From contig FJOG01000020.1 of the NCBI GenBank assembly GCA_900073065.1, positions 1,143,695-1,207,694 of the forward strand: a stretch of DNA of 64,000 nucleotides. Direction: 5' to 3'. The notes beneath the pieces are model-generated. The model saw only the letters and a list, made by a program, of their open reading frames with translations, did not search any database and was not told the origin of the DNA. The position numbers and the translations under genes are program-made. The stretch comes from Phialocephala subalpina (Eukaryota; Ascomycota; Leotiomycetes; Helotiales; Mollisiaceae). Positions 1-64,000 of the stretch are shown piece after piece. The first letter of the stretch is position 1; every line of letters starts with the position of its first letter.

Positions 1-608
1 GGATGCACGAAATCTGTGAAGAGGCCAATTGGATATATTTCGTCTGAACTTCTCAATGGTGACCGCTGACTCTAAAAGACTATTTAGACCTAACTTGCGT
101 TAGGAGTCGTTGTGAGTGTTCAAGCAACGTTCTAGAACATCATGACTCTTGTTTCGGAGTTTATGGGGCATTTGTTGCAATTTTATACAGGACTTTCGGT
201 TCTATAACGGTCTACATCTTGGCTGCCATTGACTATCTACCCTAAGAACATAGAATTTCATCCGACATGTATTTCCTTACCGGTTTGTATATCTTCAATG
301 TTCCTTCTTTCTCCTTCACGTGTTGTTTGATGCCAAGCCCCCTCGTATCTAATAATAATTCATTGTTTGACTTTGGCCACCGCCTTACCTCGTCGCCACC
401 ATTTGGCATTAGCACTGCAATTTCCTGTGCCGCAGCAAAATGGTTCAAGAACTTCACTTTCGAGTTTCCTCTTTTAAGTTCACCTTTGTTTGTTATCAAC
501 CACACTCGTTCAACGTTGATTTTGCTCCTTTATTTCTTCCTTGCAATAATTCTATTTTAGTTCAGAACTGCTTTCTTTTCATCAACCCCTGAAAACACAC
601 TCGCTAAA
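1..608. other. Intergenic, no supported gene
   Basis: I see no gene here. Short open frames on both strands overlap each other without recognisable domains or start context. The last ~100 bases before 609 are pyrimidine-rich and are probably promoter and 5' leader of the following secreted-protein gene. Confidence 0.5.
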
Positions 609-1244
609 ATGCAAACACCCCTTTTCCTCCTCGCCCTCGCGGCTCTCGCAACCGCCAGAACAGATCTCTCAGGCTGCACATCCTCAGCAACAGTTGCATA
701 CGGCGGCGCATCTCTCATCTGGTACGTCCCAGGTACTGGAGAACTCTGCGACTTCCTCGACTGCGGCGGCGGACGAGCACCCCCAAAGACCACCGTCCCA
801 GGCTGTCCTCTCTACTCCGGCACAGCGACCTACTCTCCTTCTTACCTCGCTGGCTACAACGGCGGTGTTGCAGCCTCAACTTCTGCTTCAGCAGTAGCAA
901 GTACAACTCAATCCTCAGCCCAGATCACGGGAACGGCAGCGAGTTCGCAACAAACGATCTTGACGGGATCGGTCATCACCTCATCAGATGTGTCATCAAG
1001 CGGTTCGGCCTCCTCGGCGGTATTCATCACTTCTACTACAGACACGAAAACGGCTTCCGAGTCTCAGTCAACTGCAACTTCAATCTCTTCAAGCGGCACG
1101 CAAACATCATCGAGGAGTTCGTCGACTTCGACCAGTTTCGCGGCGGCCAGCTCGGTCACGGGAAATTCGGGGGCGAAGATGAACGTACATGTCTGGCATG
1201 GGTTCGTTGGGGCCGGTGCTGCTGGGTTGACGTTTCTGTTGTGA
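609..1244 (+). CDS. Small GPI-anchored secreted protein, Cys-containing N-domain with Ser/Thr-rich stalk
   Basis: The 211-residue product has a clear signal peptide (MQTPLFLLALAALATA, cleavage near residue 16). A compact segment at about residues 17-80 carries four cysteines and a Trp (LSGC, LCDFLDCGGG, PGCPLY). Residues ~85-185 are Ser/Thr/Ala-rich, as in an O-glycosylated stalk, and the C-terminus is hydrophobic (FVGAGAAGLTFLL) as expected for a GPI-attachment signal. The layout matches the common fungal GPI-anchored wall or surface protein class; no enzymatic domain is visible. The first ATG of the frame directly precedes the signal peptide and no intron is needed. Function unknown; a cell-surface or apoplastic role is inferred from architecture only. 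Confidence 0.8.
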   Translation: MQTPLFLLALAALATARTDLSGCTSSATVAYGGASLIWYVPGTGELCDFLDCGGGRAPPKTTVPGCPLYSGTATYSPSYLAGYNGGVAASTSASAVASTTQSSAQITGTAASSQQTILTGSVITSSDVSSSGSASSAVFITSTTDTKTASESQSTATSISSSGTQTSSRSSSTSTSFAAASSVTGNSGAKMNVHVWHGFVGAGAAGLTFLL

Positions 1245-3670
1245 TCAGTCGGTCGTATGGAAGCAATCAATGGTGTTTCGGTTGTGCTTTTCCTTTGAGC
1301 GTTCAGAAATCAGGATCACAGGACTGCTGCTTGGAAGTGGCAAGAGAAAGTCGTCGGGACAAATTGGAAAGAATTGCATTTCGAAGGCGTTGGTGGCAAA
1401 ATCTAATAGAAGCGGCAATGGGGCTGCACAAAACAAGCGCAAGCAGTAATGTTGTACAGTAGTATCTTGAATCAAACAAGGCAATCAGATCCGAGCCAAA
1501 ACATCAAGTCTCAATTTTCAAAGCTGTGATTATAAATGCTCCAAAAATCTGTTGGGAGTCGTCGCCCATCCTAGCCAATGACCTCCAAGCTGACAACAGA
1601 ATACGGCCAGAAAGCCTTCGGACCACGGCGGTTTTATTCCGTTGCATTCAGCCGTGCCCGTACTTCGTATATAAATTTTCTACCGCAAGCTTGCTGCTCT
1701 AGGACGAACAGGAAGGTTGTCTGGCTTTGACGATCATTGGTGATCTTGGAGATGGTTTGGGATAGTGGAAAGCATGTCGCAGAATCGGGCGCAGGTGCGA
1801 TGAGCAACAAAAGATGGTTTTGGTGAGACGGGATGGTGGAGGGGCTTGGGATTGTCATGTGAAGATGGCTTGTGGATAAGCTTGCTACTTTGATATGGAA
1901 TATGTCACTCTTCAGCATCTGTTCGGGTCACTTTTTGAAGTAGGTCAATGGCAAAACACCCATTCGAGGTGTGGGGTTTCAGATAATTTTAGGGTTGAGT
2001 TCAAGTGATGTTGTACTTCAAAGACAAATGTCTCAACGCTTCCCAGCTTTGAGATTGTCGTAGGGAAATATTCCCTATCCTTTCCAGCTTCGAGTTTCTT
2101 CTCGTTTGTTCCCCGCTCAACTTGGCTCCGTATTCCTTTCCTAGACAGCTCTTAGATCCTATCAGTGTTGACCTCTTTGCGGAGCAGCTTACTTAGACCA
2201 TCTTGAAACAGACCTTTCGAAGAAGGACTTGAGATACTCAAGTGGGCAAGCAAATTGCAAGTGATTGTGCGCAGCGAAGGTGGAAAACAAAAGGCGACGT
2301 CGAGTTGCTAGCTATCAGCATAGATCGCAAACCCGGTGTTTTTGGTCAAGATGTCGAAGACGAAGCGAAACTTCTTGAGATGAGTGAGAAGACTTGGTAT
2401 GCCTGCTCTTGGGCACTGAATTATTTGACATTATCCGATTGAGATGTTGATGGTCTTCGAAGAGTAAGGTTGATGAGATGGATGTTGTGGAGGTCAGTTG
2501 TTTGATTTGAGGAGATTATTGAGGATGAAAAGGTATGACAGCACAGGTGCTGGTGAGCGATTAATCGAAGCAGGTGATGTGCAGGTGAGTTTGAGGAAAG
2601 ATGATCTAACGATACGGACCAGACTTGAAGATGAAAATGCAAATGAGGTCGAGGGTATCCGAGATACCGAATTCTAGCAATAATACAGAGGCAGGTTCCA
2701 GTAAAGATGAGCGATTCCGTAGAAATGATGGCTTAGCTGAGGACGATGGGGTGACAGATGACGAGGTAGACGAGATGCAAGTTGACCAGAGGTCGAGCAA
2801 GGAAGCTAACGACGACGAGATGCCACGCGTCTTCGATCTATTAAAAAATTAAAAATTACTGTTCAAAAATAATAATCCAGGCCCCGATACTGGAGGAAAT
2901 TGTTAATAATCTCGGGATGGCGATTTGGGAAAACGTTCTAGGCGCACTCGGGATTGGGAAACGCTGTTCGCTTTAATACAGTTGGCGAGTAAGCAAGAAT
3001 GTTCTGAAAAACGAGGGAGATCATCTCGTTCGAAAATTTTCATGGTTGACGAGAACACTCAAATACCCCGCACCATCAAGAAATTATTGGCTAGGTTGGT
3101 AGATATACTTGTTGATAGAAGATGGGGTTTGAAAATGACACTTGTACTCCTTTCCAAGGCCGGGACTTGATGACCGAATTCAAAAGTGTTCAGCAACATT
3201 CAAGAATCTTGTTGTAACGAACATTGAAAGTGGGAAGCTCGAAAAGAAAAGAAGACCTCGGCATCAAAAGAACACCGTCGGGGAAATTGGGGGAGCTCGC
3301 AAACTTGAACGCGAAGAGAATGAAGTGGTTTGTTTAACAGGTTTGATATGAAGTCAAGTCAAGTCGTTGCATACCCATTGTGCATCCCTACCGCGGCCCT
3401 GCTTGTTGACTAGGGACAGTAGTAGTGACAAGCAAAAGATGGAGGTCAAGCACGTATTCAAGATGAAGCTTAATATACTCTCAAGCACAGATTTGGAGAA
3501 GCCTTTCATTGGAAGCTCAACCTCACTGCTCTGGAGTTGATGAGGTGGGGCCTCGCTTGTTACCTGCGTTTCCCTGCAGCAGCACAAACCAAAAAGAAAA
3601 GAAAAGAAAAAACAAGTACTACATCAGAACAGAGCAAAAAAGAAACGAGGCATCATGAACTCGGGAATTG
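1245..3670. other. Long intergenic stretch, no supported gene
   Basis: About 2.4 kb without a convincing gene. Open frames are short, composition is mixed, and the acidic stretch near 2.62-2.85 kb has no domain. A polypurine run of GAAAA/AAAAG type lies near 3590-3612, just beyond the tRNA terminator. Confidence 0.5.
3636..3641 (-). terminator. Pol III T6 terminator
   Basis: A run of six T residues on the minus strand lies 29 nt beyond the discriminator base of the tRNA-Lys gene. It is the first run of four or more T in that direction, as expected for a Pol III transcription stop. Confidence 0.6.
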
Positions 3671-3679
3671 AGCCCGAGG

Positions 3680-3730
3680 CTGAGAATTTATTAGTTTTGG
3701 GCTTCGGATATCAGAGTTGATTGAACATAC
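3680..3730 (-). other. 51 nt spliceosomal-like intron at the end of the tRNA T-stem
   Basis: It begins GTATGT, contains AAAACTAAT about 10 nt before the end and ends TTCTCAG. It sits between base 64 and base 65; excision gives the final T-stem pair and then acceptor strand CTCGGGC, complementary to GCCCGGG. It has the same length as the neighbouring insert and shares the AAAACTAAT block, but otherwise the two differ. Confidence 0.8.
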
Positions 3731-3739
3731 CGGGGCTCG

Positions 3740-3790
3740 CTACACAGAGAATTAGTTTTCAGTTTTTGAATCTTGAGAATTATTACTTAC
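3740..3790 (-). other. 51 nt spliceosomal-like intron inside the tRNA T-loop
   Basis: It begins GTAAGT (perfect donor), contains ACTAAT 11 nt before the end (branch-like) and ends GTGTAG. It sits exactly between T55 and C56, so excision restores TTCGAGC. Length and signals match the short introns of protein genes in this window rather than tRNA endonuclease introns. It splits the internal box B promoter. Confidence 0.8.
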
Positions 3791-3808
3791 AACCCGCGAC
3801 CTTGAGGT

Positions 3809-3820
3809 TATCTTATAGCT
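3809..3820 (-). other. Canonical 12 nt tRNA intron
   Basis: This lies between base 37 and base 38 of the tRNA-Lys(CUU), the normal site for introns removed by the nuclear tRNA splicing endonuclease. It can be placed as 3820-3809 or shifted by one base because of a repeated A. Confidence 0.75.
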
Positions 3821-3857
3821 TAAGAGCCACACGCTCTACCGATTGAGCTACCCGGGC

Positions 3858-5024
3858 TTCAGGTATTTGATGGATGCAGGAATTGTTATTTAAACATACA
3901 CGACCGTGTTGATGTGGGTTGCCGAAGTGCCTTCGGTTGGAGGAGGATGCCGAAGAAATTTTAAAATTTTCGCCGAAGTGGGCTCCCATTGATCGTGCCC
4001 AACCAAGAAATCTATTATGGTTTCATTGGCAGTACTGATTTAACAGATATCACAGGAATTCGTTCTTCCTCAGCGAAAAGAATAACTTCTTGTGAGGTTA
4101 CGCCTTACTACCGAGCATCAGACCCTCGAGCATCAACCACTACCACAAACTGCGCAACCCGTAGATAATACGCCCCGATATAACTAGTCCGCCATCCTGT
4201 GCCTTGTTCATGTATCCAAGAGCTGAGTCGAATTGAGTTCGTCTGACAAGTCTGCCAGTCTAACTCTCGTGAGTTGGACGATCCTCCTGACGAAAAGAAG
4301 CCCCTCCAATGCACAAGATAGTCAGCTAGCCGTACGCCGAGAGACAATCGATGTCTGCAAACTTCGTAGCAAGGCGTCCGGTGTCTCATAGATAACCACT
4401 CCACACTTGAAGCATTTGAAAAGCAGTGGATGTGGTTGCAGAAGGTTCATCATTCCGAACGCTCAGGAGAGGACTTCAACTCTGAGAAGTAAGTTTCAGC
4501 GCATAAATTCCACAGCAGATGTCCAACAAGCCACATAAAATCGAAAATCGAGAACCCTTGATTGATTTTTCGCGAAGTAGCAAGAGAAAGGGCCGAGGCA
4601 GAGGTAAAAGGTACGGGGAAACTCGAACTGGGTCGGATAATAAGCTTGGAAGGACCTTTGAGGATCTGGGGCCATGATGCTTGACAATATGCTTGGACTT
4701 AAACGTGGATATCAAAAGACGGTATTTCTTTTACAAGGAGTTGATCCTGTACAGTCCCCATATGAACTCGAATCAACTCTTATTCGACTCGTTCAGGAAA
4801 AGTGGCATTTAGAGGACGTAATACATCGACCGAAACTCAAGGGGGAGAGAAAATAAGTTCTCAGCTCGATGGATTGGCATATAAAACTTCTGATTACTTT
4901 ATATTTCGACATGGGTCGGAACAGTAATTGAAGCCTGAGGCAGCCACAAAAGTACATTTCGTTTGATTGAAGCTGCACTGTTGATGCATTAGCATAGCAT
5001 AGGCATTGGCAAACTCTGCTCACC
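3858..5024. other. Intergenic, no supported gene
   Basis: No frame here shows a domain or a plausible exon series. The final ~150 bases before 5025 presumably hold the promoter and leader of the mitoribosomal protein gene. Confidence 0.45.
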
Positions 5025-5883
5025 ATGTCGACATCCACAGTTCTACGGCCTGCTCTGAGAGGCGTATTAAAATCCAGTCGGCCACAACATCTCCCTCCGC
5101 CATTCCTCTTACCCTCAATCTTCGCCCCTAAACAGCAAGGCTCTCCTTTCTCCAGCGGTACATCGAATGCGTACCCACGAGACAACAACCGCGAACGAGG
5201 TGTGTCAACCCAAAGACGCACAGGTCTTCGTCAGCCAGTTTCCGTCTCAAAGACTCCGCTTCCGAAACCCGTCCTCGATGAATCGAAGCGCTCGAAAGTT
5301 GAGGTAGATCCCGACCATGGTCTTTACCAGTTCTTTCACAGCAAGGACAAGCCTATGAATACACCAGAAGAAGATGCTGAGCACGGGCGACCATGGTGTG
5401 TGGAGGAATTGAGGCATAAAAGCTGGGAGGATTTGTAAGGCCATTTCGCTCCCAAGATCTTCCAATTCCAGACCAGTTGCTAATACCTTGCCTCGCAGAC
5501 ACGCTCTATGGTGGATTTCTACCAAGGAAAGAAACCGCATTGCAACAGAGGCGTATGAGAGGAAAGAATTGGATGCTGGGTATGGGCAATACGAGTCCGA
5601 GAAGAGGGATGTCACTGTAAGTGCTATTCTACAAAGGCTACTAGAGGAACAATCTGACTAGGTGTAGGTGAGGAGGACACAAAGAGCTATCAAGCAGGTT
5701 TTGACTGAGAGATATTATTCCTGGAGGGATGCGGAAACTGTTGCGAAGAACGATCCCGAAATCAACCTATCTGGAGAGGGACCTCTCTACCAACCCGTCG
5801 ACTTCATGGAAGAAGAGCCACTAGCAGAGATTGCAGCTGAGCCAGAGGTAAAGCCCGAGCAAATATCTGCACCGAACGCATAG
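5025..5883 (+). CDS. MRPL4: Mitochondrial large-subunit ribosomal protein uL29m (Mrpl4-like)
   Basis: Three exons (5025-5434, 5499-5616, 5668-5883) with GT-AG introns give a 247-residue product. Residues ~1-65 are basic, Ser/Pro/Arg-rich and lack acids, as in a mitochondrial presequence. The conserved core contains GRPWCVEELRHKSWEDLHALWW, ERNRIATEAYERKELDAGYG and VRRTQRAIKQVLTERYYSW, typical of the uL29m/MRP-L47 family that sits near the polypeptide exit of the mitoribosome. The tail is acidic. Intron 1 splits the Leu codon of EDL-HALWW and intron 2 lies between DVT and VRR; both keep the frame and restore the motif. A housekeeping gene. Confidence 0.9.
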
Positions 5884-6255
5884 TATAAGCGTTGTATACA
5901 AATTGTATGGATATGAGTTGGATTAGAGCCGTGGTGGGGCTATTGTCACATCTTGAGGGGCCTCAAGATCCGTTACAAACGGCAGAGACAGCTTTCATAG
6001 CTGTAGGAAGACGATTGTAAAGACTCTGTATCATATATCATGTGAAATTAAAATCCCAGCCACGATGGGGCTGTTGCATTTGACACACTTTATGCTGGCA
6101 TGAACGTTTTGGTCACCGCTTCGTCCCTTGTCACAGCGCTAGTGGGTTCCATTCAAGACGTACCGTACCTACCTCGACAACAAATCTTGTGCTCGAAACA
6201 AACTTCCTGTCTCGTGCCTCTCTTTGTCTAAAAACTTTCGCATTAAGTCGCCAAT
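5884..6255. other. Intergenic between uL29m and GDI
   Basis: About 370 bases holding the 3' end of the uL29m transcript and the promoter and leader of the next gene. No frame with support. Confidence 0.5.
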
Positions 6256-8152
6256 ATGGATGAAATCGCTCCCGTAAGTATCTACCCTCCGTGGAGATTA
6301 CACTCTTCCTTGCTTTCCTTGCGATCTGGAGCTCCAAAGCCACAGCTGCATGCCGACATGTCTTGTGTTTCTGCTTCTGCTTCTGCAACAAACTTTCATA
6401 CTCTGTCGCATGCATGGTAACTTCGTACTGACTTTGGGCTATCAATACAGGAATACGATGTGGTGGTAATGGGCACTGGTACGAATGTCAATCCTACCCC
6501 GCCAGATGAGGGGCATCGACGTCAAAGAGCTAACAATCTGTGAACTTCAGGTTTGACGGAGTGCATTCTGTCTGGGTATGCATTCCAGAAGGAATAGCTA
6601 TCTCGATATGGGCTAATCTGGTATGCAGAGTGTTGTCAGTCAAGGGCAAGAAGGTGCTTCACATCGACCGCAACGACCACTATGGTGCCGAAGCTGCTAG
6701 TGTTAATATCGAGGCCGTGAGTTGACTCCTCCGAATCTGCGAGCCACCTCTGATTGTTGGTAGCTCTTCAAGAAGTACGGAAACTACAACAAGGGGGAGG
6801 AGCCATGGAAGAAGTATGGACGGGCGAACGACTGGAACATCGACCTCGTTCCCAAGCTCCTGATGTCCAGCGGCGAGCTGACAAATATTCTTGTATCAAC
6901 GGACGTCACAAGATACCTCGAATTCAAGCAAGTGGCAGGAAGCTATGTTCAACAGGGTAATGGGCCCAAGGCTACTGTTGCTAAGGTTCCCTCGACTGCT
7001 GGCGAAGCTCTGAGATCTTCTTTGATGGGCATATTCGAGAAGAGGAGAATGAAGTCCTTCATCGAATGGGTTGGCACATTCAACGAGGCAGATTCTGCAA
7101 CACACTATGGTATGTCAATCCCATGTACAAGATGGAATGTTATGCTGACAGTCAAGGCCTCAACATCCGAAACTGCACCATGAAAGAGGTATACGACAAG
7201 TTTGGCCTCGAGGCCGGTACTCGGGATTTCATTGGTCATGCTATGGCCTTGTATTCATCCGACAACTACATGAACGAGAAAGGTGGTGCTGTCGAGGCTA
7301 TTCAGCGGATTCATCTCTACGGAACCTCCGTCTCTCGATACGGCAAATCGCCATACATCTACCCTCTCTACGGTCTCGGAGAGCTGCCACAAGGTTTTGC
7401 ACGTCTGTCCGCTATCTACGGCGGAACCTACATGCTGAATACAAACATCGACGAGATCATCTATGATGGAAGCAAGGCGGTTGGTATCAAGGCCACTATG
7501 CAAGACAGAGGCGGAGAAGAGCCAATGAAGTTCGAAACCAAGGCCAAGAAGATCCTTGCAGACCCTTCGTATTTCCCTGGCAAGGTTCAAGTTACCGGTC
7601 ACGTCTTGAAGGCCATTTGCATCTTGAACCACCCATTGGCAGGAACGGACAACAGTGACTCGGCTCAACTTATTATCCCGCAATCCCAGGTCGGACGCAA
7701 GAATGGTATGCCGTTTTCCCTACTGTGGGAAATTATGCTAACCTGAAAAGACATATACATCGCCGTTGTCTCCAGCGCTCACAGCGTTTGCCCCAAAGGT
7801 TACTACATTGCTATTGTCTCGACCATTTCTGAGACAACCGCAAACCACCACCTTGAGCTTGCACCTGGATTCGAGCGTCTCGGCAAGATCGAGGAGAAGT
7901 TCATGGTACGTTTTATCTATCCAACCAGCTCTCGACATAGCTGACGTGTTCCAGGGCCCTCCCATCCCTCTCTATGAGCCACTTGAGAGCGGCGTGAATG
8001 ACAACATCTTCATCTCCAAGAGCTACGATGCAACCAGCCACTTCGAGACAACCACTGATGATGTCAAGGACATCTACCGCCGAGCTGAGGGTCATGATCT
8101 TGTCGTCGAGGGGTTGCGAGAGGGAACCAACTTGGTTGGTGACAATGAGTAG
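6256..8152 (+). CDS. GDI1: Rab GDP-dissociation inhibitor (secretory pathway)
   Basis: Eight exons: 6256-6273, 6451-6478, 6551-6575, 6629-6716, 6764-7109, 7157-7705, 7751-7905, 7955-8152 (1407 nt, 468 residues, the usual GDI length). GDI extracts prenylated GDP-bound Rab GTPases from membranes and recycles them. Visible hallmarks are the N-terminal nucleotide-fold-like YDVVVMGTGLTECILSG, VLHIDRNDHYG, the conserved NWNIDLVPKLLMSSGELT and TSVSRYGKSPYIYPLYGLGEL in the Rab-binding platform, and the C-terminal region with PPIPLYEP and IFISKSYDATSHFE. The five very short 5' exons are typical of this gene in fungi. The 7110-7156 intron boundary is the least certain; the reading used gives THYGLN. 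Confidence 0.92.
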
Positions 8153-9694
8153 GCGAGCAAGGGGTAAACGGTGAACAGTACATAGATGCAGGACATGGAG
8201 GACGTTTTATTCTAGGCATTATGACTTTGACGAATGAATCACAGCGATTCTTAACTTAGCGGTATCTGTTTCTCCGTGGTGAAAGCTTTCATCGACCCAG
8301 TCATCCCCTCTTTCCCTGAAACGAAGCGTCATGGTCGAGTGATTTGCAAACAGAAGAGGCCGGAAGCTAGTGCATCGGTCCCAGAGAGAAATACGGTCTT
8401 GATTCCTTCGAGCTGAGTCGAGGCTTTAAACCCCATTGAGTGTGAACCTAAGAGACTTGATGAATCATGACACTGTTCGAGTTAAAGATTACATCTAGCG
8501 AGGTCGAGCTGGCTTCGATCGCAGCTGCCACATTTGGTCTCTGTCCGCAAGGTATCATGGAACTCGGTTTTGTGCGTCGCATCACAATTTGTAAGTATTT
8601 CTGGCGGTGAGGGAATCAGGAATTATTGAGTTAGTCGTCATCAACTAATCATGGTAGGCTAAGCACAGCCACGATGCTTCATGACAGAGTTTAGATCAGG
8701 AACAAAAGGACGATTGCAATGTTTGTCTTAATCTCAGGCTGCTTTACCAATGCCCTCTTCCTTTAGATGTCGGAGCTCAGTTTGGGAATATACGGAGAAA
8801 GTGAAAGTTGGTTGTAAGAGTAAGTGTGAATCTTCGCGAGACGAGCAGATCTCGAGAAGCAGGCAGACATTCTACTCGGTCATGACTTCAGATCCCACAG
8901 CGAACATTATCATCTTCATAACCCATCTTCCCCCTCCCTGCCCTCTTCCAATCCCCCACGCCTAGCCGAACATTCTTAATTCCCTCCTCATCTCGCAACT
9001 TCGTAACACAAAAAGCCACATTCACCGTCACCTCAAATTGTCTCACCTCACAGTAACACCAAATCATCATCCTTAATATCCACATTCAATCTCACCATTA
9101 CATTTCTCTAGTCATAATTGCCACCGCGACCTCGCCGCTGACCCCCAACTTACTAGCTGCCCCGCTCATGTCGACCCCCCACTTGCCCCCGCGCTACCCC
9201 CACGAAACCCAAACGTCGATGGAAAAGAAAGGCTGCTGAGGGATGCTCAGCCTTGTAGGACTGTCAGAGTTCTCCTTGTCGTCCTTTAAAATACTTGCAA
9301 ATTTCTGAAAGTGGTTACTCCGAAATCTCTCGGTGCTCTCACTTGATTAGAAATCGTATATCCTCCTTTTTTTTTCATGACAAATGGGAGTGGATCCTCG
9401 CAATTTTCACAGTTTAAGTTGCTGGGAGATTCGAATACTTTTAAATCTAATTTAGTTCTGTTCATTATACAGACAATCGAGCCTCTAAGTGACCATTCTG
9501 GTCCCTATATGAACGCCTAGTTGCACCTGGAACACCAGATTCATAACAAAGAAGCCCACCGAAAGCAACACACGCCCTCGCTAAAACGCAAGTCAAAACA
9601 CCTCTAGTGCCGGTATAAATGCCCCCAATCCTTCTAGTCCGTGAGAGCAACTTCTATACTTCGCCTAATCCTCGAACGACCTTAATTTCTCTCC
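8153..9694. other. Intergenic, no supported gene
   Basis: About 1.5 kb between the convergent ends of GDI and the MFS transporter. Pyrimidine-rich stretches occur at 8.9-9.2 kb. I see no domain-bearing frame or RNA gene. Confidence 0.5.
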
Positions 9695-11487
9695 TCAGCA
9701 ATCTTCATCCGAGTCAGAAACCACAACTCTAGGAACAACCTCATTCCTCCACCTCTGCTCCTCCTCAATCTGATTCCTCATTCGCTTGATAGTAAACGCC
9801 TGCATAGCACCAATGCTCGCAACAAACGCACTCCCATACCAAGCCAATCCCGTAAAATCCATCCTCGACCCAACCGTGTACAAATAACCGGCAACAGGTG
9901 GCGCCACAGTCCTACAAGCCGCACCAGCAGAAGCAGCCAGTCCATTAATCTTCCCCAACACGCATGGAGAAGGCGTCGCTTCCTTGATCAAGATCAAGAG
10001 AACTGGGTAAGCGAGAATAGACAGCAGATTGCGGATCGTGAGACAGGTATAGATTCCGTAAACGACCAAGGAAGGAGGTAGATGGGCCAGATACGGCATG
10101 ATGATATACGCAATTGGATGTAGCACAGAAACCAAGATGAACAATCTGTGGATTCCGAATGTTTCTGCTGCGATGGGGAAAACGACTGCTTGGACGAAGA
10201 GGGCTATCACGCCGTTTATGGACATGATCACACCGACTTTTTGCACGCTGAGACCGAGTCCTCCAGGCGAGAAGAAGGGGTTCCCAATTGCTGCTTGGGT
10301 CAGACTTGAGATGTTCGGTTCGCCGCGTGCGTCTTCGAGGAAAATGGGAAGGAGATGATCGTAGGTCATGCTATGATAGGTGAAGATGCCAAGGGCGATG
10401 ATGAGTGCAACGATACGTTTGGTAAAGATCTTGGGCGTGCGACTCTTCTCGGTGGCATGTCTCCATTTGCTGTCATCGCTGCCTTCAAATGTACCGTATG
10501 TATCGGCGCGTAGGTCAACCGCTGGAGTTTTGATCGCATCGGCTGTAGCAACGAGAGGAGTTTCGTCGGATACATAAGTATCGTCTGGCAAGAGAACGCG
10601 TGGCTGCATATCGGGATGGGTTTCTTCGAGCAAGAAATAACCCGCAAGAATGCTCACCAGCAGCAAACTTGAACAGAGTAAGTTTGGCAGGAGGTATGGG
10701 AAACGTCCGAAAAGGCCATCTCGGGAGAAGGTGTTGGGGAACGAAGTAGAAGGATCCGCGAACGTCCCGCCGATGGCGGGACCTAGAATCGTTCCTAAAG
10801 ACCACACGAATGGCATAATAGAATATGCTCTCGGTTCGTGCTCTGGCTTTGTTACCAACTCGGCCACCATTGTCTGTATAACTCCAATGTTGCCATTGAG
10901 CACTCCTCCAATTGCTCTCCCAGCCAGAGCGACCCAAATATTAGATGCGAATCCAACCATAATCATGCTCAGCATTGTTCCTGCACATCCCATCAGGAGC
11001 ACAGGTTTTCGGCCAACTCGATCCGAAAGGCCACCCCACTACAAGAAGTTAGTAGGTGGTTTCAAAGGATACTGAGGAGTCGAGGCGCCAAGCTCTTCGC
11101 GAGCTCGACTCCCTGCGAAATGGTAGAATCAGGGCGGGATTTATACATACAAACATGCCCGTCAAGGACTCAGCCAGCGCGAAGGCCGAGATGAGCAGAC
11201 CGGCGTAGAACGAGGCATCGCTCTCGTCGCCGACATGGAATTTCTTGACGAGTGGCCAGGCATATGGGAAGATGGAGGTGAGTGCAATTGGTTCTGCAAG
11301 TCGGACAATGGCTAGAAACACACGTCGTCGAGTCAGTTTTCTGTATATGTCATGGTAGACCAAGTGGGACTTCGGCGGTGTGGCATGATGCGCACACAAA
11401 GAGAAATATATACGTACCAAGAAGAAATAACTGAACCGTAGGAAACTTCTCAGGGTCTCGACTCGAACTCTGTCTTGTTAGGACCAT
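9695..11487 (-). CDS. MFS transporter, DHA1/ZIF1-like subgroup
   Basis: Three exons (11487-11418, 11311-11151, 11038-9695) give 524 residues with about 12 hydrophobic segments. The start is the ATG of MVLTRQSSSRDPEKFPT; FPTVQLFLLAIVRLAEPIALTSIFPY opens TM1. The loop 2-3 signature GGLSDRVGRKPVLL is intact, and RAIGGVLNGNIGVIQTM and GPAIGGTFADP follow in TM4-5. A soluble central loop and TPSPCVLGKINGLAASAGAACRT in the C-half resemble the fungal/plant ZIF1-like DHA1 branch. Substrate unknown; export of a small organic molecule by proton antiport is inferred from the family. Intron 2 (112 nt) is an introner-like element inserted exactly between GMF and WGGLSD. Confidence 0.87.
11039..11150 (-). 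repeat. Introner-like element, family 1, in MFS transporter gene
   Basis: A 112 nt GT-AG intron (gtatgtataaatcccgcc at the start, ctaacttcttgtag at the end). A gapless comparison by eye with the intron at 61548-61659, in an unrelated gene, shows 99 of 112 identical positions. The middle holds an inverted repeat (gagtcgagctc against gagcttggcgcctcgactc) that can form a hairpin. Confidence 0.88.
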
Positions 11488-13660
11488 GATCCTTCTGCCG
11501 ATGTGATTCTTACGGCTGGAAAGTCGGGATTGAGTCTCTGCGGCAATAAAAGGACGCTGCGACAACAGAGAAGGAGGATCAATCCGACTTATCTTGCTCT
11601 TTCTGGATGAGTAAAAGAGAAAGAGAAAGAGAAAGAGAAAGATCGATTGCGGAAATTCGAAGTGAGAAATTTTACGAGAGAGCGAACAATTTGAAAAGCG
11701 CTGTGACGGGAAAGACAGAAAAGAAAGAAAGATTTCTAGGTGATGGAGGGCGGAGGAAGAGAATTATAGTATGGATGGGGTACTGTAGCGTATGTGGGCC
11801 AACGCGATCTCCTCGGGTTCAGGTTACGGTTAGGTGTTGTCCACAGGGAAAGTGCGTTCCTGGCTGTTGCTCCCGTTTTGCCCTGCCCTGCCCTGGGCTG
11901 CCTTGCGCTGCCTTGATTTGCACCCGTACTTCGTACTGTATCAACTACTGGTTCCATTCCATTCCATTCCTCTGGTGAGAAGGTTTTACCGTGCTGGCTC
12001 TATCTCGCTCTGGTGGGGCGACAAAATATCTCGAAATGTGTATCCCGGATCCCAGTAAGATAGATACCATCAGAGCTAGTGATTGGACACCCCATCACCC
12101 ATAACCTTACGGCATCCAAGCGTTTATCCTCCGGAAGCAAGGCTATCAGGATTCAGGATGTGCAGCGCCAGCCCAGCGAAGGAAGAGGACGACCGGGTCA
12201 AACTTTTACGTCAGAGCCAATCGTATGTTCATCCTGTGACTTCTTTTCTTCCAATCCTCTACTCGTTATATTCGTTTTGGTTCTTCGTTCATTTCGTGTC
12301 GCATAAAAATGCTACAGGATCTTTGGCAGACGGAAGTCCACGTCCAAGTCCAAAATGGCTGGAGACGAGCGAGGATCAATGGAGCTTCGTAGCGTGTCAA
12401 CAGGGATTAAAACAGCCGGAACGTTTTTTTTCCAGAACCGCACGGACATCCTTCCGCACCCATGCCACAGTACTGTACCAAAGTCGATGGCGGTGAGCGT
12501 TGATCAACACGCCCCTCATCTCGCTCCATCCATTCCGAGGCAAACCCCTCTCGCACGTGCAAGGATACCGAAAGCAGAAGTGTCCTGCTAAGACTATCCC
12601 ATTGTTTCTAAACACACTCTCACCCAGCAGCACCAACCGCCCCCCGGCTCTCCTCCGACTCCGCTTATCTCCTGCACGCTCAACGTCTGGCACACACTTT
12701 CATCAGCACACTGCATCTCCCACCAAACACACAGAGAAAACTACCGAGCTGCAGTATCTGCATCCCCTTCTGCACATCAAGAGATAGGCGTCTTTCTGGA
12801 CGACTGAAGGATGCTCTTTCCGGCTTCTATTATCCCGAGGAACGGCCCGGTTGTGCCAGAAGTGTGCTGTTTTGATTGAGAGGCCGTTTTGGAAACGAGT
12901 GAATCTGCACGCATCATCTACCTGCATACTCGAGTAAGAGCTGGCGATTGCGAGAAGGATGGCTACACGTGCGATAACAAAGTCGCACGACGGGTTGTTC
13001 TTCTATCTATCATAGCAAACCTATTTGCAATTGTGAGTGAAATTGGATAGTGGATGAATGTAGATGGATACGCCGGGTCAAAACGGATGTTGACAACTCA
13101 TTTTGCATGCGCGAGAGATAACTCCTCTCATTCTAAGTGGCAACTTAGGATGATTAACATTCTTCTAAAGGATGACTTATATGTGATGTTGAATCATATC
13201 GTGAAGTCTAAAATTGGGTTATAAAGATAAGTGATGATTTTGACTTTCACATGCTGGCGGCGGTGAATGGCTTGAGTCGTGTGCTGTGAGAACAAGGCAG
13301 AATTTGAAGCATGGTTTTTTCCCAACGGAAATTTGAGAGATTCCAGTCTGTGCTCGATGTTTATTTTGTCATGCTCTTGAGTTTTGAGGATGTTGAGGTG
13401 AGGTGTGATCATGAACTTCTCGTGACCGCGGACGCAGGAAAAAGGGGGTTCGCTTAAAGGTGGGATGAAAAGTCCGACCGAAGCTTAAGTGAATCCAGAA
13501 AGCGAACGAGGGTTGAAAGCAAGAAGAATTTAAGTGAAGAAGCAGATATAGTATTAAATGTCTGAAGTACTAGTACAAGTCAAAGACGCACGACACCGTC
13601 TTCACCACTCTTACCTCAACTCAGTCCTATCCTCCGATGTCAACACAAACGATATCCAAT
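11488..13660. other. Intergenic, no supported gene
   Basis: About 2.2 kb upstream of the transporter and downstream of the HEVGH protein gene. It contains an AAGAGA simple repeat at 11614-11641 and GCCCT/GCCTT tracts near 11880-11915. Short open frames at 12.1-12.8 kb lack domains. Confidence 0.5.
11614..11641 (+). repeat. AAGAGA simple repeat
   Basis: A purine-only microsatellite of hexamer units lying upstream of the MFS transporter start; on that gene's coding strand it is a TCTCTT pyrimidine tract. Confidence 0.8.
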
Positions 13661-16600
13661 TCAAAGCACGCCACTGAACCCATCACCTTGAGGCCCCACA
13701 TGAGATAGCCTCCTCACCACCCTAGCCATATTGTCTGGTGAATCCTTAGGGATACCATCTGTATCAACCAAAGGCTTCAAATTAGGCATCCCAGGATTCT
13801 CAGCCAACTGATCGATCCGATTTTCCTTCTCCTCCTGCAGCTCCTCAATATCTTGGAACGTATCCAACATCTCAGACGTCGAATTCGCAATCACGTTCTT
13901 TAGATGAGGTCTCAAAGGATCGATACCACCGCCTGCAATAATGACCTTGTCAAGAGCACTGCCTTGCTGAGAAATCGATTTCATGCGCTCACGGAAGGTG
14001 GGCTCGATGTTGCCGTGTTGAAGGTCGTATTCGCGCTTGAGAGGGGGTTCGACTTTGGGGGCTGTTGGTGGTGCTGGCGGATCTGTGTTCTTGGGAGGAC
14101 AGACGCAGTTGTCACAGTGACCTGTGCTGCTCCTGTTTCTACCAGCACTGCTGCTCGCACTTCCCCCATTTCCGCTCCCTCCATCATCAGTTCCACTGCG
14201 CGGAAGCCCAGCCCTCGGGACAAAAACTGGTATCAAGGGCGATTCTGGTTCTGGAGTTGGCACTTTCAGAGCCTCTGTTGTCATCTCCAGGCTTGTCCAG
14301 TCTATTTTGGCACCAGAGACAGAAAGAGAGGAAAGAGGTGCGTCGTCTGGACCAAGAGTGTTTTGGCGGTCAGCGCCAAAGTAGATTTTGATGTCTTGAT
14401 CTGCTGGTATCTTGGTAAGCTCAAAAAGGTACCCTTTCAGAGCCTGTACAGTGGTCCTTTCGACCGCCACGTCAAATGCATAGTGCTCGATACCATGGTC
14501 GTCAACTCTGTCTATGGGGTTGCCGTTGTCATCAAGCCCAATCTCGAGTATGGTCCGGTCGAGCAAGCCTCCTATATATTGCTCATCTCGAAATCTCTGC
14601 ACTCGAAGCCTGAGAGTCGCATTGTCACCCCATTGCGGGAGGTTATGGGTGCGAAAGAAGGTAGCGAATTCAGCAAAAGACCAAGTGTCATAATCGCTGG
14701 TGACGTCTGGTGGCAATGGCTCGCTTAGGAAATCTTTCTTCAGTATGGATTTTGCATCTGCCAAGTCCATGCGAAGCCACCTTCTGGCGCGGTCTCGAAG
14801 TCGTTGATCCTCTCCAAACTTTGGCAGACCTTGGATGATACAGAGGTCTTTAACATCTTTGCTATCCCAGTGTTCGAAAGATGCAAGACGTTGTTGTTTG
14901 ATCTTTACAAGAGCCAAAGGATCATTGACCCACAGCTCTTCTGCGTTTCGAAAATGGTAACTTCGTATTCGTTCAATCAGAGCTCTGTCAACTTTATCGT
15001 CGGCAGAAAGCTTGCTGCGCTGCAAGGCTTCGTCCGTTGGGAACGGGCCTGGCTCAATGTGTTTGCCTATACAAAAGTCTCGCGCGATTTCATGTGTAAC
15101 TCTTCCCGTGAGACGCTCAACACTGGTGCTCTTGAGGTAGTCGTCTATCGATTGTCCGCCATTTAGTAGCTTCTGTCTCTTGGCTGGTCTGTCGTCGTCC
15201 TCGTCTGTAACTTTGGAAGAAGCTGTATTGACTGTGTCCGGAGGAGAATACTTGACCTCAGCCCTGGTTACCTTAGAGGAGGGGTTAACATTGGTGTCCT
15301 CCGAAATATAGTCCATCTTTACCGCCCCATCGTCAAGGTATTGGTAAGCACTGAGATTGAACCCATACTCTCCCAAGTCCTCGAAGTCCTCGTCGTCGTC
15401 TTCCCCAAACGGGTTTTCCCCTTTCCGATATGGCTTGAAATGGGGTCTCAATTCTTCTTTAACCTTTTCAATCTCCGTGTTAGGGATGGTTTTTATGGCA
15501 GCATCAGGAAATTTGCCTCTATCCTTGTATCGCCTTTCCCATTCTGGCTTTCGACCTTGGAAGGGTACTGTCCAATTCCGTGCCCTAGCGGTCGCGACGG
15601 GGACGCTGGCGCTTGAGTTAGTCGATGGCCTCAGGGCCGCCACGGCCCTTGCTGAGAAAGCGCCGTCCGTTTGACTTTCGAGGTGATCCCAGAAGTTTTG
15701 CGTCAGGACCTGCTTCATGTACGAGATGGGTATCGCGAACTGAGTTCGGTAAAGAGGTCGATCAGTTCTACCAGTGACGTCTGTGGTAAGGTAGGGGTCC
15801 CAGATGGCGGCGGATTCGAAGTGTAGAGGTACACCAGCACTGACCTTGGCTGTTCTGACACGAAAGCCAGAGAACAGAAAAGCTTCGAAGCAGAATCCCA
15901 GTTCTGCTTGGGCGTAATCTTTAACAAACGGTTCCTCGCCCATTTGACCATAATCTTGGTCTCGAAAATCCTGACACCAGACTACATGACCAACTTCGTG
16001 AGTAATGGTGACTGCTGCGTGGAATACCGCTCGAAGGCGAGACTCGCTATCAGGAGGGTAGGACTTAATGGCGTCGAGGTACTGATGCATGATCCCGACA
16101 AGAAGGGGTCGACGTTGGCACCCTTGTTGCCGCGCATCGTCGTCATAAGTACTGATTGTATCCTTTTCAAGTGTTGGCCATGGCTCTTGTGCATAAAATC
16201 CTTCCTTCACATGTCTCGTCATCCCAAGAGCACCATTGTCCGCTAACGTCTTATTGAGGCGCCATTCTATATCTTCGGCAATCTCTTCGAGTTCCTTGCG
16301 TGTCTTCTTCAGATCGTCGTCGCCCAAGGATTTTCTTCTGAAGTCGATACAAATCTCTGTTCGATTCTCCTTTTTTGCGCTAAGCTGGTCATGTAGATCC
16401 TCTGAGGGTAGGAACTGTGCCAAGTAGTCCGTCCCCGCTGCAATGAGGTTCGATGCCAATCGTAGACTGGGCAGAAGTAGGTTGAAATCATGGTCTTTCA
16501 CATTGGTCCACTTCTCTCGCACCAAAAGCGGGTGTAGTTCATTTGCGAGGTCAGGAGCCTGGACAGGTCCAGTGTCTAGATGCAGTCAGCAACGTGTGAT

Positions 16601-16698
16601 GGAGCATTACGTGCCAGAAGAAGCTTGCACATACTGATGGCTCCAGCTCTCTCTAGTTCAGCAGTATCCCAATATTTGCTAGAATTTTCATCCGACAT
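13661..16698 (-). CDS. Large hypothetical protein with HEVGH zinc-peptidase-like motif and SAP-like segments
   Basis: Two exons (16698-16635, 16575-13661; the intron 16634-16576 keeps the frame) encode 992 residues starting MSDENSSKYWDTAELERAG. An N-terminal helical part leads to AAVTITHEVGHVVWCQDFRD (HExxH, about residue 200), followed ~25 residues later by AELGFCFEAF, where a Glu could be the third zinc ligand as in gluzincins. The middle is acidic with a KRQK patch. Two helical stretches (SKDVKDLCIIQGLPKFGEDQ and WSFAEFATFFRTHNLPQWGD) look like degenerate SAP-type repeats. A Ser/Gly/Pro linker with CDNCVCPP and a charged C-terminal helix end the protein. No signal peptide. Catalysis is plausible but unproven; such large proteins are common and uncharacterised in leotiomycetes. 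Confidence 0.8.
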
Positions 16699-17659
16699 GT
16701 TGTCCAGAACAATTCAATCAGTACAGAAAGAGCTACCGTGTTAAAATTTCAGAGCATTTGAGAGGAGAGACCGCATCTCGTGCTGTCCGAGGACATTGCT
16801 GAGCGCATTCCAGAACATTAAAAACAATACTTCTGAGCTTTGGAATGTAGAGACTAGTACGCAACTCTGGAATGCTGTTGCAGCATTTTCGAGGCCCTCT
16901 GTAGCAGCGTCCCTCAAAAGCAAGCTGCAAAGAAACGCATGTCGTCCTTCAGCTCCAAGCGGCGCAACTTCAAGCACGCGCACATAACTCCAGCTCGGTC
17001 TTCGGGAATATAATATAATAACTTGCTCACAACGAATGCGATCAAGAGGCACGAAAAAGCAGAAGTCGAGTTCGACGAATCCAGACCCATGTTCTCGGGA
17101 CGGGGCTATGTGCTAATCCATGGTGGGTGGTCAGCATTTCTGGGAGCTAGTGTTGCACAATTGGATAATCTGCACAAACTGCTTTTTGGCGCTGGAGAAG
17201 CCGGGATGAGATGTATAAAGGGTGTTTTATGCACGCAAAGGCTGGCGGAGATTACCACGACAGGAGACGAAGCACGCCGTCTAATAGGCGGGCTAGGGCC
17301 CGACCATAGAAAGCCTTGTTTTCGCGAGCTGGGACTTGCTGCAAGTTGGTTACCATCGCTGCATCTTCACGGGAACAGAGTGCCGGTGATGGATCTGCAC
17401 AACTTCAACAGAGAGAAGGAGTCGGTCTTTCGGTAGGTCAGAGAGGTTCCCGCTTCTCGATGTACTCTTCTCCATTTCCTTTCTTTTCTCTTCTTTCATG
17501 CAAGTTATTTTCGTCTTCTGCAGGCCTTCTTCGAGCAAACATTGCTTTCCTATCAGGCCATCTCTGTTTGCTGCGCCTGAGTAAACATCCCGCTGCTGTT
17601 TCCTGAAGTCCTGTACCCTGCAAACACCTTGCAGAGGGGAACTTCCAGATCTACGCGCC
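16699..17659. other. Divergent promoter region
   Basis: About 960 bases between the divergently transcribed HEVGH protein and the MFS transporter, presumably holding both promoters. No supported gene. Confidence 0.5.
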
Positions 17660-20443
17660 ATGGCCTCTAAGAATGAACCCAAAGGGGAGGGCGACGTCGA
17701 AAATGGCACAATTCGCACCGAGTCGACGACGTACAACTCAGATCTCGAGAAGGCTGAGCCAAGGCTGGTGGCTGAGGGAGCCGTTGGAGAGCCTGATTCG
17801 GACCACGAGGAGGTGGAACAGATGGACGAGGGGCATCTAGACGACCTAGTCAGACAATATGCAAGTTTCTTGTCTGATCACCCAGTGTTCAATGCTAATA
17901 GTTCCACCAGAGCAAAGCGTCCATAAAAGCCGGCCCACGAGAAAAAGGCGACGAGAACGAAATCCGCAGAGTGACCACGAAGTCGAGTACGAGGAGCAGA
18001 ATATCCCGAATAGCCACGAACCTCACATCCAAGAGCAAGAAAGCACGCCTCGCGCCAGCCCCTCTGCCGCTATCAGATCTTGACAATGGCATTGTGGGAT
18101 GGGAATCACAAGACGACCCCGATATGCCCCTCAACTTTCCCGAGAGTCGCAAATGGTTCCTCATATCGTTACTCGCAAGCATTACATTCATCTCGCCCCT
18201 CGCCTCGTCGATGTTTGCCCCCGCAGTATCGTTCATGGACACAACATTCCACAATTCGTCCCTTCTTCTCAGCTCTCTGTCCGTGAGCATTTTCGTCCTT
18301 GGATACGTGATCGGTCCCCTTATATTGGCACCATTGTCTGAGATCTATGGCCGTCGCTATGTTCTCACTGGTGCCAATGTATTCTTCTGTGTCTGGCAAA
18401 TCGGTTGTGCTCTGTCACCTAACCTTTCGGCTTTGATTGTCTTTCGATTTCTGTCTGGAATTGGCGGTTCTGGATGTCTGACTATTGGAGGAGGAGTTAT
18501 TGCTGATCTTTTTCATCCGGATCGACGTGGACTTGCAAGTTCAGTCTACAGTCTAGGCCCGCTCTTTGGACCGGTAGTTGGACCTATATGTGGTGGTTTC
18601 ATTGGCCAGAGGATTGGATGGAGGGTAAGAACAATATTTTTCATTCTAAATCCGCTTGGTGGCTAGTGTTGTCATTTGTGCTTTGCTTCTGTCCACTACG
18701 AGGATTACTGAGTGCTAAATATTATTTCCTAGTGGGTATTCTGGATTCTCCTTATTGCAGGTTCCAGTGTCACAATCGGCATTGAGCTCTTGAACCGAGA
18801 GACGAATCCAAGAGTCCTGATCCATCGAAAAGTCAAACGTAAGCTGCTACTCCTCCATGGGACATTCAGAGCTGATTGAATCCAGGCCTTTCCAAGGAGT
18901 TGAATCGAACCGACCTTCGCAGCTGCTACGATACAAATGGGCTAGTACACTCACCAACTCGCATCCNNNNNNNNNNNNNNNNNNNNNNNNNNNNNNNNNN
19001 NNNNNNNNNNNNNNNNNNNNNNNNNNNNNNNNNNNNNNNNNNNNNNNNNNNNNNNNNNNNNNNNNNNNNNNNNNNNNNNNNNNNNNNNNNNNNNNNNNNN
19101 NNNNNNNNNNNNNNNNNNNNNNNNNNNNNNNNNNNNNNNNNNNNNNNNNNNNNNNNNNNNNNNNNNNNNNNNNNNNNNNNNNNNNNNNNNNNNNNNNNNN
19201 NNNNNNNNNNNNNNNNNNNNNNNNNNNNNNNNNNNNNNNNNNNNNNNNNNNNNNNNNNNNNNNNNNNNNNNNNNNNNNNNNNNNNNNNNNNNNNNNNNNN
19301 NNNNNNNNNNNNNNNNNNNNNNNNNNNNNNNNNNNNNNNNNNNNNNNNNNNNNNNNNNNNNNNNNNNNNNNNNNNNNNNNNNNNNNNNNNNNNNNNNNNN
19401 NNNNNNNNNNNNNNNNNNNNNNNNNNNNNNNNNNNNNNNNNNNNNNNNNNNNNNNNNNNNNNNNNNNNNNNNNNNNNNNNNNNNNNNNNNNNNNNNNNNN
19501 NNNNNNNNNNNNNNNNNNNNNNNNNNNNNNNNNNNNNNNNNNNNNNNNNNNNNNNNNNNNNNNNNNTCCTCAACGGCATCGTCCGCCCACTCAAGATGCT
19601 CTTCCTCTCGCCCATTATCTTCCTTCTCTCGCTATATATGTCAGTAGCTTATGGTCTCCTATACCTGCTATTCACAACCATCACTCAAGTTTTCGTGGAA
19701 ACCTACCATTGGCAACCGGATATTTGTGGTCTCGCATACATTGGTCTCGGAATCGGCTTCTTTGCCGGTCTCGGTGTTGTAGCCAGGATTTCAGATAGCA
19801 CTGTTGTACGGATGACGAAAGCAAACAACGGCGTGTTCGAACCTGAGATGAGATTGCCGGCTTGCATCTTCTTTGCTTGTTGGCTGCCTGTGACGTTCTT
19901 TTGGTACGGATGGGCTGCCGATAAAGCCGTACATGTAAGTTCAGCCCTCTCTTCCCTTAATTACTTTGAATCGAAGCTTATGCCTTAAAGTGGATCGTCC
20001 CAGTCGTAAGTCGACTTCTTCTGAGCCATATTTCCTCTTCTGGATTCTCAATGAGTTCTGTTCGCTGTAATGCCAAATTCAGGCACTTGACTCCCAAACA
20101 ACTCCCAATATATCTGAAAGAAGCAAGCTGATTCGAAGATGTTGCCCTCTAGCTCGGCTTGATCCCCTTCGGCTTCGGCATGATGGGCATCTTCATCCCA
20201 ATCCAAACCTACACCATCGACTCCTTCCCCCAATTCGCAGCTTCCGGAGTCGCAGCCCTAACTGTATCTCGCTCTCTCTTCGGAGCCTTTCTTCCTCTTG
20301 CCGGTCCGAGCATGTATGCGAAACTAGGTTTGGGATGGGGAAATTCTGTGTTGGGATTCATTGCTATTGGCTTGATTCCTGCTCCGTTGTTGATTTATAA
20401 GTTTGGTGAGAGGATTAGGAAGAATCATCCTGTTAAGTTGTGA
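17660..20443 (+). CDS. MFS multidrug transporter, DHA1 12-TM type (interrupted by assembly gap)
   Basis: Exons: 17660-17860, 17911-18624, 18733-18838, 18886-18966 into the gap, then 19567-19934, 19991-20005, 20153-20443. A long acidic/basic cytosolic N-terminus precedes PDMPLNFPESRKWFLISLLA at TM1. PLSEIYGRRYVL is the loop 2-3 signature; FRFLSGIGGSGCLTIGGGVIADLF and [24 protein letters not shown] are the TM4-5 motifs of fungal DHA1 polyamine/drug antiporters. The C-half has GFGMMGIFIPIQTYTID and ends RKNHPVKL. Intron 1 is GC-AG; a 15 nt exon (WIVPV) lies between the last two introns, the second of which is introner-like. About 600 nt of the middle are missing, so integrity cannot be confirmed. 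Confidence 0.85.
17861..17910 (+). other. GC-AG intron, 50 nt
   Basis: The frame requires splicing from RQY to SKAS. The only fitting donor is GCAAGT directly after TAT, with GCTAAT as branch-like site and CCACCAG as acceptor. GC-AG introns are a known minor class in fungi. Confidence 0.7.
18967..19566. other. Assembly gap (600 N)
   Basis: A run of 600 N inside the MFS transporter gene. It removes roughly the central loop and TM6-7. The round length suggests an estimated rather than measured size. Confidence 0.99.
20006..20152 (+). repeat. Introner-like element, family 3, in MFS transporter gene
   Basis: A 147 nt GT-AG intron. Its first bases (gtaagtcgacttct) match the donor end of the GC-AG intron at 58076. 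Its middle (tgagttctgttcgctg) and 3' part (agcaagctgattcgaagatg) match the introns at 60413, 60683 and, on the other strand, 53919-53777. Confidence 0.82.
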
Positions 20444-21871
20444 GGTTTGCTATTGTTATGTGGTAGGAGTAATGATCTGAAAAACGGGAGAGTGGTATCT
20501 TCTTTGGAGTTTGGGGGCATAGCGTTGGCATTGAGCGAGTCTGCAAAGCTGCAGACCAGAGATCTGGGATTTTGTGGTCGGTTTGTGGAGGATATATAAA
20601 ATTGGGGATCTTTCCGATCAAGAGGGCATTCTTGTACATTCGATTAGCTGCTGAGTATCGCATAGCTCATAATTACCGAACGATAGCCAGCTAGCTTCCT
20701 TGTTTTCAGTGGACGTGGGATTGAAAGGGCATCTTACGCCAACGGGTTGATCGTGAAACGTCTTTGACAAAGGCAAGCATGAAGGGTTAGCAAGAGGATC
20801 AGCAGTGGCAATGAAGACAGCTATCGGAACCCATCGACCTAGCGTAAGAACGAGCCGAGAGATGCCCAGAAGCCAAAGTGGAAAAGAAATCCTTTCGCCC
20901 GATGAAAGATCATGTTGAACACATCAAATCCTGGAACCAGTGTGAAAAGAGTAGCTGAAAGTTTGTCCAGCGGCCCATTTCATCTCCGCGCCAAGGCTGT
21001 CAAAGGGCTTCCCCAAGACCTTCATTCCAGATATCCTTAATAGATCTAGTGTGAAAGCGATCATACTAGAAAGTTCTAGCAATTAATTCCGATGTACCGC
21101 TCATTTGAGACTTAAGACGTGAGAGCTTCTTTGTTCACTTTTGGAGGTCGTGTTTATAGGAGCTGAGGAAATTGATTGCTGCATCTCTCGATTTTTCCTT
21201 TATTTCGAATCTGTAACTTCATCCTGTGGGGTGTGAGAACATACTACGCTTTACATCCTGTGCTTCCACTCCAAGTGGTCTCTTCAGCTTCGGGAATTGT
21301 CACGAGAGAGTGTGACACGTGCGTTGGCGATCAAGAAAGGGGTTACATCCAACGAAAACTTCCAACACAAACACCGAATTACTCCATTTGCTACACTCAA
21401 CGATTGCTCACGACTTCAAGGAGGTGAGATGAGTTTTGAAAAAAACAATAGGTAAACGGAGGTAGGGTTTGAGCGCTCAGTTCGTGATAATGATTGCTAA
21501 GGAGGGAGCCGAGGTCGGCTCCAAGTAGGAACGTATGTTCCTGGTGGTAGATGAAGATTTCTGAGTCAAGCTGGGATATTCAAGGAGCGCATGTTATATG
21601 ATGTAGTACATCGAGTATGTCTTTCCCCTTCTTTCCCCTCCGTCGTCACAGGCTACCATTTTGGAGCGTACCACTCAGTGAACTTTTAATTTATTTCATC
21701 GCTTCATTATCTATCATTTCTCGGGCAATCATTGAAGACGCACCAGGAGTAAATGCAAGATCAAATCCATCTCAAATAGCCACCTTCATATGAGCAGCAA
21801 TTAAAATCTATGCCATCTCATCGTACAAGCCAAAATAGCCAAGCAAGCCAGAATCGAAATAAATATGATAT
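20444..21871. other. Intergenic, no supported gene
   Basis: About 1.4 kb between convergent genes. No domain-bearing frame; the ORF at 21.18-21.43 kb has no features. Confidence 0.5.
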
Positions 21872-24356
21872 CTACCATTCCAGGGGCTCTTTGATTTCCT
21901 GGCCTCGGTTCGTCTTCGGGACTGAGACTGCCTTCGCAGCCAATCGTCCCGACTTGTCACGCTTCAAGTATCCAGATCCGTTCAACCAAGGAGTGTTGAG
22001 CGTCATCTTCTTCTCGAAGGAGTTGATCTTATCCTCCATCTGCATCGTCAATCCGATATCATCGAGACCATTAACTAAGCAGTGTTTTCTGAACTCCTCA
22101 ACGTTGAAGCTGCAGATCTTCTTTCCGCTGGCATCGTTGATGACTTGATTTGGAAGATCAACTTCAACCTCTCTACCGGCTCGGGCCTCCTTTGCGATTG
22201 TCTCGAGGTCGTCCTTGTTGGTAATGGCGATGGGAAGCATGCCGTTCTTGAAAGTATTGTTGAAGAAGATGTCTGCGTATGATGGAGCGATGACACACTT
22301 GATGCCGAAGTCAAGGAGAGCCCATGGTGCGTGTTCTCGAGAGCTACCGCATCCGAAATTGGGGCCGGTAACCACAAGAATCTTGGACTTCCGGTACTGC
22401 TCCTGGTTCAAGACGAATTCTGGCTTCTCGGATCCGTCGGCATTGAAACGAAGAGCGAAGAAGAGAGCGGAGCCAAGACCAGTTCTCTTAATCGTCTTCA
22501 GAAATTGCTTTGGGATGATAGCGTCAGTGTCGACGTTTGCTCGTTCTAATGGAGCGGCGATGCCCTTGAAGACTGTGAATTTGGGAAGACCGGCACTCTC
22601 GTGCGAAACGATGGTATTGGTGTGCGGAAAGTTGTCCTCTGGCTGATCACCGATCATTTCTCGCTCGTCGTCATCGGTCTCCACTCTCTCGTCGACATGA
22701 GGCTTGACCTTCATTGGCTGTGGTGATGCTTTTCGGGGAGTGACTGTCGTATCCGCGAGCTTTCGGACATCTGTAAGCTTTCCAACAATCGCACAGGCCG
22801 CTGCCGTAGCAGGAGAGACCAAATGGGTTCGGCCTCCAGCGCCTTGTCTGCCCTCAAAATTTCGATTACTTGTGCTTGCGCAACGCTCCTTTGGCGACAA
22901 GATATCGGGGTTCATTCCAAGGCACATACTGCAACCGGCTTCTCGCCATTCAAATCCAGCATCGGTGAAAATCTTATCAAGACCCTCGGCTTCAGCGCGA
23001 TCCTTGATGAGACCACTGCCAGGAACGATCATTGCTTGCTTGATGTTTGCTGCAACTTTCTTTCCTTTGACTACTGCAGCAGCAGCTCGAAGATCTTCGA
23101 TACGTGCGTTTGTGCATGATCCGATGAAGATCTTGTCTAAAACAATCTCCTCAATAGGAGTACCTGCTATGAGACCCATGTAGTCAAGCATTCTTCGACC
23201 AGCAGCTTGCTTCTCCGGTGTCGCGAAGGTCTCTGGATCCGGAACTTTGCCGGTGATGGGCACGACATCTTCTGGGCTAGTACCCCAAGTGACAGTGGGA
23301 GTGATATCCTTGGCATCAATGAAGACGTCGATATCGTATTTGGCACCTGGATCTGACTTGAGGCTCTTCCAGTAGCTCACAGCCTTGTCCCACTCATCCG
23401 AGTCGTATTTCGGAGCAAGTGGACGATTCTTGAGGTATTCGAAAGTAACCTCGTCTGGTGCAACCATACCAGCTCGGGCTCCACCTTCGATTGACATGTT
23501 GCAGATTGACATTCTTCCTTCCATACTGAGTGCCTCAATGGCAGATCCGCAATACTCAATAACAGCTCCAGTTCCACCAGCAGTACCAATCTGACCAATG
23601 GCATGGAGGATGATGTCCTTGGAGCTAACACCAGGTGCCAACTCGCCATCGACTTGTATCCGCATGTTCTTGCTTCGCTTTGTGATCAAGGTCTGGGTGG
23701 CGAGGACATGCTCAACCTCGCTTGTGCCAATGCCGAAAGCTAAAGCTCCGAAGGCGCCGTGTGTAGAGGTATGACTGTCGCCACAGACAACAGTTGTGCC
23801 AGGAAGGGTGAAGCCTTGCTCGGGGCCAATGATGTGAACAATGCCCTGACGCTTGTCGCCCAAGCCAAAGTATGTAATGCCGAAATCCTTGACATTGTCC
23901 TCGAGGGTCATGCATTGGAGTCTCGAATCTTCCTCCTCGACAAAGGTTTCGATGTTCTTGAGATTTTTCCTGGAGGTAGTGGGGACATTCTACATTGTTG
24001 TCAGGATATTGTTCAAGGTACTTCGGGGCATTGAAACATTGAAACATACATGATCAGTGGTTGCAAGAGTGCAGTCTGGTCGTCTGACCTTCCGTCCCGC
24101 ATTCTTCAATCCCTCAAAAGCTTGCTATGTCCAGTGTCAGTAAGTGGCGAGAGGAATGAGGGTGGACTCCTTACAGGCGAAGTGACTTCGTGGACCAGAT
24201 GTCGGTCTGCAAGATTGTCAGCAAAATTCTGCAAATAGACTTTCGGCATTACAAACCGATGTATAACAGAATGGTCCCATCAAGTCTCTCATCTACGATA
24301 TGGTCCTGGAAGACCTTGTCGTAGAGAGTCTGTGGTCCACCTTCAGCAGTAGGCAT
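21872..24356 (-). CDS. LEU1: 3-isopropylmalate dehydratase, fused large and small subunits (leucine biosynthesis)
   Basis: Four exons (24356-24257, 24206-24175, 24124-24050, 23989-21872) encode 774 residues, the normal length for the fungal single-chain enzyme that isomerises 2- to 3-isopropylmalate. The start is [22 protein letters not shown]. The LeuC part shows [27 protein letters not shown], and the [4Fe-4S] ligands lie in [11 protein letters not shown] and [10 protein letters not shown]. The LeuD swivel domain starts near [27 protein letters not shown] and has [17 protein letters not shown]. The linker is acidic. Three ~50-60 nt introns crowd the 5' end. It is expected in the cytosol; leucine-responsive control is likely from yeast but no site was identified. 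Confidence 0.95.
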
Positions 24357-25598
24357 TGTGGAAGAATGGAATGTAATGGGCAATGGATGATACTTTTCAA
24401 CTCCGGAAAAATATAGGAAACTGAGAATGAACTGAGGAGGAAAGTTAAGTCTTGATTTTATGTTATTTGTGCGGGGTCTTAGAGTTGCGAAGCTTCAGCG
24501 ATATCGGCAGCCACCCATGTTGCCCCCGGCCCCACATGCGTCAACAGCGCAGCAATCAGCGAATGGCGGATTACTGACGTCGGTCTCGCCTGCAATCAGA
24601 AAAGTGATAATGATAATGATAATGTGCATGCATGAGTGGATGTATCCTGAGTGCATGCGTCAAATCTCACGGGGGTTTTCCAACATCATATCAAAAGCAA
24701 CGTGGAATACGGTATTTCAGTTTGTCATCGGTGTCTCAGTCCCCCATGAGAAGCGGAGAGGAAGTCACAAGAGCAGAGCAGTACTGCACACAAGAGGCGC
24801 TTTGTTGCCACAAACGCTGGGGGTTTCCGGATCAGAGGCATTGAAAGGAAAGCTGCTGTACTCTACAAAGTAACCTTAGAGCCTCATCATGGTTCTCATA
24901 TCAAGAGTGGGATTACGGTAATCCAACCTCTCCTCCGGAAATGGGTGGTCTGATCGATATCTCTCGCTTATCTCCTTAGGAGTGGCAATGCGGTGAGCCA
25001 AGCTGAGCTATTACTGCATCTGTATGTATGAATGTCCTAAATCCGGATGTACCCTGTGAGAGGATTTGGAGCACTTCCAGGAGTGCATTGCAGCTGTTCA
25101 GGTTTTCCTTCCATCCAATACCATGGCTGATCAAGTCCATGGGTTCAGGTCTCGATGATCATCCCCGGATTTCTAGTTAGTCTTACTTTGTGAGGGAACC
25201 CAGAGAGACATTTCCAGAATTACTCTTGGTAGAGGTTTGGAGGAATATCCCTTGCGTTCTGTTCCTTTGCTGTGTCGCCTTTCTGGCTCATGGTTATAAT
25301 CAATGCTGCTATCGGAGCTCTGCCACGTACATAGAACCGCAAATTGCTTGATTTTTCTGATTGATTTTGTCTTTCTTACTCCTTTTTCTTTGGCAAATTT
25401 TCGAGAAACTCGAAGTATGGAGAATCAGTTGATAGCAGAGGAGCAAAAGACCAGTCTACCCGGAAAGGACTCGTTGCTATTGCGCAAGTGACATCTCCCG
25501 TCTTCGACCCGGAGACCGGGACCAGGAGGCTATTCAGACGAGGACGTTGTACTACGTACACATCAAGACATTGGGTTGGTTCTAGCAGCCATGCTGTT

Positions 25599-25835
25599 TC
25601 TGGTGACTGTGTTCCTCCGTTCGTTCTGTTTGCAGGGCTTCAGGGATGGAAATGTTCGTTTTCGATTTTCTGACACTCTTTCTGGTGATTGCGTTCCACC
25701 TATCTATTTTGTTTTCAAGGCTCGTGAGGACGGGGGTATTCGTTTCTTACCCGCTGCTATGAGCCTGAGTGGAGAGTATACCTTTATATTTTTGTTTTCG
25801 AAGCTTGTGAGGATGGAAAGCTTGAGGTTCTTTTT
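25599..25835 (+). repeat. Degenerate tandem repeat, ~80-85 bp unit, about three copies
   Basis: Copies begin near 25599, 25681 and 25767. In one reading they give SGDCVPPFVLF, SGDCVPPIYFVF and SGEYTFIFLF, followed by similar LQGWKCSF, REDGGIRF and VRMESLRF. Divergence is high, suggesting old duplications. Confidence 0.55.
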
Positions 25836-26602
25836 TCAACCGTGGCGTTCACGCAGAAAGGCCCAACCTAACCAGGGACATCAGAATATGAATAAACTGC
25901 TTCTAACTATATCACGGTACCTAAAACACGCTCTAGAGCTCATGAGAACCCTCCTCCCCAATTCCAAAGCCTCCAGATTGCTATCGAGATGCCTATTCTA
26001 TGACGCCAATGACCACAAGAGGCACCTTCTCGAAACGACGATGTACACTCGATATGCACCTTCTAACCGCACTCTCATCGCAGGCTTCGCAGATTGTCAC
26101 AGAAGCCAGGAACATAGTCTGCATTCTCAAAACAGACGAGTAAGATGCTCTGCTCGCCGTCGCGCAACCCAGTCTGAGACCGACATTATGGGCCAAACCG
26201 ACCGACTACCACGACCTCCTTGTTAAAACTCGAGCTCTGCGAAACAGATTTGCTAAAGCCACAAACAATGCCCGGAGATCAAGACGGTTTATCCCCCTTG
26301 TTCATGAACGAAGATGGTTATGGTTCAGACGACACAGCCTCTGACGGCAGCACTCTTCATGATGTGTGTGGTTTTCTGCGTTTCGAAGCTTGTCAACCTG
26401 GCGCTATGGGCTATCAACGGTTTATATAGGGGAGGATAGGATAGAGGGAGGAGGATGCAATGAAGAGAAGAGGGTAGGATCGTGGATGGATTATACTACA
26501 TGTCCCAGCTTGAGTAGGGGTGGGTTTTGTAGGGATGCTGCGGACAGTAGTCATCAGGTCATTCTACTTGATTCTGTGAAAGGAATGGAATGAGAGAGGG
26601 AT

Positions 26603-26983
26603 ATGTGCGTAATATACTGTATAGGGGATCCGGGAGACTGTCAAGAGCTGGTGGCCGATGCCCTGGGCCGAACGGGAGACGCTGAGGATGCCTGGTTGGA
26701 AGGTGGACTAGAACCCTTGGAGGAAGCCAGTCATCTGAATGAAGGACACGAGACGGATACGAACGGCATGGTACTCGCAGTCAAGCCGGAGCAGAGTCAC
26801 GAGCCCCGACAACACAGTCGACTTCTCACTCCTCCACCCCACCGACATGCCGAAATTGCAACCTCCCCTTTGACTCCAGAAACAAGCTCTTTCAACACCT
26901 CAAACCCTGTCCAAAGGTCACTTGTCGATACTGCCATACTGCTTCCCCTTCTAGAATTCAGCTTCACAGTCACCTTCGATTAA
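26603..26983 (+). CDS. Hypothetical acidic/Pro-rich ORF, doubtful
   Basis: An open frame of 126 codons beginning MCVIYCIGDPGDCQELVADALG. It is acidic in the first half and Ser/Pro/Thr-rich in the second (LLTPPPHRH, SPLTPETSS), with a hydrophobic patch near the end. Base composition resembles exonic sequence, but no homology, signal peptide or introns are recognised, and the neighbouring frames look decayed. It may be a remnant exon of a former gene. Confidence 0.25.
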   Translation: MCVIYCIGDPGDCQELVADALGRTGDAEDAWLEGGLEPLEEASHLNEGHETDTNGMVLAVKPEQSHEPRQHSRLLTPPPHRHAEIATSPLTPETSSFNTSNPVQRSLVDTAILLPLLEFSFTVTFD

Positions 26984-27324
26984 TATACGAGCAGAAGCAG
27001 TCCAATATCACAAAGCCGGTACCCTCTATAAATCCTTACACAATTGCGGTTCCTCATCATCCGATTCCCTCTACTCCGCATACTACGCATACTCCGTAAT
27101 CTCTGTCGGCCCTTCAAGCCTCTCGACTCTTCCACAACATCTTCCAGAACGGTGTTCTCTTCTTCCTATTCGACAATTATAAGGTTCGGCTAAGTCGTTT
27201 GGTATTGCATTCGCTTTCTTAGCTGCGCCTTCTTCGCCAACTTCACCGACCTCTACTCACCCTGTAGCTCCACATAGTGGATGGAAGGTTGGCTCATGGA
27301 TATGGATAGTAGCTTGATGAAAGC

Positions 27325-27445
27325 AGCTCAGCATATGCCAGGAATCGGCTCTTGATCGAACATCCGGAACAAAAGGAGAAAGTGGCAAGGAAGACGGCGG
27401 AATTAGCAGTTGGCGGGGCGGGATCCGTCAATGATACAATGCCTG
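27325..27445 (+). pseudogene. Fragment related to the C-terminus of the 30.4 kb protein
   Basis: In one frame this reads EKVARKTAELAVGGAGSVND, matching SRKTAGEAKVARIAASGAGS near the end of the tail-anchored protein at 30430-32986, and closely matching the copy at 28720-28865, including ~40 bases of shared upstream sequence (ccaggaatcggctcttgatc against ccggggattggctcttgatc). No open gene surrounds it. Confidence 0.6.
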
Positions 27446-27989
27446 TCACAGTAAGGTTCAATCAAGGCCTAAACCAGTGGACGAAACATTATTCTTAAGG
27501 AGAGAATGGGAGAGCGAGAGATTGAGAGCCCAGAAGACTAAGTACAGCGCTTATAGACCATATCTATTACTTTAACAACCCACGCGAATATCCTCACAAG
27601 TCAGCTTCTATCGGACCATGCGAACCTCTTGATCTATAAGAGTAGACAAGAGGGAGAAGCCTATGCCTAGAAAGTTTTCTTGAAATAGTATAAAGTCAGA
27701 GGGGTAAGAAAACAGGGAAAGGCGAGAGAGTGCATATACGAGCTTCCAAGTCCATGTTGCCCAACCCCACAGCTACTAAAGAGGAGGCATATCTCATTTC
27801 ACCTAAGAGTTGACGAGCCTTGCTTATAGGCATGCCCATGATCAAACTCGACCTGGACAATAAGAACGCACTGTTTGCAGTGTACTGGATAGCTTGTGTC
27901 TCGTGGACTTGGTGCTTGCTCCGAGAATACATACTTGGTTTCGTATTCTGCGATTGCAAGGTAAACTACCCAAGCCAAGGTACGTATTC

Positions 27990-28095
27990 GTTGCCGTAGA
28001 CAGTTCGCCAGAGAAGACAGGGGGGATAGCAGCTGGAAGGGCAGGATCCCGTAATGCTGTAATGAATCCTAGAGCGGCCGGCATCATGCGAGACA
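27990..28095 (+). pseudogene. Second fragment of the same C-terminal family
   Basis: Reads SSPEKTGGIAAGRAGSRNAVM, aligning with the KTAELAASGAGSHNG pattern of the copy at 28.8 kb. It lies in an 85-codon frame without a recognisable N-terminal part. Confidence 0.5.
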
Positions 28096-28719
28096 ACTCT
28101 CCCATCCAGCCAGAAAAAGGGCCTCTGGAGTGGAGTGGAGTGGAAAGATGAGATATTCGCTTGGAGGAATTGGAGAGTGGAGAGTTGTGGAGAGCGGATT
28201 TATGCTGTTTTTGTGCAAGATCTCTCCCAAATAGCGAAGCATGCTATTTTGGTAAAGGTTCTTCTCCTGGAGAGATTATTGCCCCTGCTTAGAATCCACT
28301 GGATGGATTAGAGTGGAGAGATAGAGAATTTGGCTTGGATGGATTGGAGTATTCAAACACTCCACTCCCACTGGAGGTTGGCTGGATGGGAGGACTGTTT
28401 CGCTGCCTGAGAGAAGTCAGGGCGGCAGCAGCTCTAGCCAATCAGAGGCTTTACTTTCCACTCTCTATAGCTAGAAGGGTCGTCTCTCTAGCACCAGAGG
28501 TCGGATTCTCAGTTATGGGCTCTTTTACCGACAAGTCTCGTGATCTTTAAGGTTTTTGGGGCATTTTGTGTATGTACTCTCTAATTTGCTCTGCATCCTT
28601 CCTCTCTACTTCACACTCACTAATCCTTCTACCAGCATATTTTCAATCTTCCACTCCAATCCTCCTAGCACCGATCTCAGCTCTCTGACAACCCAAATCC
28701 TGGAAGGACAGGAGAGGCG

Positions 28720-28865
28720 AGCTCAGCAAATGCCGGGGATTGGCTCTTGATCGAACACCCGAGCCGAAAGCGAAAACGGTGAAGAAGACGGCGGAGAAGA
28801 CGGCGGAGAAGACGGCGGAGAAGACGGCGGAATTAGCAGCTAGTGGGGCGGGATCCCACAATGGT
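28720..28865 (+). pseudogene. Third fragment of the family with expanded KTAE repeat
   Basis: Starts with the same upstream block as the 27.3 kb copy and reads VKKTAEKTAEKTAEKTAELA followed by ASGAGSHNG. A 12 bp unit (aagacggcggag) is tandemly repeated about four times at 28782-28829. It is stranded without other exons, so this is a relic of, or seed for, the repeat-built gene at 30.4 kb. Confidence 0.6.
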
Positions 28866-29869
28866 CAGTCTGTACAGTCAATTGCCGCCTGCCATTAACG
28901 GGGACGTCATGCACCAAGTCCGAGAGTTATTCAACGCAGACGCGGCCAGGACCCTAACACTGCCTGTGGTGAGGTAGAGGACCTCTCCGAGGCTAGACCA
29001 CCTAAGTACCCTCATGCGTCAACGATGAGCATGGCAGGCCCTCAATTCATCACCACAACATCCAGCGCGAGTTTAGCGAATACCGAGGACACTGAGTCCA
29101 TACGGCTGCTACTACGAACCTTCCCGAAGACTCTGAGGATAAGGGTGTACCTGCATCCCAACTCGCCGCCTCCATGCGTAAGATTGACTGGAAAGGCAAG
29201 GGTCCCGAAAACCCCAACCCAGATTCTCAGGTTGCTCCACTACAGGCACGCTGAATCGTCTCCGACTCTGAAGCCGCCGGCTTGCCACGAGAGGATCAGG
29301 AGAATTATTTGGAGGAGGCATACCGCGCTGGCATCCATGTGGTTATGATGGTGCAGATACAACGGTAGCCGATGTGGAACGCATGCTGCATAGTTTGAGC
29401 AATAGTAACATCTAAACTCAAGAACAGTATTATTGTATTGAACCCGAGAGCGGCGAGCGTAGTTGAATTATTTGTTTTGCTCTTACTTATCATTATCAGA
29501 TAGCTCGTAGGACTAGTGTTTGGAGCTGTCTCATTTTTTGTTTAAGTTAATCCCGGATTGGTTGGATCTTCCCCCGTGTGGTGCCGCAGGCGGCAGCCCT
29601 TCCCCCCCAGGATTTTTATAAGCAGTAGTATCAATAGTACTAGTATCAATAATCAATAAATTAACGACCCAACCAAGTCTATTGGAGCGTGATCCTAGAG
29701 AATGGTATTAAATGTACTCAAAACCTAGGATCACCTATTAGGACATGGACCAAAATCCAAGTTTACTTAAGAAAGCTCGTGATTTCAAATCTGGAAAATT
29801 GTCCTAGAGTGTCTAATACCTTGGCATGTTGCTTTTTGGGAACGTGTGCACTACAAGGTTATGATGTTT

Positions 29870-30175
29870 GGTTGTTCAAATTTATAAATTCAAGTATTGA
29901 TGGTTGTCCCTGGGCTTCTAGTACCCGGAGAAGTTAACCCTTCGGAATACCGCAAGGCTATAATTCCTTGCCTAATCAGAGAGGTGTCAATTCAGGTTTG
30001 AATGACCCCGGGTTTCTGGTGCTTTGGTGAATGCTTGCCTTTGGAAATACTTCGAGACCAACCTTTGGGACTTGGTTCAAGTACCGATGAATGTCCCCGA
30101 CTTTCTGGTACTTTGGCAGGTCGCTTTCGCGAACATTACAAGCGTTCCTAGTTTGAGGAAATTAGCCTTTCGGAG
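29870..30175 (+). repeat. Degenerate tandem repeat, about three units
   Basis: Related blocks start near 29876 (ttcaagtattgatgg...), 29996 (tttgaatgaccccgg...) and 30078 (ttcaagtaccgatgaatg...). Each continues with a 'ttctggtactttgg'-like stretch and then 'tcgctttcg/ccctttgg'-like stretches. They are strongly diverged. Confidence 0.45.
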
Positions 30176-30353
30176 ACATACACATAGTATATATAGTATT
30201 ACCCTTTGATCGGTTTTCCAGTTTTTTAGACATCCCGGGAATTGAAAGTCGATGAGAATGGTTGAAAAGTCTACTCATTTCTGTAATGCTAATGATACAA
30301 TCATTGGAGCTCTATGCCCCCATTCATTCAATAATTGAGCGGCGCGCCGCTGG

Positions 30354-30377
30354 TAATAATAATAATAATAATAATAA
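30354..30377 (+). repeat. (TAA)n microsatellite
   Basis: About eight trinucleotide units immediately after a GC-only palindrome, downstream of the tail-anchored protein gene. Confidence 0.85.
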
Positions 30378-30429
30378 CAAAAAGTACCCTCCCCGACTGG
30401 AACATTAAAAATACTGTCTAGGCAGGGGC

Positions 30430-32986
30430 TCAGGAAAGCAAGTTATAAATGAAAACCCCCACCATGATAGCCTTCCCAAACAACAAAAACAATAAGAATA
30501 CGAACATTATAAAGAAAGGCATAGCACCATTGGCGGATCCCGCCCCGCTAGCTGCTATCCTCGCCACCTTCGCCTCCCCCGCCGTTTTTCTAGAAGCATT
30601 CTCTGTCATCTTTTCCATTAATCTCGCCCTCACATTGTCTGCGATCCTCCTGCCGGCGATACGCGCAGCTCTCCGGGCTGCTTCTTGCTGCTGCAGACTT
30701 CGAGGGGACGTAGATGTGGATGTGGGTATGTTCCTCATTCCGACCTTCTCGCCTCCTGCTGAAGCCCACCGACATAATCCTGCGCTTCGATTCTTCGTTG
30801 CTGTTAGCTGTCGATCCGATGATATAGCGATGTCTGGTGCTCGTGGTATTGGGGACTGTTGCTTCTGCGATATCGCAATGCCCCTTGTTGGGGACTTTGG
30901 GGTATGTGTCTTTTCTCCTAGTGACTCTTTCAGGACGGAAGTGTTTCTCATGGTAACCTTGTTCAGTTGTGGAATAGAAGCCTTCGCTTGAGCGGCGCTC
31001 ATGATGTCGTTGTCCCTTGGTGTTGGGGACTTTGGGGTTTGTGTTCCTCTTGGTGACTCCTTCAGGAGTAGAATTGGAGCTTTCGCGACGCTCATGATGT
31101 CTACTCGTGGAGTTAGGGACTGTTGATTCTGCATTTCTCTCCATAGCTCGCCTAGGAGGGAATCGTTTCTCAAGGCAATCTGGTTCAATCTGTGTTGTGG
31201 AGCTGGAGCCTTCGCTTGAGCGACGCTCATGATGTCGTTTGCACCGTCTGATTGAGAGAGGAGGGACAGAGGAGGGCCGCACCCAATAGTGGTGATGGTG
31301 GGCATGCTGATGGACGATTGTTGTTTGTCGGGCTGTGTTTGGTGTATCATTGGGGATGGCCATACTGGGAAGCATATGTTGGGGCTCTGGTAGCTCAACG
31401 GGACTCGAGCTGCAATAGGAGCCTTGAAGGAGACTGGTGGAAGTGCGTTCAGGGAGGAGATACGTTTTCTTACGAGGCTTTGGTCCAATAACCGGGGGAT
31501 CTGGACTAGACTCATCGATGCTGACCGGTATAAGGTCGCTGTAGCTCTTTTTTGGTCTAAAAAAGACCTTGGGATGTTGTGGACAACGGTGTCTGTCGAA
31601 CCGCTGTGGGTTACCTGCTGGCGATTCGTGGCACCAACGGGCTCTCGTCTTGGCATACTGGGTTCTGAGAAGACCGTTAGCCAATGTCCCCCGGGTTTGT
31701 CTGAACTTTCTCCGTTGCGTTTCTCGAGGGCATCCACTTACCAGCCTTTGGCGGCATTGGGAAAAGCCGATAGAGGTTTCTAGGTTCTGGGAAAGCCGTT
31801 AGCAATATCCCAAGTTCGTCGGGACATTTTCAGGTGCCTGTTTTGAGGGCATTTACTTACCAGCCTTTGGTGTAGGCGTTTCAGCCAACGACACAGGTTC
31901 TGGGAAGACCGTTAGCAATGTACTTAGTTTATGGGGGCTTTCCTAGGTGCTTTTTGAAGGCATTTACTTACCAGATTTTGGCGTAGGTGTTCCTTCCAGC
32001 GACTGTGCAATGGGGCTCAGGTCTGGCTCAACCACGCTTTTCCAACCATTGTCACTCAGCTGCCATTTGCCTCGGCGTCTCAGTCTCAGCTCTCGTTCCC
32101 TTTTCTCTGTTCTAGCTTTTTTCTTCTCATCTCTCAGCGCCTGGACTCGTTGCAATTCGATCTGCTGTAGCCGGTGAGCCTCCTCATATTGTCTCCTTTT
32201 ATCCGCCAACTCCCTCCCTTTCGCAAGCAGTCGTCTTATCTCCTCGCTCATTTCGCTTGGTTCGCTGCTTGTCGAACCGTTGATGTCCCAAGTTCCTGTT
32301 CTTGGATTCGCACCCTGCACTCCTAGGAAGTCGCCACTTTCTCTGAGACTTCTTCTCTGCTCTCTTCTAGCTCTCTTCTCCTCGTATATTTGTTGACTCG
32401 TCACAACTTCCTTCTCCTCGTAGATTTGTTGAGCCTTCGTAATCTCCTTCTCGGCATAGTATTCAGCTGCGACAGCAGCGGCTAATTTCGCTTGATTCTT
32501 TTCTGAGCTTGATTTGATGATACTCGTAGGGGATCGAATGGATCCGAGTATTCTCTTCATGGCACTTTTCTTCTCCTGCTGAGGTGCCTGATATTCGTTT
32601 CTGTTGCCTGCAGGCCAGGTCTTACTCCTGCTTCTGCTGCGCACGTGTCCGTAGATGAGCTCAAAGTTCGACTTCTTTCTCTCGTTTTGAGAGTTCAATG
32701 GGTTGCCTTCGCTGCCTTGGGTAGCTTCGGTATTCTGTGTCTCAGAGCTTGTGCGGACTGTGTGTCCTTTCTCTGGACGGTGTGAGGGGAGGATGCGCGA
32801 GAAGACTTCGCCGATGGATGAAGATCGACCGCGTTGTTTCGAAGATTGCATGTCGTAGGCCATTGGAGGTCCTGCTTTACGAAGCTTCTTCCTCTCCGAG
32901 GGTGTGATTGATTTGCGCGATGCCTGAGCGACGTCTCGCGATGGAAATGGGGGGCAAGCTTCCGTTGACATTGCTGCCTGCAGCAT
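30430..32986 (-). CDS. Hypothetical tail-anchored, repeat-built coiled-coil protein with duplicated mini-exons
   Basis: Four exons: 32986-31972, 31899-31861 (39 nt), 31786-31742 (45 nt), 31664-30430; 777 residues. Exon 1 gives a basic, Ser-rich N-part and a strongly charged helix (AEKEITKAQQIYEEKEVVTS, then KARTEKRERELRLRRRG). It ends TPTPKS; the two mini-exons give EPVSLAETPTPKA and EPRNLYRLFPMPPKA. Exon 4 carries imperfect repeats (NDIMSVAQAKAPAPQ, VDIMSVAKAP, NDIMSAAQAKASIPQ; TPKSPT twice), then RAARIAGRRIADNVRARLMEK and a hydrophobic C-terminus (FFIMFVFLLFLLFGKAIMVG) that could anchor it post-translationally. Function unknown. Exon 4 also has a second long open frame (31684-30590), so the chosen frame rests on splice phase and on the dispersed C-terminal fragments. 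Confidence 0.6.
31665..31971 (-). repeat. Tandemly duplicated intron/mini-exon unit (three introns, two mini-exons)
   Basis: Introns of 72, 74 and 77 nt (31971-31900, 31860-31787, 31741-31665) are similar to each other: each starts gtaagt(a/g)(a/g)atgcc and ends gctaacgg(t/c)(c/t)tt(c)(c/t)cag. The mini-exons between them both begin AACCT and end AAGGCTG. All introns are phase 1, so mini-exons of 39 and 45 nt can be skipped without a frameshift. Confidence 0.8.
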
Positions 32987-33671
32987 GCCGCGAAGCGTAT
33001 GGTGTGAAGCGTATGGGTGAAGCTTATGGTTTAAAGGGCCTAATTCGAAGTGTGTGCTTCGAAGTGTATGGTGAGAAGGTGTGTGGCGCGGAGCGTATGG
33101 TTTGAAGTGTGTAGTATGAAGTGTTTACTTTGGAGTGTTTACTTTGGAGTGTTTACTTTGGAGTGTTTACTTCGAAGAGTATGGTGAGAAGTGTGTGTTA
33201 CGGAGCGTATGCTGTGAGATGCATGAGGAGAGAAAATTTTTCAAAGCAGATGAAATCATCATATAGCCAACACTCTCTGGGAGGGAAGGCACGGAACTTC
33301 ATAATTCCGAGGCCATCGAGGGCTCCTTCCTTCGATACACTTACACGCTTCGCGCGGTGATCCAAACAAGCGACACACCGAAGTACTAACATCAGAGTCT
33401 TTCATTAGGACTCTAAACTTACTCAGAACATGACTGTTGAGGGTTCAAGTAGGATGTGTTCCTAAGATCCTATCAGATGGTGCTTCAGGTTTCTTCGCTG
33501 TACCTTCAGTAACGGGATAATCGCACGTGGCGATTTTGGACGGTAGGAAAGCACACAGCACCGCAGAGACCAGAGTAGGAATTCGTCTCAAAGGGTCGAT
33601 TACTACTTTACGTACTGTGATATGCTAGGCCTACCAACGAAAAAGCTAACAACCAGGAATTTCATACCTGC
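32987..33671. other. Upstream region with minisatellite
   Basis: No gene. It contains a 14 bp minisatellite and the presumed promoter of the tail-anchored protein gene; the rest up to 33671 is featureless. Confidence 0.5.
32990..33220 (+). repeat. Minisatellite, ~14 bp unit
   Basis: The regular core is at 33121-33176 (gtgtttactttgga, four copies, the last degenerate). Flanking sequence from about 32990 is made of decayed relatives such as gaagcgtatggtgt. It lies just upstream of the start codon of the tail-anchored protein. Confidence 0.75.
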
Positions 33672-35269
33672 TTAGAATCTCGAAGGACCTCTTTTATAAG
33701 GACTTTCATAGGCGCTAGGCCGCTGCTTTCCAAAGCCACCCGGAGCACTTGTGCGACGATCACCACCTTCAGACATCGGCACCTTACTGTTGCTCAGAAA
33801 GGACCTATGGGCCTCACTCTGCCTCTTGGCTGGACTCATACTCCTCTCTCTTTCTTCCCGAATCTCTCGACCAGCCATGTCGAATGAGTTCTTCGGAGCT
33901 TCGCGATGCGCACTGCCTTGTATGTCGTACATGCTGGTAGCCTTTTTCAATGGTGAGTTGGCATGGCTGTAAACACCCAAACTGCCTCCTTCACCTGTGC
34001 TCGCGCCTGTAGAGATAGCCGTAGATACACTAGGACGAAATAGAGGCTGTCGAATTGGCGGTCTGGGAGTCACGCCAGTGAAGGGCGTAGGTTCTCGAGG
34101 GCTGTATGCAGCTGCGGCTGGTGTGTACGCAGGCGCAGGAGAGGATGTTCGTCGTGAATTTGCTCCCACGTTGTCAGGATCAATGTGTTTGGCGTAGTTT
34201 GGATTTGGGTGGGTATGGAATTCTCGTTTGAGAACGACAGTAGGAGTATAAGTAACCACGTCACCATCCTCCTCGGTCCCAGTTTCGGTGCTGGAACTTG
34301 TGTACTGTGTGGCAACATCCCGCATGAGAGGATTCAGTCGTGGATGAACAAACTTTTTATCGTACTCTCCCATGACCTCCTTGTGGATGATGGACGTATC
34401 CTTCTCTTGTTGTGAGAAATTGGACTGGAGAATATACAACTGCGATGAAAGCAGCAACTCCAGGAATATAGTGGTGATGACTGTCACACTCGGTCGCGGA
34501 TCTGATGGCAGGATCGGGAGGAAGAGCCAATATACCAGCACATGCCCCGGGCTGAAATGACAGAATAGCTGCAAGCAAATCGGAAGAGGATCCCAAACCG
34601 CCAATTCCCAGACATCGCGTGTAGGATCCGGATGTACTCTAGACTCGGCGCTGGGGTCTCCAAGTATGCTCGTGAGAAGTCTCAAGGGAGATGAGGAGAC
34701 TGGAGATGAATCGACGCGGACCCTTTTCGCGGAGGGGGTGCTCTGAGGCGCATCGATGGATGTTTCGAAGAGACGGTAATGCCTTTTTCGAGAGAATGCG
34801 TAGATAGCATTAGCAATAGAGAAAGAAGTCAAAAGAAAGACGATGACAGTCGCCTATATTCAGGTTAGGAACGGTACTGAGAGGTTGGGAAGCTGCATAC
34901 GATGTAACTCAGCCAACCTGTCCCAGAATAATCATCTCCAAATACATCATCAGCCCCTCTCGAGCTGGAACCACCAGTGTTCGCCCTCGCAATCAAGAAG
35001 ACGAAATGAAAGCCAAATGCAATCGGCGCTGCAAGCTTCTTGGAGTCCCAGTCCCTCGTCTCGATCTCCTCCGACAGCCAGAGCAGAAAGTCTCCTGGGT
35101 TGAGATAGTCCTTAATGCGCTCAAAGAGCGGCTTTCTGCGTATGAGTCTCGGCATGATGAGCGAGAGGTCGACGTCTTCCTCACATCGTCGTGTTGCGCT
35201 CTGCAAATTTAACAGCGCTCGTCGCTTTGTTTTGTTTACAAGCTCCAGAAATTTGGCTTTGGGATTCAT
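33672..35269 (-). CDS. NUR1: Nuclear rim protein Nur1/Mug154 family
   Basis: Two exons (35269-34901, 34853-33672) encode 516 residues. The N-terminal half is the conserved Nur1 region with membrane segments (IMPRLIRRKPLFERIKDYLNPGDFLLWLSEEIE, FGFHFVFLIARAN, SYIATVIVFLLTSFSIANAIYAFSRKRHYRLFE, then HVLVYWLFLPILPSDPRPSVTVITTIFLE). The C-half is Ser/Pro-rich and disordered with many basic residues. Yeast Nur1, with Heh1 and the cohibin complex, tethers rDNA and silent chromatin to the inner nuclear membrane. Length and topology fit fungal members. Divergent to the V-ATPase F gene, 130 bp apart. Confidence 0.88.
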
Positions 35270-35399
35270 TCGTGACGGAAGCTGTTGCTGTTTGTAGTCA
35301 TTCGCCTAGGGTTGTGCATTAGCGGGGATGCCGCCCTGAAGCTTCCCTCATCATCAAAGCTCGAGCTTTGGCTGCACTCAAGCGCACTCAACAGTCACA
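35270..35399. promoter_or_regulatory. Compact bidirectional promoter
   Basis: Only 130 bases separate the start codons of the divergent NUR1 and V-ATPase F genes, so promoters and leaders of both must share or overlap this stretch. A CTCAAGCGCACTCAA block lies about 25 bases before the VMA7 start. No TATA element is obvious. Confidence 0.6.
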
Positions 35400-35926
35400 A
35401 TGGCAGCACCACCCTCTGCCTACAAGGATAGGCAATTCCTGGCGGTCATTGGGGATGAGGTAAGCATGGCTCTCCAGTACTTTAGATTGTGGCTAACCAT
35501 CGAGCAGGACTCTGTCACTGGACTGCTCCTAGCAGGCATTGGTGTATGAACTCGAATCCAGCTCTGCTTTGACGCCCAAAGAGCTAACACCCTCTCAGCA
35601 TGTTACGCAACCTCCAGACTCACAGAAGAACTTCTTAGTGGTAGATAGTAAGACGGATAATGCAGCTATCGAGGAAGCTTTTGAGCGATTCACGACAGAA
35701 AGGAAGGATATTGGGATTCTCTTGATCAACCAACATGTGCGAAATCGTCTGCTGGTTGAAGGATGCTATTCTAATACTTTTGCAGATTGCTGAGCGTATC
35801 CGCCATCGAGTCGACACATACACCGCTGCCTTCCCAGCTCTACTAGAGATTCCGAGTAAAGACCACCCATACGATCCCGAGAAGGATAGCGTTTTGAGGA
35901 GAGTACGAAGACTCTTTGGAGAGTGA
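35400..35926 (+). CDS. VMA7: V-type proton ATPase subunit F
   Basis: Four exons (35400-35459, 35508-35543, 35599-35736, 35786-35926) encode 124 residues, the expected size of Vma7. The sequence runs [62 protein letters not shown] and [30 protein letters not shown], the full Rossmann-like fold of subunit F that sits on the central rotor stalk of the V1 sector. It is needed for vacuolar acidification. All three introns are 48-55 nt GT-AG. Confidence 0.95.
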
Positions 35927-36464
35927 AGAGGGAGATTGGCACTGTGCTCGTCGCAGTCTATGTATCACTGTCATACGGAGTTCATCATGGGTTGCGGAGA
36001 GGTTAAGCAGCTTCGTTAGTGTTATACGATATCCTGGCTTCACGGGAATCAGTTGAGAGTCATGATAGACACTGCAAATCAATACAATGAAATCAGAATA
36101 GCACCAACTCAGTGTACCACCCATTCCAGTACATCGTTCGTCCAGTATAGTTGTGGCCAATCGATTGCTCGTCTGCACAATTCGCTCCATCTATAACGTG
36201 AAGCTCTGGTCATTGCACAATGCGAAGCAAGCTTTGAACAAGTTGAATGGAAAAACAACGCGAATTCCGTGTGTATGTGTATGACGGCAGGACTTCCATA
36301 AATACAAATGCGTCCTCCAAAAGAAACAAACTCCGTACCCAGAGGTATCTGCTATTGCTGGCCATGCATCATAAAGAAACGATTGTCCCCAGCGTTATGG
36401 CCTGCGTGAGCCAGGCTCTCTCTCTTTTCCTCAACTCTTCATTCCCAAATTCTAATATCAAACT
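35927..36464. other. Intergenic between convergent genes
   Basis: Shared 3' region of VMA7 and the PG/PI transfer protein. No supported gene. Confidence 0.5.
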
Positions 36465-37138
36465 TTATTTCCCTCCGAATTGGACGGTGGCTTCCAGGCA
36501 GATAATCTTCTTGGCATCTTTGGTATAAGCATCGGCGAAAACAGTGTATTTCCCCTACGGTCATTAGCTTCACAGCATGTTCAAGTTGATGGTAGCTCTT
36601 ACGGGAGGGATTTCCTTGGGAAGCTCAACATCCTTGGTAATAGTAGCCTTTCCCTTCTTGATAGGGCAGCTGAGGTCTACGTTCGAGACTTGGTCGCAGA
36701 GGTTCGCCTGAGTGTTGACGAGTCTGATCAATCCATATTTGACTTGCAAGATAACATATGCTCCTTCCTCCACGTCCTCAAGGAGTGTGCCGACAGCTTC
36801 GATGGTCAGGCTTTGTCCACTATCGATTGGTTAGTCTGTCACACAGATCGTGGTATGACTTGGATGGAGGGTCGTACGCAGATGGAGGGTTCGGGTTTAG
36901 ATTGACATGATCGAGCACGAGGATATCGTCCGAATGTTCTGCCGCACAGTAACTGAAGTTCGATATGTTAGCTCTTGACTGTCCAATATGTTTAGGGACA
37001 GGAAACCGACTTGAGAGGGTTGTCTCCTGGTACTTTCGTAGCTTCGTCCAGGACCTTCTGGCCGCCGAAGAGCGATAAGCCTTCTGCAGCAACGAATGTG
37101 CTGAGGAGCAGAGATGCGAGGCTGAGTGGGAGCTTCAT
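36465..37138 (-). CDS. NPC2: Phosphatidylglycerol/phosphatidylinositol transfer protein (ML/NPC2 domain)
   Basis: Four exons (37138-37011, 36952-36878, 36819-36603, 36554-36465) encode 169 residues. A signal peptide (MKLPLSLASLLLSTFVAAEG) precedes [32 protein letters not shown], then SLTIEAVGTLLEDVEEGAYVILQVKYG, DLSCPIKKGKATITKDVELPKEIPPGKY and a C-terminal strand with IICLEATVQF. This is the ML-domain fold of fungal PG/PI-TP/Npc2, a vacuolar/secretory lipid carrier that binds sterol or phospholipid in a hydrophobic pocket. Four Cys remain visible after splicing. Intron 1 uses donor GTCGGT, chosen because it gives the family motif LNYC in frame. Confidence 0.9.
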
Positions 37139-39738
37139 GTTTATCCAGTTGCGTGATCGCTTCCTTCGATAGATGTTGAAAGTGAAGTTGAAGATACTAG
37201 CAAGAGTGGCTATGTGGAGAAGCCGTTTGAATTGGAGGTGGCGCAGTGCGGGCACAACAAGCAGGCAGCGGTGACGTTTTCAAGGTCATGCAGCCAGCAA
37301 ACATCGGAAGGGTCCGCTTTATCAACTTATTTTCATCAAAACTTCGAAAGGCTCGGTCACAATTTTATTTTCACTTTTGTACATATCAAGTCAAATCATG
37401 CTTCTTTCATCGGCATTAGATGTCTTTTTTGATGTTTATCGCTCTCATATTCTGCTTTCAGCTGAATGTCGGCCCGAGCTTGCGAGTTGCGAGCTCAAGC
37501 CCAACCACCCTGGTTCATGATGTTTTATCTCAATACCTATAAAACTTTCTACGGATTATTGCACGTGTTAGATATTGGTAAATACCAAGAAGCTATGGAT
37601 AATCCCCTTCTCCGTTTTCCCACTTGAAGAATTATTGTGGTGTTTCGACAAGACGATACTGCGCACCTTGCCTAGGTAGTCCAAGGATTAGCAGTTTTTG
37701 GGGCATGTTGATAATTCTTGCTTATACTATGCGTTGTCTTATATCTACTGTAATGTCTCCTTACACTATGCATTGGTGGAGCAATCTATGAAAGCAAGGA
37801 CGCGGCGGTTCTATACACCCCAATTTCCAACGGATGTATCTTTGCAGGTGCAGATCGTTGAAAGTGAGGACGTCAAGAGCCTCGTTCGCCCCCGCCGCGT
37901 TCTTTTCAAATAATTTGATTCTTCTGGGACAAACTTGACTGATGACGATGGCAACTTCCATAAGTTCATCTTTTCGTTGTATCATTCGGAATACTTCTTG
38001 CACCACGACGTGAATTTAGAGCAAGAGCAGGGGATGGATACTCGCTGGAGCTTCGCCGCCGCCATTTCTGGCTTCGACCATATTGCTACCGCCGACCTTC
38101 TGCGGTTCTACAAAGAGATGCAGGAGAAGCGGAGAGCCTGAAAGACAACAACATTGAGAGCTACGGAAGCTGTGAAAGCTGGTAACGTGAGAGACCCTCG
38201 ATTCTAACCTACTCAACTACCCCAACCAAGACAGACGCTAGAGGGGATGAGGACCAAAGCCGCGGAGATTCCTTTGGTCTGCTTGATCATACCGACGACG
38301 AACCAGCCCCTACTCTACTATCGCCAGAGTGTGTGTCCATGGCAGACTTCCAGAATTCCCTTCATCTTCGAGTGCACTACCTCTACAAATGAGGGCGTCG
38401 GCCTTTGGACGCGATCATCATGTTCTCTATTCAATTCGATCCCAGCCATGACCAGATCAGCGTGCGTAGGAAGTGTTCCAACTGCGGAAAGTATTTTCCT
38501 CCTGATCACAATCCTCGCGGGCTACCCGTGCAGTTCAGGTACGCTGTGGTGAAAGACAGAATGGGTGGACCATCGGTTCCACACATGCCGAGCGAAGACG
38601 ACATTGTCGTCGGAATGGAACGACTGGCGTTACATGCATTCCCAAAAAGGAGACAGTCATCTACAGGGCTCAACTTATGAAGCTCAACACAAATTCCTGA
38701 GTCCAGACCGCATATCTACCACGAGTCTCCAGTCCGCACGACATCATACGATATTAAATTTAATCCCGTCAGGACGCATTCTATACAAAAATCAGCAAGG
38801 GATTTTGCACGAGGAAGTGGTGATAAGCGTGAGGTCGCTATGGGGCGGAAGCCAGAGTGTATGATGAAGCCAGTCCAAATGGGCTTCGAGGAGAATAATG
38901 ACTCCAAGGGAAGAAGTATGAGCGGGTCAAAGGAGAATAGCCGGAAAGAATATGGGCACAAGGGGGAAATGTGAGGGAGCTAGTGGACATAAGGCTGGAA
39001 GAGAAATCTGAAAGATTCTGTATTGTTTGTCAAGATCATACGAGGTACAGCGAGCACCAACGATTGCTAGAAACGGAAGTTCCAATAGTTGTAGGAGAAT
39101 TATGTGACTCTTCCAAACAAGCCATGGCAATGGGCTCGAGCGAAAAAGCAACAAGTTATTTACGCGTGGGTCTAGAAACTCAACTGCAATGGGCCAGGTT
39201 GAGGACTTGCCAACCAACGAGAACTTCTTGAGCCAGAAAATACGCACTCGGAAGAATTACATCTCTTGAATGCGTGTGACATGAATGAACTGACTAACAG
39301 GAAGAACCTCAGCAGACTCATTCTGGGCATAGGTGAGAAGTCAAGATGCGGACATGACATCCATCATTAAGCAACACCCAAGAAAACCTTGCTTTGCCTT
39401 TCCAAGGTGGTGTGGGAAAATAGTAAATTAAGGTGGTTATGGAAAGCAGCCTGGTGGAAAGGGTGGACAAATCGTTGACAAGCGAGGATTCGAAGACTCG
39501 GAAGAATGATGTCCTTGGGCAGGGGTTGTGACAAGCATGTTTTTCTACTTTGATGCGTTGATTTGTCTTTGATGAAACGGTACAGAAGAGAACGTGCAAT
39601 CTTGAGAGATATTTGAACTTCCCAAAAGCTACATGACCCGAGACAGTCTACCATGATCAGTGGTCAGGATGACAAGTGATTATCTCATGTCTCTCGAGTT
39701 CTTGAAGTGAGCAAGTCCTCGAGCTTGGTCCCCATGTC
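37139..39738. other. Long stretch without a firm gene
   Basis: About 2.6 kb. The promoter of the PG/PI-TP gene lies at the left edge. Between 37.75 and 38.68 kb several short frames look exon-like but could not be joined into a convincing model. 38.7-39.7 kb shows nothing recognisable. Confidence 0.45.
38405..38680 (+). CDS. Hypothetical exon with CxxC motif, model incomplete
   Basis: A 91-codon frame containing MFSIQFDPSHDQISVRRKCS, NCGKYFPPDHNPRGLPVQFR, YAVVKDRMGG and VGMERLALHAFPKRRQ. The CSNCGKYFPP pair of cysteines suggests half a zinc-binding site. A preceding frame ending SMADFQNSLHLRVHYLYK could be an upstream exon, and 37935-38141 (TRWSFAAAISGFDHIATADL) another. I do not recognise a family; it may be a lineage-specific gene or a decaying one. 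Confidence 0.3.
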   Translation: MDAIIMFSIQFDPSHDQISVRRKCSNCGKYFPPDHNPRGLPVQFRYAVVKDRMGGPSVPHMPSEDDIVVGMERLALHAFPKRRQSSTGLNL

Positions 39739-40760
39739 TTACAAGCGACCAGGGAATGAATTGTGGGGTATGCACCCCGCGATTATCTTACAATAGCTTC
39801 TTAGAGCTCGGTCCATCTCCTGTCTCCTGCTTCGAGAATAAAGCAAAAGCTTTAGCGGATTCCTTGAAGCAACTGTATAAGCAAACTGCGTTGCTTTCTT
39901 CAGCCACAATTCACTCGCCATGATACGGACCACTTACAAGCAGGTACAACGAGCCAAGGCAAATTCATCAACACGAAGTAAACCCAGAAATAATATGGCT
40001 CTGGGCGATAGTACTTCTTTCCGATATAGAAATCCTCATACAAGCTGGTTGAGAGGTATATAAGATTCCCATAGAGGTGGCCCGTGGATACTAGAGCTTG
40101 GACTGGATGGCGAAACGGAGAGGAAGTTGTTATGAAGACGGCCGTCAGGAAACACAAAGGACCCCAGATGATCTGAAATGGTCAGGAAAGGGTCGAGAAT
40201 CGGTAATAGCAATGAATATCTGAAGGGGCACATACAACAGTCCAGGTCTCCACTACCAATTGACAAGTTAGCGCTCATTTTTGTCTTCCAAATCTCGAGA
40301 CAGTCAATGACGGTTTTCTCAAAGTTTGCATGCAACCAAAAGGCAAAACAAGAAAAGAGGTCATACTGCACAAGACCAATGGGTCCGAAAACATATATCT
40401 CGAATCAGACAGCGCATACTCCTTCCAAAGTTGTGCAAATAACGTTTGCATACCCGCAATTCTCGAATTGTTGAAGACAAAGAAGCTCTCGAAGAACAAA
40501 TGTATTGTACCGGCTGAGCCCGGTCAGTTGGTCCCATTGTTCCCGGAAACAGACTCACACATAGTGAACCATAGTATCAGCCCAATGTCTGTCATGCCCA
40601 GTTTTGGATTGACGCTTCGAGCAATGAAAAGCACCGACCCCAATATCACAGTCAAGCCTGCTGCAAAGGCTGAGATGAGAGTTGCTACCGGCAAATCGTT
40701 CTCTACAAAGATCGCTGATGAAAGACTGACGCCTTGTGGGTAGTAGGGGTGAAGTGCCAT
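39739..40760 (-). CDS. Emopamil-binding protein (EBP) family membrane protein
   Basis: Five exons (40760-40559, 40513-40367, 40252-40236, 40172-39938, 39872-39739) total 735 nt, 244 residues. After splicing the family hallmarks appear: FAAGLTVILGSVLFIARSVNP, LWFTMSGTIHLFFESFFVFN (the His and Glu that in sterol 8-isomerases line the active site), YMFSDPLVLC-METWTV-IIWGPLCFLTAVF, then SLYEDFYIGKKYYRPEPYYFWVYFVLMNLPWLVVPA. EBP proteins isomerise delta8 to delta7 sterols or act as related ER four/five-TM proteins; this one resembles the fungal non-Erg2 branch, so the substrate is unknown. The third exon is only 17 nt. The last exon boundary is uncertain and its basic tail may be wrong. Confidence 0.75.
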
Positions 40761-42442
40761 AAGAAGCGTTGGGTGGTGAAAAGCTGCAGTTGAGCGACGC
40801 GGCTGAAGATTCGCGAGGCTGCACCTTGGCAGGGGTTATTCGAGACCTGGTCACATGTTCCTTTGAGGGAGTAGTAGGAAAACAATTTCTGTATTCGGAT
40901 CACATCTTACATGCTTGCAGAGTTAATTAGAAACCGACTTGCTCAGGAAACCTTACAAACCAAATGTCTGAACACGCAGGCGCGTCTGCGAGGGTGTATA
41001 TCACGTGACGCATCTCGCAAAAAGACTTCTTTCGTTACAGTAACCATCGTAACCATAGAATTCAAGAAATACAAACTTGTATATGTGAATGAACGGGCTC
41101 GTAGAGAGCGCTCTATCTCGTGCAATAGGGGATAACGTTACCGAGTTAGGCAGCCTTCGAAGCAGCCCTTTTTTGACATGTCAGCCTCGAAGATGGCTTG
41201 TTTCGCCTATGTCTTTTCGTTATGATACAAGTCTCTTGGAGTATTTTGTCGACCGACCATGCTCGCAACTTGCTCTCCTGATCTCGATTCACGCATCGTT
41301 ATCAAGGTCCAAAATACGATGGCTATTTTTATTCGCTACAGTATTTTCCCCCTGGCCTTGCCTTGAACTGGTACCGGCATCCGCACATCTCCAATTCACG
41401 CTATTTATTCATTTGGTTAGCCATTTATTTGGCTGCACCCTCGATTGGACACGCTTTGGACGCTAAGCTCTGAAGCAGCGCGAATCAGCGAATTACAACC
41501 TGGCGCCGCCTGAAACTCACCACAGCCTGCACCACGACTTCTGTCCTCTGCGCTCATTTTAGACTTTCGTCATCTGCCCTTTGCGACTCCTCAGCTACCA
41601 CCGTGGGCTCTCTCTGCCCACAGCATCTCGTCGCTGAGGGAAACACCGAAGACAGCATGTCGTCCAGCTGCAGTCGAGTATCTGAGCAGTCTGGCATATT
41701 CCCAAGATAGGGCACACCAACGAGGGACATCCCCTTCGTTATCATCTCGACGAGGCCATCATGCCATGGTGCTGAGAAAAGGTAAGTTGGTCTAGTACTA
41801 GAACGGCGTTGGTCAGAACCGGATCGCTTAAAGCAGCTTTGGCTCAGGAAGGTGCACTCTTCCACGCCCCTCGTCCCTTTCTCAATCACCATTTTCTTAT
41901 GCAACGATCCCTCACAAACACACGAAAGACACTCTCACACCTCGAGATCACTCACACTGCAGGCATTCGATCTACTCGACCATCCCGTCGCGAAACACAC
42001 ACAGCACACTCCTCTCGAACAGCCCCCTCCTCCCCTTCAGATCACCTCTTCGTCACCCACCCTAGCCGTCTCCACTGTCGAAAAGCCTTCTTCACGTTCT
42101 CACAGTCATTTTCTTGAATCTCCTCGACGATACAAGGCCATTCCTCATCGAATCGCACTACGAGATACATACCACAAGTCGTCTGCAATCGGATTCTTCG
42201 TCGAGCGTCGCTCTCTCCTTCGTACCCCGAGTCCACCACGACGGCAGTCAGAGAGACAGAGGTTCCACGGTCGACACCCACAACTGATGACCACCGTCGC
42301 TGGCTTCGATCGTTCTCCTCGTCTTGCGACAACATTTTCCATCGAGTCGCGGCCGTCTTCGTCATGCGACTCAGGCCTAGAGATCAGTGAACTCACATTT
42401 GTCCTCCCACTCGTACAGCCAACTGGAGGCCCTTTCTAGATT
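40761..42442. other. Divergent intergenic region with long SET3 leader
   Basis: The first part holds the promoter of the EBP-family gene. From about 41.5 kb the sequence is C/T-rich on the plus strand and probably forms promoter and long leader of the SET3-like gene. A 195-codon open frame (41852-42439) is Ser/Pro/His-rich, has no domain, and stops three bases before the SET3 ATG. Confidence 0.45.
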
Positions 42443-45400
42443 ATGACAGAAAGGCTCGATCACAAGATCGCGACTCCGAGCCAGGCGGCGTATAATCCCA
42501 CAGCTTCGATAACTGCGAGTGATGCGCTTCCTGTGATCGAGTCTGCAGACGAAGAACCCTATACCATCAAGTGCATCTGCGACTACTCCGACGACGACGG
42601 CAACACGATCTATTGCGAATCTTGCGATACTTGGCAACACACCGAGTGCTACTACCCTGGCCGTGTCGAGGATGCTGCGAAAGACGACTTTTCACGTAAC
42701 CAACCTTTTCCTTTGTCTCGCCTCTTTGATCTTGTTGTGTTGGGATCTCACAGCAGGTCTTCTGCCTCTCACTTATTGCTCTTTCCAGAGGATGTCATGC
42801 TAATTTGATGTAGATTTCTGTACGGACTGCAGACCACAACCAGAACTGGACAGGCGGCATGCGACCGAGCGACAGAAACACAATAGGCAGAACAAGATAA
42901 CCAACGACAATGGTGACAAGAAAACGAAACGGCCCCCTTCTAAGAGCCATAAAAAGAAATCGAAGCCGTCGGAGTTACAGGTCAACGGGTTCGTGGATCC
43001 TGACAGTCAAAGAAACGGCAGCCCCCAAGAACACCATACACACACGAAGAAGTTGAAAGGTCATCGATCGAACCAATCCGTTGGATCATCAATCAAACGA
43101 AGTCCACCCTTCAGCTCACGACCCCACCCTCACGCACATCCTCCGAGTCCGGCTCACACACCACCAGACTTGCCCAGCAGCTTCCAAATCCATAACTATT
43201 CCGAAAGGTTTCTCTCCCTATACGAACACGAATACGACCCAACAACGACCAATACCTTCGCAAGTCTGGAAGTGACGAATTCCATGTCACTGTGGCTCCA
43301 TGATCCTGCCAAGTTGGAAAATGATACCAGATGTAGCAAGGAGGACGTCTTCCAAATCTTGAAAGTTCCCGTCGATTCTTTGAAATGGCAAGACGTACGA
43401 CCCGTATCAAAGGATACCGTATGGAACGATACACCTCTTCGTTGGCGATATTTGGTTGCCCCTTCATATACCCAACAATCAGGTCGAATAGCAGAGCTGA
43501 ATGGCTTCGTCGGGTTCCAGGCCAGGTATTGCGAGGATCCTGAGTCTCGCTGGCAGGATGCGCCACACCCCCAGCCTTTCGTATTCTTCCATCAGCGTCT
43601 TCCTCTGTACATCGACACTCGACAGGAGGGATCGATTTGCCGATATGTGCGTCGCAGCTGCCGTGCAAACTGTAGCGTGGAAACCTTCATCGCTCAAAGC
43701 TCAGAATATCATTTTTGGCTTATCAGTGAGCGACAAATCTCTGCCGGAGAACAGCTGACTATCCCATGGGACTTTCGTTTTCCTTTAAATGGCAGCTCTA
43801 GGTATCTTCGTCTGCTAAATCTAGGCGATGAAGACGGATCACACTCCGACAATGCCGAAGCTACTGACGAAGAGTATGAACAGCTCAGCCAAGTCATTCA
43901 GTTGGTCTTGTCTGATCATGGTGGCTGCGCCTGTGATCTTGGGAACGATTGTGCATTTGCGCGCTTTCATCGAAGCTATCATGCGAGATCACATACTCAA
44001 TCTAATGGGGTAAAGACGAAGAGAGGTCGTAAAGTCAAGCAGAATCACGTCTCTCCAACCAGCACAGGACACGCTACCAACAGCCGGGCAGCTAGTGAAG
44101 GGCAAGGGGAAGCATATGATGAGGAAGATAATCGTTCCACCTCTGGTTCAACTCGAAGCAAGCCTCAAAGTCGAGACCTGACTCCTTCCCATGGTCTGAA
44201 TGAAACAAACGGCATTCTGACTGGACCGACTGACCGCGAGAAAAGGAAGCTTGCGGCGTTGGAGGACTCATTTAGGAAGATGGAACAAGGACAGCCACCT
44301 CGAAAGAAGAAACGAGCATCTGACGGATCAAACGTCACTGTACCTCTTCATACCTCGACTCCTCAGTCGAAGCCAAGGCAAAAGTCGGTTGCGCGGATGT
44401 CGATCTCTCAACCTGGAGCATCTACCGTGAACGGCCAGCGAGCACGACAATACACAGATGCGAGTACGTCGAGGCGACAATCGGGCTCACCATTCAGCGC
44501 TGTGTCTCCGACAGGTGGGGCGCCTTCTCCAAGCAATGCTGCTTCACGCAATGGTTCGATGGCGTATCGGTCCCGCCAGGCTTCCGCGAACCCTAAGGCT
44601 GTCTATGCCAACGCGGGAACGCAAACTGAGGAAGTCGAGAATGTCTGGTGGAGTAAACCACCCGCGAAGTCGAAACGAGCAGTGGTACCGCTGGCACAAC
44701 GTCTTCTAAGAAACAGGCGTAAGATACAGGCACAGCAAGATATACAGAATGCTCGACTTCAGGTGGCCTTGGGAGATACTCCTCAGAAGGATCAATCTTC
44801 GCCAACGATTCCCATGGACCTCGACAATCTAGCTCAAGACGACCGGTATCAGACAGAATCTCCTACAGATACCAAGGGACGGAATGTTAGCATCTCATCC
44901 TCGATACCATCTGTTGATACTTTGGCTGCTACGGACACCACTATGACTGATGCACCCACCGTTTTCATCGGGAATTTGATCAAACCTCCACCGCCGCCAT
45001 GGCCTCATCAATTAGCCACGGTTCCTGTACATAAGTCCACTTCCCCGACACAACGGTCGCCGGATCTGCAACTCCAGCTTCCTCCGGCACCTACTTTCCC
45101 AAGTCCAAACATATCTGGACCTCTTTCAGCTTCCGCCACACCTTCATCTGCAAGTGCTTCACTTACACAATCGCCGTTCGGAACAACCTTTCCAGGATCT
45201 TCAATCAATGGTTTAGCTCAACATGCTAGCCCTGTCAAGACCACCAAGAAACTTAGTCTGAGCGACTACAGGGCGGCCAGAATGAAGAAAACCGATACGA
45301 CCAATGCGAACAAACCATCGTCCGGAGGTAGTCCAACCGTTACACCCGCGGTTCTGAAGCCGTCCTTGTCAACAATCGAGGAGGCCAAGGCGCAGGGGAT

Positions 45401-45539
45401 TTTAGATGGATCTGCGATTGTCGATTCGCCTATGGTGGAAAGAGCGACAAATCCCCTCGCAACGGTGGCTGGTCCAACTTCAGAGGCTGGTCCAAAGAAT
45501 AATCTACCTGCTGCAATGGAAGCTAGTAGCACGTTGTAA
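42443..45539 (+). CDS. SET3: Set3-like PHD-finger and SET-domain protein
   Basis: Two exons (42443-42695, 42814-45539) encode 992 residues. A PHD finger spans residues ~44-90: KCICDYSDDDGNTIYCESCD, WQHTECYY, then HFCTDC after the intron, a complete Cys4-His-Cys3 set. A KKTKRPPSKSHKKKSK patch follows. The SET domain (~residues 270-410) has NGFVGFQARY, YIDTRQEGSICRYVRRSCRANC, FIAQSSEYHFWLISERQISAG and EQLTIPWDF; the canonical NHxCxPN and catalytic Tyr motifs are altered, as in yeast Set3, which acts as a histone-binding scaffold of the Set3C deacetylase complex. The long C-terminus is disordered, with a conserved-looking KKLSLSDYRAARMKK. The introner-like intron falls inside the PHD finger. Confidence 0.9.
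42696..42813 (+). repeat. Introner-like element, family 2, in SET3 PHD finger
   Basis: A 118 nt intron with GTAACC donor, GCTAAT branch-like site and GATGTAG acceptor. Its first ~50 bases closely match those of the intron at 50051-50168, also 118 nt, in an unrelated gene (for example tttgt(c/t)tcgcctctt and tgtgttggga). A short hairpin (gcag...ctgc) occupies the middle. Confidence 0.82.
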
Positions 45540-46279
45540 AATAATAGATTTCGCTCAGCGCATTTGCTGTTCGCCATGACTTAATTTCCTTTCTTTGGGT
45601 TTGAGCGTTTTCGGGCTGGCGGAATGGGTCAAAAGGGGACTTGGGATACGGCGTATCTGGAGGCCACTTTGGAGACCATATTGATCCGATCTGGACAATA
45701 TGTTGGGTCTCCATGTGTTGAAAAGGGGAATACCTTGTTGTATGATTACTATCCGAAAGCCTCAACGGCATTTTTAAAATTCACATAACATCCCACTGTC
45801 TGATTCGTGTACACTTATTCATGGACTTCGAATGTTCTGACGTGCACTGGTACATTCAATGTACAATATATACAAGACTATCCTGTACCAGCATGGAGCC
45901 CATGGGACTGACGACACTGCAAATCAGGTTGAATTTACCCCTTCTGTTGCTCATCTCCAGCGCCTCAGATGATCCCACTCTCACTTTCCTGGTCCGATAA
46001 AAGTTCCCCAAATCATGGCCAGGACGGTGCTACCATCAATGAAGCAAAATTTCCTTCGCAAGTTCTGGAGTGGCGAGCGAGCCGCTTCCACTGAACGTGT
46101 GTTCTTCCAGACTCTTGGAGAAGAGCTCAGGGCCTGCGTTTGGGCCATGAATGACAAATGCGAAGTCGAGCACAACGCAGAGTATGCAGGCGTAGCCTGT
46201 TTGTAGATGCAGTCACTACTTCTCGGATATTACCTGTGGTGGCGAGTGGCGGCGTGTTGAAATCTACTCTGGAAGCTGT
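45540..46279. other. Intergenic between convergent SET3 and ALG7
   Basis: 3' regions of both genes; no supported gene. Confidence 0.5.
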
Positions 46280-47828
46280 CTACACTCTCACACCCAATGC
46301 CCGAGCCGTCATCAGATTATCAAACTCGAATATGAATCCAGCGAGCTTATGCCTGACAAGCAAACCGAGAAGCCCACATACCAGCTGCAATCCCACTACG
46401 TCTATTACCAGTCTATCCTCTCTTCTAGGCCCAAACCATACCAGCCATAAATTCAAGATCGTAAAATTCGAGCTCTCGGTGATCTGCCCCTCCTCGTTTG
46501 TCTTGACTCGTAACAAGTACAAACGATCCAGTGTTTTCAGAACGAACGAGATAAGTGGCTTTGGGCCCTCGTCATCCCACAGTGTCATGGAAGGCTCCAT
46601 CAAGCCAGTTCGAGCGTTGAAGTGAGGAAGGCGATGTCTAGGACATGGTACAATCTTTGCCAATTGAGGTAAGCTGTAGACAAAGTTTGCAAGCTGAGGG
46701 ATTGTCAGAAGAAGAATGGTCTTCGAGAAGTGGCCAAAGATTCCAACAACAGCGAATACCATTCCGGCGAAGTAGCAGTATGAATCACCCACGAAGACCT
46801 TGGCTGGGAACCAATTGTGCCACGCGAGTGCCAGAGAAACACCGATGAAGGGTAAGAGGATATATATCGAGAAGAGATGCGCTTCTATGGTGGGATTTGG
46901 GTATATTCCAGGATTTGTGTCGGGCCAGAAGAGGTAAAGTGTATCGTTGAACACCAGGAGAAATGCGATCGCTAATGATTGGGAGACTTCGATTCCATTG
47001 ACGCCAGCAAGGATGTTGATGCTGTTGGTCATGAATATGGACACGCCGATCATGAATACGTAGTAGAATGTACCCAAGTCAACCGTCGGCCCGAACCATG
47101 TTTGAAGGGGAGTGGGAATCACGGCTGTGGTTCCTCCACCTCGCACGAAATATGCTGCCTGGGTAGGCATGACTCCAAGGATAGGTACGAAAATCTTGTG
47201 CCTCCATCTGAAATCAAATACATCGTCTCCAATACCAAGCAATAGGATAACGAGGATTGATACCATCGAGGCAAGATATGTTAACATCTGTCGAAGATTA
47301 GCCAAGTCAAGGACTCCAATGGAAGTGAATCAATGCTATGGCGGCACGAAGTTGAATAATAGGTGCTTTACTGACCTCTGCTTTTGGAAACCTGTAGAAA
47401 ACATTGTCATTCGGCGCAAATTCGACTTTAGTTGTCACAATCTGATCCCCAACTATTTGTGCTATGTTCCTTTCCAAGAGGTATGGACCAAATGCCAGAA
47501 AGGCGCAGGAAACCATGATAAAGACACCAGCACTGATCATTCCCATGCCCTCTGGTATCGTTTTCTTCTGTCTTTTTGACATATCCTCCCCAGACAAACC
47601 AATCGCGAGGAATGAAGGACCCGCCCATCGAATAAGGCAGAAAGTAGCAGCGAACCCGAGGGTGCTCAGCGCGACGAGAGCGAGTAGGGGTTCGCCATCA
47701 CTGCGAAATGTGGCCAAGATGAGGCCGAGAGCCGCCGCGGATATTGAAGTGATGAACCAGGACTCCGTAGTTGTAAGATGCGCAGAGGGAATCTCTTCTC
47801 TGCGCCTCAGTGGCTGCAGGTTGATCAT
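46280..47828 (-). CDS. ALG7: UDP-GlcNAc:dolichyl-phosphate GlcNAc-1-phosphotransferase
   Basis: Two exons (47828-47376, 47287-46280; 88 nt intron) encode 486 residues of a polytopic ER protein that starts N-glycan assembly by transferring GlcNAc-1-P to dolichyl phosphate; it is the tunicamycin target. Recognisable stretches are LSGEDMSKRQKKTIPEGMGM, LLGIGDDVFDFRWRHKIFVP, FMTNSINILAGVNGIEVSQS, AWHNWFPAKVFVGDSYCYFA and VGIFGHFSKT, plus the luminal loop with CPRHRLPHFNARTGLMEPS near the C-terminus. The intron lies between FPKAE and MLTYLASM and keeps frame. The gene is complete and of family-typical length. Confidence 0.94.
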
Positions 47829-49354
47829 GGTCGAGCTCGAGTGGTCGCGCGTACGCTAATGTACAGTATGAGAGGTCATGGAAGTTGCGTGGGAAATATA
47901 TACAGGAGGAGAAGAAAGTGCATTTACTAATGCATATGGGCGAGGCGACGTGGAAGGGACGAGGCTGAGAAAGAACACGCTTGCAAAATAAAAATATGTT
48001 CCACAAGCAAGCCACAGTGGGGCGGGCGTTGGACTAACTTGGTAAAGCGGCGTTGGATACAGCCTCAACGCGTCAGCTCGCTATGCAACAACCTCAGTAC
48101 TGACTTACCTATGGGTAAAGGCAGTTAACCTTCTTTACTCTACCGCGTTGCCTCTCTCTAATATCTTTCCACTGGAGCAACGTCTTTGACAACTATGGGA
48201 TCTTCTCCTCCTCTAAAAGTTGATCGCTTGCGCCTCGAAATCACCACACGCCAACGCCATCGAGCGAATCGTCGATTGAAGGACAGCACAAGATATGCGA
48301 GCCTCGAGCGAAATACATGGAAGAAATGCCTCATGAGGAAGCCAGCACTTCGGTGTTCTTCGATTGCACAGATAATTTCAGGTGGAGAATTGTCTGCGGC
48401 TTTCATTTATTTTGAGTGCTTGAAAATGTCCAAGTCATCCAACCATGGTACAATGGGGGATATTTGTTTCAGCCTCTCAATGGCAGAACTTCAGTGTAAT
48501 ATTTCCTTTGGCGCTCGCCTTCATGTCCAGTGACAGTATTAGAGGAAATGTTTGCATTTGTCACAATGCAGCGCTCAGCTCGTCGTCCAGCAAATCGCGA
48601 TCCATACGAAAACGCATGGTCTTCGACGCCAAGCGCTTCTTCTGAAACACCAGATAACTGATGGCTAAAAATACTAGTTGAAAGTAGCTGAAGGGGACAA
48701 GCTACTGTCCCTTCAACGACTGTTTTGTTGGACTATTTTGTTTGCTCGCGACTCGGGCTTCTCGTGGCCCAGGCCTTTCTATGCGGGTCAGCTTCCGAGA
48801 GTTCTTATTTCTTCATGAAATCCTTTCGTGAGGCCGCCATGGGTTCATTGAAGACCTCGGCATAATATGCCTTTGAAACATCTGGCTGTCCGGGATGTGA
48901 GGAGCCAAGGCTACCAACGCCCCGGGAAATTCTGTTTATCCAGAAAATATTCTGACAACCACGCTGCGAAAAACATGCTTCAATGTGTTGTCTTTTCTGG
49001 AGTATCTGGCGCCATGTTGGACCGTCAGCCCTATTCTCAATTTTGAGCCTAATTGTCCAAAAGGCCACTGCCAAAAAAAAGATCTTCGTGTCAGCCCATG
49101 GACCTCCCAATGAGGCATCCTTTGGCACTGGCTGGATTTAACCTTAAAGTTGTGTCACAACCGAGCTGGTCTCATTTGTTGCGTCTACATTATCATATAT
49201 CGGCAGAACCTATAGATTGACGTGGTGAGATTTTCATTCTCGGACATTTGCGAGAAAGTCACGAAGGCGAATACATAAGGGGCTAGCAAGATGTCATCGT
49301 CCCAAAAGTTTCTGGGGATACGCATTAGCACGACGTTTCTCGATAAGGACCAAG
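47829..49354. other. Intergenic, no supported gene
   Basis: The promoter of ALG7 occupies the first few hundred bases. The open frame at 48186-48533 is basic with no domain. 48.7-49.35 kb shows nothing I can support. Confidence 0.45.
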
Positions 49355-50050
49355 ATGCTCCCCAAAGGAGTTTGGATTGGCGCTGCGGCCCTAATATGCA
49401 TCGGTACCATCTTGTCTTGAATTTATCCCGTCATTGACTGAGCATCTTCCTTTAGCGTCATGTCAGGTTTCGTCTGTACCTTACTGCGATCCACTGACCG
49501 AAATCTGTTATACCTCTTATACAACTAGACTTGGCATTTCTTTTCGGATTGCTCTCCCTAACGCTGATGGGCCAATCGATGCAATTCTTCAAATTGTCGC
49601 TCCGGTGACCATCGGATGGGCCGGCTTTGCTTGGGGAGGCACAATGCCATGGAACCCTTTGTCAATAGGAGTAAGGATGATCGACTTACTTATATGATTG
49701 CCTACTGACCTCTTCAAAGTGGTCTAATGCGACTGGTGCTGTGGTTTCATCGCGGCGTGCCTTGTACTATGCATTCGTCCTCTTCCGACACCGTCGCTAA
49801 CGTACTTATTTAGTGGGCTCAATCTACCACTGCCTTATTCCGAGGCAGAGTATACATATCTACGTGGTGTCGTTACCAATTCTACCCATTGTAAGACTCC
49901 CCATTCTTGATCTTCCACCGTATCGATCCTCAAAAGCTCTCTCCTGGTCGTTCCGAAGTCTCCAGAAGCTAGACAAAATCGAACGCGTAATTGCTGCTGA
50001 CTCGTGGGCCTTCAGGGACCGTGACCGTTCGATGCTGAGGCTGTACCTCA

Positions 50051-50168
50051 GTAACCAAGCCTTTTCTTTGTTTCGCCTCTTGAATTTTGCTGTGTTGGGA
50101 GCTCCGGAAGAGGTTCATCCTCTTCGGCTCTTTCCATGTGCTGAAAACATAGTACTAACTTCTTGAAG
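50051..50168 (+). repeat. Introner-like element, family 2, in AA8-AA12 pseudogene
   Basis: 118 nt, same donor GTAACCAA and same first ~50 bases as the SET3 intron. The middle has a strong hairpin (ggaagagg...cctcttcg) and the end is agtactaacttcttgaag, whose last 14 bases resemble the family 1 acceptor end. Confidence 0.82.
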
Positions 50169-51225
50169 TGGAAAGATAGCGACGGTTCAAACGTTATGGT
50201 ACCGTTGAATGGAACAACGACCTTTGCCTACGCCTACGCCATCGCACCGCCATTGGAACCAGCAGATAACACCTCGACATTCAACGTGCACGATAATAGT
50301 GGCAAATAGACTCATGGCGTTAAGGGGGCACGAAGTCTGAAGTTCAACTCCTGGGTTGTCAACAGTCTGATCTTAGCACCTACAACCTCTCAGCCCTCAA
50401 GCACGGATACGAAATCCTCAACGCCAACGAGTCTCCTTCCAACATCGGCAACACCTTCAAGTAACACAGCGCTGACAGCCACGGCTGTGGCAACTGGTAT
50501 ACCAACAGTATGCCCTGGAATAGTTGCTCCTAAATACCCGTCTGTTGTAGCCAATGGATGGAAGGCCACAAAAGTCAAAGGTGGCATGGCCGCTGCTCGC
50601 GGTGTGGTCTTTGATTCGGCTGGCCATCTCCTCGTGGTCGAGAGCGGGAAAGGAATCACAGCTCATACCTTAGACGCCTCTGGCTGTGTCCAATCGAGTA
50701 AAACGATCGTATCCCAACTGAACCTCAACCACGGCATTACGTTTGACGCAAACAAGACGACCCTCTATGCAAGCTCGATGACAGTTGTCTGGAGTTGGAC
50801 TTACGATCCTGCTGCCGTTGCTGTGGTGGGAACTGCTAAGACGGTCATCAAAGGCATGTACAACAGTGGCCATCCAACACGCAGCCTACTCATGTCGCCA
50901 TCCAACCCGAATACACTACTCGTGTCACATGGAGCCAGTGGGAACATTGATTATCCTTCTACGGATATAGCAACGGGACGAGCGATGACCAGAGTTTTCG
51001 ATTTAGGGGCAATTCAGAGCGGAGGATACAATTACTCAACTGGAGGCTTTCTCCTGGCTTATGGTCTCCGAAATGCGGTTGGTATAGTATTCGATCGCAG
51101 CAATAAGTCTGTAATCCGCTCTCAAATGACAACTTCTGCTAACTCCAACACAGGCTATGGGCGACTGAAAACAGCTCCAGTGAATTAACAAGAACCGATG
51201 CAGATGGCACAACTTTTGACATTCA

Positions 51226-51370
51226 GTACGTGAGAATATGCCTTTATTTGAAGAGATATAGAGGTCGAGCTCTTCGCGAGTATTGCGGACTCGGCTCCTC
51301 TCGGCTCCTCAACTCCTCAACTCCTCGACTCCCAAATTATACTTCAAACGGCATTCTGATTTATCTATAG
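51226..51370 (+). repeat. Possible introner-like element related to family 1
   Basis: A 145 nt intron (GTACGTGAG...CTATAG) whose middle shares GC-rich hairpin blocks with family 1 (gtcgagctcttcgcgag; ggctcctc...actcctcgactcc) but has a tandemly expanded ctcaactcct stretch and different ends. The relation is suggestive only. Confidence 0.5.
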
Positions 51371-51911
51371 TGGAGACAATCCTGCGGAGGAGCTCAACTA
51401 TATCGGAGATATTGCACCCAGCACGAAATGGTTTGGATTCCCCACCTGCTACTCAGTCTGGAAGCCCGCCGATATTCGGGATAGGGCGTTCAGCGTTGGC
51501 GACCAATTTGTTTTAGCACCCAACACTACTTTCAGCGATTCATCGTGCAGCAATGTGTCAATACCACCACGCTTAACCTTCCAAGCTCACTCGGCTCCTC
51601 TGGACACGAAATTCGATGCATCTTTCGCCAACATGTACATTGCTTTCCATGGGTCTTGGGACCGAGATCCACCCACGGGTTACAAAGTCGTTGAGGTCCC
51701 ATTTTTCAGAGGTCGCGATGGAAGCTACCCTGCAGCCCAGTCAAACAGCACTTCCGGCTACAGAGATATTTGGTGGAATGCCAACGCCACTCAGTGCAGT
51801 GCAACCAATTGCTCCAGGCCCGCGGGCATCGTCTTTGATCCTCTTGGGAGAATGTACGTCACGAGCGACGCTTCTGGCGAAGGGGAGATGTGGCTCTCGG
51901 GCAAGATTTGA

Positions 51912-52689
51912 AGACCATAGTGATGAGTAGGCGCATCTTTCGTCTGATTGCGGCTTTGGTCGGTTCGTTGCGCGAAGGGGGTGCATTGCGATGTTTTAGA
52001 ATCGATCTCCAATATCTGAAGTGTATCGGGCATACTATTGCTCCTAATTTGGAGCGTGTTTTCGCATCACCAACGTCTCGTCTAATACGTGTGGATGCCA
52101 CGAACTGCAACTTGCCATGCTAGTATTCGGCTTCAGTCATCAAGTAATACAGTCTCACAGTCTCGTTTTGTTCGCATTCAAAGGTGTCTACGTTGGTCAT
52201 TTTCCGAGTGGAAGCAGTTTGCACTACTATATTCTTTCCGAACAGCGATGGTTGATTGTGCATATTATGCTTTGCAGGTCTTTTTAAATGGCGAGCTCAG
52301 TCATTTGGTACTATTATTAAACTTCGAGATAACTTTGCCGTACAAAGAACTGCCAATGCCGCTTCACCTTTAATCCATCAAGCGAGCCTCACCGCATTCG
52401 CGAGAACCGAGTACTGCCAGCGCCAAAGTCGGGACGTGGAATATGCGGTCCAACCTAGTGGAGGAGTCGACGAGTGATAAAACCTAATGTTATCTACACA
52501 TCAAATAGTAGAGGCTATAACATTTCTTCGCGTACGGGTTGTTTGACGTATTTATAGCTTGGACGGATGTTCTACTACGTCGAGCAGCTAATTATTCCCT
52601 CGATCCTCAACTCTCCCCATCGTCTGCCAGAATACCAACACGAAAATCGTCAAGCAGGTTGCGGGCTACATTCAAGCCTTTGTTCTCAT
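51912..52689. other. Intergenic between two pseudogenes
   Basis: No supported gene or RNA. Confidence 0.5.
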
Positions 52690-54047
52690 TTAGCCTGCAT
52701 CCAAGAGGGTGGTGAAGAAGGGTATACGTAGATATATTCCTCCGTCGAATGCGATCGAAGCGTCCTTGCCAATGTATGCACTCATTATAACTTTGCCACC
52801 GGGATGCTGATTGACAAAGGGCTGGATATAATAGACGAAGCCACCGATAGCAATGAAGCTACAACCGGATTTGGATTCAAATTGGTCTTGAATCTCCTCC
52901 CAAGTGAAGGCGGCAGTTCGGGCGAAGGACCCCAGTCTAGATCCGCATCGGCTCTCTCTCTCTCGATATTTATGGTGTTGTTGCCACTCCTCTTTTCGTA
53001 TGGCGCCCTTCGATGAGGTCTTTAGTCTACTTGCAAGTCTCATCTTGTTCCATATCCAGATGGACCACTTCGAGGGACCGTACTAAGGTAGCATTCATGA
53101 CAAGGTCAGCGGATGACCTTGGCGTATTGGGAAGAACCCGATGAAGTGCAAACTAGCTTGGGAGACTCATCTGATACCGCTTAATTCCATTTCGATAGTC
53201 GGATGGAAATTCATGGTGGAAGTCGTGGTAACCTTCCCCGAAGGTGACTAAGGCCATTATCAAGTGATTGCGAGGGGAATGTTTGTCGTCGGACGGATGA
53301 TTCCCGAGCCACTGGGTGATACGGAGTTAATGACTTTTCTGCTCGAGCAGGTCTTGAGAACAACCCAACTCCGTGGACATGCGATAGAACGAGAGCTGCT
53401 TTAGGGATCAGAGATTTGAAGGAGATGAGCTAGCTCACGTGGGCCGGTGAGTTGACGCAGAACGTTGACTGCCGAAAGAAGGATATGCGGAGTATCCCAG
53501 CGTATACAAATCCGCCTTTCCAATCATCCCATAATACGCCAGCAACTAGGGTTGAAAAAACCAGACCGGCTGCAACAGCGATCGATGCGAAGTTTCTATG
53601 TTGCTACACCACAACCCTATTGTTGTTCAGGTCCGTCATTTCAATCTTGTCTGGGAAAGCTGCAGGCTTCAGGAATAGCCAGTCCATGTGGGCGTGCCAG
53701 AACCCTTTCGAGATAGAATGGGGTTCTTGATCTGTGTCCACATATCGATGATGGATGCGGTGGTGCCTTGACCGGTCTTGAGAGCGATATATTCGAGTCA
53801 TTATGCTTGTTTAAAACATAACAGAAGTCTTCTGGGAGTGAGGTGTCTATTCCTGGGCGCTGCAGCGAGTAGAGCTCGTGAAGAGCGCCAGATGGGGGCT
53901 ATGTTCAGGGAAGTCATACCTCGAATCGATCCTTAGAAACACGCAGCCCCTGCGATCGTAGGTAGACTTGAAGGCCAGATCTAGCATCATATGATCGATG
54001 AGCCCAGAGTCTATGATATCCTTCTGATGATGTGAGAAGCGGGACAA
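52690..54047 (-). pseudogene. Acyl-CoA delta-9 desaturase (Ole1-like) relic with cytochrome b5 tail
   Basis: Read on the minus strand, pieces of a stearoyl-CoA desaturase appear in order: GYHRLWAHRSYDARSGLQVY (first His box), a frameshift, GAACF-stop-GSIR, an introner-like intron (53919-53777), DRSRHHRIHHRYVDTDQEPH (second His box), KGFWHAHMDWLFLKP, later [20 protein letters not shown] (third His box), YGPSKWSIWIWNKMRL, and a cytochrome b5 domain (FTWEEIQDQF, GGFVYYIQPFVNQHPGGKVI, YIGKDASIAFDGGIY). Lesions: missing N-terminus, stop replacing a Gln-like codon, a decayed donor (cag/atgagt instead of cag/gtgagt), and compensating frameshifts around a GA repeat near 52955-52970. Clearly non-functional, but all three His boxes survive. 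Confidence 0.8.
53777..53919 (-). repeat. Introner-like element, family 3, in desaturase relic
   Basis: A 143 nt GT-AG intron. Its start gtatgacttccc and its middle gagctctactcgctgca are identical to the intron at 60683-60826; its end (catgactcgaat...ctctcaag type) also corresponds. It is still splice-competent in appearance, although the host gene is dead. Confidence 0.82.
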
Positions 54048-54084
54048 GGGATGCGATACATCATACCGGCAGTGATCCCTACGC

Positions 54085-54754
54085 TCTAAACTAGATTGCG
54101 ACTCGGACTCGGCCGTGCTTCGACATGCTCAACTCCTAAAGCAGAGCATGATCACCTCAGATGCCCAGATCAAACAATCTGATCGTGTCCTGGAGATTGG
54201 AACGGGCTGGGGGAGTTTCGCGATAGAAGCAGTGCGCCAGACAGGTTGTACAGTAACAAATGTTACGCTGTCCGTCGAGCAGGAAGAAGAAGCTGAGAGG
54301 AGGATCAATTCTGCTGGATTCTCTGAAAATATCAAGGTCCTACTTCTGGATTACAGGGAAATATCTGCCGAAGAGAACCAATTCGACAGAGTGGTGTCAA
54401 TAGAAATGATGGAGCACGTTGGAAGGGAAAACTTTACTACCTATTTCAAGGGCATCTCAAAATTGCTTCACAAGAAGCGTGGGATTGCCGTTCTACAAAC
54501 AAGCACTATGCCTGACTCGGTCTGTGTGAGTCATCCCAGTGGCACTCGATGGATAGAATTCGCCCAGAACCTCTGAGGACTTATCCAGATTAAGTAAGTA
54601 GTTGGAAAGCTTCAAGAGAAAACGGGGTTATTACTTCTGCTACGTAGAAGCTGGGTTCAAGACGAAGACCCTGGGTGTGGTGATGTTCACGGTTGGGCGG
54701 GAGAGGAACACTGAGATGCTCCGCGATTGTATGAAAGTCCCTGAATGGGAGTGA
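54085..54754 (+). pseudogene. Cyclopropane-fatty-acyl-phospholipid synthase relic
   Basis: A SAM-dependent methyltransferase fragment starts around LLKQSMITSDAQIKQSDRVL and includes EIGTGWGSFAIEAVRQTGC (SAM-binding motif I), TVTNVTLSVEQEEEAERRI, FDRVVSIEMMEHVGRENFTT and LHKKRGIAVLQT. A frame break and a deletion remove the following ~100 residues; the C-terminus reappears at about 54610-54754 (FKRKRGYYFCYVEAGFKTKT, LGVVMFTVGRERN). The N-terminal lipid-binding part is missing. In fungi this family makes cyclopropane lipids or methylates sphingolipid bases. It stands head-to-head with the desaturase relic; both act on lipid acyl chains. Confidence 0.8.
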
Positions 54755-57004
54755 GAAGCAGGGGACACGTGACTCGAACTTTCGACCCTTTGAGACTTTC
54801 TCTGCTGGCCAAGAAGCGCGTGTCTCGTTCTCACCTTGATAAGATAGATACAGACAGGAAGGTGGTTGTCCTTGAACCTGATACTTTACATCAGAAAGAA
54901 GAGCTTTCAATTGGGGGTACCTTCAACTTCCCAAGTGAATTATGTAGCGTTACACAAGTGCAGAAGAATGGCAGATTGCAGAGCAAAAGATAACCAGTAG
55001 AGCAGTAGAACAGTCCAGTAAGTAAAAGTGGTATAGTAACATGAACATGAATTGCAAAGAACGACGAAGTGATTCACAAGGCAAAGCTACGAGCAACACG
55101 CGCTGCACACCAGCCACCCCCACCTGCGCCACCACTGTTTTTCAACTTCAGTCCTCCTTTCTGTCTTTCTCAAAATTTCTACATTCTACATCTTGTTGAT
55201 CACATCAACGCACACTTCCATTGCGACGCCGTCGATCCAACCACCCATCGCAACTCGATACACACTCCCCCAAAGCATGACCATTCTTCATGACTTTATC
55301 AAACCATGCAGGCATCACGCAGCACACATACCGGAGTGTCCCTTCATCGAGTTGCATTGTATCATATCAGATAAGACACGCAGCTGCAAGCAATCCGGAA
55401 GGAACCCTAATGCGCAGATCCTCATATCCAATCAGCATATCTCGATAATCAGCATCCCTCGATCATGAGAGTTCATCGACCTTCCCAAAGAAGAAGTCTT
55501 CCAGAAAGGCCGCCGCAGTCCGGTTGCATCGCTGTACTGTACTGTACTGTACCGATTCCAACACGATCAACTCCCTGATTTGGACCACTGGGCGCAAGGT
55601 ACCTGGTCTCAACCCTTACCCTACTAGGCTTTTTCGACATGCTGTTGGTCGCTGTTGCCGCCAGTCATCTGGCTCCAGTGTTTGAGGACGGGAATTCTGT
55701 GGAGCTCCCATCGCCTGCCAGGATCAATCAACATACAGTACCGGCGCAGTGCCGAGAGGGGAAGTTCAAACTTCAACGACACCGCGTTTATCAACCACAG
55801 TATCCACTCCTGATCATTTTTCTAGCTTTGTAAATGTCCCAGGACATTCCGAGTTGGTGAAATTGATTCTACAATTGTGTCGAGTAGTCGCGATTTGAGG
55901 GAGCATGTGTCCTGGCTCGCTCTACACGAACGAGTCAAAGGCACAACGCGGTGGGTGACATCTCTCCGTTGAAGCCATTGCCAAGACTTCATAACCTTGG
56001 TTCTGCTAACCCCGTTCTCGCACATCGTGCCGACGTTCTCCTACCAAGAATGATCTGCGTGGAAATCAGACGAGAGCCGCTCTCGGTTGACGCCAATCAT
56101 GGGCAAGATGTCGTCAAATCCGAGAAAGAAGCTTTTAGTGAGAGACCCCTGTGCCTAACCATCTGGGGTCGCGCAGGTATTGGGCAAAAAGTACCGAGCA
56201 TCATCTTAACCCCCCTTGATTCCCTTCTTCAATAACTGCAGTCGTTCCCTCTCCAGGTGCTATGTTGTATCTACAGGCAAACCGCTGTATCGTCTTCACA
56301 TCTCTTGGCATCGGGTTTCCCCCTCATTGATTGAAGCTTCATGTTGAAACGGGACCCTCCTGACTATCTCGTTAGAACGGGGACGCCTTATCTTCTTGTG
56401 TTGGGAGATAGCTGATGAGAAGTCTCCCATTAGGTTTTCACCTTCAAGATAAGATACTTCATCACAAGATGCATGCACTCCAATCTACCATGGCATGCCA
56501 GTACATGTGGTACTCACCTCATCAGATAAGGAAGCCCGTAGTGCCTATCCTAGTATAGCAGGTGAACCCCCAGATGAACGAGATAATGATGAGTCCAAGT
56601 GGTCTAGGTGTCCTGTCTCCTCCCCTATCGTCAAATCTGCTGCTCGTCAAGTCCCTTGTTTTCCCTTCTGAAGTGGACATGGAATAGATATGCAGCCTCA
56701 CCTGCCTTATTCCATGAGATGCGCATTTTCTCCACCGAAAGGGGGCTAAAGAACATCGATGAGGATATCTGAAAGGAACGAATTGCTTGGGCACGACAGG
56801 AAAGTGGTTCACACGATGCAGTCGAGTCAGTCGGACCTTCCTTTTGTTGCCATGTACCTGAAGTGCATCAATGCCCCTTCCTCCTTGCCTAGGATTCTTG
56901 CCGTATGGGCTACGTGCAGTCATTTATAGGTCTCGTTCCTGCCTTGGCATTAAACCTATCGATTCATGCTTCCCGTTCTTCTCCAGTCTCTGTTACTTGT
57001 CAAG
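54755..57004. other. Intergenic, no supported gene
   Basis: About 2.2 kb. A short tgtac repeat lies near 55533-55551 (tactgtactgtactgtac). Open frames are short and domain-free. The last part should hold the promoter of the synthetase-like gene; an in-frame ATG at 56966 lies 13 codons before the start chosen. Confidence 0.5.
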
Positions 57005-58075
57005 ATGGCGTCGCCAAGCAACGATGACTATCTTGAACTAATTGAACTGCTTGTTCATTCTACGCCGAGCAAAGAACACAAAAAGCTCTTGGATTGGGTT
57101 ATCGCCACCCAAGCACAACTTCAGCAACCGCTTCAACGCCCCCAATTTCTGGATCTTCTGGCTTCCATTCCAGTTTTGCCTGATGCTAGCTGCCTACCAC
57201 TCGCCTTACTGTCCTTCATTCTTGCTCGCCACCAAGGTTCGGTACCATCCTTTGACATCATCAGATGCTATACCAAGCTCTGGTTAGCATTACCAGAGGT
57301 CTCGAAAGCGGGTCAGGATGAAGACTCGACAGTCATTCTCCAAGAGGCGCACAATCAATTATGCCTATCAATTGGCACTATTGCCTCGCATTTCACCAAC
57401 GCAACCACACGGGCATTGATCGACCCCGAAAGCCACAGAAGCCTCACTCATCAACAACTGTCAACGTTTATAACCTCTTTCGCGCTCCCATTGAATATCA
57501 GCAGCAACGCTTCGAAGCCGAGAGTTGCCATAGCGTTGCCGTTAGGCTATCTCCTCGCACTTGCTTGCTTAGCAGTGTCCTCTTACTACACCGCGGCCCC
57601 TCTCAATATTGCTGGTGGACCTTCACAATTGAGGAGCGATGTCGAACTTGCAGGAGCTCAATATATACTCGTCCTCGCAACAGACGTGGAAAGACTCGGA
57701 CTTCATGAGCCTTGGGTCGCTGAAGCCGGTATTCTAATTCTTGTGGCATTGCCCCAAGAAGACATGATGTTCGGCATTCAGCCTCTTTCGACTTCATCAC
57801 CAAACACGGCCACCCCGCCACCAACACCAAATACCGCCAATGACCTCGCACTTATTCTATTCACCAGTGGAACAAGTGGCACCAAGAAAGTCGTGCCCAT
57901 CACATGCCTGAGTCTTCTTACAGGTGTCCAGTGCGTCGTCGACTCATGGGGTCTCACACCCAGCGACACCTGTATCAATATGTTACCCCTCAACCACGTC
58001 GGTGGCCTGGTCCGCAACCTTTTCGCACCAGTGATTTCAGGGGGCGCTGTAATCCTCTGCCCCGCTTTTGATCCG

Positions 58076-58216
58076 GCAAGTCGACTTCTCTTGACCCCCT
58101 TCTGGTAATCTTCACGAGTTTTGCTCCCTGCGGCCCCCAGAAGAAGGCATTTTAAACCCAAAAACTCCTGATATTGTTTGAAGAGGTATACTGACTCGAA
58201 AATGTGGGGTGAACAG
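58076..58216 (+). repeat. Introner-like element, family 3, GC-AG variant
   Basis: 141 nt. The frame and the family motif FDPNLFWDLLE require splicing from CCG to AATCTC; the donor is GCAAGT and the acceptor GGTGAACAG. Its start gcaagtcgacttct matches that of 20006-20152 except for T to C at position 2, and its 3' part (gtatactgactcgaaaatg) matches the others. Confidence 0.82.
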
Positions 58217-59853
58217 AATCTCTTTTGGGATCTTCTCGAGTCTGGCCAAGGAACATGGTATTATGCTTCACCATCCATGCACATGAGTATCTTGGCGGAA
58301 GCTGGACTCAGAGGAGAGGTAGTCTCGAAGCGTAAACTAAGACTTGTGTGCAATGCTGCTGGTGGCTTATTACCAGCGCTAGCAACGAGGTTGAGAGATA
58401 CGTTTGAGTGTACCGTGTTTCCGAGCTATGGCATGACCGAGTGTATGCCTATTTCTACTCCTCCTCTAGGCTACACCCTCGACCGAGTTGGGGCATCTGG
58501 AATTGGCTGTGGGCCTGAGATTGCCATTCTCGATGACTTGGACAAGCGGCTTGGTGCTGGAGAAGTCGGACGCATCAACGTCAGAGGTGGACCGACATTT
58601 CCTGGTTATTTGAAAGATGGGGAAATGGATAGATCTGCATTCAATAAAGATGGCTTTTTCGACACCGGGGACTTGGGATCTCTCGATGAGGATGGCTATC
58701 TCTATCTTACAGGCCGCGGCAAGGAAGTCATCAACCGTGGTGGAGAAATTATATCACCTTTTGAGGTCGAGGAAGCCATCACCATTGCTTCCCAAGACTC
58801 ACGCTCTCCCCTCTTCGAACGAGTACGTCAAGTCCTCGCATTCTCGGCACCGCACGAGATGCTGCAAGAAGTCGTCGGCGTTGCACTCCTCACACCACCA
58901 AATGCGCACCGAGTCGATATCCGGGAACTGCAAACGGCGCTGAATTCTTCGCTACATTCAACGAAGTGGCCAGTTGTGCTGGTGTATATGGATGCACTGC
59001 CGATGAGCAATAACAAGCTGGTGAGAATCAAATTTGCGGAGCGGATGGATATGAGGACTATCACCAATGAGATGACGCTACCGGAGAGACATTTTGAAGC
59101 TTCCTGTCCGCCGCTGAATAGTCTCTTGAGTACGAAGATCTCTAATTCGACGTGTATTCTGGATTTGCCTTTGCTATTGAGCCAAACGCAAAGGTTTATG
59201 GGCCCTGAGATCGAGGCACATGTTGGCATCAACCACCATGGGATGCCTGTCGTCTACCTGGCCCGCAGTAAAGCATCTAAAGGCGAGAATCCAGACGAAA
59301 ACAGAATCGAGAAACTGGATGCCAAACTCAGAGGTGAGCTTGACGGACTACTCGTCCCATCAAGTATCATCTTCCTTCCACAACCTTTTCCTCGCCATTC
59401 AAACGGGGCCGTCGACGAAGTCGCTTTGGATGACATACTCAAAGCGCTTAAGCATGCCCAAGCAGCTCCAGCGGCTTCTGAAACGGAGCAGAAAATCCGT
59501 AAAGCATTCGCTGAAGTTCTCAACTTCCCTATCGACGAAATCGTCTCCGAATCAGATTTCTTCTCCCTTGGCGGCGAATCTCTAAGTGCGGGTCACCTCC
59601 TCTCTCTTCTCCGTCGCAACCTCGGTGTTCGCATTCCGGTTGACCAGCTTTTTACCTCGTCTAAAATCTCCTCGCTTTGCTCGCTCGTTGACGCGATTCT
59701 CGCAACCTCTGAAATGCAGTCTTCGAAGGCGCCGCCCACGCCAGGCTGTACCAAGACGTATAGCTCGACCAATCCGCTGGTATTGTTCATCCACGCATTA
59801 CCTATTATGCTTTTCTATCCAATGAAAATGGCATTCCAGTGGACAGCGCTAAT

Positions 59854-59995
59854 GTAAGCCCACCCTCTCGGAGGATATCCCCTTTCCCCTTTGCTTCAAG
59901 AGTCCTAAATGTCCCGAGACTCTTAGAACATTCTCCTCTTCTCTCTTATTTAAAGTGCTTGAAATAGGAATGCTAATTCCGAGTTCTTGGGTCAG
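59854..59995 (+). repeat. Possible introner-like element, 142 nt
   Basis: GT-AG intron of family-3-like length with a clean internal hairpin (aagagtc...gactctt) and a CTAAT branch-like site. Sequence similarity to the other family 3 members is weak. Confidence 0.4.
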
Positions 59996-60412
59996 GTACG
60001 CCCTCTCTACCCTTTCTCGGTATTGGGATGAGTCAAATGTTGCTGCGAGATTCCTAGCATTGGTGGCTAGCATGTTCGCCTCGCGTCTGTCTACGCAAAT
60101 TGCTGCTCCGCTATTTGGAATTCTTTTTAAATGGGTTGTTATAGGACGATATAGGGAAGGTATTTATCCCATGTGGGGACCTTATCACTGTAAATGGTGG
60201 CTTGCGGATAAGGTACTGAGGATTTGCGGGAAGGTTAGTTCGATGTCATTTACAGCCCCTTCCTCCCGTAACGCGCTCGAAGTGCTAACCACAACATATT
60301 ACAGGGCGTCTTCCGTCATCTTAATACAACACACATCATTTACCTGCGACTTCTTGGCGCCAACATCGGCACGGATGTTACTATCGAGCCCGGTACCACG
60401 CTTGGGGAATAT

Positions 60413-60553
60413 GTAAGTGTCAATTTTTTGGCCAGTCATTCCCCCTTTCGTATTGTCTCTGCGTTGGTCTGCGGAGACGTACTCCAGAGGCATGCATGTG
60501 CGTTCTTGAAACATACAAAAGCAGTAAGCTGAATCCGAGATGTTGATGAACAG
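60413..60553 (+). repeat. Introner-like element, family 3
   Basis: 141 nt GT-AG intron. The 3' part (taagctgaatccgagatgtt and gatgaacag) aligns with those of 20006-20152 and 58076-58216; the 5' half is diverged but contains a gtctc...gagac hairpin. Confidence 0.7.
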
Positions 60554-60682
60554 GATCTTCTCACAATTGGCGACAATGTCCATCTCGATCGCTGCATCTG
60601 TCGTCCCTTCGCGGCAGAACGAAACACATCCATGTATTTGGGTTCCATCAACATTGGCAGCGGCTCCAGCGTTGGGCTCAAG

Positions 60683-60826
60683 GTATGACTTCCCCAAGCA
60701 CAATCTCCCCATTGAGCACTTTCCATGAGCTCTACTCGCTGCAAACTTAAAAGCAGGCATTTGACTCTCGAATAACTCTCGATCTGTCTTAAAGAAGTAT
60801 GCTGACTCGAGGATGTCATCCTCAAG
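60683..60826 (+). repeat. Introner-like element, family 3
   Basis: 144 nt GT-AG intron. It shares gtatgacttccc and gagctctactcgctgca with the desaturase-relic intron, and gctgactcgaggatgtcatc with the 20.0 kb member. Splicing at CTCAAG restores GLKSYIAAGSILPPDTF. Confidence 0.82.
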
Positions 60827-61547
60827 TCCTACATCGCAGCAGGCTCGATCTTACCGCCTGACACCTTCATTGGGGCCAATTCGTCCTCTTACGAAGTCGG
60901 TGACTATGACACTTCTGATCGCAGGCGGTCTCCAACTCCTAACCCCTGGTTGCAACTCTTCTGCATCATGCCTATCCAAGTCTTGGTCATGTTCGTCTCT
61001 TCGCTACCATGGATGGGCGGTCTCTTCGGCATCGTGATGAACGAGCCACTAAAATCAGTCGACAGCGTTAAGACTGTCATAATTTGGTGGGCAACCCCTC
61101 ATCGAATATCCTTTCACTACTTCGCCCAAGCCCTGAACGTCTCTGTCCGTCCATTCGTTTGGTTCGCTCTTCTGGTCGTAATCAAATGCCTTTTGAACAT
61201 CTTCTGTGGCCGTGCTACTCCACGAACAGTAGAAGATAGGACCCAAGGCGATCGATTTAGGAGTCAGCTTCTGAATGCACTTGCTCCGCATGGGTCGCTG
61301 GTGAGTTTGACAAAGCTATTTGGGTCGCATTACGAGGTCACGTCTATGGCCGTGCGGGCTATGGGTGGTAAAGTCGGGAGGCGGGTGTACTGGCCTGGAA
61401 CTGGGCCTACGATCGAGGACTTTGACCTCCTGGATATCGGAGATGATGTGGTATTTGGGTCGAGGTCGCATATTATTACTTCTGATGCGAAAGGAAGCGA
61501 TGTGGTCCGGATAGGTAGCGGGACTATGGTTGCTGATCGTGTGGTGT

Positions 61548-61659
61548 GTATGTATAAATCCCGCCCTGATTTTACCATTTCGTAGTTAGCCGAGCTCTCC
61601 AGGAGCTCGGCTCCTCGACTCCTCAGCATCCTTTGAAACCGCTTACTAACTTCTTGTAG
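61548..61659 (+). repeat. Introner-like element, family 1, in synthetase gene
   Basis: 112 nt, the same length as its partner at 11150-11039 with 13 differences by eye. The GT donor, the CTAAC branch and the final acttcttgtag are identical. The centre forms a hairpin (agccgagctc with gagctcggct). Splicing restores VADRVVLSPGVEVGERTVLG. Confidence 0.9.
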
Positions 61660-61960
61660 TGAGTCCCGGCGTTGAAGTTGGGGAGAGAACAGTACTGGGG
61701 AGTGGTGCCTTCCTCAAGAGATATCAACGATGTGTTCCTGATAGTGTTTGGATTGGTAACAGGCATGGGACCGCGATTTGTCTGTCCAGTTCGAGTTCAT
61801 CTACAATGCTTGGGAGCATAGGGAAGGGAGATGATCCCGAGAAGGATGTTATACTGTCCTACGCCGGATCCCCCCATGGGACCTCAATCTTCAGCCCGCC
61901 GCCTTCCTACACTGGACCTTTGAAGTCGCCCAACGTTTCAGCCGCCAAGTTCTTCGAGGA

Positions 61961-62460
61961 TGCCATCGACGATAAGTCTAACAGTAAGAGTGTCATCACG
62001 TTCGCGAACGGCAGCAGCTCGACTATTGCTCAGGACCCAAAACGATCATCACCCACGCCTTTTGGCCGAGCATTCTACGACCGCCAAGCACCATATTACG
62101 TCTTCAACCAACTCACTATTTTTCTCTACTCGACATCCATCACCATCTTCGTCCAGTTGTTCTGGAACGTTGCTACTATATCCACAATCATCCTCTCACA
62201 AATCATCAAATGCCATCGACGATAAGTCTAACAGTAAGAGTGTCATCACGTTCGCGAACGGCAGCAGCTCGACTATTGCTCAGGACCCAAAACGATCATC
62301 ACCCACGCCTTTTGGCCGAGCATTCTACGACCGCCAAGCACCATATTACGTCTTCAACCAACTCACTATTTTTCTCTACTCGACATCCATCACCATCTTC
62401 GTCCAGTTGTTCTGGAACGTTGCTACTATATCCACAATCATCCTCTCACAAATCATCAAA
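61961..62460 (+). repeat. Perfect 250 bp tandem duplication
   Basis: 61961-62210 and 62211-62460 are identical by eye. The unit covers coding sequence AIDDKSNS...LSQIIK of the synthetase gene. Because 250 is not a multiple of three, translation reaches a TAA shortly into copy 2. Zero divergence means either a very recent event or an assembly artefact. Confidence 0.95.
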
Positions 62461-62929
62461 TTCTAGGCATGCTCACAGGCTCCCACTTTATCGTAATCTA
62501 TTTCCGACTCATGGGCGCGAGAATCGGCAAGGACTGTGCCCTCTTCGCAGGTGGAAGACCTTCTCTTGTGTTTACGGAACCGGATCTTCTGACTCTGGGG
62601 AATAGAGTAAGTGTTGACGATGCGAGTCTGGTAGGACATGTCAATTCAAGGGGTAAATTTAGTCTGAACAGGTTGGAGGTTGGTGACAGGAGTGTTTTGA
62701 GGAGTGGGAGTCGATTGTTGAGCGGTGCGAGAATGGGGAGCGATTGTATATTGCTCGAGCATACGTTGATTATGGCAGGGGATGAGGCGGACGATGGACA
62801 CGTGTATCAGGGTTGGCCAGCGGATGCTTTCAGTGGCGATAGGCTGAGAGGGATTTCTGCGGGAGCTTAGTATGAGGAAGGGGCCATGGGATAGCATATC
62901 CTCATTACTAGAACTCCTAATTAGTAGTA

Positions 62930-64000
62930 AATAATCTTTTATTCTCGTAGACGGCGTGCTTTTTTTTTCATTTCTTTTGCGCGATACTTAGTATTAGTTC
63001 TATATAGCCTGACTTTTACAAATAATAAAACTTATTTCTATATATATTAATCGAATTAATAATTCGAAATACTTAGTTTATATATAAGTTAGTATTATTA
63101 TCTCGTAAAAAGCGTTTTAATTAATATAACTAAAAAAAATATTAAATTTATAATTATTCTTTATAAATACTTTATTATAAAATAATATATTTTAATTTTC
63201 TTTTTAAAATAAAAATTTTCGCAAAATCAAGAAAATAAAATAAAATAAATCCTTTCGAAAAAAACAAATTAACCAAAGAAATTCTAAAGGGTTTCTTAAT
63301 TATTCTCGATTATTCTAATAATTATACTTTAAGTTTTAAAGTTTTATTAATTCGATTCTTTTTATTTATTAAGTTTTCTTTTATTTTTTTAATCGTATAT
63401 ATATTATAAATTTTACGATAAAATATTAATAATAAAAACTCGTAATAATAAAAGTTTTAAAAAATTATTCGATTATATTATTTAATATTATTATTAGTTT
63501 TCAATTATTATTAATAATATATTCGAATATTCTTTATATTTTAAAATTAATTTAAAAGCGAATTTCTAATTTTATTATCAAAAGTATTTAATATTATAAA
63601 GTTTTATTTATTAATTAAATACTTTTGATTTCCTAATATAAATATTTTCTTATATAATTCCAAAAACTTTGATCAAAGAAAACATAATTAAAAAAACTTT
63701 AATTCGATTTAATTTATTTATTTATAAAATTATTAAAATTATTATATATATAAATCAATTAATTATATAATTATTATTAATTTAAATTATTTAAAAAGTA
63801 AATATATAAATAATATTTAATTAATTTTATTATATATTTCGGAATTATATAATTTGCTTAATATTTGTATTTATAATTATAATTAGAAATATAATTACGA
63901 TTTTTGATATAATAATAATTATAATAAAATACCAAATTAAAAAAAATAATTAATACTTTTATAATTTGTTTATATTTTTAAATACAAAAATATAATTCGT
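62930..64000. repeat. AT-rich, probably RIP-mutated block
   Basis: From just after the synthetase stop the sequence becomes almost entirely A/T, made of TAT/ATT/TTA words with rare C and G. No coding frame or recognisable transposon remains. This composition is typical of repeats destroyed by repeat-induced point mutation at an AT-isochore boundary in ascomycetes. Confidence 0.8.

Follow-up and report, generated by a model that had tools for sequence, protein, structure and literature searches.

Transfer RNA genes of a Helotiales fungus are split by introns of the mRNA type

Twenty-eight introns of the mRNA type interrupt 19 tRNA genes, of 14 isoacceptors, in the fungal genome studied here. 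These are very probably working genes that have acquired U2-type spliceosomal introns, are transcribed by Pol III and are processed by the spliceosome. The initial annotation of the window, which is the whole 64,000-nucleotide stretch of DNA that was analysed, had presented one odd tRNA-Lys(CUU) gene split by two such introns. The split gene is real, but it is not a single oddity: three more Lys(CUU) genes and 15 other tRNA genes have the same feature, and the splitting of tRNA genes by mRNA-type introns is genome-wide and more extensive than first stated. Here, we describe what is observed directly, namely the sequence anatomy, the match to intron-free paralogues, the conserved exons with diverged introns, and the promoter, terminator and splice signals. 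From these, we infer that the genes are transcribed, that the introns are removed by the spliceosome, in which order the steps occur and that the mature tRNA is used; for the splicing mechanism our confidence is high.

Results

Anatomy of the tRNA-Lys(CUU) gene

The gene lies on the minus strand of the window and has the following features.

3886..3898, minus strand: TATA-like upstream promoter element TATGTTTAAATAA
3857..3671, minus strand: tRNA-Lys(CUU) gene, whole, read directly from the sequence
3791..3857, minus strand: exon 1, with the acceptor 5' strand, the D arm, the anticodon arm with its 37/38 intron, the T-stem 5' strand and T54-T55
3850..3839, minus strand: A-box-like TAGCTCAATCGG, assigned by eye and unscored
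3820..3809, minus strand: canonical tRNA intron of the endonuclease type, after base 37, 12 nt
3790..3740, minus strand: spliceosomal-type intron 1, 51 nt, GTAAGT...CTAAT...GTAG, in the T loop at 55/56
3755..3751, minus strand: branch-like CTAAT of intron 1
3731..3739, minus strand: exon 2, CGAGCCCCG, 9 nt
3730..3680, minus strand: spliceosomal-type intron 2, 51 nt, GTATGT...CTAAT...TCAG, in the T-stem 3' strand at 64/65
3694..3690, minus strand: branch-like CTAAT of intron 2
3671..3679, minus strand: exon 3, CCTCGGGC and the discriminator T
3664..3674, minus strand: candidate replacement B box GGCTCAATTCC, overlapping the tRNA 3' end and trailer
3636..3641, minus strand: run of six T, probable Pol III terminator

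Reading of the minus strand confirmed the coordinates of the two 51-nt inserts in the T arm and their signals, a donor, a CTAAT motif and a final AG in each. When both are excised, GCGGG and CCCGC enclose the T loop TTCGAGC in a T stem of five pairs, and GCCCGGG faces CTCGGGC in an acceptor stem of seven pairs, one of which is G-U. The intron after base 37, also described at the outset, is indeed present. ARAGORN and Rfam (at gathering score) reported no tRNA in the uncut window, while the four Lys genes of the genome score 106-108 in ARAGORN after excision. Such an agreement had been claimed to lie beyond chance, and this is borne out by two results: ten dinucleotide shuffles of 94 search targets (940 sequences, 6922 combinations) gave no tRNA, and both introns recur, at unchanged sites, in three more Lys loci. 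A U.U mismatch (29:41) in the anticodon stem TGTGG/CCTCA, which is absent from the initial annotation, is found in all four copies. The minimum free energy fold of the naked spliced Lys sequence is not the cloverleaf; that of spliced Cys and Arg(UCU) gives the cloverleaf stems, with two extra pairs in Arg(UCU).

Four copies of the Lys gene

The SET-domain protein encoded at 42804-45539 of the window, the one protein searched, has its best match in Acephala macrosclerotiorum (87% identity) and its next in a Mollisiaceae isolate (77%), so that the fungus most likely belongs to the Mollisiaceae or to a close group of Helotiales. Four Lys(CUU) genes, on four contigs, were found in the genome (68.1 Mb, 119 contigs searched). 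All four have both GT-AG introns, at 55/56 and 64/65, in addition to the 37/38 intron. A DNA search with the spliced tRNA returned four places, each match ending at base 55, and a splice-aware pattern returned the same four. Compared pair by pair, the four genes are 97-100% identical in exon 1 (37/38 intron excluded) and show no difference in exons 2 and 3, whereas identity is 56-74% for intron 1 and 59-74% for intron 2. Some of the other copies are different in the 37/38 intron stretch. The fixed positions and diverged sequences of the introns in these four paralogues support the spliceosomal-type reading. Because ARAGORN missed all four genes in unexcised form, such split genes are overlooked by tRNA finders.

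The possibility of an intact copy elsewhere, or of decayed relatives, had been raised with the first description of the gene. An intact Lys(CUU) copy was found neither by the genome DNA search nor with a pattern of an uninterrupted CUU anticodon arm and B box, and the Lys copies, with their conserved exons, do not look decayed. The anticodon-CUU pattern gave 10 matches (32 for the reversed control), none of which is a tRNA-Lys; one (L013) is a split Leu(AAG).

Search for split tRNA genes

Among 63 candidates scored, 38 matched RF00005. In three of these, Arg(UCU), Thr(CGU) and Met, the first acceptor bases are missing because a GT-AG intron lies at 5/6 or 6/7. When no more than one mismatch is allowed, the consensus of the upstream element, TATAGATTTAAATAA, occurs at 374 sites genome-wide, and its reversed control at 74. 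From the 374, we inspected 100 exact sites, four by eye alone, which were not chosen by intron content. Seventeen lead to a tRNA gene without GT-AG introns, 11 to a split tRNA gene, two are unclear (L098 and L099), and at 70 no tRNA was recognised. The split fraction among the clear tRNA genes of this sample is 11/28.

In the excise-and-score procedure, one or two stretches with GT/GC...AG ends and a branch motif, 40-72 nt long, are removed and the remainder is given to ARAGORN. After excision, 17 of the 94 targets had a best score of at least 105, and 14 were accepted, including the four Lys genes. L069 and L081 also passed this score, but the stretch excised is not part of the tRNA, and we treated both as intact. 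Two loci were left out of the count, L099, which scored 107 after an implausible excision, and L098, an Rfam tRNA (40.9 bits) with a long insert; these two tRNA-like genes are related, and in each a long insert lies in the anticodon region. For several genes, ARAGORN gave a wrong isotype or none (Gln L051 as Lys, Phe L086 and L154 as Ser, Lys as '???'), and anticodons were reassigned by eye. Exact-pattern scans of viral contigs (Lys and Phe patterns) and of prokaryotic contigs gave no match, which, given the make-up of these collections, is uninformative about fungal relatives.

The introns and their signals

The 19 catalogued genes are four Lys(CUU), three Phe and one each of Arg(UCU), Thr(CGU), Met, Cys(GCA), Glu(UUC), Ala(AGC), Ala(CGC), Pro(AGG), Gly(GCC), Gly(CCC), Arg(UCG) and Leu(AAG). 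A 5'-truncated Phe copy (L160) stands outside this number. After excision, 14 of the 19 genes score 106-120 in ARAGORN; the remaining five were assessed from acceptor pairing by eye (Arg(UCU), Thr(CGU), Met) or by paralogue alignment (Phe C119, Leu). The introns, with sites assigned by hand, are located in the acceptor stem (5/6 and 6/7), at 9/10, in the D loop, at 25/26 and 26/27, in the anticodon stem (30/31), and in the variable loop, the T stem and the T loop.

The 28 introns are 47-81 nt long, with a median of 52. Twenty-seven have GT-AG ends and one has GC-AG ends; since these ends were the search criterion throughout the catalogue, the independent part of this result is that exact excision restores the tRNA. 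A YTAAY branch motif is present in 27/28, with 9-14 nt following its A. In 15 of the introns the motif is partly there by construction, because the confirming script required it, but it is also found in 12 of the 13 picked without a branch-site filter. When the interiors of 27 introns were shuffled (2000 trials), YTAAY occurred in 1.97 introns on average and in 8 at most. The 81-nt Leu intron has TTGAT as its only branch-like motif, the acceptors of Arg(UCG) L142 are untypical (AAAG), and the boundary of the second intron of both Ala(CGC) and Arg(UCG) was picked among near-equal options. TTTT, the start of a Pol III terminator, is found in none of the 28 introns; for the 27 tested, 3.49 were expected (P = 0.01).

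As a yardstick for mRNA introns we used one protein-coding gene of the window, the GDI gene, with exons and introns delimited by hand on the basis of its conserved protein. The stretch read has seven introns of 42-177 nt, which are GT-AG, have CTAAC/CTGAC-like motifs and resemble the tRNA introns; TTTT is present in 2/7. Elsewhere in the window, 600 bases of N (18967-19566) break a transporter-like open frame.

A young introner family was looked for and not seen: the 28 introns include no near-identical family. The two introns and exon 2 of the window gene match themselves and, over 38 bases including exon 2, the Lys gene C39, and nothing outside the Lys genes. Among the 28 introns, the 12 best local scores are 22-33, and 300 shuffled pairs reach 22. 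Five of these 12 pairs join Lys introns at corresponding sites, one is made up of the two Arg(UCG) introns, and six are others such as Cys/Glu; an old relatedness among the tRNA introns is possible.

Paralogues without introns

For six isoacceptors, Phe, Ala(AGC), Pro(AGG), Gly(GCC), Leu(AAG) and Arg(UCG), a paralogue without GT-AG introns was found. At 12 junctions, 16-20 of 20 bases agree between the excised split gene and its unsplit paralogue. The agreement is 20 for each of Phe C36, Phe C119, Phe C63 and Leu, 20 and 20 for Ala(AGC), 20 and 19 for Pro, 19 and 19 for Gly(GCC), and 20 and 16 for Arg(UCG). Together with the like introns in 15 further tRNA genes, these matching paralogues lend support to the spliceosomal-type reading.

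Five Phe copies were found, one without such an intron, two with an intron at 25/26, one with an intron in the D loop, and the truncated copy L160, which ends at the 25/26 acceptor. Since the Phe copies differ in the presence and site of the intron, introns have been gained or lost recently. For Cys(GCA), Glu(UUC) and Arg(UCU), a single genome search each found the split copy alone and no intact copy; the same kind of search detected the Phe and Ala(AGC) copies without GT-AG introns. Intact copies that have diverged or lie in assembly gaps would escape these searches, to which Thr(CGU), Met and Gly(CCC) do not belong. The Ala(AGC) search missed the split copy L116, so that copy counts are lower bounds and further split copies may exist.

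These data bear on the explanation that the split genes are dead copies, inactivated by introns or intron-like insertions, with working copies elsewhere. The six isoacceptors with GT-AG-free copies and the truncation of L160 are what it would predict, and the transcription of the split genes is itself deduced from sequence. However, the exons of the Lys genes are conserved while their introns have diverged, promoter elements and terminators are retained, and decayed genes would lack a reason to keep splice and branch signals. In addition, this explanation needs intact copies of Lys(CUU), Cys, Glu(UUC) and Arg(UCU), of which none was found by searches like those that did detect intact Phe and Ala. 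We regard it as very unlikely.

Endonuclease cutting of the introns

A second explanation takes the inserts for ectopic tRNA introns of the archaeal or Cyanidioschyzon type, which the tRNA splicing endonuclease cuts at a bulge-helix-bulge (BHB) and a ligase joins, the GT-AG ends being coincidental. The many intron positions, with up to two introns per gene beside the one at 37/38, recall C. merolae as described in passages of PMC3978253. In a test of the 27 introns other than that of Leu, confined to the strict form of the BHB, the intron of Phe C119 passes, and the second intron of Ala(CGC) has a full central helix. According to the same passages of PMC3978253, many ectopic introns of the Guillardia theta nucleomorph have no defined BHB, and a missing BHB is thus compatible with endonuclease cutting. 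For the set as a whole, though, the strict form is found in 1/27 introns and the full central helix in 2/27, against 0.39 expected; endonuclease cutting fails to explain the set, although Phe C119 passes. Furthermore, the branch motif (27/28 introns, and 12/13 of those picked without the filter) has no role in endonuclease cutting. This explanation is most unlikely, and the failure of 26/27 introns in the strict BHB test favours removal by the spliceosome.

Promoters and terminators

Of the 38 RF00005 matches, 29 have a loose pattern of the TATA-like element no more than 50 nt upstream. Among the remaining nine, the intron of Arg(UCU), Thr(CGU) and Met displaces the element further upstream. 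For the 19 split genes, the loose pattern recognises 13 and the exact element five more; none was recognised for Leu. The U6 and 5S RNA genes of this genome share the TATA element with the tRNA genes. A run of at least five T follows within 50 nt of the gene end in 19/19 catalogued genes. Transcription by Pol III is indicated by the TATA elements and the T-run terminators.

In 13 of the 18 genes scored (all but Leu), no intron interrupts the B box, which has scores of 4.7-19.5. In the Lys genes, it is split by an intron. The sequence GGCTCAATTCC at their 3' end reaches a matrix score of 10.2 in each of the four copies, a value attained at a fraction of 7.9e-5 of the positions in the window; the matrix was built from 29 of the 38 RF00005 matches (intact tRNA), whose own scores are 7.1-19.5. 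In the four copies, the first 20 nt past the tRNA are 95-100% identical and the following 60 nt 48-65%. We take GGCTCAATTCC to be a putative rebuilt B box of the Lys genes. The B box of Glu(UUC) is also split by an intron, and no good substitute was found for it, the best matrix score being 1.7.

In three tRNA-His genes (L172, L173 and L174), whose own B box is unbroken by a GT-AG intron, a second B-box-like sequence (GGTTTGATTCC, GGTTCAATTCC and GGCTCAAGCCC) is located about 30 nt downstream. The Phe genes (L156-L160) have a partly conserved 3' trailer, CTGCGA....GAACA, ahead of the terminator, which is perhaps a hairpin or a second promoter element.

That the same introns are spliced by the spliceosome from a capped Pol II precursor, later trimmed to the tRNA, is extremely unlikely: splicing is normally linked to Pol II and an intron breaks the B box of the Lys and Glu genes, but the TATA element and T-run terminators are common to intact tRNA, U6 and 5S genes, the introns contain no TTTT, the four Lys genes have a candidate substitute B box, and the introns of U6 and rRNA, in the parts of PMC10484740 and PMC8527467 that deal with them, show that Pol II is dispensable.

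Other loci with the upstream element

Several families of RNA genes, which we grouped by eye, have the tRNA/U6 promoter TATAGATTTAAATAA and T-run ends in common. They are the following.

L077, L085, L093, L094, L103, L110, L111, L112
L102, L104, L126
L078, L123, L137
L082, L106, L150
L073, L136, L146
L101, L122
L105, L138, L155
L108, L169

One member of each family (L077, L102, L078, L082, L073, L101, L105 and L108) had no Rfam match, and when 20 promoter-linked loci were compared with Rfam, no names were obtained other than a 5S rRNA and one tRNA. Together, the families look like a large set of uncharted Pol III transcripts. In L133, a promoter-linked gene of a non-tRNA RNA, an intron-like GTTAGT...AAACAG lies between GGCACCA and its complement TGGTGCC; other promoter-linked non-tRNA genes may have introns as well.

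Discussion

For working tRNA genes with spliceosomal introns, the following pathway is proposed. Pol III would transcribe the split genes from the upstream TATA element and the A and B boxes to the T-run terminator, and the 3'-terminal substitute B box would serve it in the Lys genes. The spliceosome would excise the GT-AG introns, upon which the cloverleaf can fold. Where a 37/38 intron is present, the tRNA endonuclease and ligase would take it out as a separate step. Between paralogues that share an isoacceptor, intron gain or loss would be under way at many sites of the tRNA.

The cell probably has to use its mRNA splicing machinery for working tRNAs, apparently indispensable ones included. 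For this Helotiales lineage, we consider it likely that the tRNA repertoire depends on the spliceosome, as Cys(GCA), Lys(CUU), Glu(UUC) and Arg(UCU) have no intact copy found and some precursors would need the endonuclease too, that intron gain is ongoing, and that an internal promoter, once broken, was restored at the gene edge. Two splicing systems appear to meet within one tRNA molecule. If this is true, translation capacity is coupled to the spliceosome, and the spliceosome can presumably handle Pol III RNAs of about 190 nt with a 9-nt internal exon. Paralogues of the same tRNA with no intron, or with introns at two different sites, would make a clean system for the study of intron gain.

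Messenger-type introns are known from the U6 snRNA genes of several fungi. One of them is the U6 gene of fission yeast, as described in part of PMC10484740. In ascomycetes, lichen fungi among them, spliceosomal introns are also known from rDNA (Bhattacharya et al. 2000, as cited in PMC8527467), and PMC8527467 describes that yeast is able to splice lichen rDNA introns out of Pol I transcripts. The initial annotation knew of no tRNA case. Among the matches listed from open-licence PMC full text (preprints and subscription journals lie outside it), no title or start of an abstract reports spliceosomal introns in tRNA genes, and a term search of the tRNA reviews PMC4090602 and PMC4033280 gave no word beginning with 'spliceosom'.

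Like the U6 genes, the split tRNA genes carry short mRNA-type introns in Pol III transcripts. In the same genome, one U6 gene (L019, C51:503875) has such an intron in its 5' part, 55 nt long with GTGAGT...CTAAT...TAG; in six other U6-like copies above the cut-off (L020-L025), no intron was seen by eye. The tRNA hosts differ from U6 in that they comprise 14 isoacceptors with up to two such introns per gene, have their promoter inside the gene, in several cases carry a 37/38 endonuclease intron as well, and have no place in the spliceosome comparable to that of U6. With the ascomycete rDNA introns they share the spliceosomal type and a structural RNA as host that is not made by Pol II; the rDNA host is a Pol I rRNA, while the host here is a Pol III tRNA.

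Ectopic and multiple tRNA introns are reported for C. merolae, the Guillardia theta nucleomorph and Crenarchaeota in the passages of PMC3978253 already cited. As in those organisms, the introns here are found throughout the tRNA, several may occur in one gene, A or B boxes are broken, and an upstream TATA element would be relied upon. In C. merolae and archaea, the ectopic introns are described, in the same source, as BHB introns that the tRNA endonuclease cuts; here, by contrast, the strict BHB is missing in 26/27 tested introns, and splice-site and branch signals are present. The canonical eukaryotic 37/38 intron also exists in many of the split genes, including Lys, and differs from the mRNA-type introns beside it in position, length and signals, and in the separate machinery that would remove it.
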